Of a stretch of DNA of 64,000 nt, positions 1-64,000 are shown in pieces (position 1 is the stretch's first letter; every line of letters begins with the position of its first letter). This DNA comes from Sedimentisphaera salicampi. Its GTDB lineage: Bacteria > Planctomycetota > Phycisphaerae > Sedimentisphaerales > Sedimentisphaeraceae. Where the stretch lies: NCBI RefSeq assembly GCF_002117005.1, contig NZ_CP021023.1:1426001-1490000 (forward strand), in the 5' to 3' direction. The notes below the pieces were generated by a model. That model was not told the DNA's origin. It made no database searches and saw only the letters and a list, made by a program, of their open reading frames with translations. The translations under genes were made by a program, and so were the position numbers.

Positions 1-2187
1 AAAATCTATATTTGGATTGATTACAGCTTCCCCCTTAGGGGTAACCGTTAGCGGACGACGGCTTCCCGAGAAGGTGTTTTTATAAATTTCCAAATTACGC
101 ATGCATTCACGCTTGTCCTTGTCCATGATAAATTGAGGCATTTGCTCGCCTGATATATAATTGTTTCTAAACTCAATATTCTCTATTAAGTAGTAGTCTG
201 GGTAATGCGGGTCTGTTACAGGACTCCATTTCAAGAAGCATTCGTTTCCGCGTACGTTATTGTCCCTTACAACATTTTTCATATTGAAAGAATGCCATGT
301 GTGCTGAGCGATATCCCGGCCGAGCTGCAGGAATGTTTCGGCATTTTCCACAACATTGCCGATAATCCTGTAGCCGGAACCGTTGTAACGGAGGTTTCGG
401 ACAATATTGGATTTCCCTCTGCCCTGGGCATAAACGAATATATCGTATTCGCCGCTTGCGGTATTATCTGATATCAGCGTGTTGGCGTTGGTAAGAGACA
501 TCGCCACACCCTTGCGGCCGACAAATTCGTTTCCGTGAATCACAACATACTGGCTGTTTCGCTGGAAAGCCGAATAAGGAGCCATATCGTTGTTAGTCAT
601 ATTCAAAATGCCTGCATGCTGGATATCCGGCCCGAAATAACAGTTTATAACACCGGCATTATGTATTCCGTCAAGATACAAGCCGTTCTTTGCTTCGAGG
701 AAACGACAGTTTCTAAACCATGCATTGTCGCTATTGGAGGTGATATTAACCGTTCCCGGATGGCTGAGTGCATCTTGATCGTAGTTTCGAAAGGTGCAGC
801 CCTCAAATAGTATATCGCATCCGTGGCGCCATATCATCGCAGTATCTGCCTTGCCCATACCATCGAAGGTCAGACCTTTAAAGTAGAAGTTTCCTGGCGG
901 GTTGCTGAGGGTGCCCTTGTCGGCATACTCCATACTGGAAAAGCCGAAGATCATCTTATCACACTTGATAACAGCTCCGTTAGAAACGAAGTGAAGGTCT
1001 CCGCGTCTGAGAATAAGCATCGAGCCGGTAAAGTCGTAGTAATTCTTTTCCCTTTGCAGCGGAGCGGTGATGTGGTATGGCCCGTACTTCTTGTCGAAAA
1101 AGAGTGTTCCACCGGTTTTGGGAATTTCTTTTAGCGCCTCGGCGATTCCCGCCGTAACTGAAGATGGATTTTGCTTCCAAATCTCTCCAACATTTACAAC
1201 AGGGTCAGGAGACTGGATTTCTTTTTCGAAATAATTACTGGATTCCGGGTTGTAAATATGCCTTGACCACCACTGCTCAACATCCTCTCCGAAGCCGACA
1301 GGATTAAACGGAACACCTCCTGTTTTACGGGAATTAACTTTAACCTCCCGAAATGCAACTTCCGAAGTCTTGCAGCCTTCATGGAATGCTGCCGCTTTTA
1401 GATTGGCGTTTCCGTGGAGGCGAATTGGGCCAAATACCTCGGGGCTGTAAAGTGTCGGTTCTGAGCCGTCAATAGTGTGCCTGATTACCGCGTTGGGGGT
1501 TTCAGTCCTTATTTCAGCAATTATAGGTCCTTCATCGCCCCCACCCCTGAGCTCAATTTTAGGTGTAGAAACCTGTTTTATTTCGCCATTGGCAGGGACA
1601 AGCGAAACATCATCTACCCAAACCTTTTCTCCCTCACCGATATCCCAAATCAGATAGATCCGACCTCTCTGGAAATTATTTGGTGTGGTAAATTTTGCAG
1701 AGACTTTTGTCCAATTAGATTCCTTGACCCATTTTGTTTTTGTTAGAGTGAGTTCAGCTGGGCTTATTTGTTTGAAAGAGGCGTGAACGCCTTTTCCGCC
1801 GCCTTTTACATCTCCAGCTAGATGTACGCTCAAGATGTATTCAGTTCCGGCAAGCAGTTTGATGTTATCGGAACCTGTGTAGGAAAACCCGTAGCGAGTA
1901 GATGTTTCGCCTTTGGAGGGGCCATCAATCCGCATGGAAAGGAGTCCCGAGTGGGTTTTCTCCGAATCGAATTTCACTTCCGGGTTGTTGTGCCAGTATT
2001 CAAACTCATAATCATAAATGTCTGCCTTGTAGAGTTTAACTTTTTCCGGCGTATATGCGATAGAAACCTGTGCCGACTCAAAAGAAGGGTCGTAAAGAAG
2101 ATTCGGCAAATCCCGCGGCTGTGAGGAAAATGCTGCGGAAGCTGAAATCGCAATTACCATTGAAATGTAAAATCGGGTTGACTGCAT
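1..2187 (-). CDS. Secreted right-handed beta-helix (pectate lyase-like) protein, C-terminus beyond window
   Basis: The frame is open from the ATG at 2187 to the left edge (729 codons), so the end is missing. AAGGAG lies 7 bases before the start. An N-terminal signal peptide of about 20 residues is followed by a jelly-roll-like module (about 30-190) that begins with the 'DPSFE' motif common in CBM4/9-type modules. A chitobiase C-terminal-like Ig module with 'TIDGSEP' follows (about 205-285). From the W306-W307 'NPESSNY' motif onward the protein has the Asn- and Gly-rich periodicity of a parallel beta-helix. Such folds include pectate lyases, rhamnogalacturonases and alginate lyases; the substrate cannot be read from the sequence. 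The WW-NPES linker recurs in the pseudogene at 2216-2605 and in the large protein at 23101-27351. It probably acts outside the cytoplasm on plant or algal polysaccharide. Confidence 0.85.
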   Translation of the reverse strand, partial: MQSTRFYISMVIAISASAAFSSQPRDLPNLLYDPSFESAQVSIAYTPEKVKLYKADIYDYEFEYWHNNPEVKFDSEKTHSGLLSMRIDGPSKGETSTRYGFSYTGSDNIKLLAGTEYILSVHLAGDVKGGGKGVHASFKQISPAELTLTKTKWVKESNWTKVSAKFTTPNNFQRGRIYLIWDIGEGEKVWVDDVSLVPANGEIKQVSTPKIELRGGGDEGPIIAEIRTETPNAVIRHTIDGSEPTLYSPEVFGPIRLHGNANLKAAAFHEGCKTSEVAFREVKVNSRKTGGVPFNPVGFGEDVEQWWSRHIYNPESSNYFEKEIQSPDPVVNVGEIWKQNPSSVTAGIAEALKEIPKTGGTLFFDKKYGPYHITAPLQREKNYYDFTGSMLILRRGDLHFVSNGAVIKCDKMIFGFSSMEYADKGTLSNPPGNFYFKGLTFDGMGKADTAMIWRHGCDILFEGCTFRNYDQDALSHPGTVNITSNSDNAWFRNCRFLEAKNGLYLDGIHNAGVINCYFGPDIQHAGILNMTNNDMAPYSAFQRNSQYVVIHGNEFVGRKGVAMSLTNANTLISDNTASGEYDIFVYAQGRGKSNIVRNLRYNGSGYRIIGNVVENAETFLQLGRDIAQHTWHSFNMKNVVRDNNVRGNECFLKWSPVTDPHYPDYYLIENIEFRNNYISGEQMPQFIMDKDKRECMRNLEIYKNTFSGSRRPLTVTPKGEAVINPNIDF

Positions 2188-2215
2188 TATAATACTCCTT
2201 TTTGAAAATAGAAAA

Positions 2216-2605
2216 CTATATGTATCTCAGTCCACTTAATGGGTTACACCCCCAATGAGAAATCAGTGGTAATATAATGTTAATTTTTCCAATAATATCG
2301 AAATCACAGACATAGCTGCCCGCAGCCAAGACAATAGTTCCGCCTGTTTGAGGCAGATACCTTATAGCATCACTTATGCTCTCAACCGGATTTAGATTTA
2401 CTGTATGGGCAGGCGAATCTATGTCAGGGCTAAAATTGGGGCTCTCAGGGTTAAATGGGTGCTGCTGCCACCATTCAGAGACATTTTGGTCGAAATCTAT
2501 ATTCGCTTTTGGAACTGCTGGGAGCTGGTTTGCATAACAAGCTCCTACACCAAAATCAAATAGAATTGCTGAGTAAACTACAGCGGCTAAAGTAATCCTC
2601 TTAAT
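2216..2605 (-). pseudogene. Decayed N-terminal fragment of a secreted beta-helix protein
   Basis: An open frame of 129 codons reads as a signal-peptide-like segment (KRITLAAVVYSAILF), then 'WWQQHPFNPESPNF', then the start of a beta-helix ('AIRYLPQTGGTIVLAAGSY'). After 'DFDIIGK' similarity ends and the frame stops. An AAGGA sequence sits 7 bases before an ATT codon exactly where the ATG is expected, so the start seems mutated. The fragment matches the linker and first coil of the neighbouring genes at 1-2187 and 23101-27351. I read it as a dead paralogue that has lost its start codon and nearly all of the helix domain. Translation from ATT cannot be excluded. Confidence 0.7.
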
Positions 2606-2657
2606 AACTGTATCCTTAAAAAACTTCTTAAAATAGTTAAAAGAGACTCTCGATTTT

Positions 2658-4781
2658 CTAGGGCCTTTCCAACTTCAATAAGTAGGTATTATGTTTTTTA
2701 GCATCAAAACTAATCTGACTGACAGGCTCATCGGCATAATACACATCTTCAAACACCTCTTTCACTCGATATTTGCCGGGTAAATTAAGCTTTTTAGTTT
2801 TACCTTCTAAGACAAAAATCCCCAGATAGCTCTTGTTGGCATAGATAACATCGTCATCCTCGCAATAGATATGCACTCCCGCATCTTTGATTATATTTTT
2901 GACCAATTGAAAAGGCAGCCCCGGAACGGCACAATAATAACTTTTCCAATTGTCAAATTCCTTTACAGCATATCCTGCCAACCCCCTGCCTGAGTAAAAT
3001 GCCAATCCCTGAGCATCATCATCCTTAACGTAAAAGTTAATTTCTTTTTCAAGATGAGCCCCGAAACATCTATCCTCAAAGCCCTCAACTAGAGGATGGC
3101 TGTCATCTGCGTCAATTCTTGACTGAAAAATCATGTCTGTACATATTACATCAATTCCCGTAAGCTCCTTAATGTTATCCTGTTTGAAAACATCTTCCTT
3201 GTCCGGATTCAGCAATCCTGATGCCTGATAGAAAACCAATGAACGACCATTGGATTTTAATGAATCGACTATATTTCTGTATTTGTTATCCATACAAAAG
3301 CATGTCGGGAAAAAGACAGCTTTATATTTTGTCATGTCCGTTTTTTCTATATCATCGAGAAGCAGCAAGTCAACCGTGGTTCCAATTTTGCTGAATGAGT
3401 AATAGAAATTCTCCCAAAATGTTGACCGCTGATACTGTTTATCAAGACTTACATACCATGAAGCCCTTTCATCCATAACAACTGCCACATCAGATATTTG
3501 CCCCCTGTCTTCATCAACAGAATCTTTTGCAATCTGAACGCATTTTTCAATCGTGTCCAGCCTTTTAGGGTTTTCAAACCAGTGCCCGTTCAGGTCATAC
3601 CACCACATAAGCTGACCCTTGCATAGTGAAAAAGCAAAATTCCTCTTCATCAACGCAGCATCTTCCTCATAATCACCCGCTTGTGACCAATTAATATCAA
3701 TTTCTGAAGGCGGGGCGAAATCATCCTCAGCAAAATACCCTTTTCCTGCTACAAGCCCTGAATCCACCGCACAACTTTGAGACCAGCAAAAGCCCCCAGA
3801 ATAGTCTTCTCTGAAATTTCTTGAAAAGTATTCCAACGGGCTGCATGTGAAATCCGGCCCATCTTTTCCCATCAAAAGATTAAGGGCTAAATGACCAGAC
3901 TCAGCGAGCCAATAAAAGTTTGCAAGGCCTTGTGAATAGCCGTAAAATGTGCCAACTACAATTTTTTGCTCACCGTGAGCTTTTCGGAGATTATTTGTAA
4001 CTTTAAGAATCTTTTGTGCACATAAAGTGTTGACAAAATTGTAATACTCCACAACAGGAGAAACTGATTCCAATGGATTAGGTTTATAGAAATACCCTAA
4101 GTCTCCAGATTCTCTGTCCAGCCTATCCGGCACATTGAATACTTTATCTGTGTTGTATTTATTTTGCAAATATTCGTTAAAGGCTTTCTGCATTACCGGA
4201 CACAGATCGCTAACTCTCAAATCGCTGTATGACCTGAAAAACCACTCATTGGAATTGTAAGCAGTGGGCAAATAGCCAATGATATTATGGGCATAGTCCT
4301 GTTCTAAGACATGTTGAGCCAATGCGTTTATTGCATCACAACCAGCAGTTTCCCAGAAATCAGAGCCCAGAGACGGACTCGGCGGAGTTGCATGCTTGGC
4401 AGGGTCGATTTCATGACCTCTGACTAGACCGTATTTAGATACACCTTCAGGGTTGGCCTTGAGCCACCACTCAGGATTCATGGATTCTGCCTGTATTCGA
4501 ATGATTATCTTTGCCTGTGGATTGACCTTTAAAACTGTTTTTATGCGCCAGTCCATTTTGGAAAAATCGTATTTATTTTCCTCTGGCCAATCAAAGAAAA
4601 TAGGCACAAAAAAAACATCTACTCCCCTTTTCGACAAATCGTCAACACTTTTTAGAACTGTTTGCTCAAAAAGGGTGTCATCAGGCTGTTCAGTTGGCTT
4701 ATAAGTAGTAAAAGGCTGGGCTTTGCCATCCAAGAACAAAGTCATCGCGCCTTTATGCATTTTCAATTCCGCATTTATCAT
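2658..4781 (-). CDS. GH42-like beta-galactosidase-type glycoside hydrolase, intracellular
   Basis: The protein has 707 residues and no signal peptide. The first ATG of the frame is at 4799, but GAGGA lies 7 bases before the ATG at 4781, so that start is preferred. The N-terminal two thirds resemble a clan GH-A TIM barrel of the GH42 type: 'FFDWPEENKYDF' near the start, 'NSNEW' as the likely acid/base Glu, and 'YFAEDD' as the likely nucleophile region. The middle and C-terminal part resembles the A4-type trimerisation/Rossmann-like domain of GH42 ('VAVVMDE', 'FFPTCFCMD', 'LVFYQASG'). It lies 41 bases downstream of the GH38 gene on the same strand and probably shares its transcript. It would trim imported oligosaccharides. 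The exact substrate is uncertain, because family membership is judged from motifs only. Confidence 0.7.
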   Translation of the reverse strand: MINAELKMHKGAMTLFLDGKAQPFTTYKPTEQPDDTLFEQTVLKSVDDLSKRGVDVFFVPIFFDWPEENKYDFSKMDWRIKTVLKVNPQAKIIIRIQAESMNPEWWLKANPEGVSKYGLVRGHEIDPAKHATPPSPSLGSDFWETAGCDAINALAQHVLEQDYAHNIIGYLPTAYNSNEWFFRSYSDLRVSDLCPVMQKAFNEYLQNKYNTDKVFNVPDRLDRESGDLGYFYKPNPLESVSPVVEYYNFVNTLCAQKILKVTNNLRKAHGEQKIVVGTFYGYSQGLANFYWLAESGHLALNLLMGKDGPDFTCSPLEYFSRNFREDYSGGFCWSQSCAVDSGLVAGKGYFAEDDFAPPSEIDINWSQAGDYEEDAALMKRNFAFSLCKGQLMWWYDLNGHWFENPKRLDTIEKCVQIAKDSVDEDRGQISDVAVVMDERASWYVSLDKQYQRSTFWENFYYSFSKIGTTVDLLLLDDIEKTDMTKYKAVFFPTCFCMDNKYRNIVDSLKSNGRSLVFYQASGLLNPDKEDVFKQDNIKELTGIDVICTDMIFQSRIDADDSHPLVEGFEDRCFGAHLEKEINFYVKDDDAQGLAFYSGRGLAGYAVKEFDNWKSYYCAVPGLPFQLVKNIIKDAGVHIYCEDDDVIYANKSYLGIFVLEGKTKKLNLPGKYRVKEVFEDVYYADEPVSQISFDAKKHNTYLLKLERP

Positions 4782-4822
4782 TCTATGTTCCTCATTCAAT
4801 CGAGACTCAAATTCAAGGTATA

Positions 4823-7800
4823 TTATACTTTAGTTAAATTAAGTTTAATGTTTTTGATTTCCCACGGCTTAACATCAAGAACTATACCTGATGCCTGAAC
4901 ATCAATTTTTTGCAGATCATTTTCCAAGCCGTCTACCAGCCAAGCATCCTTTACAGGCATATCAGATGAAAGCACAGTCCGGCAATTGCTGCCTGTGGCT
5001 TCATATAATCTTACTATAATATCATTACTGTCCTGAGCCTTTTTAACCGTCTCAATTACAATGTTCTCATTATCTACAGTTAAGAAGCTCAGAGAGCTTG
5101 CAAGATCTTGCTTTTTATCAGGCAAGCTTTTGACGGTTAAAGGCATATTCAATTCGTATGAAGCACGTATTACTCCGCCTTCAATATGATCGCCTTTATG
5201 CGGGTAAAGAGAATAAACGAAGGTATGCCTGCCCTGATCGGCATCTTTACCGGGGAAATCGGGGCTCCTCAAAAGGTTTATATCAATAATATTGTCGAAC
5301 ACCCTGTAACCATACTTGCAATCATTTAGCAGAGCCACGCCTCGTTCATTTTGAGAAATGTCAACATATTTATGTGCACAGATTTCAAATTTGGCTTCAT
5401 CCCAGCTCGTGTTCTTGTGGGTTGGACGCTTTATACTTCCAAACTGAATATCACAAGTTGCCTGCTCGGCCAGAATATCAACAGGAAATTCCGAACGCAG
5501 CATTTTGTGTTTTTCATGCCAGTCAACTGTTGTTTCAAAGTCCATCCTGCTGCTGCCCTGGGTCAATATTATCTTTTGCAAAATTCTTGACTTGTTATAA
5601 ACATAATTTTGTTCAAGAACTACACAAGGCCCGTCTTTATAGGCTTTGGAGTTTTCAAGCTTAAAATATTCTACAGGTAAACAGCGATATTCGGTTTGTA
5701 TGTCCCATGCATCACCATTATCGGTGTATAGTTTCAGTACATTTGCTTTCTCGCCTTTTCTAATTGCCTCAAATTCGTTGAATTTATCCCAAACTGATTT
5801 TATTGAACCATCTTGTGAGAATTCGACTTTCAAAGCGTCATTTTCCAAGAGCAGCTGCGTTGCCTTAAACTCAGCAAACTCAGGGATTTTTTTGCCAAAC
5901 TCCTCAATCTTCCAGCCCATTGCAGATGCATTAACATTAGCCCAGTCTTGGCCTAATTTAACCCATTCATCTCGTTCCCATGATAGTGAATTGAAAACCA
6001 TAACAGGATTTTCAGTTCCTGATGCGCCGATGTTCCCTGAAATATCTTGTAAAAGCCCTTGGGTTAAACCTTCAACCTCATCAATCATTATTTCATAACG
6101 CTGCAATGACTCATCGTGAACCCTCTTTATAGAAGAACCGGGCAGGACATCATGGAACTGGTAGAGAAGAACCTCTTTCCATATTTCATCAATCTTCTGC
6201 TGAGGATATTCAAATCCGTACAAGGAAGCTATAGAGGCCAATAATTCCAAATCTCTCAGTTTTACCTCTAGAAAACGATTGTATTTTTTATTCTTTGCCT
6301 GTGAGGTATATGTGCCCTGATGTTTTTCAAGATACAATTCCCCCCTCCACCGAGGATAATCCAAATCGTCTCTATCTATCTTTTTGAAAAACTCTTCACT
6401 GAATTCCTGCTTTACCGGCGGAACTCCTTGAAGATTCTTTAATCTTTCGAGCCGTTCGAGATGCTCTGCTCCCGGGCCGCCCCCGCCGTCACCAATACCA
6501 TAAAGAAGAAGTGCCCTGTCGCTTACATTTTTCTGGGCATAATTATCTTCAACTTTTGAAATTGCCCTAGGGCCAGCGTGGCTGATGTAAGTCTCTTCAG
6601 GAAGGATGTGTGTAAGTACCGTACTCCCATCAATACCTTCCCAATCAAAAGTGTAATGTGGAAACTTGTTCACGCTGTTCCATGCGAGTTTTTGTGTCAT
6701 AAAGTATCGCACACCGCAAATCTTCATAATCTGCGGAAGAGCAGCCGAATAGCCAAAGGTATCCGGCAGCCAGAGCATCTCTGTGTCCATCCCGAATTCA
6801 CTTTGCCAGAAACGTTTTCCGTATAAAAACTGGCGGATTAGAGACTCTCCATTTGGCATATTCACATCAGATTCAACCCACATTCCGCCATGGAGCTCCC
6901 ATCTTTTCTCCGCCACTTTGGCCTTAATCCTGTCATAAAGCTTGGGATAAGCTTCTTTTACCCATAAATATAGCTGCGGCTGCGAGCTGCCAAAAACATA
7001 GTCAGGATAACGGTCCATGAGTTCAAGGACAGTTGAAAACGTCCTTGCGGCCTTCCTAATAGTTTCCCTGATTGGCCACAGCCAAGCTAAGTCGATATGG
7101 GCGTTACCTGCAGCACTCAAGGTAAGACATGGGTCAGCATTCTTCCTGTTAACTTCAACAGCCAGAATTTGACGTGCCTTATCAATTTCTTCATCATTAA
7201 ATGTTTGAAGGATATTCATGGAATCAAAAAGCACTTTCATTATCCTAGAATATCTCGCTGAGTTCTTATCCAGAACACAGGACAGTTCGCAAAGAATCCA
7301 ATAATCATAATAAAGCGAACGTATGTTTTCATGACATACAGCGATCTGCGCCTGCTCTAGGGTACCGTCTTTTGACAATTCTCCAATAAGATCATTACAA
7401 CCGGCATCTACCCATATATCAACTTTTTGACCCTCTTTGCCGCAATCATTAAACTGAAGCACTTTTTTGGCCGGTTCACCGTGAATTCTCTCATATATAG
7501 AGCTGCCATTGGTCAACCCGCGGACTGGATTACCTTCATCATCAAATACGCAGGCCTCTCCATTTACATCTATAAGAAGAACGATCTTCTTTGCACAACC
7601 CTCAGACGGAACAGAACCGGTAAAATGGAACCACGCGCAGTCAAACAAATCACCCCACTTCTCGCCCGGCTGCAAAGCTACCCTATCCCCAGTGGTTCTC
7701 TCGGGATATGAAAGAGGCTCTTTACTGGTGTATGCCTCAACTTCCAAATCGCTTATCGGTTCAAAGATTTTGGATTGGATAGTGTCTTTGAAGCTTAGAA

Positions 7801-7834
7801 TTTTATGGTCACGTTCTTCAAAAAAATTAAACAT
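4823..7834 (-). CDS. GH38 alpha-mannosidase
   Basis: At 1003 residues it has the usual length of bacterial GH38 enzymes, with no signal peptide, so it is cytoplasmic. It hydrolyses alpha-mannosides with retention of configuration. The GH38 metal site motif 'HIDLAWLW' starts at His246. The nucleophile motif 'WLPDTFGYSAALPQI' contains Asp358. A central 'YQFHDVLPGSSI' and the beta-sandwich C-terminal half (about 620-1003) complete the family pattern. AGGA lies about 10 bases before the ATG. It is followed closely by the GH42-like gene, which suggests co-transcription and joint breakdown of a mannose- and galactose-containing oligosaccharide. Confidence 0.95.
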   Translation of the reverse strand: MFNFFEERDHKILSFKDTIQSKIFEPISDLEVEAYTSKEPLSYPERTTGDRVALQPGEKWGDLFDCAWFHFTGSVPSEGCAKKIVLLIDVNGEACVFDDEGNPVRGLTNGSSIYERIHGEPAKKVLQFNDCGKEGQKVDIWVDAGCNDLIGELSKDGTLEQAQIAVCHENIRSLYYDYWILCELSCVLDKNSARYSRIMKVLFDSMNILQTFNDEEIDKARQILAVEVNRKNADPCLTLSAAGNAHIDLAWLWPIRETIRKAARTFSTVLELMDRYPDYVFGSSQPQLYLWVKEAYPKLYDRIKAKVAEKRWELHGGMWVESDVNMPNGESLIRQFLYGKRFWQSEFGMDTEMLWLPDTFGYSAALPQIMKICGVRYFMTQKLAWNSVNKFPHYTFDWEGIDGSTVLTHILPEETYISHAGPRAISKVEDNYAQKNVSDRALLLYGIGDGGGGPGAEHLERLERLKNLQGVPPVKQEFSEEFFKKIDRDDLDYPRWRGELYLEKHQGTYTSQAKNKKYNRFLEVKLRDLELLASIASLYGFEYPQQKIDEIWKEVLLYQFHDVLPGSSIKRVHDESLQRYEIMIDEVEGLTQGLLQDISGNIGASGTENPVMVFNSLSWERDEWVKLGQDWANVNASAMGWKIEEFGKKIPEFAEFKATQLLLENDALKVEFSQDGSIKSVWDKFNEFEAIRKGEKANVLKLYTDNGDAWDIQTEYRCLPVEYFKLENSKAYKDGPCVVLEQNYVYNKSRILQKIILTQGSSRMDFETTVDWHEKHKMLRSEFPVDILAEQATCDIQFGSIKRPTHKNTSWDEAKFEICAHKYVDISQNERGVALLNDCKYGYRVFDNIIDINLLRSPDFPGKDADQGRHTFVYSLYPHKGDHIEGGVIRASYELNMPLTVKSLPDKKQDLASSLSFLTVDNENIVIETVKKAQDSNDIIVRLYEATGSNCRTVLSSDMPVKDAWLVDGLENDLQKIDVQASGIVLDVKPWEIKNIKLNLTKV

Positions 7835-7918
7835 AAATACTGTATCCTGACCTGATATATTTCAAATTTGCTTATAAAAACTAAGAATTTCGGCAGCAAA
7901 CAAACCCTATTTTTAAAC

Positions 7919-7950
7919 ATACACTGCCCGAATTAATCGGACAGTGTATA
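7919..7950 (-). terminator. Hairpin downstream of the first PEP-CTERM gene
   Basis: The near-perfect inverted repeat ATACACTG-CCCGA / TCGG-ACAGTGTAT lies between the PEP-CTERM gene (ending at 8009) and the GH38 start. No long U-run follows on the minus strand, so it may be an RNA-stabilising hairpin or a weak terminator. An identical hairpin lies at 9399-9430 behind the paralogous gene. Confidence 0.45.
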
Positions 7951-8008
7951 ATAGTTGTTCGTGTAATTATATCAATTCAATTGAACTGATATAAGTGGGA
8001 GTATCATT

Positions 8009-8668
8009 TTATTTCTTTCTCTTCCTGTAAAGAAGACAGGAACCGATACCAAGCAAAGACAGCGTCGCAGGTTCGGGGACAACTTGCATTGAAGCCCCGT
8101 CTACATAGGCGTAGTCCTCAACTGCAGAGTTGTCATTCTCGCTGTGATTAAATCTAATCTGGAAATTAAGCTCACCTTCAAAGGCCTCTGCAAAGGTATA
8201 TTCTCCCGTAATCTCCTGCCAGTTTCCGTCAGTCTCTTTTACAAAATCTGAGACATACGCAACTGAAACTCCGCTGTCAACCGGATTAGTAACAAGCCTG
8301 AAGCCGAGTCCAGTGCCTGGACCTGTCGGGTCCCAGCCTGTTACATTTACCATCATACTCATTTCGACGGTATCGCCGGCATTATAAGACAGACCTTCAT
8401 TTATGACATTTCTGCCAGTGTTCAAGCTCACCCCGTCCTCTTGCCATGTTGAATTAGACCTGATCTCGAGCGAACGAGAACCCTGAAAGGCCTTATCTTC
8501 GGTCCCCTGGGAATGAACTCCAGCATTCACATTCCAGTAATAGACCCACTCAGGATTGTCAAAGTCCCACTCTTCAAAAGAGCCATCCTTCAATAACTGA
8601 GCGTTGTAAGGGGCGGCAGTTGCTACCGCAACAACACTAACTAACGATAGAAATAGGATTTTTTTCAT
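8009..8668 (-). CDS. PEP-CTERM sorting domain protein
   Basis: This exported protein has 219 residues. A signal peptide (MKKILFLSLVSVVAVATAA) is followed by a jelly-roll-like module resembling CBM4/9-type carbohydrate-binding domains ('LKDGSFEEWD', 'GSRSLEI', 'VEMSMMVNVTGW', 'FQIRFNHSEND'). The C-terminus has the PEP-CTERM signature: 'VVPEPATLSLLGIGSCLLY' and the basic tail RKRKK. Proteins of this class are normally processed by an exosortase and displayed or released at the cell surface; no exosortase is present in this window. GAGAGG precedes the ATG. It is paralogous to the protein at 9488-10129. Carbohydrate binding is an inference from the fold. Confidence 0.85.
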   Translation of the reverse strand: MKKILFLSLVSVVAVATAAPYNAQLLKDGSFEEWDFDNPEWVYYWNVNAGVHSQGTEDKAFQGSRSLEIRSNSTWQEDGVSLNTGRNVINEGLSYNAGDTVEMSMMVNVTGWDPTGPGTGLGFRLVTNPVDSGVSVAYVSDFVKETDGNWQEITGEYTFAEAFEGELNFQIRFNHSENDNSAVEDYAYVDGASMQVVPEPATLSLLGIGSCLLYRKRKK

Positions 8669-8851
8669 TTTTTCATCCTCTCAGAAAAAACATAATCAAC
8701 ATCGAACCTTAAACATAACTTCAACGCGAAGATTAGGCTCGAAAATCAAATTCCACACAAGCAATCCTTGGTGCCAAACATGTTGTACTAAAGATTTCAT
8801 CATAATTAAAAGTTTACTGCATATTTTTAACATGAACCATTATATTACAAT

Positions 8852-8878
8852 AACTTGAATCTTAACAATTGTCAAGTT
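8852..8878 (-). promoter_or_regulatory. Conserved dyad upstream of PEP-CTERM gene 1
   Basis: Perfect 7-base arms AACTTGA / TCAAGTT are separated by 13 bases, about 185 bases before the start codon. The arms are identical in the duplicate at 10310-10336, while the loop differs at four positions. That pattern fits a conserved operator or RNA hairpin, though the function is unknown. Confidence 0.4.
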
Positions 8879-9398
8879 AATTTCTTGAAATTTAAACAAA
8901 ATAAAAAATTATTATTTGCTCATGCAAATAACACATAACCCAAAATAACGGCAAGAAACACTTGGACTATAAAACCCTTTATTATAAAAACTTATAGCTA
9001 ATAATTATGTTTATCACTGCGTTCATCTGCATAAAAAACTAAAATAAGGCCAATATCCTATTACACGAAACATAAGCAAATATAAACCCGCTCTCCAAAT
9101 TGGCAATACATATATAATATGAAATTAGGGGTTAAAATTACAGCCTTTTTATCAGATTTATGTTTCAACAAAAAGAAACTTATTCTTTTCTTATTTACTC
9201 GTTGCAAATAACTCCTAAATAATCATAAAAGATTTGTCCCAAATCCCTTCAAGCAACTGCAGATGCAAGAAATTTATGGAGGTTACCGGCGAATTGAACT
9301 GAGAGATGAATAAAGAGAAATATGAAGGCAGCCAAAATCAGATAAAAGCATATATACACAAGAGGGTTTTGGCAGCAAACAAACCCTCTTTTTAAACA

Positions 9399-9430
9399 TA
9401 CACTGCCCGAATTAATCGGACAGTGTATAA
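9399..9430 (-). terminator. Hairpin downstream of the second PEP-CTERM gene
   Basis: Same inverted repeat as at 7919-7950 (ACACTG-CCCGA / TCGG-ACAGTGT). It sits 58 bases past the stop codon. No clear U-run follows on the minus strand. Confidence 0.45.
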
Positions 9431-9487
9431 CAACTGATCGTGCAATTATATCAATTCAATCGAACTGATAGGTGAAACGCTATGACT

Positions 9488-10129
9488 TCATCTCTTTCTT
9501 TTCCGGTAAAGAAGACAGGAACCGATACCAAGCAAAGACAATGTCGCAGGTTCGGGAACAACCTGCATTGAAGCGCTGTCTACATAAGCGATATCTGTAA
9601 CATTAGAGTTAGTATTCTGACTGTGATTAAATCTAATCTGGAAATTGAGTTCGCCTTGAAAGGCCTCCGAAAAGGTGTATTCACCCGTAATCTTCTGCCA
9701 GTCTCCGTTGGTCTCTTTTACAAAGTCTGAGACATACGCTACTGAACTATTATTAACAAGCCTGAAGCCAAGTCCGGTACCTGTGCCTGTCGAGTCCCAG
9801 TCTGTTACATTTACCATCATGCTCATTTCGACGGTATCGCCGGCATTGTAAGAAAGGCCATCATTCAACTCATTTCTTTCTGTGTTCAAGCTCACCCCGT
9901 CCTCTTGCCAGTCTGAATTAGACGTAATCTCGAGCGAACGCGACCCTTGATAGGCCTCGTCTTCTGTTCCAACAGAATGAACTCCAGCATTTACATTCCA
10001 GTAATAGACCCATTCAGGATTATCACTTTCCCAGTTTTCAAAGGAACCATCCTGCAGCAACTGAGTGTTGTAAGAGGCATTTGCGGCAACAACAACACTA
10101 AGTAACGATAAAAATAGCATTTTCTTCAT
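9488..10129 (-). CDS. PEP-CTERM sorting domain protein (paralogue)
   Basis: Start chosen at 10129: AGAGG lies 8 bases upstream and the protein then begins MKKMLFLSLLSVVVAANA, a normal signal peptide that matches the paralogue at 8009-8668. The frame stays open to 10264, but that extension has no export signal of its own. The mature part (213 residues in all) is the same jelly-roll-like module, and it ends with 'VVPEPATLSLLGIG' and RKRKR. The two paralogues differ mostly by scattered substitutions. It is presumably exosortase-sorted and possibly glycan-binding at the cell surface. Confidence 0.85.
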   Translation of the reverse strand: MKKMLFLSLLSVVVAANASYNTQLLQDGSFENWESDNPEWVYYWNVNAGVHSVGTEDEAYQGSRSLEITSNSDWQEDGVSLNTERNELNDGLSYNAGDTVEMSMMVNVTDWDSTGTGTGLGFRLVNNSSVAYVSDFVKETNGDWQKITGEYTFSEAFQGELNFQIRFNHSQNTNSNVTDIAYVDSASMQVVPEPATLSLLGIGSCLLYRKRKR

Positions 10130-10769
10130 TTTTTTAACCTCTAATAAAAAACGTCTTATACATCGAACCTTATACATAACTTCAACGCGAAGATAGGTTC
10201 GAAAGTCAAATTCCACAAAAGCAATGCTTGATGCCAAACCCTGTTGAATTAATAATTCCACCACAAAAAGTTTACTGCATATTTTTAATATGAACCACTA
10301 TATTACAATAACTTGAATCTTAATGATTTTCAAGTTATTTTTTTGAAATTTAACAAAATAAAAATTATTTTCCGCTCAAGCAAATAAAATATATTTCAAA
10401 ATAGCAGCAAGAAAACATTAAACAATAAGACTTTTGATAACAAATACTTATCTGTATTTATCATATTAATGGCGGCAAGCTTTCAAATGGAAAATTATCT
10501 TAAGGCCAATTTCCCATGATAAGGGATATAAGCAAATAAAAACTTCGTATCAAAATTGGCAATATATATATAATCTTAAACTATGGCTTAAAAACCACGG
10601 CCTTTTTATCACATTTATGTTTCAACAAAAAGAAACTTATGCTTTTTTATTATTTATTCATTGCAGATAACTCCTAAATATAGTATTATTGTGGAATTGA
10701 TTTGCATTATGCTGCAAGTCGGTATTATTTCATGGCCTAAATAATTATAAATGAATTGATAATTTTAAG
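10130..10769. other. AT-rich upstream region of PEP-CTERM gene 2, divergent from the GH78-like gene
   Basis: About 640 bases hold no credible gene. Up to 10680 this is duplication copy 2, including the dyads at 10310-10336 (AACTTGA/TCAAGTT) and 10619-10636 (GTTTC/GAAAC). The last ~90 bases are unique and lie directly before the plus-strand gene at 10770, so promoters for both divergent genes must lie here. Confidence 0.5.
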
Positions 10770-13127
10770 ATGACGCCCATATTAAAACTTAAAAATGCTA
10801 TATTACCAAATAAAAAGAACCCGCTGCTGACTAAAAGTAAGTGGATATGGCTTAAGAACCCACAATATTGCGAAAATCAATGGGTCAATATAAGACGAAC
10901 TTTTGATCTGGATAGCGCAGATCCCAACTCGTCCCTTCACATCAGCATTGATACGGACTATTGCGTTTGGATAAATGGGCAATTTGTTTATTCAGGTCAA
11001 TTCAGCGACTATCCGAAACACAAACATTACGACACATTAAGAATAGGTGATTACCTGAAAAGCGGAATTAACTGCCTCGCTATTCTGGGTTACTATCAGG
11101 GAAAAAATACAAGCCGGTATATAAAGGGGCAGCCAGGGATAATTTTCGCTGTTGAAAATTACGACAATGTAATTTCAAGCGATCGAAATTGCAGAATCAG
11201 AACCTCTCCAGAATATCAAAATGGCCCGATACCACATACAACAGCACAGCTGGGTTATAATATCATTTGCGACGCTTCCAAAAATGACGGGTGGACATTT
11301 GAAGATTATGACGATAAAAACTGGGAAATCCCAATTGAGAAAACTTTGGCAACAAATGGTTTTTGGGGAAAATTAGATCCAAGACCCTTGCCCAAGCTAT
11401 CGCTTTCAAAAATATCTGCCGGCTTAATTGAATACGGCAGCCTTAATCGCAGTTCCGAGAATATTGACTGCCCGGTTGCCCAGACAATGGCACAAGACAC
11501 CTTGATACCATTGCACCAAACCAGTGATATTGGCAAATACGAGTATTTTGTTTTTCATCCAAAAAATGAACACGAGGGATGCTATGCAATATTCGACCTT
11601 GGGCAGGAAAGCTTCGGCTACTTAGAACTGGAATTAACAGCTGAAAGAGGAACTGCAGTTGACATAGCGCATGGAGAACATCTGCTGGACAAAAGAGTCA
11701 GATGCTGCATTGAGGACAGGAATTTTGCTGACCGATACATTTGTGCAGAGGGCAGGCAAAGCTGGATGATGCCAGCCAGAAGGCTCGGCTGCCGATATCT
11801 TGAATTGCATTTAACCCGAACAAATAAGCCTGTCCAAATTCACAGGATAGGACTAAAACAAGTTTCATACCCTGTAAAGCCCAGAGGCCGCTTCGAATGC
11901 AGCAATGAACTGCATAACCGTATTTATGAATTATGCACAAAGACGCTGGAGCTATGCATGCATGAGCATTACGAAGACTGCCCTTGGCGTGAACAGGCTT
12001 TATACAGCAGCGACGCAAGGATTCAAGCCCTTTGCGGATATTATGCTTTTGGAGAGTACGACTTTCCCGAAGTTTCATTGCGGCTATTAGGCGAGAGTTT
12101 GAATTCAGACGGCTTTCTTGAGCTTTGCGCACCCAGTGTCCAGAGCACTACAATTCCATGCTTTTCACTTATCTGGATTGTAGCTATCCATGAGCATATT
12201 CTTTTCAGCGGCAGAAGTAATCTCGGTAACGAATTTGCGCAGCAGATTGACAATATGCTCAAAAGCTATATTTCTATGTGTAATGAACAGGGTTTAATGG
12301 AATCGCCCCAAGGCTCGAGATACTGGAACTTCTATGAATGGACTCCAGCTCTTAATGGCTGCCAAAAAGATGGGAAAGCAAAAATCGAAAGCCCTTTAAA
12401 TCTATTTTTACTGGAGTCTTTTAATTCAGCGGCGGAGATATACAAGTATATTGGTGATAAAGCAAGGTCTGAATACTATTCGCTGAAAGCCGAAAAACTA
12501 AAAGACACATTGAGTTCAATGTACGGCTCATCAGAACTGCTCCCGACACAATTAGAGCCTCAGCCAAAACAAAAAATTTATTCCCAATTAACCGAATCAC
12601 TTGCTTTAATCACTGGCATACCTCAAAAACAATCAATAAATGATTTTTGCAAAAACATAGTTTACAATGAGAACATTGAAAAGGCTACACTCTGTAATCT
12701 TTTATATGTTTATAAAGCTGTTATATTGAAATCTGATTACAAGGCCTTCGTTCTGGAAGATATAGCCGAGAAATGGGGTCATATGCTCAAATGCGGTGCA
12801 ACAAGCTGCTGGGAAACTATAAAAGGAGCTTATGATTTTAATGGGGCAGGAAGCCTGTGTCATGGCTGGTCAACTGTACCGATTTACTTTTATTACTCTT
12901 TGATCTTAGGAGTTAAGCCTCTGGAACCGGGATTCAAGACTTTTTCCGTGAATCCTTATCTCGAAGAAATTGAGCAAGCAAGCGGAGAGGTCCCTACTCC
13001 TTATGGAAATATTGCCGTGAAATGGGATTCTTCAAATAATGTATTCTATGTAAGTCATCCAAAGGCGATTAACCCTTGTATTAGCGAGGAGCCCGGAAGC
13101 TTAAAAATATTAACGGAAAAATATTGA
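10770..13127 (+). CDS. GH78-like alpha-L-rhamnosidase
   Basis: The protein has 785 residues and no signal peptide, so it is probably cytoplasmic. The N-terminal beta-sandwich ('WIWLKN', 'WVNIRRTFDL', 'DTDYCVWINGQ') matches the substrate-binding domains of GH78 enzymes. The hallmark 'YEDCPWREQALYSSDAR' near residues 405-421 opens the (alpha/alpha)6 barrel and contains the acidic residues used by this family. The C-terminal 'GYGNIAVKW'-type sandwich (here 'TPYGNIAVKWD') is also typical. GH78 enzymes remove terminal rhamnose by inversion. The start is supported only by a weak TTTTAAG. It is the only plus-strand gene in this part of the window. It converges on the dockerin protein at 13136, leaving an 8-base gap. 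Confidence 0.85.
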   Translation: MTPILKLKNAILPNKKNPLLTKSKWIWLKNPQYCENQWVNIRRTFDLDSADPNSSLHISIDTDYCVWINGQFVYSGQFSDYPKHKHYDTLRIGDYLKSGINCLAILGYYQGKNTSRYIKGQPGIIFAVENYDNVISSDRNCRIRTSPEYQNGPIPHTTAQLGYNIICDASKNDGWTFEDYDDKNWEIPIEKTLATNGFWGKLDPRPLPKLSLSKISAGLIEYGSLNRSSENIDCPVAQTMAQDTLIPLHQTSDIGKYEYFVFHPKNEHEGCYAIFDLGQESFGYLELELTAERGTAVDIAHGEHLLDKRVRCCIEDRNFADRYICAEGRQSWMMPARRLGCRYLELHLTRTNKPVQIHRIGLKQVSYPVKPRGRFECSNELHNRIYELCTKTLELCMHEHYEDCPWREQALYSSDARIQALCGYYAFGEYDFPEVSLRLLGESLNSDGFLELCAPSVQSTTIPCFSLIWIVAIHEHILFSGRSNLGNEFAQQIDNMLKSYISMCNEQGLMESPQGSRYWNFYEWTPALNGCQKDGKAKIESPLNLFLLESFNSAAEIYKYIGDKARSEYYSLKAEKLKDTLSSMYGSSELLPTQLEPQPKQKIYSQLTESLALITGIPQKQSINDFCKNIVYNENIEKATLCNLLYVYKAVILKSDYKAFVLEDIAEKWGHMLKCGATSCWETIKGAYDFNGAGSLCHGWSTVPIYFYYSLILGVKPLEPGFKTFSVNPYLEEIEQASGEVPTPYGNIAVKWDSSNNVFYVSHPKAINPCISEEPGSLKILTEKY

Positions 13128-13135
13128 CTTCTAAA

Positions 13136-16100
13136 TCAGCTGCCCTGATAAAGCCAGCTGGACATAAATTGAACTAAGTCATTAAAATCAACATGGTCGT
13201 CTTCTACAAAATCACCGTGCCCCTTAAAAGCATCCCGAAGCCAGTATCTGTGTATATACACAAAATCGCTCATATCTACAATGCCGTCGCAGTTTACATC
13301 TTCTATTCTTCCGCAAGGCTCTGCAGAAGGCTCGCCCTCCAACGGCTCATTATTGGCCATTACTTCCTGAATCTGCGTCTGCGACAGGGCTGCGCTGTAA
13401 ATTCTGAGATCATCAATACTACCCTGCCAAACACTGCTTCCGTCAGGATTTGCTCCTATAGCTACATCAACACTGTTTCCATTGTCTATGCAGCCATACT
13501 TCAGAGCTGTTTGAGAATCAGCACAGCCGTTTTTATAAATTCTCATAGTACTACCATCGTACACAGCGCAAACATGAACCCACTGGTCTATCGGTATTTG
13601 CTGAGAAACGCCCTGAAGCGTTGTTGTAGTATCATTTGTCTTCAAACGAAAACGAAGGAAATATTCCCCGCCGACTCTCGTTGTACTTAGCATCCAGAAA
13701 TGATCCTGCTCAGAAAAACCTGAAGCCTTGGACAGAATCCGGTTATCCCCGGCAAAATTGAAACCGGACGCCTTAACCCATGCGGCAATTGTGAGTTGAT
13801 TGCCGTCAATTCCGAAAGAATCAATCATAACCTTTGAGTCAGAGCCGTTGAACTGCAGCGAATTGTCAAGATAACCGGGAGCAGACAAAACATTATAACC
13901 TGTACCGTTGCGGTTGTATAAGGATGAGTCCGGAATACTCGCAGTGGTGTGATCATCAAATTTCCAATACCCCTGCAAGTTAGCAGGTACCGGATCATCC
14001 TGGCACGTTATAACACAAACAGGCGGAGTTAATGATGACAAGCCTCCGTCCACATCTCTTGCCCTTAGCTGGAATTCATATCTAGTTGAAGGCTGGCAAT
14101 CAAGCATTAAATAGCTTGAGCCTTCAATAGTATCAATCAATTGACCATCGCTAAACAAATCGTAGTTTTGAACTGCAACATTATCTTGAGATAAATCCCA
14201 TTCAATCTCAATCTGGGAAGCTCCACAGCCAGCAATTTTCACATTATCCGGAGAGGAAGGCGGCTCTGAATTAAAAGTTTGCCCGCAAACAGTCTCGCTT
14301 GGAATCGATTCTCCAAATTGATTGTAGGCCTTTACATAAAAGCAATAACTTTGACCTGAACTAAGTCCGTCCAAAAAAAAATCCTCAGCCCCGATATCCG
14401 CTAATAAGGAACCTGAACCATCATATATACGATACCCTGTTGCAGGAGCGCTGTCTTGAGGCAGATCCCAGCTCAAGCTGAGCTGAGATTCGGTTATATC
14501 ATTGACAGTTACTCCAGCAGGAGTATCAGGTGGTGTCTGGTCTTGTGTTATAATCTCAAAGATTTTACCATCACCAGCGGGGAAAGATATTACCTCGCCC
14601 ATATTGTACTCAACTGAGCTTTCGAGGTCTTTCAGTTTTGCTGAAGGGTAGTCAGCGCTGTTAATGGTAATTTCTGATGAGGAAGTGCAATCGTGATTCA
14701 CTGCTATGATATATTTCTTGTTTTCAGCCTGTAAGGCAGCAGCTTCTCCATTGCTGTATCCATAAGGATTCCCGCCGCCGGAAATTGATATTGCAAAATC
14801 ATCTTTACTTAATTCAGGCAGCACATTGTACACTTCAGGCTGTTTAAGCCTGCCGTAAACATCAGATACAGCCGATTTAATTGGGGGGTTGTCTTCGATG
14901 CCTGTCCAGTCTTGCTGGGTTTCATATATAAAGAAAAAGGAACCAGAAATTGCTCTTGAAAGGCCAAGCCATACCTGTAAACGAATTTCTTCGGGGGTCG
15001 GCTCTCTAAGGCTATCGAGAAAATTATGCGATTGATGTATGATCCAAGTCTTTACCCCGCGAGGTTCCACAAAATCCATCGCCCAATCCATGTACTCAAG
15101 CATATCAATGCCCTGATAACCCCAGATATCTCTTAAATCACCCGGCTGAGTACCCTGATTAAAGGGGTACACATCAAGAAGAAGCTGGTGGGGCTTCATA
15201 TCTGAAGTATATCCGCTTATCCTTGAGTCGCGGCCAATTAAAACAGGTACGCTGGGATGATCAGGGTCAAGCCTGTGCAGGACCTGCTGTATAGCTCTCA
15301 AGCGATATCCCATTTCCGGTTCATAGCTCGGTTCATCCAAAAGTTCGTAACCCAAAAGAGAAGATTTATTTTTGACAGGATTCACATAAGGCCCGAGCAG
15401 ATCTTCAAGGCGAGGTTCAGAAGGTGCCATAGGCAAATCTATTATTGCTTCGACAACTTCATAAAGGTTTACCAGAACCTTCAAATTCCTGGATTCAACT
15501 GCCGGCCACCAAGAAGAAGCCTGACGTGTAGCTCCGTATTGAACTGTTCCCGAATGAGGGTGCCTGAAGGCGTTGCAATTCATCGAGACTAAATTATCAA
15601 GATCGGATGCTTGAGTAGAATTAAAACCAAGCCACATACCAAGTACATAGAAATCACCCTGATCATGGGGCTCCTGTCCTGTCGGCGGCAAATCAAGCAG
15701 ATTTATCTTAGAACCCGCTCTCAGCTGCCCTGAATTATCAAGAATCTCTATAGTGTATGTTTGAGCCGTACAGATGCTGCCGCTATTATCTTTACCGTCC
15801 CATTGGATCGGATCGGTTTTTGGCAGATTTCTAACAGTCTCTCCGCTGCTGTTTCTAACTACAACGCTGTCTGAGGAATTGAAATTGAAGCCGGACTGAG
15901 TGTTCAGATTCACCTGAGCAGTATCGTAAACATCATCATCGTTTGGACTAAACTCAAGACATCTCGGGCTCACCATTGAAACAACAGATGGGTCTGAATA
16001 TACACAAGACAGCAAAGATCTCGACCCGCCTGAAACGGGCGTAAACTCCAATATGTAGCCGTTCTTCTGCGCGAAATCTGAATATATTTCATTTTCAAGC

Positions 16101-17065
16101 CGACCATCCCAAACATATTGCCCCTCAGGCATCTGGCGGATGGTGGTATTATTGAATCTTTTGATTTTGATATATCCCGACTCTTCCTCCGGCACTGAAA
16201 CACTTACTTCATCTTTGATTAAATCATAATTAGGACTGATTCTATTATTATCCCGCTCAGCCAAAACAGCCGTATCATGCATCCTCTTTTGAGTGTCTGA
16301 ACTAACATTCGCTGCGGAAAGATCTTCACCTGCCAGAGAATCTCCAGCAACACTCAAATCATCAATAGTTGCCTGATATTGACCCGAGTCGTCTATCATT
16401 AGAATATCCGTATAACCCCAGCTGCCGTCAAATTCGGCAGTTTTGCTGCCTGCGGTTACCTGTATTTGGTCAACCTCATTACTTGGTCTCTCCCACCAGT
16501 ATTGGTTGCCGTTGTAGGGATGGGTGCTCAGGCATTCGGGCGGATTCCAATCAAGGTCATTGGTAACAGCTGCAGCATCCAAGCCGACCATCCTTAATGG
16601 CCATTCTGTACTGCCGCTGCCGGATTCTTTATATCTTATTGTGCAGATGCCTGCTTCAAGATATACACTTGTCTTGGCCCACGTCTTGTTGCCGCTTATT
16701 TCATTTTTACATGAGCCGTTGACATAAACTTCTGCCTTAGGCCCTGTATTACCGTGCTGATAAAGACGGGTAAAAATGTTATAATTGCCACAGACCGGAA
16801 TGTCAATTTGACATTCCACATATCCGTTCGGCCGTATGAAATAGAAATCCTGATACTGAGCTTCATTCGAGCTTACCCGATCAAACTGAGTACTTTTTGT
16901 TTTGATGTCCTCTATTTCAGACAAAAGGTAATAATCTTCGCCAGATTGGACAAATTGATTGTCCGAAATCGTAGGTCTGGCTTCAATTATCAAGGTTTGA
17001 CCCAAAACCGTCAAAGATAGAGTCAGATAAACTGACAAACACAATGCAGCAGTTTTAATATTCAT
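13136..17065 (-). CDS. Large secreted multidomain protein: TIM barrel, FN3 x2, LamG, C-terminal dockerin
   Basis: The ATG at 17065 is preferred because it gives a clean signal peptide (MNIKTAALCLSVYLTLS); an upstream TTG at 17098 is possible. The 1309 residues contain, in order: an N-terminal CBM-like sandwich (about 20-170), a FlgD-type Ig-like module with 'WDGKDNSG' (about 370-455), and a probable GH-A TIM barrel (about 465-740; 'ELLDEPSYE' could carry a catalytic Glu). Then follow two fibronectin III modules (about 845-1018), a LamG/concanavalin-like module (about 1025-1225) and a two-repeat type I dockerin ('VNCDGIVDMSDF', 'VEDDHVDFNDL') at the end. I cannot name a GH family for the barrel. 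It is 33 bases downstream of a pseudopilin gene. Confidence 0.8.
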   Translation of the reverse strand: MNIKTAALCLSVYLTLSLTVLGQTLIIEARPTISDNQFVQSGEDYYLLSEIEDIKTKSTQFDRVSSNEAQYQDFYFIRPNGYVECQIDIPVCGNYNIFTRLYQHGNTGPKAEVYVNGSCKNEISGNKTWAKTSVYLEAGICTIRYKESGSGSTEWPLRMVGLDAAAVTNDLDWNPPECLSTHPYNGNQYWWERPSNEVDQIQVTAGSKTAEFDGSWGYTDILMIDDSGQYQATIDDLSVAGDSLAGEDLSAANVSSDTQKRMHDTAVLAERDNNRISPNYDLIKDEVSVSVPEEESGYIKIKRFNNTTIRQMPEGQYVWDGRLENEIYSDFAQKNGYILEFTPVSGGSRSLLSCVYSDPSVVSMVSPRCLEFSPNDDDVYDTAQVNLNTQSGFNFNSSDSVVVRNSSGETVRNLPKTDPIQWDGKDNSGSICTAQTYTIEILDNSGQLRAGSKINLLDLPPTGQEPHDQGDFYVLGMWLGFNSTQASDLDNLVSMNCNAFRHPHSGTVQYGATRQASSWWPAVESRNLKVLVNLYEVVEAIIDLPMAPSEPRLEDLLGPYVNPVKNKSSLLGYELLDEPSYEPEMGYRLRAIQQVLHRLDPDHPSVPVLIGRDSRISGYTSDMKPHQLLLDVYPFNQGTQPGDLRDIWGYQGIDMLEYMDWAMDFVEPRGVKTWIIHQSHNFLDSLREPTPEEIRLQVWLGLSRAISGSFFFIYETQQDWTGIEDNPPIKSAVSDVYGRLKQPEVYNVLPELSKDDFAISISGGGNPYGYSNGEAAALQAENKKYIIAVNHDCTSSSEITINSADYPSAKLKDLESSVEYNMGEVISFPAGDGKIFEIITQDQTPPDTPAGVTVNDITESQLSLSWDLPQDSAPATGYRIYDGSGSLLADIGAEDFFLDGLSSGQSYCFYVKAYNQFGESIPSETVCGQTFNSEPPSSPDNVKIAGCGASQIEIEWDLSQDNVAVQNYDLFSDGQLIDTIEGSSYLMLDCQPSTRYEFQLRARDVDGGLSSLTPPVCVITCQDDPVPANLQGYWKFDDHTTASIPDSSLYNRNGTGYNVLSAPGYLDNSLQFNGSDSKVMIDSFGIDGNQLTIAAWVKASGFNFAGDNRILSKASGFSEQDHFWMLSTTRVGGEYFLRFRLKTNDTTTTLQGVSQQIPIDQWVHVCAVYDGSTMRIYKNGCADSQTALKYGCIDNGNSVDVAIGANPDGSSVWQGSIDDLRIYSAALSQTQIQEVMANNEPLEGEPSAEPCGRIEDVNCDGIVDMSDFVYIHRYWLRDAFKGHGDFVEDDHVDFNDLVQFMSSWLYQGS

Positions 17066-17098
17066 CGTAAAATCACTCAAGCTTAATAATAACTGCAA

Positions 17099-17857
17099 TT
17101 AAGGTTTAAAATGTCCGTCCAGCATCTTTTCCATATGATCTACAGAATCAACGCTGCCGTCGGCAAAGAGATAATTCAAGGAATCCATATGAGTCGGTCC
17201 CCAGCCTGCACCCTCAAGTTCGCCATAAGCATCGTATGCAAGGAGACCTGGACTGTTTCTTTCTAAACCAGTGTGATAAGAACCTCGCCAGTTCCCAAAC
17301 TGAGCAAGAGGCCAATCCGCAGCATGAAATATCTCATATACAAGGACCTTTGAGTGCGGTCTTCTTATTGAAGCAGACTTCACTGGATTTAAACTAGCTC
17401 CACCAAGACTGCCGTTATCTTGGCTCCACCTTGTTACTAAGTTTGCGTTTGCGCAATAGCTGAAGCTTTCCTTTCCGCCTGCAGCAGGGTCTTTGGAAAT
17501 CTTTCCATGGGAAGGACAGTTTCCGACCGTACCAACACTGGCTTCTCTGAATCTATCCATATCTTTCATACTTCCTGATTCAAGGCCTAAGGAAGGTCCA
17601 AGCAAGCCCCACCATGTCTTATTAAGGGCATCTTCTACATTTGCCGGATTACCATCAATGCTTTGCGGCAGCTTATCATCATTTTCGGTTTCATAAATCG
17701 AAAACGCAAGGCCTATTTGTTTCATTTGATTTTTGCATACTACTCTGCGGGCCATTTGACGAGCTTTGTTAAGAGCCGGCATAAGTATTGCCATCAATAG
17801 TGCAATTATGGATATAACCACAAGCAGTTCGATTAATGTAAAAGCTTTCTTTTTCAT
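17099..17857 (-). CDS. Pseudopilin-like protein with prepilin N-terminus (DUF1559-like)
   Basis: The protein has 252 residues. The N-terminus [19 protein letters not shown] is a textbook type IV prepilin/type II secretion pseudopilin cleavage and methylation signal, with the Phe/Glu+5 pattern and a hydrophobic helix up to 'ILMPAL'. A globular domain follows, with the C-terminal motif '[16 protein letters not shown]' (His-X9-Asp-Gly type) found in many planctomycete members. It lies between two dockerin-type secreted proteins on the same strand. Such pseudopilins are common next to glycan-degradation genes in this phylum; whether this one serves secretion of the neighbours is an inference. Confidence 0.85.
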
Positions 17858-17879
17858 TATATACTCTCATTCGTTTTTA

Positions 17880-17912
17880 ATGCGGACGGTCCGAAAGGAC
17901 CGCCCGCTGCTA
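17880..17912 (-). terminator. Strong GC-rich hairpin between dockerin protein and pseudopilin genes
   Basis: GCGG-ACGGTCC / GGACCG-CCCGC closes a GAAA tetraloop just after the stop codon of the gene ending at 17921. It would end or stabilise that transcript. Only a short TTAAAAA follows, so intrinsic termination is not certain. Confidence 0.55.
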
Positions 17913-17920
17913 TTATACAC

Positions 17921-19573
17921 TTACTGTAAACAAGTCATATTAGGAAATGTACAAGACATCCATTCTGAAGCAAATTCTGCAAAGTCGATTATATCAACAA
18001 CACAGTCTTCATTGAAGTCAACCGGGTTGTAATAACCAACATCGCCGCATTTGGACTCTCTGGTATAAACCTTGATATTATCGAAATTCCATGTGGGTGT
18101 ATAGCCGCCGGCTCCTTCATTGAGCCCTTCTTCCCAAACATTATTTCTAATACCAAAGAATATTTCATCAAAGCTAAAAATACCTCTGAAGTCTTCCCAT
18201 TTAGCGGCCAGTTCTCCATCGAAGTAAACGCTTACAGATCCGTTTGGATAATTCTCCCATGGGTTAATTATCATATCAATATGTGTAGATGTCTCATGGT
18301 TGATCGCCATGCCCTCAACACCGGCTCCAAAGCTCCACCAGCTGTCTGTTGTAAGGTCGAATGGATCTGAGCCGTTTCCTTCAGTGCTGGACTGCATTAC
18401 CATTGCGCCTGAAGTATCGCTGTAAACCAAAGCAGGGCTTGCATACTCAACATAATACTCATCGCTTTCTGCATCGCCAAAGCCGAAGAAGATAGGGAAG
18501 TCGCCGTCGCTGCCGTTGGACTGTTCAACGTCGAACGATAATGCTGTCAGCTCGCCTGCATTGGTTGCAGGGATATTTGTTGTAAAAAATGCATTTGGTT
18601 CAGAAGCAGCCATGCTGCCTGAGATTGCTCCCCATGGTGGATTCACAGCATTCGGATCGTCGGCGCCGAGCACAGTCCAGTTTCCGCTTGTAGTCCATTG
18701 AGGGTCAATTGAGTCTGAGTTGAAATTGTCTTCAAAGATAAGGTTCCAGTCAACAAATGGATTATTCAGCTGTACGGTTACATTGTCAACAAACCAGCTT
18801 ACGCCAGTATTTCCAATTTTCATTGTATATTGTTCAGGATACTGCCAAGGGCTGCCCGCACTGGGATGTACATTTTCAGTGCCGGCTACGTAAACGTATT
18901 CGCCATCCAAGTTATAGTCTTGGTAAAGCTTCATAGTTACATATTCATCAACATCAAATTCGTGCTTGAGCCTCTGCCATTTCCATGGAGCCCTGTTCAA
19001 ACGATGGTATTTTTCAATACCCTGATGTATAGCTCCCTGTTGGCTAACCGGAATGCCGCCCCAAGAACTTCCAAAGCTTGTTTCGCCTGAAAACATCCAA
19101 CCGTCTGTGTCACCATTAGCTTCGGCTTCGGAACCTCTAAAGCCATCGGAACCGCCTGCAGGAAACATTTGAGAGTGCCTCATCTGTCCACCATTGACAA
19201 ACCCGCCACTAAAAGGATACCAGCCTCCTGCGCCATTTGTTTGCGCTAGGTCATAGCTTAAGGTCATATTAGCGAGTTCACTTTCAGGATACCCCAAATC
19301 TGTAACGATCAGCTCATAGAGATCGAATAAAATCTGGGTGTCTGCAGCTGTTCCAAAAGACAATTTGCCGTAACCGCTCTGGGGGTCATCGCCAAAATGT
19401 ACACCAGGTGTTGTACCGTCAGCGGTGATATCACCATTAAATACTGTCCAGTAATCAGACATAGTACCGTCATTGAAATTTTCTTCATAAATAACTTTGG
19501 GTTCGGGTACTGGGACTGCCAGCAATGTTGCTGTAACAATCAAAAAAGCCATAAAACAGAATATCTTTTTCAT
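17921..19573 (-). CDS. Secreted protein with two concanavalin-like modules and a C-terminal half dockerin
   Basis: The start at 19573 has GGACAG-type Shine-Dalgarno spacing and gives the signal peptide MKKIFCFMAFLIVTATLLA; an upstream in-frame ATG at 19588 overlaps that site. The protein has 550 residues. Two related beta-sandwich modules each start with an 'ENFNDGTMSDYWTVFNGD'/'DNFNSDSIDPQWTTSGNW' pattern typical of LamG/concanavalin-like glycan-binding domains. The tail 'VDFNEDCVVDIIDFAEFASEW' is a single dockerin repeat. No catalytic motif was recognised, so binding or scaffolding is as likely as hydrolysis. A copy of its 5' leader lies just upstream (19658-19705). Confidence 0.75.
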   Translation of the reverse strand: MKKIFCFMAFLIVTATLLAVPVPEPKVIYEENFNDGTMSDYWTVFNGDITADGTTPGVHFGDDPQSGYGKLSFGTAADTQILFDLYELIVTDLGYPESELANMTLSYDLAQTNGAGGWYPFSGGFVNGGQMRHSQMFPAGGSDGFRGSEAEANGDTDGWMFSGETSFGSSWGGIPVSQQGAIHQGIEKYHRLNRAPWKWQRLKHEFDVDEYVTMKLYQDYNLDGEYVYVAGTENVHPSAGSPWQYPEQYTMKIGNTGVSWFVDNVTVQLNNPFVDWNLIFEDNFNSDSIDPQWTTSGNWTVLGADDPNAVNPPWGAISGSMAASEPNAFFTTNIPATNAGELTALSFDVEQSNGSDGDFPIFFGFGDAESDEYYVEYASPALVYSDTSGAMVMQSSTEGNGSDPFDLTTDSWWSFGAGVEGMAINHETSTHIDMIINPWENYPNGSVSVYFDGELAAKWEDFRGIFSFDEIFFGIRNNVWEEGLNEGAGGYTPTWNFDNIKVYTRESKCGDVGYYNPVDFNEDCVVDIIDFAEFASEWMSCTFPNMTCLQ

Positions 19574-19657
19574 TATCTGTCCTTTCATATTAAATTTTTA
19601 TTTCTCTAAAAATAACTAATCATTCAGTAATTCTATCACCATACAAATTGATAACAT

Positions 19658-19693
19658 TCACATTAAAGCCATGAAACAGAGTAATTTACGCAT
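19658..19693 (-). pseudogene. Remnant second copy of the dockerin-gene start (11-codon reading frame)
   Basis: The sequence TTAATATGAAAGGA, a second ATG, and codons reading MRKLLCFMALM then stop closely parallel the leader and first codons of the gene at 19573 (MKKIFCFMAFL). The match covers roughly 47 bases and then ends. It is best read as the stump of a lost paralogue or a partial tandem duplication; a translated leader peptide is an alternative. Confidence 0.5.
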
Positions 19694-19756
19694 AATCCAT
19701 CCTTTCATATTAAGTCTTAAAAACACAAAAACCATTTAATATATTTATTACAACGA

Positions 19757-22700
19757 TCAATTATCCTCATTAAATAAATATAGCGTCTCCATACTTTGCA
19801 CGAGACTGCTCATATCAACATCAAGGTGTGGTCCGTAAGGATTCACAACAAAGCGTTTGTCTGGGGAATTAACAATCGAATCGAACGCCTTCCACTGCAG
19901 GACTGACGAATCAATTTCATCGGCAAGCGGAATTCCAACAGCAACTGGTGCGGTTATCCTTGATGCATGAATGGCTGAATCGCAATAAGCCAAGACGTTT
20001 AAGAACAGGTCTCTTTTGGACATTCCTTCCGGAGGTGTATAAGACTGGTGAGGCGTATAATAAGCCGGATCCCAAGTGCATTTATCCCATCTCGCTCTGC
20101 CCGGACTGTTCACAGTTACTAAAGCCACATCCGGGACAAGACTCGCAGCAGCAAAGGCTAACGCGCCGCCCTGGCTTCCGCCGCCTACCGCTACCCTGTC
20201 CGGATCGACCATATCCAAAGTGCGTACAAAATCCACTGCACGTGCCATTGCTATATAGGCATCTCGGTAAAAATAGGTATCTCTCGACTCAAGACCTGTT
20301 CTCATATATGCGCCGGCATCGCTTGTGTTATAGTGTTCTGTACTATGTGCGCGGCCTATAGTTGGATGGTCAAAAGGTAAATCATGCACGGACATCGCAA
20401 GATAGACATAGCCTTCATATAAACCGGAAGTATCGAGGGGAGAAGCTGAGTAGCCGGCTCCCGGGCAGCTGATCTTAACGGGCAGCTTATCGCCGGGGTT
20501 GTGAGGTGGTATCAAAAGAAAGCCCCTTCCCTTGCGATTGCTGTTAGCATTAAACTCTACAACCGCCCATTCACTGGATACACCCGGGCGATTGTGATTA
20601 TAATCAACTATCGGATTAAGCGGCACTGCCCTGGCATCAGCCATTGCCTGCGACCAGTACTGGTCAAAATCTGCTGGTTTGTAATCAACAAGATCATAGT
20701 TGTAGGGGTCGAAAATAAGATGAGTCCTCACATCGCCCAGAACTACCTCACCATTATATATCAGACTTGCAGTGATTTCATAGCCGCCTGCTGATACATT
20801 TTCGAAAGCCGCATTTAGTGTTTTTGTCTGCCCCGGCTCAATCTCAAAGAGAATGCTGTGCGTATCAGCTATAAGGCTCTTGCGTGTTGAGAAGTGGTCC
20901 AACGTTACAACTGCGATAAGCTGAAGCGTTGAATCACCGCTGTTTGTTACTTTTACAGGAACCGTCAAAGGGTTGGCATAATCAAAGAAATGGTTTTCAG
21001 GGAAACCTGAATAATCAGCAGATAAGCCAGATGTCTGCGCAGAAGGAGAACTGGGATTAACAATCCCTCTAAGCGAGATATCATCAATATGGAAGTATTC
21101 CCCATCTTCAAGATTGAATGCTATTTCGATATAATGATCACCGCCGGATGAGGTTACAAAAGCTATTTTCTTTTTCTCCCAGTTCATGTCCGTGGTATCC
21201 CATTCACTGAAAGTCAAGACCGAATTATCCGCTCTTCGAATCCTTATCGAAACGCCTTTTGCTGAGGTAGCCTTGTCAAGCAGCCCGTTTAATTTAACGT
21301 GTGCGCTGAGCTGATAGTAAGAATTAGAGTTTAGCTCAACCGTCTGACGAATCTGGGTATCGGCAGAGCCTTCAAGCCTTATGCTGCGGCTGCCTGTATG
21401 TGATACAGAAGAGTCCAACACAGATTTTGAACCAGCCATAACCCAGTTATCCGGAGAGCTCCCACCTGTTTCGAATGAGGGATTATCAAGGAGTTCAGAT
21501 GTCATGAGACTCTCGGCATCAGAATCATCAGTGGTTACATTCAATAAATCGCTCCTTTGTGAAATATTGCCTGCTGCATCATAAGCCGCTACCTGATAGC
21601 TGTAGGACGTTTGAGAGATGAGCGGGAAGTCAGTGAAATAGTTATCCCCACTTGAACTTACCTGTGCCCCATCACGATATACATAATAACCAGCTACTGC
21701 TGTATCGTCCGCTGAGATCTGCCAGGTCAATGAGACGCTGGCGCTTGTTACATCCGATACTGATAGATTTTGGGGTACACTCGGGGCTGTAATATCAGGG
21801 TAAGTCCAATGAGAAAGCAGCTCGGAATAATCAACCAAATTAACTATGCTGTCGTTATTCAGATCACCCTGAATGCACATCCCGCTTTCCAGCCAGTTAA
21901 AGAGAAGAACCCTAAGGTCGTTCGTATCTACTGCGCCGTCGCCGGCTAAATCACCAAAACTCATTGTCTCAACTGCCAATGAAGGGCTTAAATCAGATTC
22001 ATCCTCTGAATTATAGGCACTTACCTGATAGCTGTACTGGGTATCAGGGCTCAAACAATAATCAACATATTCGGCTGCTGTTACATCCGCTATATTTACC
22101 CCGTCGCGATATACTTTATAGCCATCAACTGCTGAGCCGGCTCCCGCTGATTCCCAGCTCAAATGGGCCTTATTGCTTGAAATGTCAAATGCTGATAAAT
22201 TCTGAGGCGGGACGATACCGAGATTAGAAACTATCTGAATACCATTTAAATGGCCTCGCCATGATATATCATTCTCACCGTGAAATTCTATCTGAACAGA
22301 AGTCCCTTGAAGGTTTTCAAAGACAAGATAATTGCCGTAATCGGAATCATTGTTTGTAGAACGATAATTCAAACCTGAATCAAGCACATAGCCGTCATCT
22401 GGATACTGGACTAAATCATTGGCGGTCTTGGTGATAACGCCAGAGCCGTCATTGACATTGAAAATCGTTGATTTTTCAATATTAGTTTCGTCGCCGTCGG
22501 AATATATCACGAGATCATAAGCCCCGCCCGGCAGGTTAGAAACTGTAACTGTTGAAGGATCTGTTGAACTTTGACTGCGATCCCCGCCTGGAGGAGTATC
22601 ATTGAGGAAAGACTTCATAAGCTTCTCATCGTCATCAGAAGCGGAAGAGCTTCTGTGCCAGACTTCATTGGAAGACCAGCTAATGCTGATTCCAGTAGAG

Positions 22701-22921
22701 ACGCCAGAGGAATCAATCAAATCGGTCATTGAACCGGCTGCGCCCGAAGTGGCATTGTTCCAGTTGCCTGCAGCATACGGGTAAGCTCCGGCTGCACCAG
22801 CGACGTCGGTACTGCTGAATCCAAAATTAAAGCTGATGGTTTCAGCGAAGCTGTTTGAAGTAAATACAGCAAGCACTGAAAATAAAAACGCAACTGTCAA
22901 TTTATGTATTTCAGGATTCAT
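19757..22921 (-). CDS. Secreted CE7 acetyl (xylan) esterase with surface module, FN3 and internal dockerin
   Basis: The 1054 residues comprise, in order: a signal peptide, a 200-residue beta-rich module ('FGFSSTDVAGAAGAYPY', about 27-232), FN3, a two-repeat dockerin in the middle (about 322-378), FN3, a jelly-roll CBM-like module ('DNPSFETGGSSPDNW', about 475-630), and a C-terminal alpha/beta-hydrolase (about 740-1054). The hydrolase matches CE7 acetyl xylan esterase/cephalosporin-C deacetylase: 'DFDQYW', and nucleophile elbow 'GGGSQGG' with Ser916. Asp1001 ('ADEID') and His1032 ('GPHLDVD') complete the likely triad. It should remove acetyl groups from plant polysaccharide outside the cell. 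Residues about 1-430 are nearly identical to those of the protein at 23101-27351. AAAAGG precedes the ATG. Confidence 0.9.
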   Translation of the reverse strand: MNPEIHKLTVAFLFSVLAVFTSNSFAETISFNFGFSSTDVAGAAGAYPYAAGNWNNATSGAAGSMTDLIDSSGVSTGISISWSSNEVWHRSSSASDDDEKLMKSFLNDTPPGGDRSQSSTDPSTVTVSNLPGGAYDLVIYSDGDETNIEKSTIFNVNDGSGVITKTANDLVQYPDDGYVLDSGLNYRSTNNDSDYGNYLVFENLQGTSVQIEFHGENDISWRGHLNGIQIVSNLGIVPPQNLSAFDISSNKAHLSWESAGAGSAVDGYKVYRDGVNIADVTAAEYVDYCLSPDTQYSYQVSAYNSEDESDLSPSLAVETMSFGDLAGDGAVDTNDLRVLLFNWLESGMCIQGDLNNDSIVNLVDYSELLSHWTYPDITAPSVPQNLSVSDVTSASVSLTWQISADDTAVAGYYVYRDGAQVSSSGDNYFTDFPLISQTSYSYQVAAYDAAGNISQRSDLLNVTTDDSDAESLMTSELLDNPSFETGGSSPDNWVMAGSKSVLDSSVSHTGSRSIRLEGSADTQIRQTVELNSNSYYQLSAHVKLNGLLDKATSAKGVSIRIRRADNSVLTFSEWDTTDMNWEKKKIAFVTSSGGDHYIEIAFNLEDGEYFHIDDISLRGIVNPSSPSAQTSGLSADYSGFPENHFFDYANPLTVPVKVTNSGDSTLQLIAVVTLDHFSTRKSLIADTHSILFEIEPGQTKTLNAAFENVSAGGYEITASLIYNGEVVLGDVRTHLIFDPYNYDLVDYKPADFDQYWSQAMADARAVPLNPIVDYNHNRPGVSSEWAVVEFNANSNRKGRGFLLIPPHNPGDKLPVKISCPGAGYSASPLDTSGLYEGYVYLAMSVHDLPFDHPTIGRAHSTEHYNTSDAGAYMRTGLESRDTYFYRDAYIAMARAVDFVRTLDMVDPDRVAVGGGSQGGALAFAAASLVPDVALVTVNSPGRARWDKCTWDPAYYTPHQSYTPPEGMSKRDLFLNVLAYCDSAIHASRITAPVAVGIPLADEIDSSVLQWKAFDSIVNSPDKRFVVNPYGPHLDVDMSSLVQSMETLYLFNEDN
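21641..22830. repeat. Near-identical 1.19-kb direct repeat, copy A
   Basis: It matches 26068-27257 base for base at a constant offset of 4427, with about ten visible substitutions and no gaps seen. It encodes the N-terminal surface module, first FN3, internal dockerin and part of the second FN3. Sequence on both sides diverges sharply, including the signal peptides. Confidence 0.95.
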
Positions 22922-23100
22922 TCAGTAATACCTTTTAGTTCTAATTTATACCTTTTGGCATACGTCATACTCTTACTTAGCGTGTATGCCTGTTATATAA
23001 TTCTTATGAGCCTCTTCTGGTCAGAGTTTTGTTGAGCCAAAACGCAAGCAAGCCCAAAAAATACATGTTACATCGTAAGTCTTTTCAGAAAGATTCTATA

Positions 23101-26100
23101 TTAAGGATTAACAGTTATTACGAATTGTTTATATCTCGTCAGGTTTGGCGAACCATTATCAGTTACGGCCAAAATGATATTAATTGTCTCAGTACTGCTG
23201 ACTCCGGGGGCAGTAAAACTTGCAGTCGCAGTATCAGGATTGCTTATATTGATTGAACCGGAATAGGTATCTGCTTCAGAGTACCTGTACCATTGGTAAT
23301 TTAAGTTGTCGCTGTCCGGATCGTAGCTGTTTTGGGCATCGAAAGCTACCAGATCCCCTTGGTTCACTGTCCTCTCCAGAGCAGCCTCAACCTCTACCTC
23401 CGGCGGATGATTAGCAAGATTATATGATTCAACACACCAGTCCATCCTGGCTGAGAAATCATTCTGGTAAGCCTGCCTCCATCGCCAGACGCTGGCGTAG
23501 ATTTCAGATATTCCATTTACGGTATCGATCTCGGCGGTATGCAAAGGCCCGTCGGAGCTGTATCTTCCGCCCCATCCTCCAAGCTCAGGACGCTCAGGAT
23601 CACCAATCCCTACAGGCAGCATATACATAAACGAGGGCGTATCACCTTCCATTATATAGGTATGATAAGGGTATCTTTGCGGAACACCCAAAGCGCCTTT
23701 ATTTCTTATATTATCGTCAATCCATTGATGAGAAACCAGGCTCTCATCGCCTCCCTGGACATCAAAAATAGTACTCGGACCGGCTGAAATACCTTTCCAT
23801 GCACCCGCAGCGCCATCAATCCAGAAAAGCTGCTTGTCAGGATCGCCGGCTTGAACAAAGTTACTTACTAACCAGTTATAAGAACCGTCCTGCTTTGCAA
23901 TAGGATAAACACGAATTTTGCTGAGGAATTCATTCAGCTCAGCTTGACTGCGGTTTGCCTGCACATCCCAAAGGGCCTGCGCAAGTGTGTTAGTGCCGCC
24001 CCATGCCAAAATGTACAACGGCCTCGGGTCATCCGAATCTACAAGAGAAATTATCCAGTCTGAGCCTTCTGAGCTTTTTCCCGAACCTACGGCATCCATA
24101 CCGTAAACACTCGAATCAACATTACCGCTTTTTACTATACTCTTTAGATATCCCGCAGTTGGGAAACCGCTCTCATGAAGCAGTAAATTGTCTTTCACCT
24201 GACCATATGCATCAATATGCGTTTTGAGCTCATCAGGATATAAATCATATTTCACACTTGTGCTTGTTACACAAATAAGCCCCTGCAAATCTATCATATT
24301 ACTGTACAGCAAAAGGCGCGTCATAGACTGGTAATCATCAGGATCGCCTATCCAAGCATCACCTTCACTCGTAAGCCTTCCAAAATCTGTCATCACGACT
24401 ACCCGCGGCTTTTGGGTATCCGCAGATTCGGTTTGAGCATTTACTGAATTACTCAGATTGGAATCATTATCTGCTGCATCAAATGCTGAAACTGAATAAC
24501 TGTAAGCGGTTTCAGGGTTTAGAGAGCTGTCTATATAGCTTGTAGAGCTTGTAGAATCAATATAAACACCGTCCCGGTAAACCTTGTAACCTTCTACAGC
24601 GATGTTATCTGTCGAAGCACTCCATGAAAGTGCAGCACTTGAACTAGAAACATTCGTTACACTCAGACCAGATGGTGCAGTTGGAGCCTGTGTATCAGGC
24701 TCAACCGGAGGCCAAGGCTGACCATACATGTTACCATTAACTGTAATAGTGCTTTCCATAACCGGAGGTTCAACTATAAGATATGCATCATCAGTTGGAT
24801 TGCTGCCTACGTAGTTGTCTTCAATGTTTATATAGCCCATGAGCGGATCTGAATACTCTTCCGGGGCCGGGTTTGAGTTATTATTCAGCCTGACCAGAGT
24901 GGTGCCGACGCTCTTTATATCATTCTCGAGGAAATTTAAGTTGAAAAATTCATAAACAAGATCAGGGGCCTGATGTGAGTAACGGGTAGTGCATGTAGCA
25001 ATTGTTACTATATTGATAGGCAGATGATTCTTCTTGAAGAGAAGGTTAGAACCAGTAAACGACATCGGATCCCATGTATCCTTAACGAACTCATTATCGT
25101 AGATGACAACATATTTTGATTCACGCTCTTCATACTCATCCGTAACGCCATTCTCGTTGAGGTCCTCGGTAAAATCATCGTTGCAGAGGAACAGCAATTT
25201 CCCTTCAAATACGTTATTAATCATATAGCAGCCGTGAACGCCGTCCATGTAGAATTGGAGCGGAGTATCTATAGCCTCACGGAAAGTACAGTTACGTACG
25301 ATAATATTATCAATATGGGCATGACCTGTGATAGCCGGTTCATGGTAACCAACAGAATGAGTGAAGTTTTTGAATTCACAATTTTCAACTAAGATATCCA
25401 TCACTGCTGCAAAATCAATCGCACCATTGACAGTTCCATGCCCGTCAAAAGTCAGATTCCGAAAAGCAATGTTGCGTTTTTTGTTTACAAGTGCATTCCA
25501 TTCCTCCTCTCTGAAATCACCCTTGTTAAGCGATGAGTGATAGTCAAATACAGGGTAGAGTATTGCAGATTCATGACCTGCCACTTTAATCATATGGTGA
25601 TCATCACTGTGGTATTCATTCGACTGATTTGGGTCCCATGCAGGGGCACGAATTATAACACCTTCTTTGCTCTCACCAACAATATGCACATTATCCCGCG
25701 CTATAATACCGAAATTCTCAGTGTACACGCCGTTTGGAACAAATACTGTGCCGCCCTCTTCAGGCAGGGCGTCAATTGCATCTTGGATACTTCCATCAAA
25801 ATCACCTGCATTAAGAACAAACTCAGGTGAAGGGATTGTCGGGTCATAATTTACTGAATCAGGGTTGTAGCTTAATTCAGACCACCAAGTTTTGACTTCT
25901 TTGGAAAAATCAAGCTCCTTATGTGGTACACCAGCTACACTGTATGTTTCGTTTGTAGTGGTAACATCAACAGGATCACTGAGATCTGAGACATTACCGG
26001 CTTCATCATAAGCTGCTATCTGATAGCTGTATGAGGTTTGGGCATCGAGCGGAGCATCTGTTTGGACGTTATCCCCACTTGAACTTACCTGTGCCCCATC

Positions 26101-27351
26101 ACGATATACATAATAACCAGCTACTGCTGTATCGTCCGCTGAGCTCTGCCAGGTCAATGAGACGCTGGCGCTTGTTACATCCGATACTGATAGATTTTGG
26201 GGTACACTCGGGGCTGTAATATCAGGGTAAGTCCAATGAGAAAGCAGCTCGGAATAATCAACCAAATTAACTATGCTGTCGTTATTCAGATCACCCTGAA
26301 TGCACATCCCGCTTTCCAGCCAGTTAAAGAGAAGAACCCTAAGGTCGTTCGTATCTACTGCGCCGTCGCCGGCTAAATCACCAAAACTCATTGTCTCAAC
26401 TGCCAATGAAGGGCTTAAATCAGATTCATCCTCTGAATTATAGGCACTTACCTGATAGCTGTACTGGGTATCAGGGCTCAAACAATAATCAACATATTCG
26501 GCTGCTGTTACATCCGCTATATTTACCCCGTCGCGATATACTTTATAGCCATCAACTGCTGAGCCGGCTCCCGCTGATTCCCAGCTCAAATGGGCCTTAT
26601 TGCTTGAAATGTCAAATGCTGATAAATTCTGAGGCGGGACGATACCGAGATTAGAAACTATCTGAATACCATTTAAATGACCTCGCCATGATATATCATT
26701 CTCACCGTGAAATTCTATCTGAACAGAAGTGCCTTGAAGGTTTTCAAAGACAAGATAATTGCCGTAATCGGAATCATTGTTTGTAGAACGATAATTCAAA
26801 CCTGAATCAAGCACATAGCCGTCATCTGGATACTGGACTAAATCATTGGCGGTCTTGGTGATAACGCCAGAGCCGTCATTGACATTGAAAATCGTTGATT
26901 TTTCAATATTAGTTTCGTCGCCGTCGGAATATATCACTAGATCATAACCCCCGCCCGGCAGGTTAGAAACTGTAACTGTTGAAGGATCTGTTGAACTTTG
27001 ACTGCGATCCCCGCCTGGAGGAGTATCATTGAGGAAAGACTTCATAAGCTTCTCATCGTCATCAGAAGCGGAAGAGCTTCTGTGCCAGACTTCATTGGCA
27101 GACCAGCTAATGCTGATTCCAGTAGAGACGCCAGAGGAATCAATCAAATCGGTCATTGAACCGGCTGCGCCCGAAGTGGCATTGTTCCAGTTGTTTGCAG
27201 CATACGGGTAAGCTCCGGCTGCACCAGCGACGTCGGTACTGCTGAATCCAAAATTAACACTGACAACATCACCGAAGCAATTCGAAGTGCAAACGGTAAA
27301 CAACACTGAGAATAACATCGCAACTGAGAGCTTAAAAGTCTTAAATTTCAT
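23101..27351 (-). CDS. Giant secreted fusion: surface module, FN3, dockerin, beta-helix, FN3, Sde182/nucleoside-hydrolase-like domain
   Basis: The 1416 residues comprise: signal peptide; beta-rich module (about 28-232); FN3; two-repeat internal dockerin (about 321-378); FN3; and the WW489-490 'YNPDSVNYD' linker leading into a right-handed beta-helix with a pectate-lyase-like first coil ('DALPEEGGTVFVPNGVY', about 489-870). Then come an FN3 (about 885-975) and a domain starting 'VVVMTDFGRL' (Asp989) with 'WIGDPDDYQSM'. That domain resembles the nucleoside-hydrolase-like, cellulose-binding Sde182/DUF1593 family, ending in an Ig-like C-terminal part ('FDAQNSYDPDSDNLNYQWY'). Two potential active domains with different folds in one polypeptide are unusual. 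AAGGA precedes the ATG. Substrates are unknown, though context suggests polysaccharide. Confidence 0.85.
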   Translation of the reverse strand: MKFKTFKLSVAMLFSVLFTVCTSNCFGDVVSVNFGFSSTDVAGAAGAYPYAANNWNNATSGAAGSMTDLIDSSGVSTGISISWSANEVWHRSSSASDDDEKLMKSFLNDTPPGGDRSQSSTDPSTVTVSNLPGGGYDLVIYSDGDETNIEKSTIFNVNDGSGVITKTANDLVQYPDDGYVLDSGLNYRSTNNDSDYGNYLVFENLQGTSVQIEFHGENDISWRGHLNGIQIVSNLGIVPPQNLSAFDISSNKAHLSWESAGAGSAVDGYKVYRDGVNIADVTAAEYVDYCLSPDTQYSYQVSAYNSEDESDLSPSLAVETMSFGDLAGDGAVDTNDLRVLLFNWLESGMCIQGDLNNDSIVNLVDYSELLSHWTYPDITAPSVPQNLSVSDVTSASVSLTWQSSADDTAVAGYYVYRDGAQVSSSGDNVQTDAPLDAQTSYSYQIAAYDEAGNVSDLSDPVDVTTTNETYSVAGVPHKELDFSKEVKTWWSELSYNPDSVNYDPTIPSPEFVLNAGDFDGSIQDAIDALPEEGGTVFVPNGVYTENFGIIARDNVHIVGESKEGVIIRAPAWDPNQSNEYHSDDHHMIKVAGHESAILYPVFDYHSSLNKGDFREEEWNALVNKKRNIAFRNLTFDGHGTVNGAIDFAAVMDILVENCEFKNFTHSVGYHEPAITGHAHIDNIIVRNCTFREAIDTPLQFYMDGVHGCYMINNVFEGKLLFLCNDDFTEDLNENGVTDEYEERESKYVVIYDNEFVKDTWDPMSFTGSNLLFKKNHLPINIVTIATCTTRYSHQAPDLVYEFFNLNFLENDIKSVGTTLVRLNNNSNPAPEEYSDPLMGYINIEDNYVGSNPTDDAYLIVEPPVMESTITVNGNMYGQPWPPVEPDTQAPTAPSGLSVTNVSSSSAALSWSASTDNIAVEGYKVYRDGVYIDSTSSTSYIDSSLNPETAYSYSVSAFDAADNDSNLSNSVNAQTESADTQKPRVVVMTDFGRLTSEGDAWIGDPDDYQSMTRLLLYSNMIDLQGLICVTSTSVKYDLYPDELKTHIDAYGQVKDNLLLHESGFPTAGYLKSIVKSGNVDSSVYGMDAVGSGKSSEGSDWIISLVDSDDPRPLYILAWGGTNTLAQALWDVQANRSQAELNEFLSKIRVYPIAKQDGSYNWLVSNFVQAGDPDKQLFWIDGAAGAWKGISAGPSTIFDVQGGDESLVSHQWIDDNIRNKGALGVPQRYPYHTYIMEGDTPSFMYMLPVGIGDPERPELGGWGGRYSSDGPLHTAEIDTVNGISEIYASVWRWRQAYQNDFSARMDWCVESYNLANHPPEVEVEAALERTVNQGDLVAFDAQNSYDPDSDNLNYQWYRYSEADTYSGSINISNPDTATASFTAPGVSSTETINIILAVTDNGSPNLTRYKQFVITVNP
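26068..27257. repeat. Near-identical 1.19-kb direct repeat, copy B
   Basis: Partner of 21641-22830. The edges fall inside genes: one edge lies in the second FN3 (at 'GTTATCCCCAC') and the other just after the signal peptide ('CCAAAATTAA'). The exchanged block therefore swaps a module and leaves the flanking parts of each gene distinct. Confidence 0.95.
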
Positions 27352-27417
27352 TCCGCGTTTCCTTAAAAAAGTTAAAATACTTGTTTCGGCATTATGCCTT
27401 TTGCTTTAGAAATACAA

Positions 27418-28497
27418 TTATGTAGAGCCGCCAATACGTAACCTGGGCGGAACAAGAACTTCTTCTTTAGGGATTTCTTCGCCCTTCAAAACAGTGCTGT
27501 TGACAATCTGAAGCACCTTTTTGGCAATATCTTCACATGGCTGCTCCATCGTGCTCAATGGAGGGTCATGCTTCAATGCTTCATAGCTGCCGTCGAAACC
27601 CATAAATGCTACATCTTCCGGCACCCGTATTCCTATTTCTTTAAATTCCTCCCAGGCCTGTAACGCCCAGAAATCACAAGTAAAGAAATATGCATCCGCC
27701 TCTTTTGCGTAATCGGCATACGAAGAAACTTTTTCATCACCAGCCAGAACAGGCAGGACTTTTATATCTGACAAATGCCCGCCGCAATCTATCCAGGCCT
27801 TTTGAAAACCAAGACGACGATAATCAGTACCGCTGTAGATCCGTGATCTTTTTTCCACCAGATCCCAATAAACAACACTTCGTCTGCCGCTTTCATACAA
27901 ATGTCTTGCTGCCATTTCGCCGCCGTGAAAGTGGTCTGTCTTTACAAGGTAATCCAACTCAAGCTCTTCCCAAGTATCAAGGCCGATAATCGGACCGCTA
28001 ACATAATCTCGTAATTGGTTGGGCTCCCAATCTGAAACGATCATCGCATCAAAAGGCTTTTCCGGAATTTCCTTTGAATGAGGGTCCATCTCAAGGAGGC
28101 ACTCAATTTCTGCATTTGAATCATCAAGCATTTCCTGCAAATGATTGAAAATAGTTTGATAAACCCCTCTGAGGATATGGCCGTTTCCGCAGCTTGCAAA
28201 AGCCAGTTTAACCGGCTGGTTTAGCAAAAGCCGCTCAACACCCCGTGCTATTACTTGCTTACGATCGGAGACTTTTTCAAACCACCCCTTATCACGCATA
28301 TCTTTTACAGCGAGAAAAGCCACCTTGGTGCTCACGTTAAGAATATTGGAAACCTCTTTGATGGTAGGCACTCTATCGCCTTCTCTGAGATTACCTCTTC
28401 TCACCTCCTCGATAAGATATTTTTGCACACGATCCTGCAGAGTCCTTGAAGATTTCAATTCCTCTTGGTGTCCATCTTGTGTTAAAGTCTGATCCAT
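27418..28497 (-). CDS. GntR-type HTH regulator with LacI-like sugar-binding domain
   Basis: The 359 residues start at the ATG at 28497 (GAGAGG 8 bases upstream); a TTG at 28521 is less likely. Residues about 15-85 form a GntR winged helix ('RVQKYLIEEVRRGNLREGD', 'TIKEVSNILNVS'). The remainder is a periplasmic-binding-protein-like sensor of the LacI type: 'VIYWD'-like strand 'SVVYWDLVEK', 'AFMGFDGSYEA', 'PPLSTMEQP'. Such proteins repress or activate sugar genes in response to a ligand. It lies between the secreted-enzyme gene at 23101 (downstream) and, divergently, the uptake cluster at 28845, which makes it a candidate controller of both. Confidence 0.88.
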   Translation of the reverse strand: MDQTLTQDGHQEELKSSRTLQDRVQKYLIEEVRRGNLREGDRVPTIKEVSNILNVSTKVAFLAVKDMRDKGWFEKVSDRKQVIARGVERLLLNQPVKLAFASCGNGHILRGVYQTIFNHLQEMLDDSNAEIECLLEMDPHSKEIPEKPFDAMIVSDWEPNQLRDYVSGPIIGLDTWEELELDYLVKTDHFHGGEMAARHLYESGRRSVVYWDLVEKRSRIYSGTDYRRLGFQKAWIDCGGHLSDIKVLPVLAGDEKVSSYADYAKEADAYFFTCDFWALQAWEEFKEIGIRVPEDVAFMGFDGSYEALKHDPPLSTMEQPCEDIAKKVLQIVNSTVLKGEEIPKEEVLVPPRLRIGGST

Positions 28498-28844
28498 TTT
28501 AATTACCTCTCTAAGAAACAATTCATTTTATTACTATATCGTGAAACATAACTGATTGTCAAGCAAAAAAATTTTTTTTTACCTTGCTAAATTATTCTAA
28601 ATTAAACAAAAAACCGCTATTTGTCGCATTAAACGCCTTATTGCATTAAATTATTTTACTTCATTGAAATGCAATAAAATTAATTTTAGCCTTGTTAAAT
28701 GCACTGCTAATCATTATGATACCAAAAATTGGATGATAATCAAAGCAGCATATTTAAGAAAATTTGAACTGAATGAAAATAGATTTTTATCCGTTGAGAG
28801 CACCTGTTGATTTTAATATTTCAGATTAGCGAGGTTTCTAAAAA
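28498..28844. promoter_or_regulatory. Divergent control region between GntR regulator and GH42-like gene
   Basis: This AT-rich, gene-free 347-base region has an inverted repeat TTGCATT (28641-28647) / AATGCAA (28668-28674), a 12-base perfect palindrome AAAATTAATTTT (28676-28687), and further GCATTAA-like half-sites at about 28626 and, inverted, at 28695. These are good candidates for the operator of the adjacent GntR-type regulator. No confident -35/-10 pair is assigned. Confidence 0.5.
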
Positions 28845-31800
28845 ATGAAAAATATTAAACTATGTTTAATAATTTGCACTTTCTCTCTTATCGCAGCCAA
28901 TTTCAGCTTGGCTAAAAATGTTCTTTGCATAAGTGAAACCACAGAAACGACAAAAAGATATTATTACAACGATGCAGGTGCTTATATGTACCTGATGGAA
29001 AGATATTTCTCTCCAGAGCGAATACTTGACGAATGTTTCAATGTAACGCAAGTTAACTGGTCTAAAGCACAGCAGCACCTTAATAAATGCGAAAATTATG
29101 ATGCTGTAATCCTATGGGAGGCTCCCTGTTATATAAAAGACTCCCGCAATGATGACCCTTACCACAAGGATGTTGACGTAATAAATGAACAAACAGCGGA
29201 AAAGATTGTTGATTACGTAAAAAACGGCGGGGCATTAGTAGTGGCTGGAGGCGTGGTTAATTATGGAAACGGCCACCCTTTGACAGGTGCAAGTACTGAT
29301 GCAGGGGAAGGCAAAAGGAAGTACATTGGATACAGAGAATCCCCCCTTAGGGCTGTTCTTCCTCTGGAAATTCGAGACGATGTTACTATTGCCGCGATGG
29401 ACAGAGAGCAAATCCAAAAAACATGCAATTCAGAGCTGTTGGGCTCAATAAACTTAAAAAACTGGCCCGCTAATGCTTATCACAAAACCCGTAAAAAGAA
29501 GGGAGCTGAAAATCTTGCATTATTGGACAACCGCCCCTTAATAAGCAGATGGCAGGTAAACGAAGGCCGTGTAGCAGCTGTAACTGCTGCTCCAAGAGCA
29601 AACATACTGGTGAAAAATGAAAAAAATGCTCTGAATCCTATATGGTCTAAAGAAGCTGTGCTTTGGGACAGAATTATAAGATGGGCAATGGGTATTCCCT
29701 TTCAATCCTCAGAAAAAGAAGCTCAATTAGTCCAAAAGTACAAAAATCTTGCATCAGGCCCTCAGGAACTGCCCTTTGGGGCACGCCTTGGCGAATACCC
29801 TTATATTGCTCACGTATTAGACGCTGCAATGCCTGATAATATACTTAATCTGAACTATAAATACATCAATGACTTGAACTTTAACAATGTTGTGATGCAG
29901 GGATACCATTCTATAGGCAAGCTCGACTATCAGGATACCCCTGAGTCTCTTTTGGAATGGTGCAAAGAGCATACTAGAGCCCTTGAAGAAAACAATTTAA
30001 GTATGATAGCAAGGCCGGCAATGGCAGAGTCTGTCAAATTTCACATACCTGACCCAAATCAATGGGCTCAAAAGGTTCTGCCTTCCGGAGAATTTGCTTC
30101 CCATTACGGAGGCTACAAACCATGCCCCTACAACAAATATGTACAGAAATACGCAAAAGAGCAAATGAAACAGTACATGCCTGTACTTTCTGAATTCCAG
30201 AGAATAAGGGGAATTGTACCAGAGGATGAATGGGCTTGGACTCTCGGCTATAGAAACCCTTACGAAGGCGGTCAGGGAATTGGATGTTACAGCCCTTGGG
30301 TAAATAAACGTTTCAAGAAACTGACCGGAAAAGAAGCCCCTGCCCCTGAATACAAAGAAAAGGGGTATATTGCCCCGGAAGACGATTTATGGCTCAAATG
30401 GTGCGAGCTGATTCGTCAGGACGCTTATGAAGAATATAATGAAATGGTTACTCAAACGGCAAGAAGTTACCGTGAGGATTTTCTTGTAAGTAACTACCCT
30501 GGGGGCTTTGAAGGAAACACCGGCTTGATGATTGAGGAGGTTTACCTCGACTGCTGGCGGGAAAGCCCCCTTTTGGCAATTGAACGTATGGACGTGAGAA
30601 GCAATTTCAGAATGGACTCAAGCAGGACAGAATTACCTGTATGGGCAATGGTTGGGATATTCAGGATGCCTGAGGATAAATCAATCTATCCCGAAACATT
30701 GAGACTCACCACAGGGGTTTGCCTCGGCAGCGGTGCAAAAGGGATAATCCTCTGGAATTACGTCAATCTTTGGGGACAGTATTTCCAGCATCCGGGACAT
30801 GCGTGGCTTGAAAGTGAAGCGGAAGCTATAGGCGATTACCTGCATAAATTCGGCCCAATGTTTCTGGAATTAGAAAAAGAGCCCGCAGATATGTGGATTC
30901 TATCAGGATGGTTTTGGGTGAACAGTTTCGATAATTACCTGCACATACCGCCAGAGGAAACTTCCAATTACAACAAGGAAACACCTTGGTGGAATATACA
31001 TATTTCGGAAATCGCCGGACCAGCTGCAATGAGAGCAGGCATTTACCCAGAATTTGTAACTGAAAAGCAGCTTATGAGTAAAGAGTTATTCAAACAAGAA
31101 GCCGTGATGCTGCCCGGGGCAATTTATTCCAGACAGGGTGTAGTTGACAACATTAATAAATACATCGAAAAAGGCGGAAAGGTTTACCTTGATCAATCAG
31201 CAGAAATAGAGATACCCGGCGCCGAAACATTGCCAGTGGACTTCTCCAAATGGCATCAGGATATAGCCGAGGGCAAACGACCTACCCAGCGGCCTACCGA
31301 AGAAAATTATAAGAAACAGCGAAAACTAAGTGAAGAACACATTAGCAATGCAGTAGATGTTTTAGAAGAACATGTAACCCCGCAAGTATCGCCAAATATT
31401 GAAATTGACAGCACAGAATCAGCCTACACCCTATTGGCTAATGGAAGAGCCAAATATCTGTTTGTATACAATGCCGATGAGCGAAATCAAAACACTTTCA
31501 ATGTTACATGCCGAAATCTGCCAAATGTAGTCTATGATATAGAAAAATCTGAATTAGTTTCCGAAGGCCAGAATCCAATTAGTTTCAGCCTTTCACTGCC
31601 TCCCGGCGGGTGGAAAGTTTTTGCTCTTTGCGAAAATCAAATAGGCTCTTTAAAGGTACAAAAGGCAGATATTGAAGGCGACAAGTTAAATATTTCCGCT
31701 GAGATATACTCAGAAAACGAAGGAATATTTGATGCCGCTGTACCTGTAAAAATAATTCTTTACGGAGAGGAAAATAAAACACACGAATTTTACCGTTCAA

Positions 31801-31919
31801 CATCAAGAGGGAAACTCAATATCGAAATGCCTTTTGGAAAATCAATACCAAAACCGGTTAAAGTTGAAATGATTGAATTGTTTGAAAAGCATAAATGTAA
31901 AAATATTATAGGAAACTAA
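28845..31919 (+). CDS. Secreted GH42-like/GATase-like multidomain protein
   Basis: The 1024 residues start with a signal peptide (MKNIKLCLIICTFSLIAANFSLA). The first ~280 residues look like a class I glutamine-amidotransferase or ThuA-like fold ('YDAVILWEAPCY', 'IVDYVKNGGALVVAGGVV'). A central TIM-barrel-like part follows ('RGIVPEDEWAWTLGYRNPYEGG', 'MIEEVYLDCW', 'GIILWNYVNLWGQYF'). Next is a Rossmann-like part similar to GH42 trimerisation domains ('EAVMLPGAIYSRQGVVDNINKYIEKGGKV'). I could not assign a GH family with certainty. It heads a plus-strand cluster with a GH1 enzyme 13 bases downstream and a sodium symporter, so degradation of an oligosaccharide outside the cytoplasm is likely. GCGAGG lies before the start. 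Confidence 0.6.
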   Translation: MKNIKLCLIICTFSLIAANFSLAKNVLCISETTETTKRYYYNDAGAYMYLMERYFSPERILDECFNVTQVNWSKAQQHLNKCENYDAVILWEAPCYIKDSRNDDPYHKDVDVINEQTAEKIVDYVKNGGALVVAGGVVNYGNGHPLTGASTDAGEGKRKYIGYRESPLRAVLPLEIRDDVTIAAMDREQIQKTCNSELLGSINLKNWPANAYHKTRKKKGAENLALLDNRPLISRWQVNEGRVAAVTAAPRANILVKNEKNALNPIWSKEAVLWDRIIRWAMGIPFQSSEKEAQLVQKYKNLASGPQELPFGARLGEYPYIAHVLDAAMPDNILNLNYKYINDLNFNNVVMQGYHSIGKLDYQDTPESLLEWCKEHTRALEENNLSMIARPAMAESVKFHIPDPNQWAQKVLPSGEFASHYGGYKPCPYNKYVQKYAKEQMKQYMPVLSEFQRIRGIVPEDEWAWTLGYRNPYEGGQGIGCYSPWVNKRFKKLTGKEAPAPEYKEKGYIAPEDDLWLKWCELIRQDAYEEYNEMVTQTARSYREDFLVSNYPGGFEGNTGLMIEEVYLDCWRESPLLAIERMDVRSNFRMDSSRTELPVWAMVGIFRMPEDKSIYPETLRLTTGVCLGSGAKGIILWNYVNLWGQYFQHPGHAWLESEAEAIGDYLHKFGPMFLELEKEPADMWILSGWFWVNSFDNYLHIPPEETSNYNKETPWWNIHISEIAGPAAMRAGIYPEFVTEKQLMSKELFKQEAVMLPGAIYSRQGVVDNINKYIEKGGKVYLDQSAEIEIPGAETLPVDFSKWHQDIAEGKRPTQRPTEENYKKQRKLSEEHISNAVDVLEEHVTPQVSPNIEIDSTESAYTLLANGRAKYLFVYNADERNQNTFNVTCRNLPNVVYDIEKSELVSEGQNPISFSLSLPPGGWKVFALCENQIGSLKVQKADIEGDKLNISAEIYSENEGIFDAAVPVKIILYGEENKTHEFYRSTSRGKLNIEMPFGKSIPKPVKVEMIELFEKHKCKNIIGN

Positions 31920-31932
31920 TACAGGAATCTTC

Positions 31933-33303
31933 ATGGAAAACACAAAAAAATTCCCCGCCAATTTTGTCTGGGGCACAGCCACAGCTTCTTATCAGATTGA
32001 AGGAGCACGTTCACAAGACGGCAAAGGCGATTCTGTATGGGACATGTTTTGCAATAAACCAGATGCTATCTGGGAAAATCAGAAAGGCGACGTGGCCTGC
32101 GACCATTACAATCGCTACAAGGAAGACGTTGCGCTAATGCATCAACTTGGGTATAAATCTTACAGGTTTTCCATTTCCTGGCCGCGCGTTTTTCCGGAAG
32201 GCACTGGGATGCTGAATGAAAAAGGGATTTCATTTTACGAGAGATTAGTTGACGAACTTCTCGCAAAGGACATTGAGCCCTATATTACCCTTTTTCACTG
32301 GGATTATCCTTATGAACTCTACCGCCGCGGCGGATGGCTAAACCCTCAGAGCCCTGACTGGTTCGCTGAATACGCCAAAGCAGTTGTAGAGCGATTGTCG
32401 GACCGAGTAAGCAATTGGATTACAATGAATGAGCCTCAAATCTTTTTGGGAAAGGGGCATCTTGATGGAATTAATGCACCGGGCGATAAACTCGGATTTG
32501 CTCAATTCCTTCAGGCAGCTCATAATACACTTGTTGCCCATGGCAAAGCCGTGCAGGTTATACGATCATTTGCTAAAAAAACACCCAATGTCGGATATGC
32601 GCCTGTAGGAATAATAAAAATTCCTTCAACTAACAGCAAAGAAGATATTGAAGCAGCAAGACAGGCCATGTTTTCGGTTGAAGAAATCGGATACTGGAAC
32701 AACTCATGGTGGACTGATCCGGTTTTAACAGGCAGATATCCAGAGGACGGAGTGAAAACTTTCGAGGAATATCTGCCTGATATTGACTTAAAGGATATGG
32801 AAATCATTTCACAAGACATAGATTTTCTGGGTCTTAATATTTATAACGGGAGAGAAACAGAAATGGGTCCGGATTCAAAACCACAGCCTGCCGAAAGAGA
32901 GATGGGTTACGGCCTTACCTCATTCGACTGGCCGGTAACACCATCCTGCCTTTACTGGGGGCCGAAGTTTTTCTATGAAAAGTATAATAAGCCCATATAC
33001 ATCACTGAAAACGGTATGGCGAATAACGACTGGGTTATGCTCGACGGCAAAGTCCACGACACTCAAAGGATTGATTTCCTTAAAAGATACATCCTTGAAT
33101 TACATAGGGCAATCGAAGAAGGGGTGGATATAAGAGGTTACTTCTTATGGTCTTTGATGGACAACTTTGAATGGGCAGAAGGCGTAAAACAGAGGCTCGG
33201 CCTTATCTACACTGACTATACCACCTTGCAAAGAATTCCGAAGGATTCGGCATACTGGTACAAAGAATTAATTGAGACGAACGGGGAATCTCTTTTCAAA
33301 TAA
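31933..33303 (+). CDS. GH1 beta-glucosidase
   Basis: The protein has 456 residues, the usual GH1 length, with no signal peptide, so it is cytoplasmic. It hydrolyses terminal beta-glucosides (or beta-galactosides) with retention. The family N-terminal signature 'FVWGTATASYQIEGA' is present. The acid/base is Glu167 in 'TMNEP' and the nucleophile is Glu359 in 'YITENGM'. The aglycone-side 'SLMDNFEWAEG' is intact. AGGA lies before the ATG. It follows the secreted GH42-like gene and precedes the symporter, so it probably processes the imported sugar. Confidence 0.96.
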   Translation: MENTKKFPANFVWGTATASYQIEGARSQDGKGDSVWDMFCNKPDAIWENQKGDVACDHYNRYKEDVALMHQLGYKSYRFSISWPRVFPEGTGMLNEKGISFYERLVDELLAKDIEPYITLFHWDYPYELYRRGGWLNPQSPDWFAEYAKAVVERLSDRVSNWITMNEPQIFLGKGHLDGINAPGDKLGFAQFLQAAHNTLVAHGKAVQVIRSFAKKTPNVGYAPVGIIKIPSTNSKEDIEAARQAMFSVEEIGYWNNSWWTDPVLTGRYPEDGVKTFEEYLPDIDLKDMEIISQDIDFLGLNIYNGRETEMGPDSKPQPAEREMGYGLTSFDWPVTPSCLYWGPKFFYEKYNKPIYITENGMANNDWVMLDGKVHDTQRIDFLKRYILELHRAIEEGVDIRGYFLWSLMDNFEWAEGVKQRLGLIYTDYTTLQRIPKDSAYWYKELIETNGESLFK

Positions 33304-33376
33304 AATGCAGCCGGGCATCTGGCTGATTTGACAAGGCTTGAAGTTAGTAAAATATTATTCTTAACAAGGACTCCAA

Positions 33377-35476
33377 ATGCATCTAATTGACTGGATGATA
33401 ATTATTGTATCAGTTCTTACCGTACTTTTAATCGCAGGTACAACTAGAAAATATATGCAGGGCGTTGCAGACTTTCTTGCCGCAGGCAGAGTAGGCGGCA
33501 GATATATGCTGTGTATAGCCGAAGGAATAGCATGGCTTGGAGCTGTTTCAATTATAGCTGGATTTGAGACTGGTTACAAAGCCGGTTTTACATCCTTGTG
33601 GTGGCAGCAGATTCACGTTCCAATATTACTGCTGATCTCATTATCGGGCTGGATTATATACCGATACAGGGAAACAAGAGCTCTGACTCTTGCCCAGTTC
33701 TTTGAAATGAGATACAGCAGACGTTTCAGAATATTTGCCGGAATTCTGCAATGGGTTGCAGGCATTATCAACATGGGTATTTTCCCTGCTGTAACGGCAC
33801 GGTTTTTCGTTTACTTCTGCAACCTGCCTTTAGAGCTCACTCTTGGCTCTGTTACATTTCCAACTTACTGGCTGGTAATGTTTTTCCTGCTGATTTCTGC
33901 ATTAACACTGCTTCTGTTCAGTGGACAGATCGGTGTGCTTGTAACAGACTTTGTTCAGGGCTCTTTTACAAACATAGGGTTTGTCTGCCTTACAATTTTC
34001 TTTTTCTTCTTCATGTTCGGCGACTGGTCATTTATCGTTGATACTTTGATTGATGATAACCCCGAAATGATAAACCCGATGCTGACGAACAAAGTCGAAG
34101 ATTTTAATATCTGGTTCTATCTTATCGCAGGCTTCAGCCTCGTTTACAATCACATGGCATGGCAGGGCTCGCAGGGATATAACGCCTCAGCCAAAAGCCC
34201 TCATGAAGCCAGAATGGCACGTATTATAGCCAACTGGCGAGGTGTCCCTAACATGGTCTTCTTTGCTGTATTACCGATTTGTGCATTTGTATATATGAAC
34301 AACCCTGAGTTTTCTCAAGGTGCTGAGGTTATACAACAATCTGTGTCTGAGAACGTCGATAACGAAGCACTGACAAATCAGGTAAAAGTTACCCTTGCCA
34401 TATCCCGAATGCTTCCAACAGGCCTTATGGGGATGTTCGCAGCCACAATGATGCTTGCTTCAATCAGCACCCTGAATACATACATGCATTCTTGGGGCAG
34501 TATTTTTGTTCAGGACGTACTTATTCCGATAAGAAACAAACCTTTCAATGCCAAAAAACATATTTGGGCTCTGAGGGGATCAATACTTTTTGTAGCACTG
34601 TTTGTATTCTGTTTCGGGATGTTATACAAGCAGACAGAAGACATACTTCTGTTTTTCGGGCTCACCGGTGCTATAGTTTTAGGAGGAGCAGGTTCAGTAA
34701 TAATCGGTGGTTTGTACTGGCGAAAAGGCACAACTCCCGCAGCTTATTCAGCAATGATAGTTGGAGCCGTGCTTTCTCTTGGCAAAATAATACTGGACCA
34801 GGAAGCTCTCTTCACAAAACTTCGAGACTATATGATCTCTAAAATGCCTGCCACTGTTTCAAGCATCAACAGCTATGTCTCAAATCATTTCCCTGATATA
34901 ATTGAAAAACACGGCATGTTCGAGAGCTGGCTCAGGATTCCAATTAACGGCCAATGGATGTTTGCTGTGGCAATGGCTTCGGCAATACTTACATATATTA
35001 TGGTTTCTCTTCTTACCTGCAAAGGGAATTTCAATCTCGAAAAGATGCTCCACAGGGGCAAATACAAAATAGAATCTGACCAGTCCACCAGAGAAAAACC
35101 TCAACGCGGCCTGAAAATTTTTGGTGTCACAGAAGAATTTTCCAAAACAGATAAATTTATTTACTTTATAACAATATTCTGGTCTATGGGGTGGATGGCA
35201 GTATTTCTAGTTGGAACAGCGTACGCTTTGATCTCTGGCAATACAACGACTATGGGCTGGGCAAAATTCTGGCAGCTTCAGTTCTGGATATTAATTGCAG
35301 TATCCGTAATCGTGAGTATATGGCTTCTTATAGGCGGAATTAAAAATATGATAGAGATGTTCTCCGACCTCAAAACACTTAAGAGAAATGATCTGGATGA
35401 CGGCAGGGTAATAAACAGTCATAATTTGAGCGATGAAGCCAAGCCAACTTCGAATGATGGCAGCCAAGGTCAGTAA
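33377..35476 (+). CDS. Sodium:solute symporter (SSS family)
   Basis: This membrane protein has 699 residues and about 13-14 hydrophobic segments. The first helix and 'YMQGVADFLAAGRVGGRYML' match the SSS-family N-terminus, with 'GIAWLGAVSIIAGFETGY' in helix 2 and 'ARFFVYF' later. A long loop with 'NVDNEALTNQVKVTLAISRMLPTGLMGMFAATMMLASISTL'-like content (helix 8 region) is typical of sugar-transporting members; the C-terminal extension is hydrophilic. It should import a sugar or glycoside with Na+. AAGGA is 6 bases before the ATG. It is transcribed with the GH1 and CBM9-like genes. Confidence 0.9.
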   Translation: MHLIDWMIIIVSVLTVLLIAGTTRKYMQGVADFLAAGRVGGRYMLCIAEGIAWLGAVSIIAGFETGYKAGFTSLWWQQIHVPILLLISLSGWIIYRYRETRALTLAQFFEMRYSRRFRIFAGILQWVAGIINMGIFPAVTARFFVYFCNLPLELTLGSVTFPTYWLVMFFLLISALTLLLFSGQIGVLVTDFVQGSFTNIGFVCLTIFFFFFMFGDWSFIVDTLIDDNPEMINPMLTNKVEDFNIWFYLIAGFSLVYNHMAWQGSQGYNASAKSPHEARMARIIANWRGVPNMVFFAVLPICAFVYMNNPEFSQGAEVIQQSVSENVDNEALTNQVKVTLAISRMLPTGLMGMFAATMMLASISTLNTYMHSWGSIFVQDVLIPIRNKPFNAKKHIWALRGSILFVALFVFCFGMLYKQTEDILLFFGLTGAIVLGGAGSVIIGGLYWRKGTTPAAYSAMIVGAVLSLGKIILDQEALFTKLRDYMISKMPATVSSINSYVSNHFPDIIEKHGMFESWLRIPINGQWMFAVAMASAILTYIMVSLLTCKGNFNLEKMLHRGKYKIESDQSTREKPQRGLKIFGVTEEFSKTDKFIYFITIFWSMGWMAVFLVGTAYALISGNTTTMGWAKFWQLQFWILIAVSVIVSIWLLIGGIKNMIEMFSDLKTLKRNDLDDGRVINSHNLSDEAKPTSNDGSQGQ

Positions 35477-35657
35477 TGCTGTTAAGTCAAACAAAGCTTA
35501 ATTAGTTACTGCATAAGGCAAGAAATACAGCAGCCTGTTCACGGCAAGTTTAGCACGGAGATTAGTCATATTAAACACAATAAAACTAACGCAAACTTGT
35601 GAGGGGACTGATGCATTGGCCTTAATGCTTAATTGAAAATTTTGACAGGGAACTTGT

Positions 35658-36407
35658 ATGAAAAAGACAGTAAATTTTGTTCTGCTTCTCTCAATACTTT
35701 TATTTGGAGCTTCGTGTACTGTGTCAGAAATATCCGCAGTTAAAGAAAAGTCATATTTGGTTAAACGCATTGACGAGCCTTTGCAAATTGATGCAAACTG
35801 GGATAAGTCTGTATGGCAGGATATTAAGCCGCTTACACTTGGATTTTATATGGGTGAGAAGCCTGAATACTTCCCAACTGTGAAGGCAAAGCTTGCCTAT
35901 GACAACGATAATATATATGTCATATTCAAAGTTGACGACAAGTACGTTAAGGCCGTGGCTGAAAGTTATAACGAACCCGTCTGTCTGGACAGTTGTGTGG
36001 AATTCTTTTTCACTCCGGGCGAGCGAATCGCAGACGGCTATTTCAATCTGGAAGCCAACTGCGCAGGCACAATCCTGATGTACCACCAGCTCGAACGCGG
36101 CGTAAAGGCCAAGCCGATGAGCGAAGCAAAGCTCGATCAGATAGAAATAGCCCATTCAATGCCGGGCTTAGTAAAGGAAGAGATAAAGACGCCGATAACA
36201 TGGACATTGGAATATCGCCTGCCTTTGAGCATACTGGAGAGCCATTCTGCATTAACCAAGCCTAAATCAGGGGCAAAATGGAAAGCTAACTTCTACAAAT
36301 GCGCTGATAATACTTCTAATCCGCATTGGCTGACATGGTCTTATGTTGACAAGCCGCAGCCAGACTTCCACAGGCCTGAATACTTCGGAACGCTGATTTT
36401 TGAGTAA
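35658..36407 (+). CDS. CBM9-like carbohydrate-binding lipoprotein
   Basis: The 249 residues start with a lipoprotein-type signal (LLLSILLFGASC, with a plausible lipidation Cys at about 20). The rest has the CBM9/family 9-like pattern: 'LVKRIDEPLQIDANWDKSVWQDIKPL', 'AKLAYDNDNIYVIFKVDDKYV', 'DSCVEFFFTPG', 'YFNLEANCAGTI', 'WTLEYRLPLSIL'. It is probably an anchored surface protein that binds a glycan for the neighbouring transporter. AGGGAACTTGT precedes the ATG. It closes the cluster begun at 28845. Confidence 0.82.
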   Translation: MKKTVNFVLLLSILLFGASCTVSEISAVKEKSYLVKRIDEPLQIDANWDKSVWQDIKPLTLGFYMGEKPEYFPTVKAKLAYDNDNIYVIFKVDDKYVKAVAESYNEPVCLDSCVEFFFTPGERIADGYFNLEANCAGTILMYHQLERGVKAKPMSEAKLDQIEIAHSMPGLVKEEIKTPITWTLEYRLPLSILESHSALTKPKSGAKWKANFYKCADNTSNPHWLTWSYVDKPQPDFHRPEYFGTLIFE

Positions 36408-36433
36408 TCTATTATTGCTCGAGCTGAATTTTA

Positions 36434-37330
36434 TCACAAGTCTCCGATGTGGGTGTTTCTGAAATGAAGCGGGGAGATCCCGTAAAACTTTTTGAAGTTT
36501 CTTGAGAAGTGGTAAGGGTCTTCAAATCCTACTTCATACCCCACCTCGCGAACTGTCAGGTTTGACTTTAACAGTATGCTTGCAGCCTTGTTCAGCTTGA
36601 GCCTCATAATGTATTGCTGGGGCGTAGTGTTTGAGTACCTCCTGAACAATCTCGACATATACCGTATGTTGACAGAACACGCAACAGCGACATCAACAGG
36701 GGAAAGGATTTCAGAGAAGCTGCTGTCAATGTACTTTTTACACTTCCTGTATTTTTCAAGGGCTAAAGTTTGTTTTTTTTCGGAGGGGGAAAAGCTTAAC
36801 GCTTGCTCAAGGATGATAGCTTCAAGATACAAACTGCATAGTCTTGGCGAAAGTTCCATCTCTTCTAACCCCTTCTCAAGGATCACTTCCGTTAGAAAGT
36901 CGATTCGGGAAAAGTTTGTAACTTTGACTACTTTTCCTTTGCCGAATCCTGCGGTTTCGAACAGCTCACTTGCGTAAGTTCCGGTGAATGCTATAAAGAT
37001 ATGCTCCATCGGATAATCCTGATTGCAACGGTAGTGGTGAGGGGTACCCGGAGCAAAAGCACCTATCGTGCCCTTTTTAAGATTATAATTCTGCGAACCA
37101 ATTTCAAAAAAGCATTCGCCTCTGATTGGTAACTCTAAGACATAATACGGATAGGTTCTCCTCTGTATCTCAAAGTCAGGAGCGCATTGTTCATATCCAC
37201 CAAATACAACAGCCAGCTTCTCTTCTGTATCCGGCCTTGTGTCAAAAAAGAAATATTTTGACTTCTCATCATTTACGCTTCCCTCAAGTGCGAGATGCGT
37301 TTTCTTTTCTATTTGCTCTTTCTTTTTCAT
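36434..37330 (-). CDS. AraC-family transcriptional regulator
   Basis: The protein has 298 residues. An N-terminal cupin-like ligand domain (about 35-170; 'YYVLELPIRGECFFEIG', 'GTIGAFAPGTPHHYR') is followed by a C-terminal AraC double HTH (about 195-298; 'SPVDVAVACSVNIRYMSRLFRRYSN', 'TVREVGYEVGFEDPYHFSRNFKKFYG'). Such regulators usually activate adjacent carbohydrate genes on ligand binding. It is convergent with the CBM9-like gene and divergent from the PIG-L operon starting 118 bases away at 37448, which makes that operon its most likely target. Confidence 0.93.
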   Translation of the reverse strand: MKKKEQIEKKTHLALEGSVNDEKSKYFFFDTRPDTEEKLAVVFGGYEQCAPDFEIQRRTYPYYVLELPIRGECFFEIGSQNYNLKKGTIGAFAPGTPHHYRCNQDYPMEHIFIAFTGTYASELFETAGFGKGKVVKVTNFSRIDFLTEVILEKGLEEMELSPRLCSLYLEAIILEQALSFSPSEKKQTLALEKYRKCKKYIDSSFSEILSPVDVAVACSVNIRYMSRLFRRYSNTTPQQYIMRLKLNKAASILLKSNLTVREVGYEVGFEDPYHFSRNFKKFYGISPLHFRNTHIGDL

Positions 37331-37447
37331 ATCCTTCCTTAAAGTTACTTATATCCATCATTATGTTACTTGGCTCTATGGAAGTCAAGAATAATCATGA
37401 GATAATTAAATAGAGATTATGGAAGACTGAAAGATAAAAGGGGCTAT

Positions 37448-38314
37448 ATGATATACAGCGAAAAGTTTAAAACTAAAACAGAGTATGTCCGTCTTGTCGG
37501 CGATGAGAGAAGAACAGGGGAAACCCTTGCCGATGTCTCAAGGAGCTGGCAGGGTGAAAGAGAGCGGTTTCTTTTTATAAGTCCTCATGATGATGATGTT
37601 TTGTTAGGTGCAGGCCTTTTTATGCAGCTTGCTGTTAAAGAAAAAGTGCCTGTATATATAATGATCGTTACAGACGGTTCAATGGGTTATTGTGATGAGA
37701 ATGAGAAAAATTCGATTACAGAACTCAGAAAGAAAGAGACCTATGATTGCTATATGTCTCTCGGCATACCTCGCGAGAATATAATCTGGCTCGGATTTCA
37801 GGATTGTCGATTAAACAGCTTTCAGGGGCGCAGATTTGATAACAGCGAGATGTCGCTTAAGGGTGCAGTTGGGCTTCAGAATTCATTTACTCATTGGATT
37901 AGAAAAATCGCACCAACCCAGTGTTTCCTGCCTACCTCAAGTGATATTCATCCAGACCACAAGATCGTACATCAAGAGTTTTTGATAAGCCTTTTTCATG
38001 CCGCCGGCGATATCTGGCCGGAGCTTGGAGAGCCGGTAAGCAAGGTTCCTTACGTCCATGAGATGGGTGTGTATTGCGACTTCCCAACGCCGCCTCATTT
38101 AAGGGTTAAGGCTCCATTTTCTATGCTCGAAAAAAAGGTTCAGGCAGCTGAGAAGTTCAAATCACAAAGGCAGGTAAGCTCACTTATTGAAATAGTTAGG
38201 AAATCAGGTCCCTACGAATATCTGCGTGAATTAAAGTATAAACTGTATCACCCTGAAGCCTACTATGCTATGTTTGAACGCAGCCATCATTATTATTTGC
38301 AGGGGCAGAGATGA
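37448..38314 (+). CDS. PIG-L/LmbE-family deacetylase
   Basis: The 288 residues include the zinc site 'SPHDDDVLLGAG' (His-X-Asp-Asp) and the later 'SSDIHPDHKIVHQEF' His motif that define PIG-L N-acetylglucosamine deacetylase-like enzymes. No signal peptide is present. It is first gene of an operon (ATGA overlap with the next gene), which also contains a phosphofructokinase fragment and a SIS isomerase. Deacetylation of an N-acetylated amino sugar is therefore a reasonable inference. AAGGGG lies before the ATG. Confidence 0.9.
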   Translation: MIYSEKFKTKTEYVRLVGDERRTGETLADVSRSWQGERERFLFISPHDDDVLLGAGLFMQLAVKEKVPVYIMIVTDGSMGYCDENEKNSITELRKKETYDCYMSLGIPRENIIWLGFQDCRLNSFQGRRFDNSEMSLKGAVGLQNSFTHWIRKIAPTQCFLPTSSDIHPDHKIVHQEFLISLFHAAGDIWPELGEPVSKVPYVHEMGVYCDFPTPPHLRVKAPFSMLEKKVQAAEKFKSQRQVSSLIEIVRKSGPYEYLRELKYKLYHPEAYYAMFERSHHYYLQGQR

Positions 38315-39066
38315 GCATAAAGGATATTCTATATTTAGGCGATACCGATCTCAGGCAGCAGGCAGGATACCTTGCAGGTGTTATGTCTTGCAGCGGGATT
38401 AGTTTCGATTACCTTCCCTCAAACTTATCTTTCGATGAGAAGCTATTGAAAAACAGTTACAAGGCTGTTGTATTAAGCGATTACCCTTCTTCAAATTTCA
38501 CTGCAAGCCAATTAGAAAAGTTAGCGGAAATGGTAAAAGACGGGACTGGCTTGATAATGATAGGAGGATGGGAGTCTTTTCAGGGACTGGACGGCAATTA
38601 CAGCAGCACCCCCCTTGCGGACATTCTGCCTGTAAACATTTCAGACAGTGATGACAGAATGAATGTTTCCAGCCCGTTATTGATCTCAAGGGAGCTGCCC
38701 CATCCTGTAATCTCTGAACTGCCATTTGATAAGCAGGCTCCCGTAATAGGCGGACTCAACAGAGTTACTCCTAAACCGAATTCAGAGGTAATCCTCAGGG
38801 GTGTCAAGTTTACCGCAAGCAAGACAGAATCTTCTTACACCTTCACTCAAGGCGAAAGCTATCCGCTCCTTATTACAGGTTTCTGCGGCAAAAGCCGAAC
38901 GGCTGCCTTTACTTCTGATGTTGCCCCGCACTGGGCTGGACCGCTGATTGACTGGGGGGATGCCCGCGTGAATGCGCAGGCAGATGGCGCTGAAGCTATT
39001 GAAGTTGGAAATTATTACACACAGTTTTTCAGCAATATTCTTAAATGGCTAACGAAAGAAATATGA
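38311..39066 (+). CDS. GATase1-like (ThuA-type) protein of the amino-sugar operon
   Basis: The protein has 251 residues and overlaps the PIG-L stop codon by ATGA. It resembles the putative glutamine amidotransferase family with a Rossmann-type fold: 'KDILYLGDTDLRQQAGYLAGV', 'YKAVVLSDYP', 'GTGLIMIGGWESFQG', 'GFCGKSRTAAFTSDVAPHW'. No GATase catalytic Cys-His-Glu triad was identified. The function is unknown; translational coupling suggests that it works with the deacetylase. Confidence 0.75.
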   Translation: MSIKDILYLGDTDLRQQAGYLAGVMSCSGISFDYLPSNLSFDEKLLKNSYKAVVLSDYPSSNFTASQLEKLAEMVKDGTGLIMIGGWESFQGLDGNYSSTPLADILPVNISDSDDRMNVSSPLLISRELPHPVISELPFDKQAPVIGGLNRVTPKPNSEVILRGVKFTASKTESSYTFTQGESYPLLITGFCGKSRTAAFTSDVAPHWAGPLIDWGDARVNAQADGAEAIEVGNYYTQFFSNILKWLTKEI

Positions 39067-39082
39067 TAGTCAAGGAACAGTT

Positions 39083-39229
39083 ATGATAAAAGGAAATGCA
39101 ATTATTGGCAAGTCCGGCAGTCCAACATCAGTTATAAACGCCTCTCTTTCCGGCGTTATAGAAAACGCTTTGAAATCAAAAAATATTGACAACTTCAGTC
39201 TCATTGGTGTCTTGAAAGGATATATATAA
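39083..39229 (+). pseudogene. pfp: Truncated 6-phosphofructokinase (48-residue N-terminal stub)
   Basis: The ATG with an AAGGA site opens a 48-codon frame whose residues 3-24 (GNAIIGKSGSPTSVINASLSGV) match the start of pyrophosphate/ATP-dependent phosphofructokinases, where GQSGGPT...INASL forms the first nucleotide-binding loop. Here the loop Gln and a Gly are replaced (GKSGSPT). The frame stops at 39229, immediately before the ATG of the SIS gene, so roughly 350-400 residues are missing. The stub may be kept because its last codons carry the AAAGGA Shine-Dalgarno of the SIS gene. Confidence 0.75.
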
Positions 39230-40243
39230 ATGGATTATAAAACAAAATATGACAAATTCGCGCTTTGCCGCGAAATGCTTCAAACACCTGAAATAATAAG
39301 AAATTTCTCACTTTTAGGGTGCAGGGACCTTGTAAATTCTATAAAAGAAATCGGAAGCCTGTTTCTTACCGGTGAGGGCTCGAGCCGAATTTTCCCAGCT
39401 AAAAATGCTGTATATCATTCTATGGTTCAAGGTTCGCCCTTAAGGATTTCAACTGAAGGAGCAAGGCAGGCAAGCGAATATGATCTCTCGAAAAGTATTG
39501 TGTTTGGCGCCTCTAACAGCGGCTCTACAAAAGAAGTTATTTGTCTTATGAACCAGCTAAAAGCAAAGGGGCATACGCATTGTTTCGGTCTTACAGCAAG
39601 AGAGAACACAAAACTTTCTGAAATCTCTGATGACACCTTTGTATTGACGTGCGGCTGGGAAGAAGCTGTTGCGGCAACTAAAAGCGTAGCTGAACAGGCA
39701 CTCTTCTATCAGGAACTGCTCTCTCAGGTTGAAGGAAGCAGCATTTCAGGCCTGCTTTCAGAACTTGCAGACTCGGTGCAGGATGCTCTGGAAACTGAAA
39801 TACCGGAACAGATTACTGATTCGATTGCAAATGCCGGAACCGTATATTTTGCCGGCAGAAATGATGGTGTTGCTGAAGAGCTTACGCTCAAAACAAACGA
39901 GATTACAAGAAAGAAAAGCGACTACCTTGAAGGAACTTATGCCGTCCATGGAATCGAGGAAGTGATGAATAAGGGTGATGTTGTTATCCTTATGAATCCT
40001 TTCAAATCAGAGCTTGAAAAGATCAAAGAAACACTTGCCGACGGTGTTGGGCTTAATGTTATAGCGGTTTCAGACGAACAAACAATATTCCCAACCATCA
40101 GAGTATCGCCGGTACAGGGAGCAGAGGGCTATACGTATCTTGCCGCCGGCTGGAACATACTTGTCGAAGTTGGTATGAAGCTTGACATAAATCTTGATAA
40201 AGCGGAAAGAGCGCGAAAAGTGGGCAATGAGCTTGTCGGCTGA
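39230..40243 (+). CDS. SIS-domain sugar phosphate isomerase/deaminase
   Basis: The protein has 337 residues with two SIS (sugar isomerase) folds. Domain 1 has 'LTGEGSSRIFPAKNAVYHS', 'FGASNSGSTKEVICLMNQLKAKGH' and 'AATKSVAEQALFYQELL'; domain 2 starts near 195 ('GTVYFAGRNDGVAEELTLKTNEI') with 'EGTYAVHGIEEVM', as in GlmS-type isomerase halves and AgaS/FrlB enzymes. It lacks a glutaminase domain, so it probably deaminates or isomerises an amino-sugar phosphate. Its start follows directly on the stop of the phosphofructokinase stub. A hairpin overlapping the stop codon likely ends the operon. Confidence 0.88.
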   Translation: MDYKTKYDKFALCREMLQTPEIIRNFSLLGCRDLVNSIKEIGSLFLTGEGSSRIFPAKNAVYHSMVQGSPLRISTEGARQASEYDLSKSIVFGASNSGSTKEVICLMNQLKAKGHTHCFGLTARENTKLSEISDDTFVLTCGWEEAVAATKSVAEQALFYQELLSQVEGSSISGLLSELADSVQDALETEIPEQITDSIANAGTVYFAGRNDGVAEELTLKTNEITRKKSDYLEGTYAVHGIEEVMNKGDVVILMNPFKSELEKIKETLADGVGLNVIAVSDEQTIFPTIRVSPVQGAEGYTYLAAGWNILVEVGMKLDINLDKAERARKVGNELVG

Positions 40244-40265
40244 AGTTCAAGCCAGCCGCTTTTCA
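40237..40265 (+). terminator. Terminator of the PIG-L/SIS operon
   Basis: The stem CGGCTG (40237-40242) / CAGCCG (40253-40258) overlaps the SIS stop codon and is followed by CTTTTCATTT. The next gene (thpR) converges from the right. Confidence 0.6.
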
Positions 40266-40453
40266 TTTCCATTTTTCAGGGGTGAGGAGCTGTTTTAGAG
40301 ATCACTGATTCGCCAGCTGAACACGGTATATCCCTTGCCGCATTTTACAACTGAAAGAGCAAGTGATAATGCAAGATTATTTCTGTAAATTTGATTTCTG
40401 TTTGAATTTGCGTTATCGTTTTCAAGTTTTTAACAGCAATCTGAAATCTCCTC

Positions 40454-41026
40454 TTACTGCGGGCCTGCAAAGAAGTACTGAGCAGCGAGGGTATATTCTG
40501 GCCCTTTTTTTGTCAGCTCGCTTGTAAATACGCATACGCTTTCCACCGGACAGCTCCCGAAAGACTGCTTCTTCAGGGAGCGATCTATGCTTTTGATGAT
40601 TCTCGCAGGACGAGGCGATTTAATTCTTGCAAGAGTTATATGCGGCTCGAATCTTTTCGACGGACTGAAAAAGCCCTTCTCAGCGAGCGGTCTGCAAACC
40701 GCTTCCCGCAGAGCCTTGAGCTCTTCAGCTCCCTTGGTTACGCCTGCCCAGAAAGTATGGGCATTTTTCCCGAATGTTCCCGTGCCCCGAAGGGACATCG
40801 TGAAATCCGCCCTGCCGGTTACGCTGTTTCTAACGATATCGCAAACACTCTGGAGGTTGTTATCTGCCACCTCTCCAAGGAAAGCGAGAGTGATATGGGC
40901 GTCTTCAGGCTTAACCCATTTTATATCCCTGCGGAAATGTCCCAGCTCAGGAGCGATTCTCTTCTGCACCCTGTCTATCTTATCGAGGACCTCAGGGTAA
41001 GGCACAACAGCAACGAAAGTTCTCAT
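40454..41026 (-). CDS. thpR: RNA 2',3'-cyclic phosphodiesterase (2H family)
   Basis: The 190 residues carry both His-X-Thr-X motifs of the 2H phosphoesterases, 'HITLAFLGEV' (about residue 47) and 'HITLARIKSP' (about 129). The N-terminal 'MRTFVAVVPYPEV' and 'KWVKPEDAHITL' are typical of ThpR/LigT. It opens cyclic phosphates on RNA ends. Its ATG overlaps the stop codon of the upstream pseudouridine synthase gene (ATGA), so the two are translationally coupled. Confidence 0.93.
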   Translation of the reverse strand: MRTFVAVVPYPEVLDKIDRVQKRIAPELGHFRRDIKWVKPEDAHITLAFLGEVADNNLQSVCDIVRNSVTGRADFTMSLRGTGTFGKNAHTFWAGVTKGAEELKALREAVCRPLAEKGFFSPSKRFEPHITLARIKSPRPARIIKSIDRSLKKQSFGSCPVESVCVFTSELTKKGPEYTLAAQYFFAGPQ

Positions 41027-41763
41027 TTTCCGTCCTTGCCTCCCTCCAGCCTTGTTGCCTTGCGGAGGTATGCAATCTGCTTGCCTGTAAGCTGCTTGAA
41101 ATTGCCGATGCCAACCCCCTTCAGGCTGATATTCCCGATCTTCGTTCTTTTGAGCCTTTTCACCTTGAAATCAAGCCTTGCAAGCATTCGCCTCACCTGC
41201 CTGTTTTTCCCCTGAAATATAGTCATCTCCAAGAGAGTTTCGTTCGGGCCGCGATGGAGCACCTTTATTATTGAGCGTTTTGTCTTTCCCTCGCTCAGCC
41301 AGATGCCTTTCTTGAGCTTTTCGATTGATTCGCCGTCGAGCTGCCCCTTAACGAGGATCTCATAAGTTTTGGAGAGCTCGTATCTGGGGTGAGTGAGCCG
41401 GTTGGCAAGCTCGCTGTCGTTTGTGATGATGATTGCGCCGGTAGTTTCCTTATCGAGCCGGCCAACGCAAAACACCCTCTGCCTTACGGGCACAAAATCT
41501 ATCGCTATTTTCCGGTTCAAGGGGTCGCTGTTTGTGCATAACACGCCCTTCGGCTTGTTCAGCAGGAAATACACCTTCGTTTCGCTGCTTATCCGCCTGC
41601 CCATATAAGTGATTCGGTCAACCTCGGGATCGGCAAAGGCCGGCAGCTCATCAACTACCTCCCTGTTAACCCGTACATCGCCCTCAAGGATAATCTCCTC
41701 ACATTTGCGTCTTGATGCTATACCTGCATCAGCAAGTATTTTTTGAAGTCTTACTTTTGCCAT
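41023..41763 (-). CDS. RsuA/RluB-type pseudouridine synthase
   Basis: The 246 residues start at 41763, where AGGAG lies 5 bases upstream; an in-frame upstream extension to 41805 is unlikely. The N-terminal S4 RNA-binding domain ('VRLQKILADAGIASRRKCEEIILEGDVRVNR') is followed by the synthase domain with the catalytic Asp in 'GRLDKETTGAIIITND' and 'GKNRQVRRMLARL'. It modifies a uridine in ribosomal RNA. Which position (RsuA, RluB, RluE or RluF activity) cannot be told. It is coupled with thpR. Confidence 0.93.
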   Translation of the reverse strand: MAKVRLQKILADAGIASRRKCEEIILEGDVRVNREVVDELPAFADPEVDRITYMGRRISSETKVYFLLNKPKGVLCTNSDPLNRKIAIDFVPVRQRVFCVGRLDKETTGAIIITNDSELANRLTHPRYELSKTYEILVKGQLDGESIEKLKKGIWLSEGKTKRSIIKVLHRGPNETLLEMTIFQGKNRQVRRMLARLDFKVKRLKRTKIGNISLKGVGIGNFKQLTGKQIAYLRKATRLEGGKDGK

Positions 41764-41993
41764 TTCTGCTCCTATTAGCTTCTCAGCTATTATTTGCTGT
41801 TTCAATTAATTGAGAGAGCATTATGAATTTTTGAACTGTAAATTCAATCACAAAAATATAGTATGCTTCTAAAGGGTGAGAAATATTTTTTGAAAAAATC
41901 CATCCTCGAGAAGTATTATATTAAGTAAGAGCTGTCAATTCTGTTTTTGAAAAACAGATTTTTAAGTTGTTATATCCTATTAAAGGAAAGGCT

Positions 41994-43049
41994 ATGCAGT
42001 TAACTAAAAAGATACCGTTATTTATTATGCTCCTTCTTCTGAGCGTATCTTCGTTCTCTCAGTGGGATTCAAAATACGACCTCGACGGCAATGAGATTGT
42101 AGACTTAAGCGATTTTTCCCAGCTTGCTCTTCACTGGCTTGAAACGCCCTATTTAGAGATGCCGGCGGTGTTTGGGCTTGACAAGAACGAGGCGGAAAAC
42201 GTAATTCTTAATGCAGGATTGAGGATCGGCTCATTATCCGAGCAGCACAGCCTGTCGTTTCCAGATGGGACAGTAATCAGCCAGTATCCCCTTGCGGGAA
42301 GAACAGTTTCCTCGGGCGAAGCAGTAGCTCTAACCGTCTCTACGAGAGATCAAAACAGGGTTAGCGGTATGTCCTGGGTTTACATCAGCGACCCAAACTT
42401 TACCGGCTATATGAGTAAATACGAAACCACAAACCAGCAGTATTGCGATTTTCTCAACGATGCTTATATTGCCGGAAAGGTGGAGATTATAGAAGAGCAG
42501 GTTTTCGCTGCCGGCGGGAATTATTCAGGTAAAATCTACTATGATATGAGCGATTCAAATGCTCAAATAGATTTTTCTTCCGGCTATTTTTATGTCCAAA
42601 CCCGTAACGGCTTTAATATGGCCGATCATCCAGTTACGAAGGTAAGCTGGTACGGAGCTAAGGCATTCTGCAACTTTTACGGCTTCAGCCTGCCCACTTT
42701 AGGCCAGTGGGAAGGTACAGCAGATTACGACGGCACATTCGATTTCGGCTGCGGAGAGATAATAGACCATTCAAGAGCCAACTACGCCCGCAAAAACCCA
42801 CTCGGACTATCACACTATCCTTATACCACCCCCGCAGGCCATTATCCGGCTCACGGCTACGGGCTGTGCGATATGGCTGGGAACGCTTGGGAATGGACGC
42901 TGACAAGCTGCGCAGACGATAAGCGAATTGCTGCAGGCGGAGGCTGGTTCAGCTACGACGGGAAAAGCTGCTCTGCAGCAAACACATATTGCGATTCGCC
43001 TGAGAATACAATAAGCGATACAGGTTTTAGAGCTGTAAAGCAGCAGTAA
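41994..43049 (+). CDS. Secreted half-dockerin, PASTA and FGE-like (DUF323) protein
   Basis: The start at 41994 (AAAGGAAAGGCT just upstream) gives the signal peptide MQLTKKIPLFIMLLLLSVSSFS. Directly after it comes one dockerin repeat, 'YDLDGNEIVDLSDFSQLALHW', then a PASTA module (about 55-113; 'VFGLDKNEAENVILNAGL', 'PLAGRTVSSGEAVALTVS'). The rest is a formylglycine-generating-enzyme-like fold ('YETTNQQYCDFLN', 'HPVTKVSWYGAKAFCNFYG', 'GLCDMAGNAWEWT', 'GGGWFSYDGKSC', 'DTGFRAV'). The two Cys of true FGE are not in their usual places, so sulfatase maturation is doubtful. PASTA modules normally bind peptidoglycan; a role at the cell wall is possible. Confidence 0.8.
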   Translation: MQLTKKIPLFIMLLLLSVSSFSQWDSKYDLDGNEIVDLSDFSQLALHWLETPYLEMPAVFGLDKNEAENVILNAGLRIGSLSEQHSLSFPDGTVISQYPLAGRTVSSGEAVALTVSTRDQNRVSGMSWVYISDPNFTGYMSKYETTNQQYCDFLNDAYIAGKVEIIEEQVFAAGGNYSGKIYYDMSDSNAQIDFSSGYFYVQTRNGFNMADHPVTKVSWYGAKAFCNFYGFSLPTLGQWEGTADYDGTFDFGCGEIIDHSRANYARKNPLGLSHYPYTTPAGHYPAHGYGLCDMAGNAWEWTLTSCADDKRIAAGGGWFSYDGKSCSAANTYCDSPENTISDTGFRAVKQQ

Positions 43050-43185
43050 TATTTATGCTGTCTTTTGAAGGCGGCATTACTCAAAGCCTTTCTATAAAGC
43101 GTCAAGAAGGTGTTGTCCGTAATCTTTACGGCTGCACAACCATATTCCCAAGGATTGTATTTATCTAGCCCTCTTTTAATCACGA

Positions 43186-43208
43186 AAGGAGCTTCGCGAA
43201 GCCCCTTT
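43186..43208. terminator. Palindromic hairpin after the FGE-like gene
   Basis: AAAGG-A-GCTTC, then GC, then GAAGC-C-CCTTT forms a long stem that ends with CCTTTGT. It lies 137 bases after the stop codon and could end transcription in either direction. Confidence 0.4.
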
Positions 43209-43437
43209 GTCCGAAGTGAAAAGCGGCGTGTGCGACAATTTTTTTGGGCAAAATGCAAATCATTATGTTGCAATGCTTTGTAGAATTTATTGCTATCTAT
43301 ATTACCCTGAAACTCGCTAAGGATTTTTTGTTTGCTGGTTTTGTTGGCAAGTAGAGGCGAACCTGCGCGATCGTCTTGCCTGCGAAGCGTGAAAATTCGG
43401 CGGAAAAAACTTATACCTATTGCTTCTCATTGCCTTT

Positions 43438-43586
43438 TGTCCACTTATTTCGTCCGCCGTAGGCGGACTTCATGCGTGGCTCTGATTGTCGTTAGTATTC
43501 CGCAGCGATTTTACAAAGCGAACCATTTAAACCGAGCCGCACGTGGAGGCCCGCCGTAGGCGGGCCGGAACAAGCGGATAGATTCG
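43438..43586 (+). mobile_element. Dispersed ~150-bp element (MITE/REP-like), copy 1
   Basis: It begins near TGTCCACTTATTTCG and ends near CGGAACAAGCGGATAG, which are imperfect inverted copies of each other. Each end carries a CCGCCGTAGGCGG palindrome. The core (GGCTCTGATTGTCGTTAGTA...AAACCGAGCC) is the reverse complement of the core at 63090-63236. No coding capacity was seen. Confidence 0.7.
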
Positions 43587-43770
43587 GCTTTAAAAGGCTT
43601 TGCCAAAAAATAATGTCGCACACAAAGCGGCTCAGCGGGGAGCTTTTTGCTTGCTGAAATGAGCATAGTAATTATACTCACGCCTTCAAGATTCTTTGCA
43701 AGCTTACGTCCGGTATTAACAAAGACTAATTGGAACGTATTCTCATTTGAAAAACTAACGAGGTGAAATT

Positions 43771-45009
43771 ATGGATTTATCCCAACAGGATAAGCAGGTA
43801 GTCGAAAATCTCAACGAGATGGCCAAGGAGCAGGGGCTTGATATCAGCGGCGGTAAGGTTCGCCGGAGCTCTTCGCGTTTCTGTCTCGGAGTAGAACACG
43901 GCGATTACAACGGAACAGAGCTGTTCGGCGTTGGTACAGATCGGTTCATCTGGATGGCCTACAAACCAAATGGAACAAACAAATTCCGTCTTTACAGCGG
44001 CAACTTCCCCGAAGACGGGATTGTGGAATTCGAAATCGGCAGCGTACCCGGCCCTTATTCGGTTCGTGATTCGTGGAGCAGATTCCCCTACGGAGCGGAT
44101 TATATGCTCCGGCAGAAGGGCTATCAGCTCAAGGAAGGCTTTGATGCAGTGATCTACGGGAATATCCCTGGCGGAGGTATGAGCCGGTCTGCCTCACTTG
44201 CCCTGAATCTGATCCTTTCTATGTGCGATGCAAGCGGGATTAAGATTGAAAACCAGCTCGATGTAATTGATATAGCTGTGGGTATAGAGAATGAATATAT
44301 CGGCTCGCCATGCGGGGAGCTCGATCAGATTATGATCCTTTTCGCCAAAGAGGGCATGGGCACCCACTACAACCCTGCAGACAGGTCTATCAGCTATGTA
44401 CCGATGGGCGGAGACACCGATGAATTCAGGATTGTAGGGCTCGACACAGGAACTGTAAGGCCTGGGCTCGAGAAATCCACATACAAGATCAGGCGGGCTG
44501 AATGCGAGGAGCTCGTAGAGAAGGCACAGGAAGCGGGCTTCGAGATAAGCTGCCTTGCAGACGTAAAAGAAGAGAGCCTGTTCAACCGTATTTACAATCA
44601 TTTCATCGTAACAGACCCCGAGCTTGTTCAAAGGCTCGTTTATATATACAATGCCCAGAAGCGTTTCTATCAGATGCTCAATGCTTGGAGAGATGGCGAC
44701 ATTGAAACAGTGGGCAAGATATTCCGCGAAGACGGGATTGGGCTTCGCGATGACTACGTAATTTCCGGCCCTGAGCTTGAAACGATGTGCGATACTGTAA
44801 GAACCGTTGACGGCGTACTCGGCGAAAGGATGCTCGGCGGAGGCGATAAAGGCGCTGCAGGAGCTCTGGCAAGGGCGGAAGCAGTGGACGATTTGAGAAA
44901 GGCCGTGGATAACGGATACCCCAGAAGCCATCCGGACTTTGCTGATAAGTATGCTGTGCATGTATGCAAGGTTGTCGATGGCATAAAGGTGTTTGAAGGC
45001 GCTCTTTAA
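43771..45009 (+). CDS. galK: Galactokinase-like GHMP kinase
   Basis: The protein has 412 residues. The phosphate-binding GHMP loop is 'GNIPGGGMSRSASL' (about 130-143). 'GSPCGELDQ' holds the probable catalytic base Asp185, and 'RMLGGGDKGAAGAL' is motif 3. The sugar-binding signature near the N-terminus is 'RFCLGVEHGDYNG', where galactokinases usually have G-R-x-N-L-I-G-E-H-T-D-Y, so the Thr is Gly and Asn-Leu is altered. It phosphorylates galactose or a related sugar at C1 in the Leloir route; the altered signature leaves the exact sugar open. GAGGTG is close to the ATG. A terminator follows at 45054-45088. Confidence 0.8.
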   Translation: MDLSQQDKQVVENLNEMAKEQGLDISGGKVRRSSSRFCLGVEHGDYNGTELFGVGTDRFIWMAYKPNGTNKFRLYSGNFPEDGIVEFEIGSVPGPYSVRDSWSRFPYGADYMLRQKGYQLKEGFDAVIYGNIPGGGMSRSASLALNLILSMCDASGIKIENQLDVIDIAVGIENEYIGSPCGELDQIMILFAKEGMGTHYNPADRSISYVPMGGDTDEFRIVGLDTGTVRPGLEKSTYKIRRAECEELVEKAQEAGFEISCLADVKEESLFNRIYNHFIVTDPELVQRLVYIYNAQKRFYQMLNAWRDGDIETVGKIFREDGIGLRDDYVISGPELETMCDTVRTVDGVLGERMLGGGDKGAAGALARAEAVDDLRKAVDNGYPRSHPDFADKYAVHVCKVVDGIKVFEGAL

Positions 45010-45053
45010 TAAACGAAAAACCAACAAAAGCCGCAAAATTTTAGAGAATTTAT

Positions 45054-45088
45054 ATGCAGGGCATCGCTGTAGCGGGCTCTGCATTTTT
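45054..45088 (+). terminator. Intrinsic terminator after the galactokinase gene
   Basis: The stem ATGCAG-GC (45054-45062) / GC-CTGCAT (45076-45084) runs directly into TTTTT. It lies 45 bases after the galactokinase stop. It also argues against starting the next small gene at the ATG inside the stem. Confidence 0.75.
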
Positions 45089-45113
45089 AACTAAGATAAA
45101 AAAAGGAATAAAA

Positions 45114-45365
45114 ATGAAGCAAGAGTCAAAAATCAAAAATTTACTTATCGGTTTTGGCATAGGCATCGGCCTTGCAGTATGTATGGGTCAGGCGGTTGCC
45201 CCGCGAGAGGGAACTTACCAGATTTCTTCGGGTGATGCCGAGGCGGTTTTTATTTTAGACACACGCAACGGCCAAATTTGGCAGCGAACAGACTCAGACA
45301 TCACCGATTTCGGCACGCCGCAAAACCCCAAATCTGAAGAGAAAAACGTTATTAAAACCCAGTAG
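45114..45365 (+). CDS. Small exported or membrane-anchored hypothetical protein
   Basis: The 83 residues start at 45114, with AAAGGA 7 bases upstream. The N-terminus has a Lys-rich start and one hydrophobic, Gly-rich helix (LLIGFGIGIGLAVCMGQAVA), either a signal peptide or an anchor. The rest is 'YQISSGDAEAVFILDTRNGQIWQRTDSD', a short beta-strand pattern like the small 'DTxTGxxW' proteins of unknown function. It lies directly before folK with the same orientation. No family is assigned. Confidence 0.65.
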   Translation: MKQESKIKNLLIGFGIGIGLAVCMGQAVAPREGTYQISSGDAEAVFILDTRNGQIWQRTDSDITDFGTPQNPKSEEKNVIKTQ

Positions 45366-45389
45366 CTCATTGTGAAAAACGCAGAAGCT

Positions 45390-46469
45390 ATGCAGAATAC
45401 GGTTTATATATCTCTTGGAAGCAATCTCGGAGATAAGCAGGCAAACATCCGCAAGAGCCTCGAGAAGATTGCTGCAAGCCCGTCCTGCAAGCTTGAGAAA
45501 ACAAGCCGGATAATCCAAAATTCCCCGCTCTCAAGCTCCAATCAGCCAGACTACTGCAACTGCGCTGCAAAAATTTCCACAAGCCTTACACCTTCAGAAA
45601 TGCTTGAGTTTCTCCAGAGAATCGAGGATTCTCTTGGCAGGGAACGGCAGAAGAAATGGGGCTCGAGAACAATCGATCTGGATATTATCTACTATAACGA
45701 GGATGTGATAAACACCCCCGAGCTTCAAGTGCCTCATCCGCAGATGCACCTTAGAAGCTTTGTTCTCTCTCCGCTTTCCCAGATAGCCCCAATGTTCAAA
45801 CATCCTGTTTTGGGGTTGGATACCTTGGAAATGCTTGTGAATGTACGGGGCGGGAGCTTTTTCAACGAAAACCACAACCCCCGCCTTGTCTGCATAGCAG
45901 GAACTATCGGTGCCGGGAAAACCACGCTCGCCAAGATTCTCTCTGCAAAGCTCGAAACTGAGCTTCTGCTTGAAGATTATCAGAACAATCCGTTCCTGCC
46001 GTTTGTGTATCAGGGCAGGGATGATCTCGCTTTGAACAGCGAGCTCTATTTCCTGGACAAATCGCTCCAGCAGCTCAGCCGCACAAGCCTGCGGCCGGAT
46101 AACATATACATCACAGACTACCTGCCCGAGAAATCGCTTATCTTCCCGAAGTTCTGGCTCAATCAGGAGGAAAGGCTAATCTTCTACGAACAGTTTGAAC
46201 GGGCAGCGATAAACTTCTGGCCTGCCTCTTTGCTTGTGCATATAAAAGGCCCGCCGGAGGTTTGCCTTAAGAGGATCGAGCAGAGGCAAAGGCCAATGGA
46301 ATCACGGCTCCCGGAAGATCTGGTTTACAAACTGAACTCTGAGTATTTAAGGCTCATTAGAAACTGGAAAAAATCGCCTGTACTCGAGATAAACAGCGAT
46401 CACGTTGATTTCACAGATCAGAAAGCAGCGGAGGATATTGCATTGAAAGTGAGGTATTATCTGAAATGA
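45390..46469 (+). CDS. folK: Fused FolK (HPPK) and deoxynucleoside kinase
   Basis: The ATG at 45390 gives the usual HPPK start (QNTVYISLGSNLGDKQANI); a GTG at 45372 is possible. Residues about 1-145 are 6-hydroxymethyl-dihydropterin pyrophosphokinase, with 'RERQKKWGSRTIDLDIIYY' carrying the Mg2+-binding Asp pair. Residues about 165-359 form a deoxynucleoside kinase: P-loop 'GTIGAGKTT' at 171-179, 'LLEDYQNNPFLPFVY' and 'VHIKGPPEVCLKRIEQRQRP'. One half acts in folate synthesis, the other salvages deoxynucleosides. This fusion is known in some bacterial phyla. The stop overlaps panC by ATGA. Confidence 0.93.
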   Translation: MQNTVYISLGSNLGDKQANIRKSLEKIAASPSCKLEKTSRIIQNSPLSSSNQPDYCNCAAKISTSLTPSEMLEFLQRIEDSLGRERQKKWGSRTIDLDIIYYNEDVINTPELQVPHPQMHLRSFVLSPLSQIAPMFKHPVLGLDTLEMLVNVRGGSFFNENHNPRLVCIAGTIGAGKTTLAKILSAKLETELLLEDYQNNPFLPFVYQGRDDLALNSELYFLDKSLQQLSRTSLRPDNIYITDYLPEKSLIFPKFWLNQEERLIFYEQFERAAINFWPASLLVHIKGPPEVCLKRIEQRQRPMESRLPEDLVYKLNSEYLRLIRNWKKSPVLEINSDHVDFTDQKAAEDIALKVRYYLK

Positions 46470-47314
46470 AAAAAGTTCAAACAATAAGCGAGATTCGCAA
46501 AATTGTTTCGAGCGTTAAGGCTGAAGGGAAAACCGCAGGCCTTGTGCCCACTATGGGAGCTCTGCACGAAGGGCATCTCTCGCTTATAAAGAAAGCAAAT
46601 TCCGAATGTGATTTTGTTGTTGTGAGCGTTTTTGTTAATCCAACGCAGTTCGCACCGGATGAAGACCTTGAGAGCTACCCCCGAAATTTATCGGAAGACT
46701 TGAAACGCAGCGAAAAGGCAGGAGCGGATGTGGTGTTTGCCCCTTTGGTAAGCAGTATGTATCCCGAGCCTCAGAGGGTTTGGGTGGATGTTGAAGGCCC
46801 GCTCACAGAAACTCTCTGCGGGGCGAGCCGCCCCGGACATTTCCGCGGCGTGGCTACGGTATGCACGAAGCTTTTCAATATCGTCCAGCCGGACAGGGCA
46901 TATTTCGGTGAGAAGGATGCCCAGCAGCTTGCAGTGATAAGGGCAGCGGCAAGGCAGCTCAATATGCCTCTGGAGATTGTAGGCTGCCCAATTGTGCGGG
47001 AGGAAAACGGGCTTGCGATGAGCAGCAGGAATGATTATCTCAGCGAGAAGCAGAGAGAGCAAGCGGGCGTGCTTTACGAATCTCTGGAGCTTTGCAGGGA
47101 GCTTTTCGATTCAGGCGAGCGGAATACTGCCCGCCTTAAGAGCAAAATCCGTGAAACAATCCGGACCTGCCCTTCAGCAGATATAGACTATATCGAAATC
47201 GTGCGTAAAGACACCTTCCAGTCAGAAGAGGATATAACCGCCGAATCACTTGCAGCGATAGCGGTTCAAATCGGTCCGGCGAGGCTTATAGACAATATCA
47301 CGCTGAATCCCTAA
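46466..47314 (+). CDS. panC: Pantothenate synthetase
   Basis: The protein has 282 residues, a typical length. It joins pantoate and beta-alanine using ATP in the coenzyme A pathway. Conserved blocks are present: 'LVPTMGALHEGHLSLI' with the His-Ile/Glu-Gly-His nucleotide site, 'VFVNPTQFAPDEDLESYPR', 'CTKLFNIVQPDRAYFGEKDAQQ' and 'MSSRNDYLS'. It is coupled to the folK-dNK gene by a 4-base overlap and converges on purL 13 bases away. Confidence 0.97.
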   Translation: MKKVQTISEIRKIVSSVKAEGKTAGLVPTMGALHEGHLSLIKKANSECDFVVVSVFVNPTQFAPDEDLESYPRNLSEDLKRSEKAGADVVFAPLVSSMYPEPQRVWVDVEGPLTETLCGASRPGHFRGVATVCTKLFNIVQPDRAYFGEKDAQQLAVIRAAARQLNMPLEIVGCPIVREENGLAMSSRNDYLSEKQREQAGVLYESLELCRELFDSGERNTARLKSKIRETIRTCPSADIDYIEIVRKDTFQSEEDITAESLAAIAVQIGPARLIDNITLNP

Positions 47315-47327
47315 TTCATAAGCCCGC

Positions 47328-50201
47328 CTAAAATGCAAGCGGCTTCTGCCAAGCCTTCTTGAGCGATTCGTTGGAGGCGTTTATCAGCTCATTATCCCCG
47401 CCTTTTATCACAAGGCGAGCTGAATCTGTTACTTTGCCCACCCGTGCAAACACGCAGCCTTCAAGGGCACGCTCAAAGTCGGCAGTTTTATCCGCCTGCA
47501 CTTCTACAACATACCGTGAATTCGATTCACTGAACAGCCTTGCCTCATTGTTTAAGCCTTCTTCGCTCTTTATAAGTCCTGCATCGCACTCCAGGCCGAG
47601 CCCGCCTGCAAAGGCCATCTCAGCAGCGGCAGCGGCGAATCCGCCTTCCGAGCAGTCGTGTGCGCTGCGAACGAGGCCGGAGGAGATTGCTGTGTGCATT
47701 TTCTTTGCGGTTTTAACAGCTGCTGCGGCATCCACCTTCGGTACATTGGCCCCGAGCTTGCCGTTTATGCTGTAGTAATGCGAGCCGCCGAGCTCGTTGA
47801 AGGTTTTGCCCACGAGGTAAACCGCATTGCCCGGCTTCTTGAGGTCCATCGTTATGCACTCCCGCACATCATCCACCTGAGTGAGGGCGCTTATGAGAAG
47901 GGTCGGCGGGATGTTTATTTCTGTGCCGTCTTCGGTTTTGAATTCGTTGTTGAGCGAGTCTTTACCTGAGATAAACGGGGCCTCAAAGCCCATAGCGCCG
48001 GCATAGCAGCCCTGCGATGCCCGCACGAGCCCGCCAAGGATTTCCGGCTTGCGGCAGTTGCCCCAGCAGTAGTTGTCCAGCAGTGCGATTCTGTCCGGCC
48101 GGCCGCCCACGCACACCACATTACGTACCGCCTCATCGATGCCTGAAAGTGCCATCCAGTATGGGTCTATGTCGCCGTATAGCGGGTTCATCCCGCAGGC
48201 AATCGCCACGCCTTTATCGCTGGCCTGCTTCGGCCTTATGACTGCTGCATCGGACGGCCCGTCTAACGCCACGCCCACCAGCGGCTTGACAACACTGCCG
48301 CCCTGGACCTCGTGGTCGTACTGGCGGATAATCCATTCCTTGCTCGCAACGTTGTATGAACTGAGGATCTCTTTCAAATCTTCATTATAGTCAAATTTAT
48401 TCTTTGCCTCCGGCTCGCTGAGCTTGGGTGTCCTCCATTCGGCTGTCCTTGAATACTGCGGTATGCCGTTATGCAGAAATTCCATCTCAAGCTCGCCCAC
48501 CTGATTTCCGTTGTAGTTGAGGGTGAGCTTTTTGTCGCTGGTAAACCGCCCTATATGCGTTGCCTCAACGTCTTCAGAGCGGAAGATTTCCAGTATCTTC
48601 TCGAGGTTCTCCGGCTTCACAGCAAGCACCATCCGTTCCTGCGCCTCGCTGATCCATATCTCTGTATAGGAAAGCCCCTTATACTTCAGCGGAACCCTCT
48701 CCAGCTCCACATCCACGCCTGTTTTCTCCCCCATCTCTCCCACAGCCGAGCTGAGCCCGCCTGCGCCGCAGTCTGTGATGGCATCATACAGCCCTGCATC
48801 TCTTGCCTTGAGGATTGTATCCAGAGCCTTCTTTTCAGTTATCGCATCACCAATCTGCACGGCGTGCGAGAATATGTCTTCGTGTTCGTGGGTCATCTGG
48901 CCGCTGGAGAATGTGGCTCCGTGAATTCCATCGCGTCCGGTTTTTCCGCCCACTACAACCACATAATCGCCTGGACTCGCCTCGCCGAAGCATTTATCCC
49001 GCGGGATAAGCCCTACTGTCCCGCAGAATACCAAAGGATTGGCCATATATCGCTGGTCGAAATATACCGCCCCGTTCACGGTTGGGATGCCCATACGGTT
49101 GCCGTAGTCTCGAACGCCGCTCACAACACCCTTCATCACCCGCCTTGGGTGCAGAGTGCCTTTCGGAACGTCCTCAAGCCTTGTGTCAGGCTTCCCGAAA
49201 CAGAATACGTCAGTGTTGGCTACGGGCTTTGCCCCGAGCCCTGTGCCCATTGGATCTCGCAGCACCCCCCCGATACCGGTAGAAGCGCCGCCGTAGGGAT
49301 CGAGAGCAGAGGGGTGGTTGTGAGTTTCCACCTTGAAGCATACCGCATCATCCTCATCGAACTCTACAACACCTGCATTATCTTCAAACACCGAAACGCA
49401 CCATTTCTTTGCGAGATCTTTTGTGGCCTTGAAAACGGTTTCCTTGATCAGATTATCGAAGTGGATCTTTTCGCCGTCGCAGTCCATATCAATGCTGCTT
49501 TTCAGCGTTTTGTGAACGCAGTGCTCGCTCCAAGTCTGGGCGATTGTTTCCAGCTCCACGTCTGTGGGGTTGCGCCCGATTCGCTGGTAGTATTGCTGGA
49601 TCTCGCTCATCTCCTTCTCATCGAGAAACAAGTCCATCTCTTTGCTGAGCTTCATAAGCCCTTCTGCGCTAAGCGAGAGGAGCTCTATTTCTGTTATTTT
49701 GAGCTGGTATTCATCGGTATGAGGGGAAGGAGGCTCGGAATCGCTGCCATAGATTACCTCTTCCACACAATCGTTTGCAAGCACTCTTCTTGTGATAACG
49801 TTTATATCCTCGTCCCTGAGCGAGCCGGTGATGGCGTATTTTTTTGCTGTGCGCACGCCGGCGGCTTCCGCCCCCATATCGGCAAGGGCTGCGGTTACGG
49901 AGCCGGCCACCGAATCGGTTACGCCGCTTTTGAGATGAACCTCTACAACCCTGCGGTTTGCAGTTTCCTTCTCGGCCTTCCTGCCCACAAAGCAGTCTTC
50001 GCAGACAGTATCGGTGAGCAGTTCATCTGCCACGCGCCCTGCAAAAGACTCATCGAAATCCGCATCAATAAGGAATACCTTTGTGCATTCCACATTTTCA
50101 ACGCCCTCTATGCCCAGCTCCTTTATCTCCTCAAGAACTGCCTTCCCGTGTACGTCCGGCCAGCCTATCTTGCTGGATATTTCAAAACGCCAAATACTCA
50201 A
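47328..50201 (-). CDS. purL: Phosphoribosylformylglycinamidine synthase, PurS-PurL fusion
   Basis: The 957 residues start at TTG (50201), with AAGGG 7 bases upstream. Residues about 1-165 resemble two consecutive PurS-like modules ('WRFEISSKIGWPDVHGKAVLEEIKELGI' and 'VEVHLKSGVTDSVAGSV'). PurL follows: 'QTWSEHCVHKT', 'KVETHNHPSALDPYGGAS' with 'GIGGVLRDPMGTG', and C-terminal 'VRSAHDCSEGGFAAAAAEMA'. It forms FGAM in purine synthesis and needs a glutaminase partner (PurQ), which is not in the window. The complementary strand has a 592-codon open frame that is only a shadow. Confidence 0.96.
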   Translation of the reverse strand: MSIWRFEISSKIGWPDVHGKAVLEEIKELGIEGVENVECTKVFLIDADFDESFAGRVADELLTDTVCEDCFVGRKAEKETANRRVVEVHLKSGVTDSVAGSVTAALADMGAEAAGVRTAKKYAITGSLRDEDINVITRRVLANDCVEEVIYGSDSEPPSPHTDEYQLKITEIELLSLSAEGLMKLSKEMDLFLDEKEMSEIQQYYQRIGRNPTDVELETIAQTWSEHCVHKTLKSSIDMDCDGEKIHFDNLIKETVFKATKDLAKKWCVSVFEDNAGVVEFDEDDAVCFKVETHNHPSALDPYGGASTGIGGVLRDPMGTGLGAKPVANTDVFCFGKPDTRLEDVPKGTLHPRRVMKGVVSGVRDYGNRMGIPTVNGAVYFDQRYMANPLVFCGTVGLIPRDKCFGEASPGDYVVVVGGKTGRDGIHGATFSSGQMTHEHEDIFSHAVQIGDAITEKKALDTILKARDAGLYDAITDCGAGGLSSAVGEMGEKTGVDVELERVPLKYKGLSYTEIWISEAQERMVLAVKPENLEKILEIFRSEDVEATHIGRFTSDKKLTLNYNGNQVGELEMEFLHNGIPQYSRTAEWRTPKLSEPEAKNKFDYNEDLKEILSSYNVASKEWIIRQYDHEVQGGSVVKPLVGVALDGPSDAAVIRPKQASDKGVAIACGMNPLYGDIDPYWMALSGIDEAVRNVVCVGGRPDRIALLDNYCWGNCRKPEILGGLVRASQGCYAGAMGFEAPFISGKDSLNNEFKTEDGTEINIPPTLLISALTQVDDVRECITMDLKKPGNAVYLVGKTFNELGGSHYYSINGKLGANVPKVDAAAAVKTAKKMHTAISSGLVRSAHDCSEGGFAAAAAEMAFAGGLGLECDAGLIKSEEGLNNEARLFSESNSRYVVEVQADKTADFERALEGCVFARVGKVTDSARLVIKGGDNELINASNESLKKAWQKPLAF

Positions 50202-50761
50202 TTCAGCACCCTTTCTTTTTCGCTAATAATACTAATCAGCTCTTTATGAGCCTGCACAGACGGATATTTTAACAAAAATTGCATTTTTAACCATACCAAA
50301 ATCCACAGGAATACATTCATTACGCAGATTGCAAGGAGATATTACCCACCGATTTTGCGGCGGGCGGCAAGTGGCGAGTCCGCCTGCGGAGGAGAGGTGA
50401 GATTTTTTTGACGGGATTTACAGGATGGGATAAAGATATGGCCTGTGGCGAGTGGCAGAGCTGCAAGTCCGCCTGAGGCGGATGGCAGAGTGGCAGAGTG
50501 GCAAAATCATCATTAGTGAAAAATCAGCGCAGATTAGCGGCTGAAAATTCTCGCATTAAAAAACCTTAGTGAATCTTAGCGCTGCTTAGTGGCTGAGATA
50601 TCTCAGTGCTGGTCAGCGGATGAAAATTGTACTGTGAGCTTCGGGCAGGGCGCCAAGGTCATAGATAATTTGAAAGTTTGTGAACATCTGATTTGATATT
50701 ATCGCTAAATCCGATAAACTGAATGTATGTAAAATAAGGCTCAATCAAGAAAGGGGTAAAT
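50202..50761. repeat. Intergenic region with REP-like palindromes and degenerate tandem repeats
   Basis: These 560 bases hold no credible gene between divergent purL and otsA-otsB. Palindromes of the type TCCGCCTGCGGAGGA occur near 50387 and GTCCGCCTGAGGCGGAT near 50465, each joined to GTGGC(A)GAG repeats. Positions 50513-50630 carry degenerate copies of a unit like TTAGTGAATCTTAGCGCTGCTTAGTGGCTGA. The same families occur at 62930-63415. Promoters for both genes must lie at the ends. Confidence 0.65.
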
Positions 50762-52927
50762 ATGTCCCGATTAGTAATAATATCAAACAGGCTTCCGGTA
50801 AATGTTACCAAGCAAGACGGGAAATTCGGATACAGAGACAGCGTAGGCGGCGTGGCTACGGGGATCTCTTCTCTCACCGACCACGGCGAGAAGATCTGGT
50901 TCGGCTGGCCGGGCATACCGGCAGAAGCTCTAACTGAAAGAGAAAAGAAAGAGGCCTCTGAAACGCTCTCGCAGAAAGGCTGCTATCCCGTATTTCTGTC
51001 AACAAGCCAGATAGACAACTTCTACTCCGGATTCTGCAACAGGACGATCTGGCCGCTTTTCCACTACTTCTCAGAGCTTTCGATATATGATGAATCGTTC
51101 TGGCAGGCATACAAATCATCCAATCAGCTTTTCTGCGATGAACTGATCAAGCACGTAAGCGAGGACGACTTCATCTGGGTTCACGATTATCAGCTTATGC
51201 TCCTGCCGGAGATGATAAGGGAAAAGCTGCCTGAGGCGCAGATAGGCTTCTTTCTGCACATACCGTTCCCCTCATTCGAGATTATGAGGGAGCTGCCCAG
51301 AAGAAGCGAGCTGCTCAACGGCATACTCGGGGCAGATCTAATCGGCTTCCATGAGTATGATTATGTGAGGCACTTTCTGAGCAGTGTTTACAGGATATGC
51401 GGCTGCGAGCACAACCTGAGCAAGCTTCAGATTGACAACCGCCAAATAAGGGTGGATGCATTCCCGATGGGGATAGACTACGAGAAATACGCCTCAATCC
51501 CCGCGAAATTCAAAAACAAGCCGGTTGAGGAAGAAAAGCCGAGGATAATACTCTCGGTTGACAGGCTTGATTATACAAAAGGCATCCCAAACAGGCTCGA
51601 GGCATACGAAAGCTTTCTCAGCAAATACCCCGAATATCACGGGAAGGTGCGTCTTGTTATGATTGCCGTGCCCACGAGGACGGAGGTAGAGGAGTATGCA
51701 AGCCTAAGGGAAACAATCGAAAAGGACGTTGGACGAATCAACGGCAAGTACAGCACTGTTGACTGGACACCGATTTCTTATATGTTCCGCAGCCTTCCTT
51801 TTGAAGAGCTCTCGGAATTCTACTACCGCGGGGATGTAGGGCTTATTACCCCCCTGCGAGACGGGATGAATCTAGTGGCGAAGGAATTTATAGCCGCCCA
51901 GAAGAACAAAGAACATCAGGCTGTTCTGATTCTCAGCGAGATGGCAGGGGCAGCAAGCGAGCTTTCAGAGTCTATAGTGATCAATCCGCACCACAAAGAC
52001 CAGATCGTGGAAGCGATAAAAACCGCTCTCGATATGCCCCAGGAGGAGAGGGCAAAGAGAAACAAAATGATGCAGGGAAGGATCTCGAGATACACAGTCG
52101 GCCGGTGGGCAACAGAGTTCATAGTTAGCCTGAAGGAGATAAAGAAAGAGCAGGGAAGGCTCAGAACCAAATACTTCACTCGTCAGCATCAGCAGAAGGC
52201 TGTGCAGGAGTATAACAAAGCTGAAAAACGGCTCATTATGCTCGACTACGACGGCACCCTCGCTCCATTCTCAAGACTGCCCGAAGACGCAATGCCCTGC
52301 AAAGATATAATAGAAACGCTCAAAGGGCTCTGCGCGAATGAGAAGAACACCGTTGTGGTAATAAGCGGAAGAGATAAAGACACGCTCTCCAACTGGCTCG
52401 GCAAGCTGCCCCTGAATCTCGTTGCAGAGCACGGGGCATTCTATAAGAGCGCAGGGGGAGACTGGGAATCAGCCGTGAATGCTGAAAACAACTGGAAAGA
52501 GATGATAAAGCCCATTTTGGAACTAACTGTTGACAGAACCCCAGGCTCGCTTATAGAGGAAAAGTCTTCCTCGCTTGTATGGCATTTCAGAAAGAGCGAG
52601 CCGGATCTTGCAAAGCTGCGTACACAGGAGCTTAAGGATACGCTGATGATGATGGCTGCGAATCTCAATATCGGGGTTTTCGAGGGCAACAAGATCGTTG
52701 AAGTTAAGCCGGTGAGCGTGAATAAAGGTCAGGCCGCAGGATACTGGATAGCAAAGGAAGACTGGGCTTTCATTTTCTGTGCAGGCGACGACTGCACAGA
52801 TGAGGATATGTTTGAAGCTATGCCTGAAGGAGCTGTTTCCTGCAAGATCGGCAAAGGCATATCTGCAGCGAAATATAAACTCAATAAGCCCCAGCAGCTT
52901 CGTGAATTTCTAAAAAATCTTAAATAA
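50762..52927 (+). CDS. otsA-otsB: Bifunctional trehalose-6-phosphate synthase/phosphatase
   Basis: The 721 residues show two enzymes in one chain. Residues about 1-465 are a GT20 synthase: 'LVIISNRLPVNV', 'VHDYQLMLLPEMIREK', 'SVDRLDYTKGIPNRL', 'LITPLRDGMNLVAKEF'. Residues about 485-721 are a HAD phosphatase with nucleophile Asp495 and Asp497 in 'LDYDGTLAP', 'VVISGRDKDTL', and 'CAGDDCTDEDMFEAM'. Together they make trehalose from UDP-glucose and glucose-6-phosphate, a compatible solute useful in saline or stressed habitats. AAAGGGG lies before the ATG. A GH15 gene follows 23 bases later, so the two form an operon. Confidence 0.97.
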   Translation: MSRLVIISNRLPVNVTKQDGKFGYRDSVGGVATGISSLTDHGEKIWFGWPGIPAEALTEREKKEASETLSQKGCYPVFLSTSQIDNFYSGFCNRTIWPLFHYFSELSIYDESFWQAYKSSNQLFCDELIKHVSEDDFIWVHDYQLMLLPEMIREKLPEAQIGFFLHIPFPSFEIMRELPRRSELLNGILGADLIGFHEYDYVRHFLSSVYRICGCEHNLSKLQIDNRQIRVDAFPMGIDYEKYASIPAKFKNKPVEEEKPRIILSVDRLDYTKGIPNRLEAYESFLSKYPEYHGKVRLVMIAVPTRTEVEEYASLRETIEKDVGRINGKYSTVDWTPISYMFRSLPFEELSEFYYRGDVGLITPLRDGMNLVAKEFIAAQKNKEHQAVLILSEMAGAASELSESIVINPHHKDQIVEAIKTALDMPQEERAKRNKMMQGRISRYTVGRWATEFIVSLKEIKKEQGRLRTKYFTRQHQQKAVQEYNKAEKRLIMLDYDGTLAPFSRLPEDAMPCKDIIETLKGLCANEKNTVVVISGRDKDTLSNWLGKLPLNLVAEHGAFYKSAGGDWESAVNAENNWKEMIKPILELTVDRTPGSLIEEKSSSLVWHFRKSEPDLAKLRTQELKDTLMMMAANLNIGVFEGNKIVEVKPVSVNKGQAAGYWIAKEDWAFIFCAGDDCTDEDMFEAMPEGAVSCKIGKGISAAKYKLNKPQQLREFLKNLK

Positions 52928-52950
52928 CAACACAACCATTTGAGGAATCA

Positions 52951-54753
52951 ATGCAGAATCTCGACTACGGAATTATAGGCAACTGCAAGAGCGCGGCATT
53001 AGTTAGCAAAGACGGCAGTATAGACTGGTGCTGCCTTCCGGATTTTGATTCACCTTCGGTATTTGCGAAGATACTCGACAAGAATATCGGAGGGAGTTTT
53101 TCTTTTGAAGTTTCAAACAACTACCAGATAACCCAAAAATATATCGATAAAACAAACGTCTTGGCCACCGAATACAGCAACGGTGAAGATGCGTTTTGCG
53201 TTTACGATTTTATGCCCAGATACAAAACTGAGGCAGGATTTTATCACTGTCCGCCAGAGGTTGTCAGATTCATCCGGCATATTAAAGGCCAGCCTGAGGT
53301 TGTAATCAAATGCGACCCTCGCCCCGCCTACGCCAAGGACGAAACGGTAGTAAGCAAGAACGGCGAATATATAAAATACTCCACAAAGAAAGGTGCATAC
53401 GAGTCTGTTTATTTATACACGGATTTCAGCTTTGATGATGTAATCGCCTCCAAGCCTGTAAAGATAACCACAAACCACTTCCTTCTGCTGGGCTACAATC
53501 AGAAGCTTTTCCGCCCTGACTTAGACTGGATTGAACTGGAATACCAGCGAACGAGAGTTTACTGGATGGGCTGGGTTTCTAAGACAAAGGTTTACACAAA
53601 CTATCAGAAAGAGGTTGAGAGAAGCTCGCTTGTGCTCAAGCTGCTAGCATATCAGAAAACAGGGGCGATTCTCGCAGCCGCCACGACAAGCCTCCCCGAA
53701 TCAATCGGCGAGGTTCGCAACTGGGACTACCGCTACTGCTGGCTCAGAGATGCCTCGATGACAATCAGCATTCTCACAAGGCTCGGACACTACAACGTTG
53801 CAAGGCGGTTCCTCAGATTCCTGCTTGACATAATCCCGTACAAAAACGAAAAGATTCAGATAATGTATCCGATAAACCACCGCGGCGTGCTGAAAGAAAA
53901 AGAGCTGCCCTGGCTGGACGGGTATGAGAATTCAAAGCCGGTGCGCATAGGCAACGCTGCAGCAAGGCAGAAACAGAACGATATCTACGGGATTGTGCTC
54001 GATGCTATATGGGAAAGCCTCGTATTCTTCCACGACTCCATAGACAACAAAGAAGACCTATGGACAGTTACCAGAACACTCGCAAGGCATATCAAAAACA
54101 ACTGGCAAAAGCTCGATTCAGGGATTTGGGAATTCCGCACCGAGCAGAAACACTTCACCTTCTCAAAGCTCCTTTGCTGGGTTGGAATGGACAGGGCTGC
54201 CAGGATAGCAAACTTCTTCGGGAAAAGCGAAGAAGCAAACAGCTACATAAAACTGCGTGAGGTGATAAAGAAAGACATCCTCAAAAAAGGCAGAGACCCG
54301 AAAACCAACACTCTCACCCAGTTTTACGGCTCAAATTCTATCGATGCGGCTAACCTTCTCGCTAATGAATACGGCTTTCTTCAGGCCAGCGACCCAACTT
54401 ACGTAAATACTGTGCTTGAAACTCATAAAGACCTATGCAGAGACGGGCTGATGTATCGATATAAGACATCCGACGATTTCGGCACTCCGAAATCCAGCTT
54501 CACCACCTGCACCTTCTGGATGATTAAGAGCCTTTTCCTTATAGGGAGGCGAAAAGAGGCAACTGAAAACTTCGAAAGGGTGCTCAGCTACGGCAATCAT
54601 CTCGGGCTCTTCAGCGAAGATATAGATTTTCAAAGCAAGCGTCTGCTCGGGAATTTTCCGCAAGGTTACTCCCATATCTCGCTGATAGATACCGCACTCA
54701 CGATTTCTGAAAGCCCGTACTGGCTCAAGAACGCAGACGACTTCAAGCCGTAA
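52951..54753 (+). CDS. GH15 glucoamylase/trehalase-type hydrolase
   Basis: The protein has 600 residues and no signal peptide. The N-terminal 'YGIIGNCKSAALVSKDGSIDWCCLPDFDSPSVFAKIL' and the barrel motif 'NWDYRYCWLRDAS' define bacterial GH15. The general acid is probably Glu394 in 'GIWEFR' and the base Glu556 in 'FSEDID', followed by 'LGNFPQGYSHISLI'. Members are glucoamylases, trehalases or glucodextranases. Placement 23 bases behind the trehalose synthase fusion suggests that this one acts on trehalose or a related alpha-glucoside. GAGGA precedes the ATG. Confidence 0.93.
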   Translation: MQNLDYGIIGNCKSAALVSKDGSIDWCCLPDFDSPSVFAKILDKNIGGSFSFEVSNNYQITQKYIDKTNVLATEYSNGEDAFCVYDFMPRYKTEAGFYHCPPEVVRFIRHIKGQPEVVIKCDPRPAYAKDETVVSKNGEYIKYSTKKGAYESVYLYTDFSFDDVIASKPVKITTNHFLLLGYNQKLFRPDLDWIELEYQRTRVYWMGWVSKTKVYTNYQKEVERSSLVLKLLAYQKTGAILAAATTSLPESIGEVRNWDYRYCWLRDASMTISILTRLGHYNVARRFLRFLLDIIPYKNEKIQIMYPINHRGVLKEKELPWLDGYENSKPVRIGNAAARQKQNDIYGIVLDAIWESLVFFHDSIDNKEDLWTVTRTLARHIKNNWQKLDSGIWEFRTEQKHFTFSKLLCWVGMDRAARIANFFGKSEEANSYIKLREVIKKDILKKGRDPKTNTLTQFYGSNSIDAANLLANEYGFLQASDPTYVNTVLETHKDLCRDGLMYRYKTSDDFGTPKSSFTTCTFWMIKSLFLIGRRKEATENFERVLSYGNHLGLFSEDIDFQSKRLLGNFPQGYSHISLIDTALTISESPYWLKNADDFKP

Positions 54754-54756
54754 TGA

Positions 54757-56049
54757 TTATTCCTTAAACTGCCCCTTGCTGCGGCGTGAATAAAACATCA
54801 TCCCCGCAGCACTGACGTAATTGCGGAAAATCTCCCATTCGGCTTTTATCAGCTCCATGGAGTTCTGCCAGCTGTCCTGATGTTTTTCGGTAAGCGCGTC
54901 TTTTCGGTTGCTGCAAAGCTCGGTGTACTGCTGCAAAACGGCATCACTGCATGCATCAATCGAAAACTTCTCGGCTGTTTTCTCTGCGTTTTTCCGCATA
55001 TCGTTCTTCTCAGTATCAGGCAGCTCTTTGAATTCGCTTATTACTCCGGCAAATGAATCGGCATTTTCATTCTGCACCATAAGCCCGTTTTTTCCGTCCT
55101 CAAGGATATCATCAACTCCCGGGGCATTCAAGGCCACAACGGGCGTCCCCGAGGCCATAGCCTCTGCGAGAACCATACCCTGAGTTTCTGTTTTGGATGA
55201 GAATGCAAACACATCAATAGCATCATAGGCATCATACAGCTTTTGCCCTGACAGCATACCGGTAAAAACGACCCTGTCCGAAACGCCCTCCTCTCGAACT
55301 TTCTTCTCTAACTCGCTTTTTTGCGGGCCGTCTCCAACAGCGAGGAAACGGGAATTAGAATTTGCCTTGAGCACTTTTATCACAGAGCTGAGCAGGAAGT
55401 CTAAATTTTTCTCCGGAGCGAAACGGCCAATATGGCCAATCAGAAAGCTGTCTCTCGGCAGGCCGCAGCTCTCTCTAAGCTCTTGCCCTCTGCCCGTTTT
55501 GAACTGCTGAACTTCAATACCCGAAGGGATTACGACGATCGGAGTTTTGACTCCCCTGTTGAGAAGCATATTTTTCACCGCCCTGCTCGGGGCTATTATC
55601 TTATCGCAGAGGTTCGAATAGCCCTTGGTAACTGAACGGACAAATCGCTTCACACGCTCAGAATCTGCATTGATATAATGTATATACCGCTCATACATCG
55701 TATGGTAGGTAAATACGAGCGGAATCTCTCTTGCAGCGGCAATGCGCAGGGCTGTGCTGCCGATAATGAAGGGGAAGTGTGAGTGAACGATATCGGGCTT
55801 GAAATCCTTTATCCTTGAGCGTATCTCCCCGGGCAGGGGGATGGTTACAGGGAAGTTTGTGTCGTTGAAGTTGTTTATAGCTGAAACCCTCATCACATCC
55901 TGCTCGTCTTCTACAGGCTTATCAGATTTTGGAGCAATAACCAAAACCGAATGCCCCTTCGCTCTGAAATACTGAGCAAAGGACTGTATGGATTTCTCAA
56001 TCCCCCCCACATAAGGGGCATAGCTGTTGGTTACCATAAGAATACGCAT
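54757..56049 (-). CDS. GT4-family glycosyltransferase
   Basis: The 430 residues start at the ATG at 56049 (a TTG at 56058 is less likely). The sequence shows the GT-B fold: 'MRILMVTNSYAPYVGGIEKSI', 'DIVHSHFPFIIG', 'PIVVIPSGIEVQQF', 'LIGHIGRFAPEKNLDFLL', and the nucleotide-sugar Glu motif 'EAMASGTPVVALNAPG'. The N-terminal pattern resembles GT4 enzymes making glucosyl- or mannosyl-lipids or -diglucosyl diacylglycerol. It lies 5 bases behind the (alpha/alpha)6 hydrolase gene and converges on GH15 with a 3-base gap. Confidence 0.9.
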   Translation of the reverse strand: MRILMVTNSYAPYVGGIEKSIQSFAQYFRAKGHSVLVIAPKSDKPVEDEQDVMRVSAINNFNDTNFPVTIPLPGEIRSRIKDFKPDIVHSHFPFIIGSTALRIAAAREIPLVFTYHTMYERYIHYINADSERVKRFVRSVTKGYSNLCDKIIAPSRAVKNMLLNRGVKTPIVVIPSGIEVQQFKTGRGQELRESCGLPRDSFLIGHIGRFAPEKNLDFLLSSVIKVLKANSNSRFLAVGDGPQKSELEKKVREEGVSDRVVFTGMLSGQKLYDAYDAIDVFAFSSKTETQGMVLAEAMASGTPVVALNAPGVDDILEDGKNGLMVQNENADSFAGVISEFKELPDTEKNDMRKNAEKTAEKFSIDACSDAVLQQYTELCSNRKDALTEKHQDSWQNSMELIKAEWEIFRNYVSAAGMMFYSRRSKGQFKE

Positions 56050-56054
56050 AGCTT

Positions 56055-58340
56055 TCAATCCATCCTTTCCGCAGAGATCTCGCCCGCGTTCGGATCTGCT
56101 GTTTTTTGTTCGAATCCGGGAATCTTCAAAACAACTTCAGGTGCTTTTCCGTTCCAGTTTGCTTTGAATTCAGCAGAAACTGAATTCTCTTCAAAATGCA
56201 GCGTAAGATTGATTGTTCCCCAGAGAGTTGGGGCAGGCCCTGCGCTGATAATCTCACCTGCCTTTGTCCAATCAGGATGGATGCCGGCTCCGAGAATAAG
56301 CTGATTATTTGTTTTCTGCTCATAAACAAGACAGCTTCTCATATAGTTCACCCATTCAGCTGCCGCCCAGATATGCTGGCCGTCTCCCATGCAGCCGCCT
56401 TCGGTTATCGGGTGTACCGCCTCCGGCCACTGCCCTGTGGGGCTGGCAAGCCTTTCAAGCGTTTCAGCGAGCTCGAAATGCCTTTTATCTCCGGCTCTCA
56501 GGAGAATCTGAGCTATGTGCAGAGTTAGGTATGGGTTTATCCCCGAATGAGAGATATCAAGGAAGAATCCGTCCTTTACCCTGCAGCTGTTCATTAGAAA
56601 TTCCACCGTAGCAAGAAGCTGGGAGTCTTCTGGATCGACAAGCTGGAGGGGATATCCGCATACAACAGAGCCTACTGCACCTGCATCAAGCCGTCTGTAA
56701 GGCGATACGGGAATCGCCCGCTGATTCAATTTTGCACACACCTTCTCAATGCTTGAATCTATTGCCCTGCGGAGTGTACGTGCCTGCTGATGATACTTTT
56801 CCGCTTTGCTTATCATCCCCGAAGATTCTGCAATCTCAGCAGCGCAGTGCAGACCGGCAAGCGCCCAGAAATCGTCCCAGTAGTAATGGTCGTTCGGGCC
56901 GAAGTGCTCTGCACTGAAACCTGCCGGCAGCAGGCCTGCGTGCATTGAGTCTTTATCCGGGTTGGTGCATTTCCTGCAGATCCAGTCTGCGGCTTTGCAT
57001 ACCGATTCGAAAATATCCGCTGAAAGCGGCCGGCCGGTCATCTTCCAGTTTCTGTGGATGATCCATATTGCCTGACCGTTGGAATCCCATTCGCCGTCCT
57101 GAGAGCGGAAATAGCCGCCTGTCTTCTGTCTTGAAGGGTATGAATTCAGCACCGGAGCAGCGAGATGGGAGAGGTTTGCGCATAGCAGGGAATCCAGAAT
57201 GAACGAGGCATCCCTGAACCAGAAGCGTTTGTAAGTAAACGGGCCAGGATAAACATCCTCGCCTGCAACGTGAAGTGCAACGCTTCTCAAGGCAGTTTCG
57301 TAAAGTCTTTGCTTCTTCTTATCGGGAATAACTATCCTGCACCTGCCCTTGAGCGAATCTTTCCATGAAATAGCCTTGCCCGCCGGCTTGTTGCCTTTCG
57401 GGGAAGACCTGTCGCCAAAGAAGGTTTGTTTTTTCAGCGGGATAAAAAGATTCATATCGAGCTGGCCGTCTTCATCCGGCTCGAAAACAGCGGCCGCTGT
57501 GGCCATGCCCACCTTGCATTTAACTGAGTCTTCAGTTTCGCCGGACTTGCCGGCAAGCCTTGTTGAGACATCGCCGTCTGCATAACGCTGCATATAGTTG
57601 TTATCAACCCGCCTGTCAAACAGGACTGAGGTTTTGTCGTTAACCTCCCATCTGCGGGATGAATCATCCAGCTTTACCGTATGCACGAAGCTCACGCCTT
57701 CGGGATTGTATGGACGAAGGGAAACTGCAAGCCTTTCAGAAGAACGAACACGCAGCTTCACATCGCAAACATATTCGCCCTTTCTCTGACGAACCTGAAC
57801 AGCGGAGATAATTTTGCCCGAATCAAACTCGGACTTTGTAACCACAGCGAGGTTGCCGAAAAAGCAGAGCCTCTGCATTGTTTTCCCGTCAGTCTTTGAA
57901 GACGAAAGCACATTGCCCTGTTTATCGACAAGCCAAAAATCCAGAGACCAGCCGTCCCAGTGGGGTGTTACCATACCAGCCGGATCTACGATGGGCAATT
58001 GCCCCAGCCCGGGCAGGCCTGCTGCTGTCCAGTTACGATGGGTTAGGTTGATGTACGTTAGAGAAAACGCGCTTGGAACGAATGACTTATCAGAGGGATT
58101 AAACTGCCTTTGAATCCAGTAAGGCCATACCCAGTCTGAATTCTGCGGGATCGCCCTGCTGTTGATCAGACCGCGTGAATGAAAAACTATATTATCTCTT
58201 ATCAGCTCGATAGGACCGGCCACTTCAGAAGGCTGAGAAAACCTCTGAAAATAAGACCACAAAACTACAGGGTCTAAAAATCCGTGTCTTTTAGCTGCGT
58301 ATGATATTAGAAATTTCCATGGAAACCATTTCAACCACAT
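56055..58340 (-). CDS. (Alpha/alpha)6-barrel glycoside hydrolase-like protein of unknown family
   Basis: The protein has 761 residues and no signal peptide. The N-terminal ~330 residues are beta-rich ('WPYWIQRQFNPSDKSFVPSAFSLTYINLTHRNW', 'SLRPYNPEGVSFVHTV'). The C-terminal half has six-hairpin features: 'TYKRFWFRDASFILDSLL', 'GEWDSNGQAIWIIHRNWKM', 'HYYWDDFWALAGLHCAAEIA', 'DAGAVGSVVCGYPLQL', 'TGQWPEAVHPITEGGCMGDGQHIWAAAEW'. The acidic residues in 'FRDAS', 'QWPEA' and 'GCMGDGQH' are candidate catalytic ones. I could not name a GH family. The gene is coupled to a GT4 gene next to the trehalose operon, so a role in osmolyte or alpha-glucan turnover is plausible. AAGG lies 6 bases before the ATG. 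Confidence 0.7.
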   Translation of the reverse strand: MWLKWFPWKFLISYAAKRHGFLDPVVLWSYFQRFSQPSEVAGPIELIRDNIVFHSRGLINSRAIPQNSDWVWPYWIQRQFNPSDKSFVPSAFSLTYINLTHRNWTAAGLPGLGQLPIVDPAGMVTPHWDGWSLDFWLVDKQGNVLSSSKTDGKTMQRLCFFGNLAVVTKSEFDSGKIISAVQVRQRKGEYVCDVKLRVRSSERLAVSLRPYNPEGVSFVHTVKLDDSSRRWEVNDKTSVLFDRRVDNNYMQRYADGDVSTRLAGKSGETEDSVKCKVGMATAAAVFEPDEDGQLDMNLFIPLKKQTFFGDRSSPKGNKPAGKAISWKDSLKGRCRIVIPDKKKQRLYETALRSVALHVAGEDVYPGPFTYKRFWFRDASFILDSLLCANLSHLAAPVLNSYPSRQKTGGYFRSQDGEWDSNGQAIWIIHRNWKMTGRPLSADIFESVCKAADWICRKCTNPDKDSMHAGLLPAGFSAEHFGPNDHYYWDDFWALAGLHCAAEIAESSGMISKAEKYHQQARTLRRAIDSSIEKVCAKLNQRAIPVSPYRRLDAGAVGSVVCGYPLQLVDPEDSQLLATVEFLMNSCRVKDGFFLDISHSGINPYLTLHIAQILLRAGDKRHFELAETLERLASPTGQWPEAVHPITEGGCMGDGQHIWAAAEWVNYMRSCLVYEQKTNNQLILGAGIHPDWTKAGEIISAGPAPTLWGTINLTLHFEENSVSAEFKANWNGKAPEVVLKIPGFEQKTADPNAGEISAERMD

Positions 58341-58633
58341 AGAAAACCTTATTTGCTTTGAATTTTATAGTACCAGCGTTGTAAGCCTAAAATATCTCAA
58401 CCATTTTCTATACCTTTATAAGGCTTAATTGTTCGCCTTTCTGCTCCTGTTTAATCCAAAAAAAAAGCTAAAGCAGTTTGTATGCTCAGTTTTCCGGACA
58501 TACCCCAAAATTTCCCTTACTTTGCACAATTTTGACAATTACAACTGTAAAAAAAGTATTATGATTTTCAATTCAAGGTATAACGCCGCCATATATTCCG
58601 CAACAGCCTTAGCATATACAAATTGAGCAGTTT

Positions 58634-61561
58634 CTAATAAGTCAGCTCTTCTGCCTGCTCAACAAAATCCTTAATATCTACCCTCTCATCGCTGTTCAGG
58701 TCAGCATTATAACAGTCATAATAAGTCGAACACTCGCCGTTAAGCCAACTGGCAGCTAAAAAAAATATGTCATCCATATCTACCTGTCCGTCGTTATCAA
58801 GATCTTCCTGTGTCGAATATACCTCTATTTCGTAAATACTCGGCGAAAGCAGAGCATTTATTACATACAATCTCATGCGATCTGATGAGACTGCTGGAAA
58901 GATGTCTGTCTTGTCAGATCCGATCAACCCCCCAAAAAAGGCATCTTTCCAGCCCCCATCATAATACTGCAATTTATAGCCCTGAATCCGCTCTCTGAAC
59001 TCTTTTATTTTGACCTTGTTAAACGTTACCTTCCGTCCAAAATCCAAAGAAAGCCACGAACCATTGAGCTCACCTGCGCCCGCATTCCACCTTGTTTCCG
59101 GATCTCCGTCAATACTCTTCTTTGGTGAGTAATCCGAATCCCAGCTGCTTGAAGCGCTCGTCATCGCACCGGTCGCCAGGTTTACCTTGGGTTCAGGCCT
59201 GATCGGCTTTGAAATTTCACTTTTGGCAAACCCGTCTATCACCAGCATACTGTTGCTGCTCGCAGAATTCTTCTGGTCGGAAACAACCACGCTCACGTTA
59301 TGATTGCCAAAGCTGAGATTATTGGATTCATACAAAAGCTCATGCATTTTCATACTGGGATTATAACAGTCCACACTGTCGATTTTATGCGGGCCAACAT
59401 AAATATTCGCTATCCCCCCGTCAGCTCTCCTCGAACCGAATATCCGAAAACCACTGCCCTCAAAGCTGAAACTCAGAGTACCTCCAGCCTGATCATTGTA
59501 CATCGCGCTGTTCCCGTAGAGCTCATCGCTGTTAAAACTCCTCCATCCTGGACAGTAAACACTCTGGTCTTTGTCATCAACCATAGACCATCTGCCGATC
59601 GGTTTCACACTCAAATTATCAAACTGGTTGAGATCGAAACTGCTGCCAAAGCAGGCCTGACCAGCCTTTCGCCTGGTATCCTCTATCTCGCAGATTTTTT
59701 CCGAATCAAGATAGCACCTGATCTGGCCGTCTATAAATCGAATTTTCAGATTGTGCCATTTACTGCTGTCAAACCCGCCTTTACTGCCTCTTTCTAAAAC
59801 ATTATCATCCGCAGCCACATCATCATACGTTACCTTCCAGCTGCCGGCTTCACTGATCACAAAACAATACCCGCTCTTAACCTGATGATCGCCCTTCCTG
59901 CCGCCAACATATACAAACCCATCCTCGATAAAAACATCCGCGCTAAATTCATAATCCCGCCAAGTCATATCGCCAAACAGGGACATCGCCGCTGACGGAT
60001 TCACCTGCGGCCACCAAAGATAACTCTCGTTCACCCTCGGCACGATCTGCTCCAAACACTTGCCTTCTCGACCGCCTTTACAAGCTGCCGTCTCGAATGT
60101 TCCCTGCATATCCGATAAATACTTTGCTGTCGCTCCGTCGTTATACTCCTCGAAGTCCTCGCTGTAGGGCATCGGAAAAGGTTCATAAGAAGGTATTGCG
60201 TTTGAAGGCTCACCCTTGCGCTGTCCCGCAGCAGTTGTTACCGAATACATCGCGTCAGGTAATGTATTCAGGGTAAAACTGTTGTTTGTTACCGTAATAT
60301 CCGCCGTCTTTACAAAGTGTCTGCTCGATGTTGTTCTCCACACGTGAACGGTATCCGCCGAAACTCCCGTTAGGTTAAACTCTAAAGTTTCAGGATTTTC
60401 ACTGTAAATTATCGTGCTCCAGTTATCAGTATCCGGGTCTTTTAAAGTAACATAATTACCCGAACCAGACAAATACCCGCACCCGTCTTTCAAATATTTC
60501 CAGCCGATTTCGGTAAATTGGGTATAATGAGCGACACCCCAAACTGCCGGGTAAATTTCATAATGATTCGACCAGGGTCGGTCCGCTTTTATTAACCCCG
60601 ACTTAGTCCAATTCACACCCTCAGCGCATCCGTCAACAACGTTCCAAACCTGCATATTGGTTATTTTGCCTTTAATGTAAAGCCTGTTCATCCGCTCCAC
60701 GATGCCGGTAGCCGCATTCCATGTACCATGTCCGGCAGTGTCCCCGCTGCTCCACAGCTTCTTGCCCGTATCAATGATTTCCTGTGAAGGATATGTGCAC
60801 GGAGCGTTACTTGGCTTCTGGTCGATATTATGTCCCCCGCAGGCATCGACCATCGGCTCATACTCCGGATGCGTCTGGAATACCTCGAATATCCTCCATG
60901 CCCACCAGCCCCCGTCAAGAAGCAGAATATTAAGGTCATAGCCATGAGAGTTCATGGTAGGGATAAAGGTATTTTTACACCACGAAAGGTTCTCCACGAT
61001 CTCATCGTAATCATTTATCGTTTCGGTTTTCGTAGGAGCTATCCAGTCCAGCTCCACACCCCATTCATTTTTGGCTTCATCCAAGAACGCAACAATATAA
61101 TCAGCCGTATCCTGTGAAAACTGGCCGGTAAACCAGTACGGAAACGCAAACAGCATACAATCCAGCACGATATCGGCATTACGGCTTTTAGCCTCTTTCA
61201 TCAGCCAGAATTCATAACCTCTCGAAACAGGATCACTAAGCTCATCTCTGGTTATTGCGTGAGATGGTTCCGCACCAGAGGTCGAATTAAACCCCGAACC
61301 GATCTCCACCCTCAAATGCTGCAGAGATGCACCGAAATTAGGTTTGAAAAGCATATCCAGTATATCACTGCGGTATGGCTCCTCGTAATCAATCAAAAGC
61401 CGCGAATTACCACCGGAACTCCACGCACCCATTCCGTCGAAACTCCTGCCCTCACTGGCACCATTCACATTGATAACCGCCGACCCGAAGGATGCAGTTA
61501 CAACAGACAACAAAACCGAAAGTATTGATAATAAATATTTTCTCATACTCCTGTTTCCCAT
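58634..61561 (-). CDS. Secreted GH59 (galactosylceramidase-like) homologue with lectin, F5/8C-like and dockerin modules
   Basis: The 975 residues have a signal peptide (MRKYLLSILSVLLSVVTASFGSA); the ATG at 61561 or 61546 may be used. Residues about 25-430 follow GALC closely: 'FDGMGAWSSGGNSRLLIDY', 'YRSDILDMLFKPNFGASLQHLRVEIGSG', 'GYEFWLMKEAKSRN', 'GKKLWSSGD', 'YPAVWGVAHYTQFTEIGWKYL'. The lectin-like part (about 445-640), a further sandwich, an F5/8C-like module (about 775-900) and a two-repeat dockerin follow. In human GALC the nucleophile Glu is in WSSED; here that position is Gly273. The acid/base NER motif is replaced by 'TKTET' (Glu180 nearby). It is either a binding protein or an enzyme with displaced catalysts. 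Confidence 0.85.
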   Translation of the reverse strand: MGNRSMRKYLLSILSVLLSVVTASFGSAVINVNGASEGRSFDGMGAWSSGGNSRLLIDYEEPYRSDILDMLFKPNFGASLQHLRVEIGSGFNSTSGAEPSHAITRDELSDPVSRGYEFWLMKEAKSRNADIVLDCMLFAFPYWFTGQFSQDTADYIVAFLDEAKNEWGVELDWIAPTKTETINDYDEIVENLSWCKNTFIPTMNSHGYDLNILLLDGGWWAWRIFEVFQTHPEYEPMVDACGGHNIDQKPSNAPCTYPSQEIIDTGKKLWSSGDTAGHGTWNAATGIVERMNRLYIKGKITNMQVWNVVDGCAEGVNWTKSGLIKADRPWSNHYEIYPAVWGVAHYTQFTEIGWKYLKDGCGYLSGSGNYVTLKDPDTDNWSTIIYSENPETLEFNLTGVSADTVHVWRTTSSRHFVKTADITVTNNSFTLNTLPDAMYSVTTAAGQRKGEPSNAIPSYEPFPMPYSEDFEEYNDGATAKYLSDMQGTFETAACKGGREGKCLEQIVPRVNESYLWWPQVNPSAAMSLFGDMTWRDYEFSADVFIEDGFVYVGGRKGDHQVKSGYCFVISEAGSWKVTYDDVAADDNVLERGSKGGFDSSKWHNLKIRFIDGQIRCYLDSEKICEIEDTRRKAGQACFGSSFDLNQFDNLSVKPIGRWSMVDDKDQSVYCPGWRSFNSDELYGNSAMYNDQAGGTLSFSFEGSGFRIFGSRRADGGIANIYVGPHKIDSVDCYNPSMKMHELLYESNNLSFGNHNVSVVVSDQKNSASSNSMLVIDGFAKSEISKPIRPEPKVNLATGAMTSASSSWDSDYSPKKSIDGDPETRWNAGAGELNGSWLSLDFGRKVTFNKVKIKEFRERIQGYKLQYYDGGWKDAFFGGLIGSDKTDIFPAVSSDRMRLYVINALLSPSIYEIEVYSTQEDLDNDGQVDMDDIFFLAASWLNGECSTYYDCYNADLNSDERVDIKDFVEQAEELTY

Positions 61562-61665
61562 AAAAAAATTTCGTCAAACAGAATCTTCCATTCACTTCTC
61601 TATCCATTGATTTACTTTGGCAGCCTCATACTATTTCAAATTATAAAGCTCAACAGACTATGTGT

Positions 61666-62520
61666 CTATGTCAAGTGCCGGTTTAAGGTTGACAATTTTC
61701 TTTTTTTTCCTATTACGCTGCTGAATGCTCCGCCTCTGGTATTAGATATTCTAATGCTTGAAGCAGGCGGATTTTGAGTTTCGAAAAAAATATCGCAGAT
61801 TCGCGGCTGAAAAATTCCTCTCCGCCATTCCCATATTAAATATTTATCCTGTGAATCCTTGCCCCGCAGCAAAAGCGGTTCGGGGCTGTAAATCCTGTCA
61901 AAAAACCTCTGCGTAATCTGTGGATTATATGTGTCCACAGTTGTGAAAGTGTTTTCATACTCTTCGAGTTTGGCTTTTGGTAGTGAGTAATCCTTCCCTC
62001 CCTTCAGCACAAAAGCGTATCCGGAAGGCTCGTCCACATTACTCTTTTCTTTTCTTATTCTTTTAGTGACTGATTTTCGGACAGGTTCCTGTCTGGTTTT
62101 CGGGCAGGTACCTGCCTGATTTTCGGACTGGTCGGATTTTCCTACCGGTCGGGTTTTCAGACAGGTACCGGTCTGATTTTCGGACTGGTCCGTTTCCCCT
62201 ACCGGTCGGGTTTTCGGGCAGGTACCGGTCTGATTTTCGGACTGGTCGGTTTTCCCTACCGGTTCGGTTTTCGGGCAGGTTTTGTAAATGTTTGACTTCC
62301 CGATACCCTGCTGCTGAACCTCCAGAAGTCCTGCGTTTTTCAGCCTCTGAATAGAATCGCAAATCGTAGATCCGGCAAGCCCGCTTTTTTCCTGAAGCTT
62401 CCTTCTGCCCGGCCAAGCCTCGCCCTGATTTTCATAATTTTGGATAATCGCAAGGATTATCTTATCGCTTGCCCGCAGGTCTTTCCGTGCTGCTGTATCG
62501 GCATCTAATTTAAAGAACAT
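61666..62520 (-). CDS. Winged-helix replication-type protein with 57-bp coding minisatellite
   Basis: The start is ambiguous between TTG at 62526 and ATG at 62520, both behind AAGGAGG. Residues about 1-85 form a helix-turn-helix domain of the HTH_36/replication initiator type ('ASDKIILAIIQNYENQGEAWPGRRKLQEKSGLAGSTICDSI'). Next come three and a half copies of a 19-residue repeat (TGTCPKTRPVGKTDQSENQ). The last ~60 residues ('NPQITQRFFDRIY', 'GIFQPRICDIFFET') read through the kind of 'CGCAGATTCGCGGCTGAAAA' sequence that forms intergenic repeats elsewhere in the window, so the true tail has probably been replaced. It overlaps the excisionase-like gene by about ten bases. Probably a plasmid- or phage-derived remnant. 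Confidence 0.65.
   Translation of the reverse strand: MFFKLDADTAARKDLRASDKIILAIIQNYENQGEAWPGRRKLQEKSGLAGSTICDSIQRLKNAGLLEVQQQGIGKSNIYKTCPKTEPVGKTDQSENQTGTCPKTRPVGETDQSENQTGTCLKTRPVGKSDQSENQAGTCPKTRQEPVRKSVTKRIRKEKSNVDEPSGYAFVLKGGKDYSLPKAKLEEYENTFTTVDTYNPQITQRFFDRIYSPEPLLLRGKDSQDKYLIWEWRRGIFQPRICDIFFETQNPPASSIRISNTRGGAFSSVIGKKRKLSTLNRHLT
62089..62285 (-). repeat. 57-bp tandem repeat inside a coding region
   Basis: TGATTTTCGGACTGGTC recurs at 62117, 62174 and 62231, an exact 57-base spacing that keeps the reading frame. Each unit encodes a 19-residue, Lys-, Gln- and Thr-rich, probably disordered linker. Units differ by a few substitutions. Confidence 0.9.
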
Positions 62521-62800
62521 CTTCAATCCGCCTCCTTTTTATTCTCTGCTGTCTTTGCTGAAGCTCAGCATTTGCAAAGCAGAGGTTGAAATCGTATCTG
62601 TCTGGTGTTATCAGCCTGAATCGCTTTTGCCTCGCCTCCGCTGCCGTTTCAGCGAGGCTTGCTTTAACTGCCTCCAGTTCAAATTTGTATTTGCGTCCAA
62701 TCCTGAGACAAGGAATCTTCCCCGCCTCCACTTGCTCTTTGATCCAGCTGAGCGGCAAGTCCAGCTCATTTGCAATTTGGTTTATGTTTTTCAGTTTCAT
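62510..62800 (-). CDS. Excisionase-like small HTH DNA-binding protein
   Basis: The 96 residues start at the ATG at 62800 (a TTG lies 9 bases upstream). Residues about 1-50 are a MerR/excisionase-type helix-turn-helix: 'LKNINQIANELDLPLSWIKEQVEAGKIPCLRIGRKYKFE'. The C-terminal half is charged ('RQQRIKRRRIEDVL'). It ends by overlapping the winged-helix gene, so the two form a small operon of the kind found in integrated plasmids and phages. No integrase or attachment site was seen near it. Confidence 0.75.
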   Translation of the reverse strand: MKLKNINQIANELDLPLSWIKEQVEAGKIPCLRIGRKYKFELEAVKASLAETAAEARQKRFRLITPDRYDFNLCFANAELQQRQQRIKRRRIEDVL

Positions 62801-63564
62801 AATACCCAAAGTTTAACAACTGCTTTGGGTATCAAGTGGGGGTGTTAGGTGGGTTTTTTGGTGGGATGGCGGGGTTTTTTATTTTTTCAGCGGGAAATTT
62901 AAATAGGGACAGTTACCCATTTATTGATGCGTGGCAGAGCTGCAAGTCCGCCTGCGGCGGATGGCAAGTAGCTGAGTAGCGAGCAATTAAATCATTAGAG
63001 AAAAATCAGTGCTGATTAGTGGTTAAAAAAAATATCTCCCCTCTGTGCCCCTCTCTGTGGTTAATATATATCTTTTCTCTCCGTTCTGCTGTCCACTTAT
63101 TTCGCCCCGCCTGCGGCGGGCCTACATGCGTGGCTCGGTTTAAATATCTCGTTTTGTGAAATCGCTGCGAAATACTAACGACAATCAGAGCCGTGCGTGG
63201 AGTCCGCCGAAGGCGGACGGAGCAAGCGGATAGATTCGTTGCTCGTGGCAAGTGGCAGAGCTGCAAGTCCGCCTGCGGCGGATAGCTCGTGGCAAAATCA
63301 TTAGTGAAAAATTAGTGCTGCTTAGTGGCTAATAAATCCTTAGTGTATCTTAGAGCTGCTTAGCGGCTAATAAATCTCAGCGGAAGATTAGCGGCTGTAA
63401 TATCTCAATGCAGCTTAAAAAATATTGGACACGCAGATTGAGCGGGTAAATTTTATTTTGCAGATTTGCGGTTTTTGGTAATATACAGCGTTGCGTGGCG
63501 GGGAGCTTGGAGCTTCCTGCCGGCAAGCATAAAACATTAACTCAAACAACGCGGAGAAACAGAA
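62801..63564. repeat. Repeat-rich intergenic region
   Basis: These 764 bases hold no credible gene. A G/T-rich stretch (62821-62895) ends in runs of T. GTCCGCCTGCGGCGGAT palindromes joined to GTGGCAGAGCTGCAA occur near 62946 and 63265. A second copy of the ~150-bp element lies at 63090-63236. Degenerate TTAGTGCTGATTAGTGGTT-type units occur at 62993-63030 and 63298-63415. The block could have grown by repeated insertion of small elements. Confidence 0.65.
63090..63236 (-). mobile_element. Dispersed ~150-bp element (MITE/REP-like), copy 2
   Basis: The outer ends (TGTCCACTTATTTCG and GGAGCAAGCGGATAG) lie the same way round as in 43438-43586, while the core (GGCTCGGTTTAAAT...CAATCAGAGCC) is inverted relative to that copy. 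Because the ends are themselves inverted repeats, this equals insertion of the whole element in the opposite orientation. Palindromes CCGCCTGCGGCGG and TCCGCCGAAGGCGGA flank the core. Confidence 0.7.
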
Positions 63565-63693
63565 ATGAAGAAGATTCTCACAATCCTCGCAGCGATGATG
63601 ATCATTGTCAGCGTATCGGGCTGCAATACCTTCGAGGGCTTAGGCGAAGATATAGAGCGTGCCGGCGAGAGCATGCAGGGCGCTGCTGATTAA
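63565..63693 (+). CDS. Entericidin-like small lipoprotein
   Basis: The 42 residues start with a signal peptide MKKILTILAAMMIIVSVSGC, with the lipobox Val-Ser-Gly-Cys20. The mature part 'CNTFEGLGEDIERAGESMQG' matches the entericidin A/B pattern (C-N-T-x-x-G-x-G-x-D-I...G-E). GGAG lies 8 bases before the ATG. Entericidins are membrane lipoproteins linked to stress and programmed lysis in enterobacteria; in other phyla the role is unknown. It stands alone, upstream of proA. Confidence 0.85.
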   Translation: MKKILTILAAMMIIVSVSGCNTFEGLGEDIERAGESMQGAAD

Positions 63694-63803
63694 GGCTCAA
63701 AGCTGAAAATATGATTTCAAAAGGCGGCAGGCAGAGAGGCACTCCATTTGCCTGTATTCGGAGGTTTTTGCGCCCGCTGATAATTAACAGGCTGCGGGGA
63801 GGG

Positions 63804-63825
63804 GATTTCAAAGCCGGCTGAAATC
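63804..63825 (+). terminator. Hairpin between the entericidin-like gene and proA
   Basis: GATTTCA (63804-63810) / TGAAATC (63819-63825) form a perfect 7-base stem with an 8-base loop. The following ATTATAAT is A/T-rich but not a U-run. TATAAT at 63828-63833 could be the -10 box of proA, although no good -35 box is visible. Confidence 0.35.
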
Positions 63826-63868
63826 ATTATAATCGGGGAAAATGAAAGATTTAATGCGAGGTTAGATA

Positions 63869-64000
63869 ATGAGCATTCAGCAAACAGCAGAAAAAGCGAA
63901 GGCGGCTTCAAAGCTGATGGCCGCTGTGGATACAAACACAAAAAACGATGCCCTCGGCAAGATAGCTGAGGCCCTCGAGGCAAATACAGATGCAATCACT
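63869..64000 (+). CDS. proA: Glutamate-5-semialdehyde dehydrogenase, N-terminal part
   Basis: The 44 codons run off the right edge. 'AEKAKAASKLMAAVDTNTK' and 'NDALGKIAEALEANTDAI' match the helical N-terminus of gamma-glutamyl phosphate reductase (ProA), the second step of proline synthesis. GAGG lies 7 bases before the ATG. Only this N-terminal helix region can be judged; the catalytic Cys lies outside the window. Confidence 0.8.
   Translation, partial: MSIQQTAEKAKAASKLMAAVDTNTKNDALGKIAEALEANTDAIT

What the first reader, a model, noticed from the sequence alone, without database searches (positions are those of the whole stretch)
60700..61080. GH59 galactosylceramidase homologue that appears to lack its catalytic nucleophile
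The protein at 58634-61561 follows human GALC through many motifs, including the strand ending in K-K-L-W-S-S. In GALC the next residue is the nucleophile Glu (Glu258 of the mature numbering) in SSED; here the codon is GGG, giving SSGD (Gly273). The acid/base Asn-Glu-Arg motif is also gone, replaced by T-K-T-E-T with a possible Glu180 shifted by one residue. The fold, lectin part and dockerin are intact, so the gene is not simply decayed. It could be a binding protein for galactosides or a GH59 subfamily with a different mechanism.
Basis: partly seen in the sequence, partly recalled or inferred. Interest (0 to 1): 0.72.

Follow-up and report, generated by a model that had tools for sequence, protein, structure and literature searches.

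The report
Galactosidase relative that lost its nucleophile
A secreted bacterial relative of the enzyme that is faulty in Krabbe disease has kept one of its two catalytic acids but lost the other, in the same form in two related species, so it probably now holds sugars instead of cutting them.

Summary
The core observation holds. The 975-residue protein at 58634-61561 (-) is a GH59 (galactocerebrosidase) homologue with glycine, Gly273, where 59 of 59 other GH59 rows, mouse GALC included, have the nucleophile Glu.

The second claim is wrong. The acid/base Glu is neither gone nor shifted: Glu180 lies in the acid/base column, Glu in all 61 rows. The one-residue offset from GALC is shared by 16 canonical bacterial relatives. 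What is lost there is the preceding Asn (to T179); W135 (to F138) and G317 (to N332) are also replaced.

An orthologue in a second species of the genus (about 86% identical) has the same residues, encoded partly by silently different codons. The barrel is under strong purifying selection (dN/dS about 0.05). Both genomes keep a canonical paralogue. So this is an old, maintained pseudoglycosidase born by duplication, not decay or sequencing error.

Best explanation: a secreted, lectin- and dockerin-bearing glycan binder that cannot do two-step retaining hydrolysis. The Gly/Glu pattern is the one reported for heparanase-2. An inverting or glycosynthase-like activity is not excluded; the structure models were too weak to show whether another carboxylate serves. 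New variant of a known kind; moderate interest.

The parts
58634..61561 (-). whole gene, 975 aa, nucleophile-less GH59 homologue
61481..61561 (-). N-terminal hydrophobic stretch, probable signal peptide (residues 1-27)
   Evidence: read from the sequence (MRKYLLSILSVLLSVVTASFGS); no predictor was run
60518..61441 (-). GH59 barrel domain, residues 41-348
   Evidence: PF02057 full length, E 3e-77; model of residues 28-448 matches GALC best, TM-score 0.71
61148..61150 (-). Phe138 in place of the galactose-binding Trp (GALC W135)
   Evidence: W in 59/59 others; contact of W135 from PMC4445328
61025..61027 (-). Thr179 in place of the Asn before the acid/base (GALC N181)
   Evidence: N in 59/59 others; codons ACC and ACA in the two species
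61022..61024 (-). Glu180, retained acid/base position (GALC E182)
   Evidence: E in 61/61 rows, this protein included
60830..60832 (-). His244, retained (GALC H237)
   Evidence: H in 61/61 rows
60821..60823 (-). Asp247, in both pseudo members; only the G042 relative has an acidic residue (Glu) at this place; untested candidate for a replacement carboxylate
60743..60745 (-). Gly273 in place of the nucleophile Glu (GALC E258)
   Evidence: E in 59/59 others; codons GGG and GGA in the two species
60644..60646 (-). Trp306, retained (GALC W291)
   Evidence: W in 57/59 others
60623..60625 (-). Ala313 in place of a mostly conserved Tyr (GALC Y298)
   Evidence: Y in 50/59 others
60566..60568 (-). Asn332 in place of an invariant Gly in PWSGHY (GALC G317)
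   Evidence: G in 59/59 others
59603..60106 (-). GALC-type lectin domain, residues 486-653
   Evidence: PF21708 E 2.8e-13
58814..59158 (-). F5/8 type C (CBM32-like) domain; Pfam match is residues 802-876, end of domain estimated
   Evidence: PF00754 E 8.5e-13
58664..58807 (-). dockerin-like domain, residues 919-966
   Evidence: PF00404; no cohesin family match in the genome

Best explanation
It is a pseudoglycosidase of family GH59. A galactosidase-type gene was duplicated before the two species of the genus split, and one copy kept the full catalytic set. The window copy lost the nucleophile (Glu to Gly273), the Asn before the acid/base (to Thr179), a galactose-binding Trp (to Phe138) and an invariant Gly of the PWSGHY motif (to Asn332). 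It kept the acid/base Glu180, Thr94, His244 and Trp306. Without a nucleophile no glycosyl-enzyme intermediate can form on that residue, so ordinary two-step retaining hydrolysis should not run. The barrel most likely binds a terminal sugar (a galactoside, or a substituted one that the remodelled pocket admits) without cutting it, in an exported protein that also has a GALC-type lectin domain, a CBM32-like domain and a dockerin-like end. Shown here: the replacements, their sharing by two species, the selective constraint, the canonical paralogue. Inferred: no hydrolysis, sugar binding, identity of the ligand, export.
For: 59 of 59 other GH59 rows have Glu, Asn, Trp and Gly where this protein and its orthologue have Gly, Thr, Phe and Asn. 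In GALC E258 is the nucleophile and E182 the acid/base; W135, T93, S261 and R380 hold the 3-, 4- and 6-OH, N181 and E258 the 2-OH (PMC4445328). The orthologue L048 has identical residues at all these places, with silent codon differences at Gly273 and Thr179. dN/dS in the barrel is 0.046 for the pseudo pair and 0.057 for the canonical pair; the barrel is the best conserved part (88% identity against 62% for residues about 660-915), which suggests the barrel itself is used. None of 46 family-conserved columns is changed in only one of the two pseudo members. Tree: pseudo pair 100/100, sister to the canonical pair of the same genus 100/99, with stem lengths alike (0.53 and 0.60). Precedent: heparanase-2 has Gly381 for nucleophile Glu343 and keeps the acid/base Glu, does not cleave heparan sulfate and binds it tightly (PMC12406646); pseudoglycosidases that bind glycans are known (PMC7828330).
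Against: No binding or activity data. Trp135, Asn181 and Glu258 also hold galactose in GALC, so their loss could weaken rather than keep galactose binding. The acid/base Glu, useless to a pure binder, is kept (as in heparanase-2). The structure models have pLDDT under 50 around the pocket, so a replacement carboxylate cannot be excluded. The dN/dS values rest on dS above 1 and are rough.
Confidence: 0.6

Rival explanations
1. It is still a glycosidase, but inverting: Glu180 is the general acid, and a water in the space left by the nucleophile is activated by another carboxylate (Asp247 after His244, or Asp310/Glu314 after Trp306).
For: The acid/base Glu is strictly kept. In GH97 a Gly in place of the nucleophile marks the inverting members, whose base sits elsewhere (PMC2670981). 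Asp247 is in both pseudo members and in the canonical rows only one has an acidic residue there, Glu in the G042 relative.
Against: Asn181 and Trp135, which grip the substrate, are lost too. Asp310 is shared with the canonical planctomycete members, so it is no specific replacement. Clan GH-A is defined by a common retaining mechanism (PMC6637243). Position of Asp247 could not be modelled.
Confidence: 0.14
2. The barrel is vestigial or only a scaffold: the lectin, CBM32 and dockerin domains do the work, or the protein regulates or competes with its active paralogue.
For: Several carbohydrate-binding domains are kept. Heparanase-2 inhibits heparanase-1 by competing for substrate or by contact (PMC12406646).
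Against: The barrel is the most constrained part of the protein, and the replaced pocket residues are identical in both species. The two genes lie in different places and the pseudo gene shares no neighbours between the species.
Confidence: 0.15
3. It is a natural counterpart of the laboratory glycosynthases: with Glu to Gly and the acid/base kept, it transfers a sugar from an activated alpha-donor, or uses a small carboxylate such as formate in place of the nucleophile.
For: Glu or Asp to Gly mutants of the nucleophile in beta-galactosidase (E361G) and GH97 (D415G) make oligosaccharides when rescued by azide or formate (PMC12018205). Gly273 with Glu180 is the same arrangement.
Against: Laboratory rescue needs high concentrations (2.4 M formate in one case) or donors not known in cells; N181 and W135 are also lost; no natural case was found in the papers searched.
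Confidence: 0.05
4. Sequencing error, assembly error or a decaying gene.
For: None beyond the missing residue.
Against: Same residues in an independently sequenced species; open frame of 975 codons; low dN/dS; silent changes at the very codons.
Confidence: 0.01

Closest known systems
Galactocerebrosidase (GALC), GH59, clan GH-A
   Same: Full-length sequence homology of barrel and lectin domain; acid/base Glu, T93, H237 and W291 kept; best structural match of the model.
   Different: No nucleophile (E258 to Gly), no Asn before the acid/base, W135 to Phe, G317 to Asn; extra CBM32-like and dockerin-like domains.
Canonical GH59 paralogue in the same genome (L051 12319-15258)
   Same: Same domain order and length (979 aa), about 49% identical in the barrel, one-residue longer acid/base strand.
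   Different: Complete catalytic set (Asn-Glu and Ser-Glu-Asp); lies in a locus with a sulfatase, three LamG proteins and a sugar transporter that is conserved between the two species.
Heparanase-2 (GH79 pseudoenzyme, clan GH-A)
   Same: Nucleophile Glu replaced by Gly, acid/base Glu kept; arose beside an active paralogue (PMC12406646).
   Different: Different family, animal protein, heparan sulfate ligand; binding is measured there and not here. I claim likeness of pattern, not membership.
Inverting GH97 enzymes
   Same: Gly where retaining relatives have the nucleophile (PMC2670981).
   Different: Different clan, alpha-glycosidases, calcium and known base Glu; no replacement base shown here.
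Engineered glycosynthases (nucleophile Glu to Gly or Ala)
   Same: Same residue change with the acid/base intact (PMC12018205).
   Different: Laboratory mutants with artificial donors; here natural and with further pocket changes.

Membership tests
GH59 as a sequence family | Full-length homology to the GH59 barrel model | tested here: met
   PF02057 260 bits, cut-off 27, profile 1-294 of 294
GH59 as a sequence family | GALC-type fold: (beta/alpha)8 barrel with beta-sandwich | tested here: inconclusive
   Model pTM 0.64; best PDB match is GALC with TM-score 0.71, but pLDDT under 50 in parts of the barrel
GH59 / clan GH-A retaining glycosidase | Nucleophile Glu at the end of strand beta7 | tested here: not met
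   Gly273; Glu in 59/59 others
GH59 / clan GH-A retaining glycosidase | Acid/base Glu at the end of strand beta4 | tested here: met
   Glu180; Glu in 61/61 rows
GH59 / clan GH-A retaining glycosidase | Asn directly before the acid/base | tested here: not met
   Thr179; Asn in 59/59 others
GH59 / clan GH-A retaining glycosidase | Hydrolysis of beta-galactosides with retention | not testable with these tools
   needs purified protein
Pseudoglycosidase | Homology to a glycosidase with loss of a catalytic residue, kept by selection | tested here: met
Pseudoglycosidase | No catalytic activity | not testable with these tools
   sequence only
Pseudoglycosidase acting as glycan binder | Binds a glycan in the former active site | not testable with these tools
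   pocket residues T94, H244, W306 kept; no binding data
Inverting glycosidase (GH97-like switch) | A carboxylate placed to activate water on the far side of C1 | tested here: inconclusive
   Asp247 is a candidate by sequence; model too weak there
Cellulosome component | A cohesin partner for the dockerin in the same genome | tested here: not met
   no PF00963 match in the genome, 18 dockerin matches

The most novel reading that the evidence does not exclude
A natural clan GH-A protein that still makes or breaks glycosidic bonds without a nucleophile, by inversion with a new base or by a glycosynthase-like transfer that the retained acid/base Glu180 supports.
Probability: 0.17. Interest if true: 0.8.

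Novelty: new variant of a known kind. Interest (0 to 1): 0.45.

Why it matters
No GH59 protein without its nucleophile turned up in the papers searched here, and automatic annotation would call this one a galactosylceramidase. It gives a bacterial case with the same Gly/Glu pattern as heparanase-2, with the active paralogue in the same genome, so the steps from enzyme to pseudoenzyme can be studied in one pair. If a non-standard activity were found, it would be a natural version of the mutation chemists use to build glycosynthases.

Tried and rejected
Sequencing error or decay: rejected by the orthologue, low dN/dS and silent codon changes. Loss of the acid/base: rejected by the alignments. 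Viral contigs: two scans found no GH59 relative. Operon or neighbour clue: the pseudo gene's neighbours are not shared between the two species. Cellulosome: no cohesin. Paper searches for natural nucleophile-less relatives or GH59 pseudoenzymes found none, which is weak negative evidence because most subscription papers are not held.

Full report
What was checked. The gene at 58634-61561 on the minus strand encodes 975 residues. Its parts are a probable signal peptide, a GH59 barrel (PF02057, E 3e-77), a GALC-type lectin domain, an F5/8 type C domain and a dockerin-like end. Mouse GALC is the closest solved structure by sequence (E 1.6e-66). The host genome is one contig of 3.19 Mb; the class and family pattern of its relatives resembles Sedimentisphaera (Phycisphaerae), but that name is my inference from literature on the class, not a tool result.

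The nucleophile. In GALC E258 is the nucleophile and E182 the acid/base (PMC4445328). The strand that ends KKLWSSED in GALC ends KKLWSSGD here, and codon 273 is GGG. I collected GH59 relatives from 14 named genomes and from whole-genome searches over about 1,970 genomes in all, and aligned 61 rows: this protein, its orthologue, 58 other bacterial rows (two of which, L123 and L124, come from one open frame, and some of which are near-identical) and mouse GALC. All 59 others have Glu at the nucleophile, Asn and Glu at the acid/base motif, Trp at W135 and Gly at G317. Only this protein and its orthologue have Gly, Thr-Glu, Phe and Asn.

The acid/base. Compared with GALC (DYIGIWNE) there is one residue more between the Asp and the Glu, but the same is true of 16 canonical bacterial relatives, among them the paralogue in the same genome (DFVGAPQNE) and the Opitutae and Flavobacteriia proteins (DWVAAAENE). 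Against these, DWIAPTKTE aligns without a gap and Glu180 falls in the acid/base column, which is Glu in all 61 rows. So one of the two catalytic acids is kept; its Asn neighbour, which holds the galactose 2-OH in GALC, is not.

Age and selection. The sister species in the genus (G001) has an orthologue, L048, 86% identical over the barrel, with all the same replacements. Codons differ silently at Gly273 (GGG, GGA) and Thr179 (ACC, ACA). Nei-Gojobori dN/dS in the barrel is 0.046 for the pseudo pair and 0.057 for the canonical pair; dS is above 1, so these are rough, but dN is plainly low. The barrel is the most conserved part of the protein. Of 46 columns at least 95% conserved in the family, five are changed in both pseudo members (138, 179, 203, 273, 332) and none in only one of them. 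Three of the five are residues that contact galactose or catalyse in GALC; the enrichment over other conserved columns is modest (Fisher p = 0.02, small numbers). In the tree the pseudo pair and the canonical pair of the genus are sisters (100/99), each on a long stem of similar length (0.53 and 0.60), so the duplication predates the species split and the losing copy did not evolve faster overall. Long branches elsewhere in the tree make deeper joins unsure, but not this one.

Context. The canonical paralogue sits in a locus with a sulfatase, three LamG proteins and a sugar transporter, in the same order in both species. The pseudo gene has different neighbours in the two species: trehalose and alpha-glucan genes in the window, and an oxidoreductase and lpxD-like gene in the sister (names from reading the sequences, not searched). 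It therefore stands alone. The genome has 18 dockerin matches but no cohesin match, so a cellulosome is not indicated.

How it most likely works. Without a nucleophile the covalent step of retaining hydrolysis has no residue to run on. Two readings follow. The first, which I favour, is a binder. Heparanase-2, also of clan GH-A, has Gly for the nucleophile and keeps the acid/base Glu; it does not cleave heparan sulfate and binds it tightly (PMC12406646). Klotho and YKL-39 are other pseudoglycosidases that bind ligands (PMC7828330). Here T94, H244 and W306 of the pocket are kept, while W135, N181, E258 and G317 are replaced, so the pocket has been remodelled and the ligand may be a modified galactoside. 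The second is a changed chemistry: GH97 has inverting members with Gly in place of the nucleophile and a base elsewhere (PMC2670981), and nucleophile-to-Gly mutants work as glycosynthases or after rescue with azide or formate (PMC12018205). Asp247 is the only carboxylate that stands out by sequence near the pocket. The AlphaFold2 models did not resolve this: the barrel model matches GALC best (TM-score 0.71) but has pLDDT under 50 around the pocket.

Verdict. The missing nucleophile is real, shared and maintained; the missing acid/base is not real. It belongs to GH59 by sequence, fails the defining catalytic test of a retaining clan GH-A glycosidase, and fits a pseudoglycosidase. I would not annotate it as a galactosylceramidase. 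No GH59 case of this kind was found in the papers searched, which is weak evidence of novelty.

Noticed in passing
62070-62280: A tandem array (57-base unit, 3.3 copies, 88% matches) inside the minus-strand ORF 61666-62526 that has weak helix-turn-helix/DnaD matches; the protein repeats a PVGKTDQSENQTGTCPKTR-like unit.
   Followed up: partly
50762-54753: Trehalose gene pair: a fused trehalose-phosphate synthase/phosphatase (GT20 plus phosphatase) followed by a GH15-type protein related to archaeal trehalases.
   Followed up: partly
56055-58340 (-): A 761-aa protein with no Pfam match and only a weak NCBIfam match to oligosaccharide amylase, directly downstream of the GH59 gene.
   Followed up: partly
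L003 946-3048 (own genome): A GH30-like barrel with ricin-type lectin domains that also scores over the GH59 cut-off in its second half; GH59 and GH30 models overlap here.
   Followed up: partly
L034-L044, L047: The Flavobacteriia and Opitutae GH59 proteins carry about 150 residues before the barrel that the planctomycete proteins lack.
   Followed up: no
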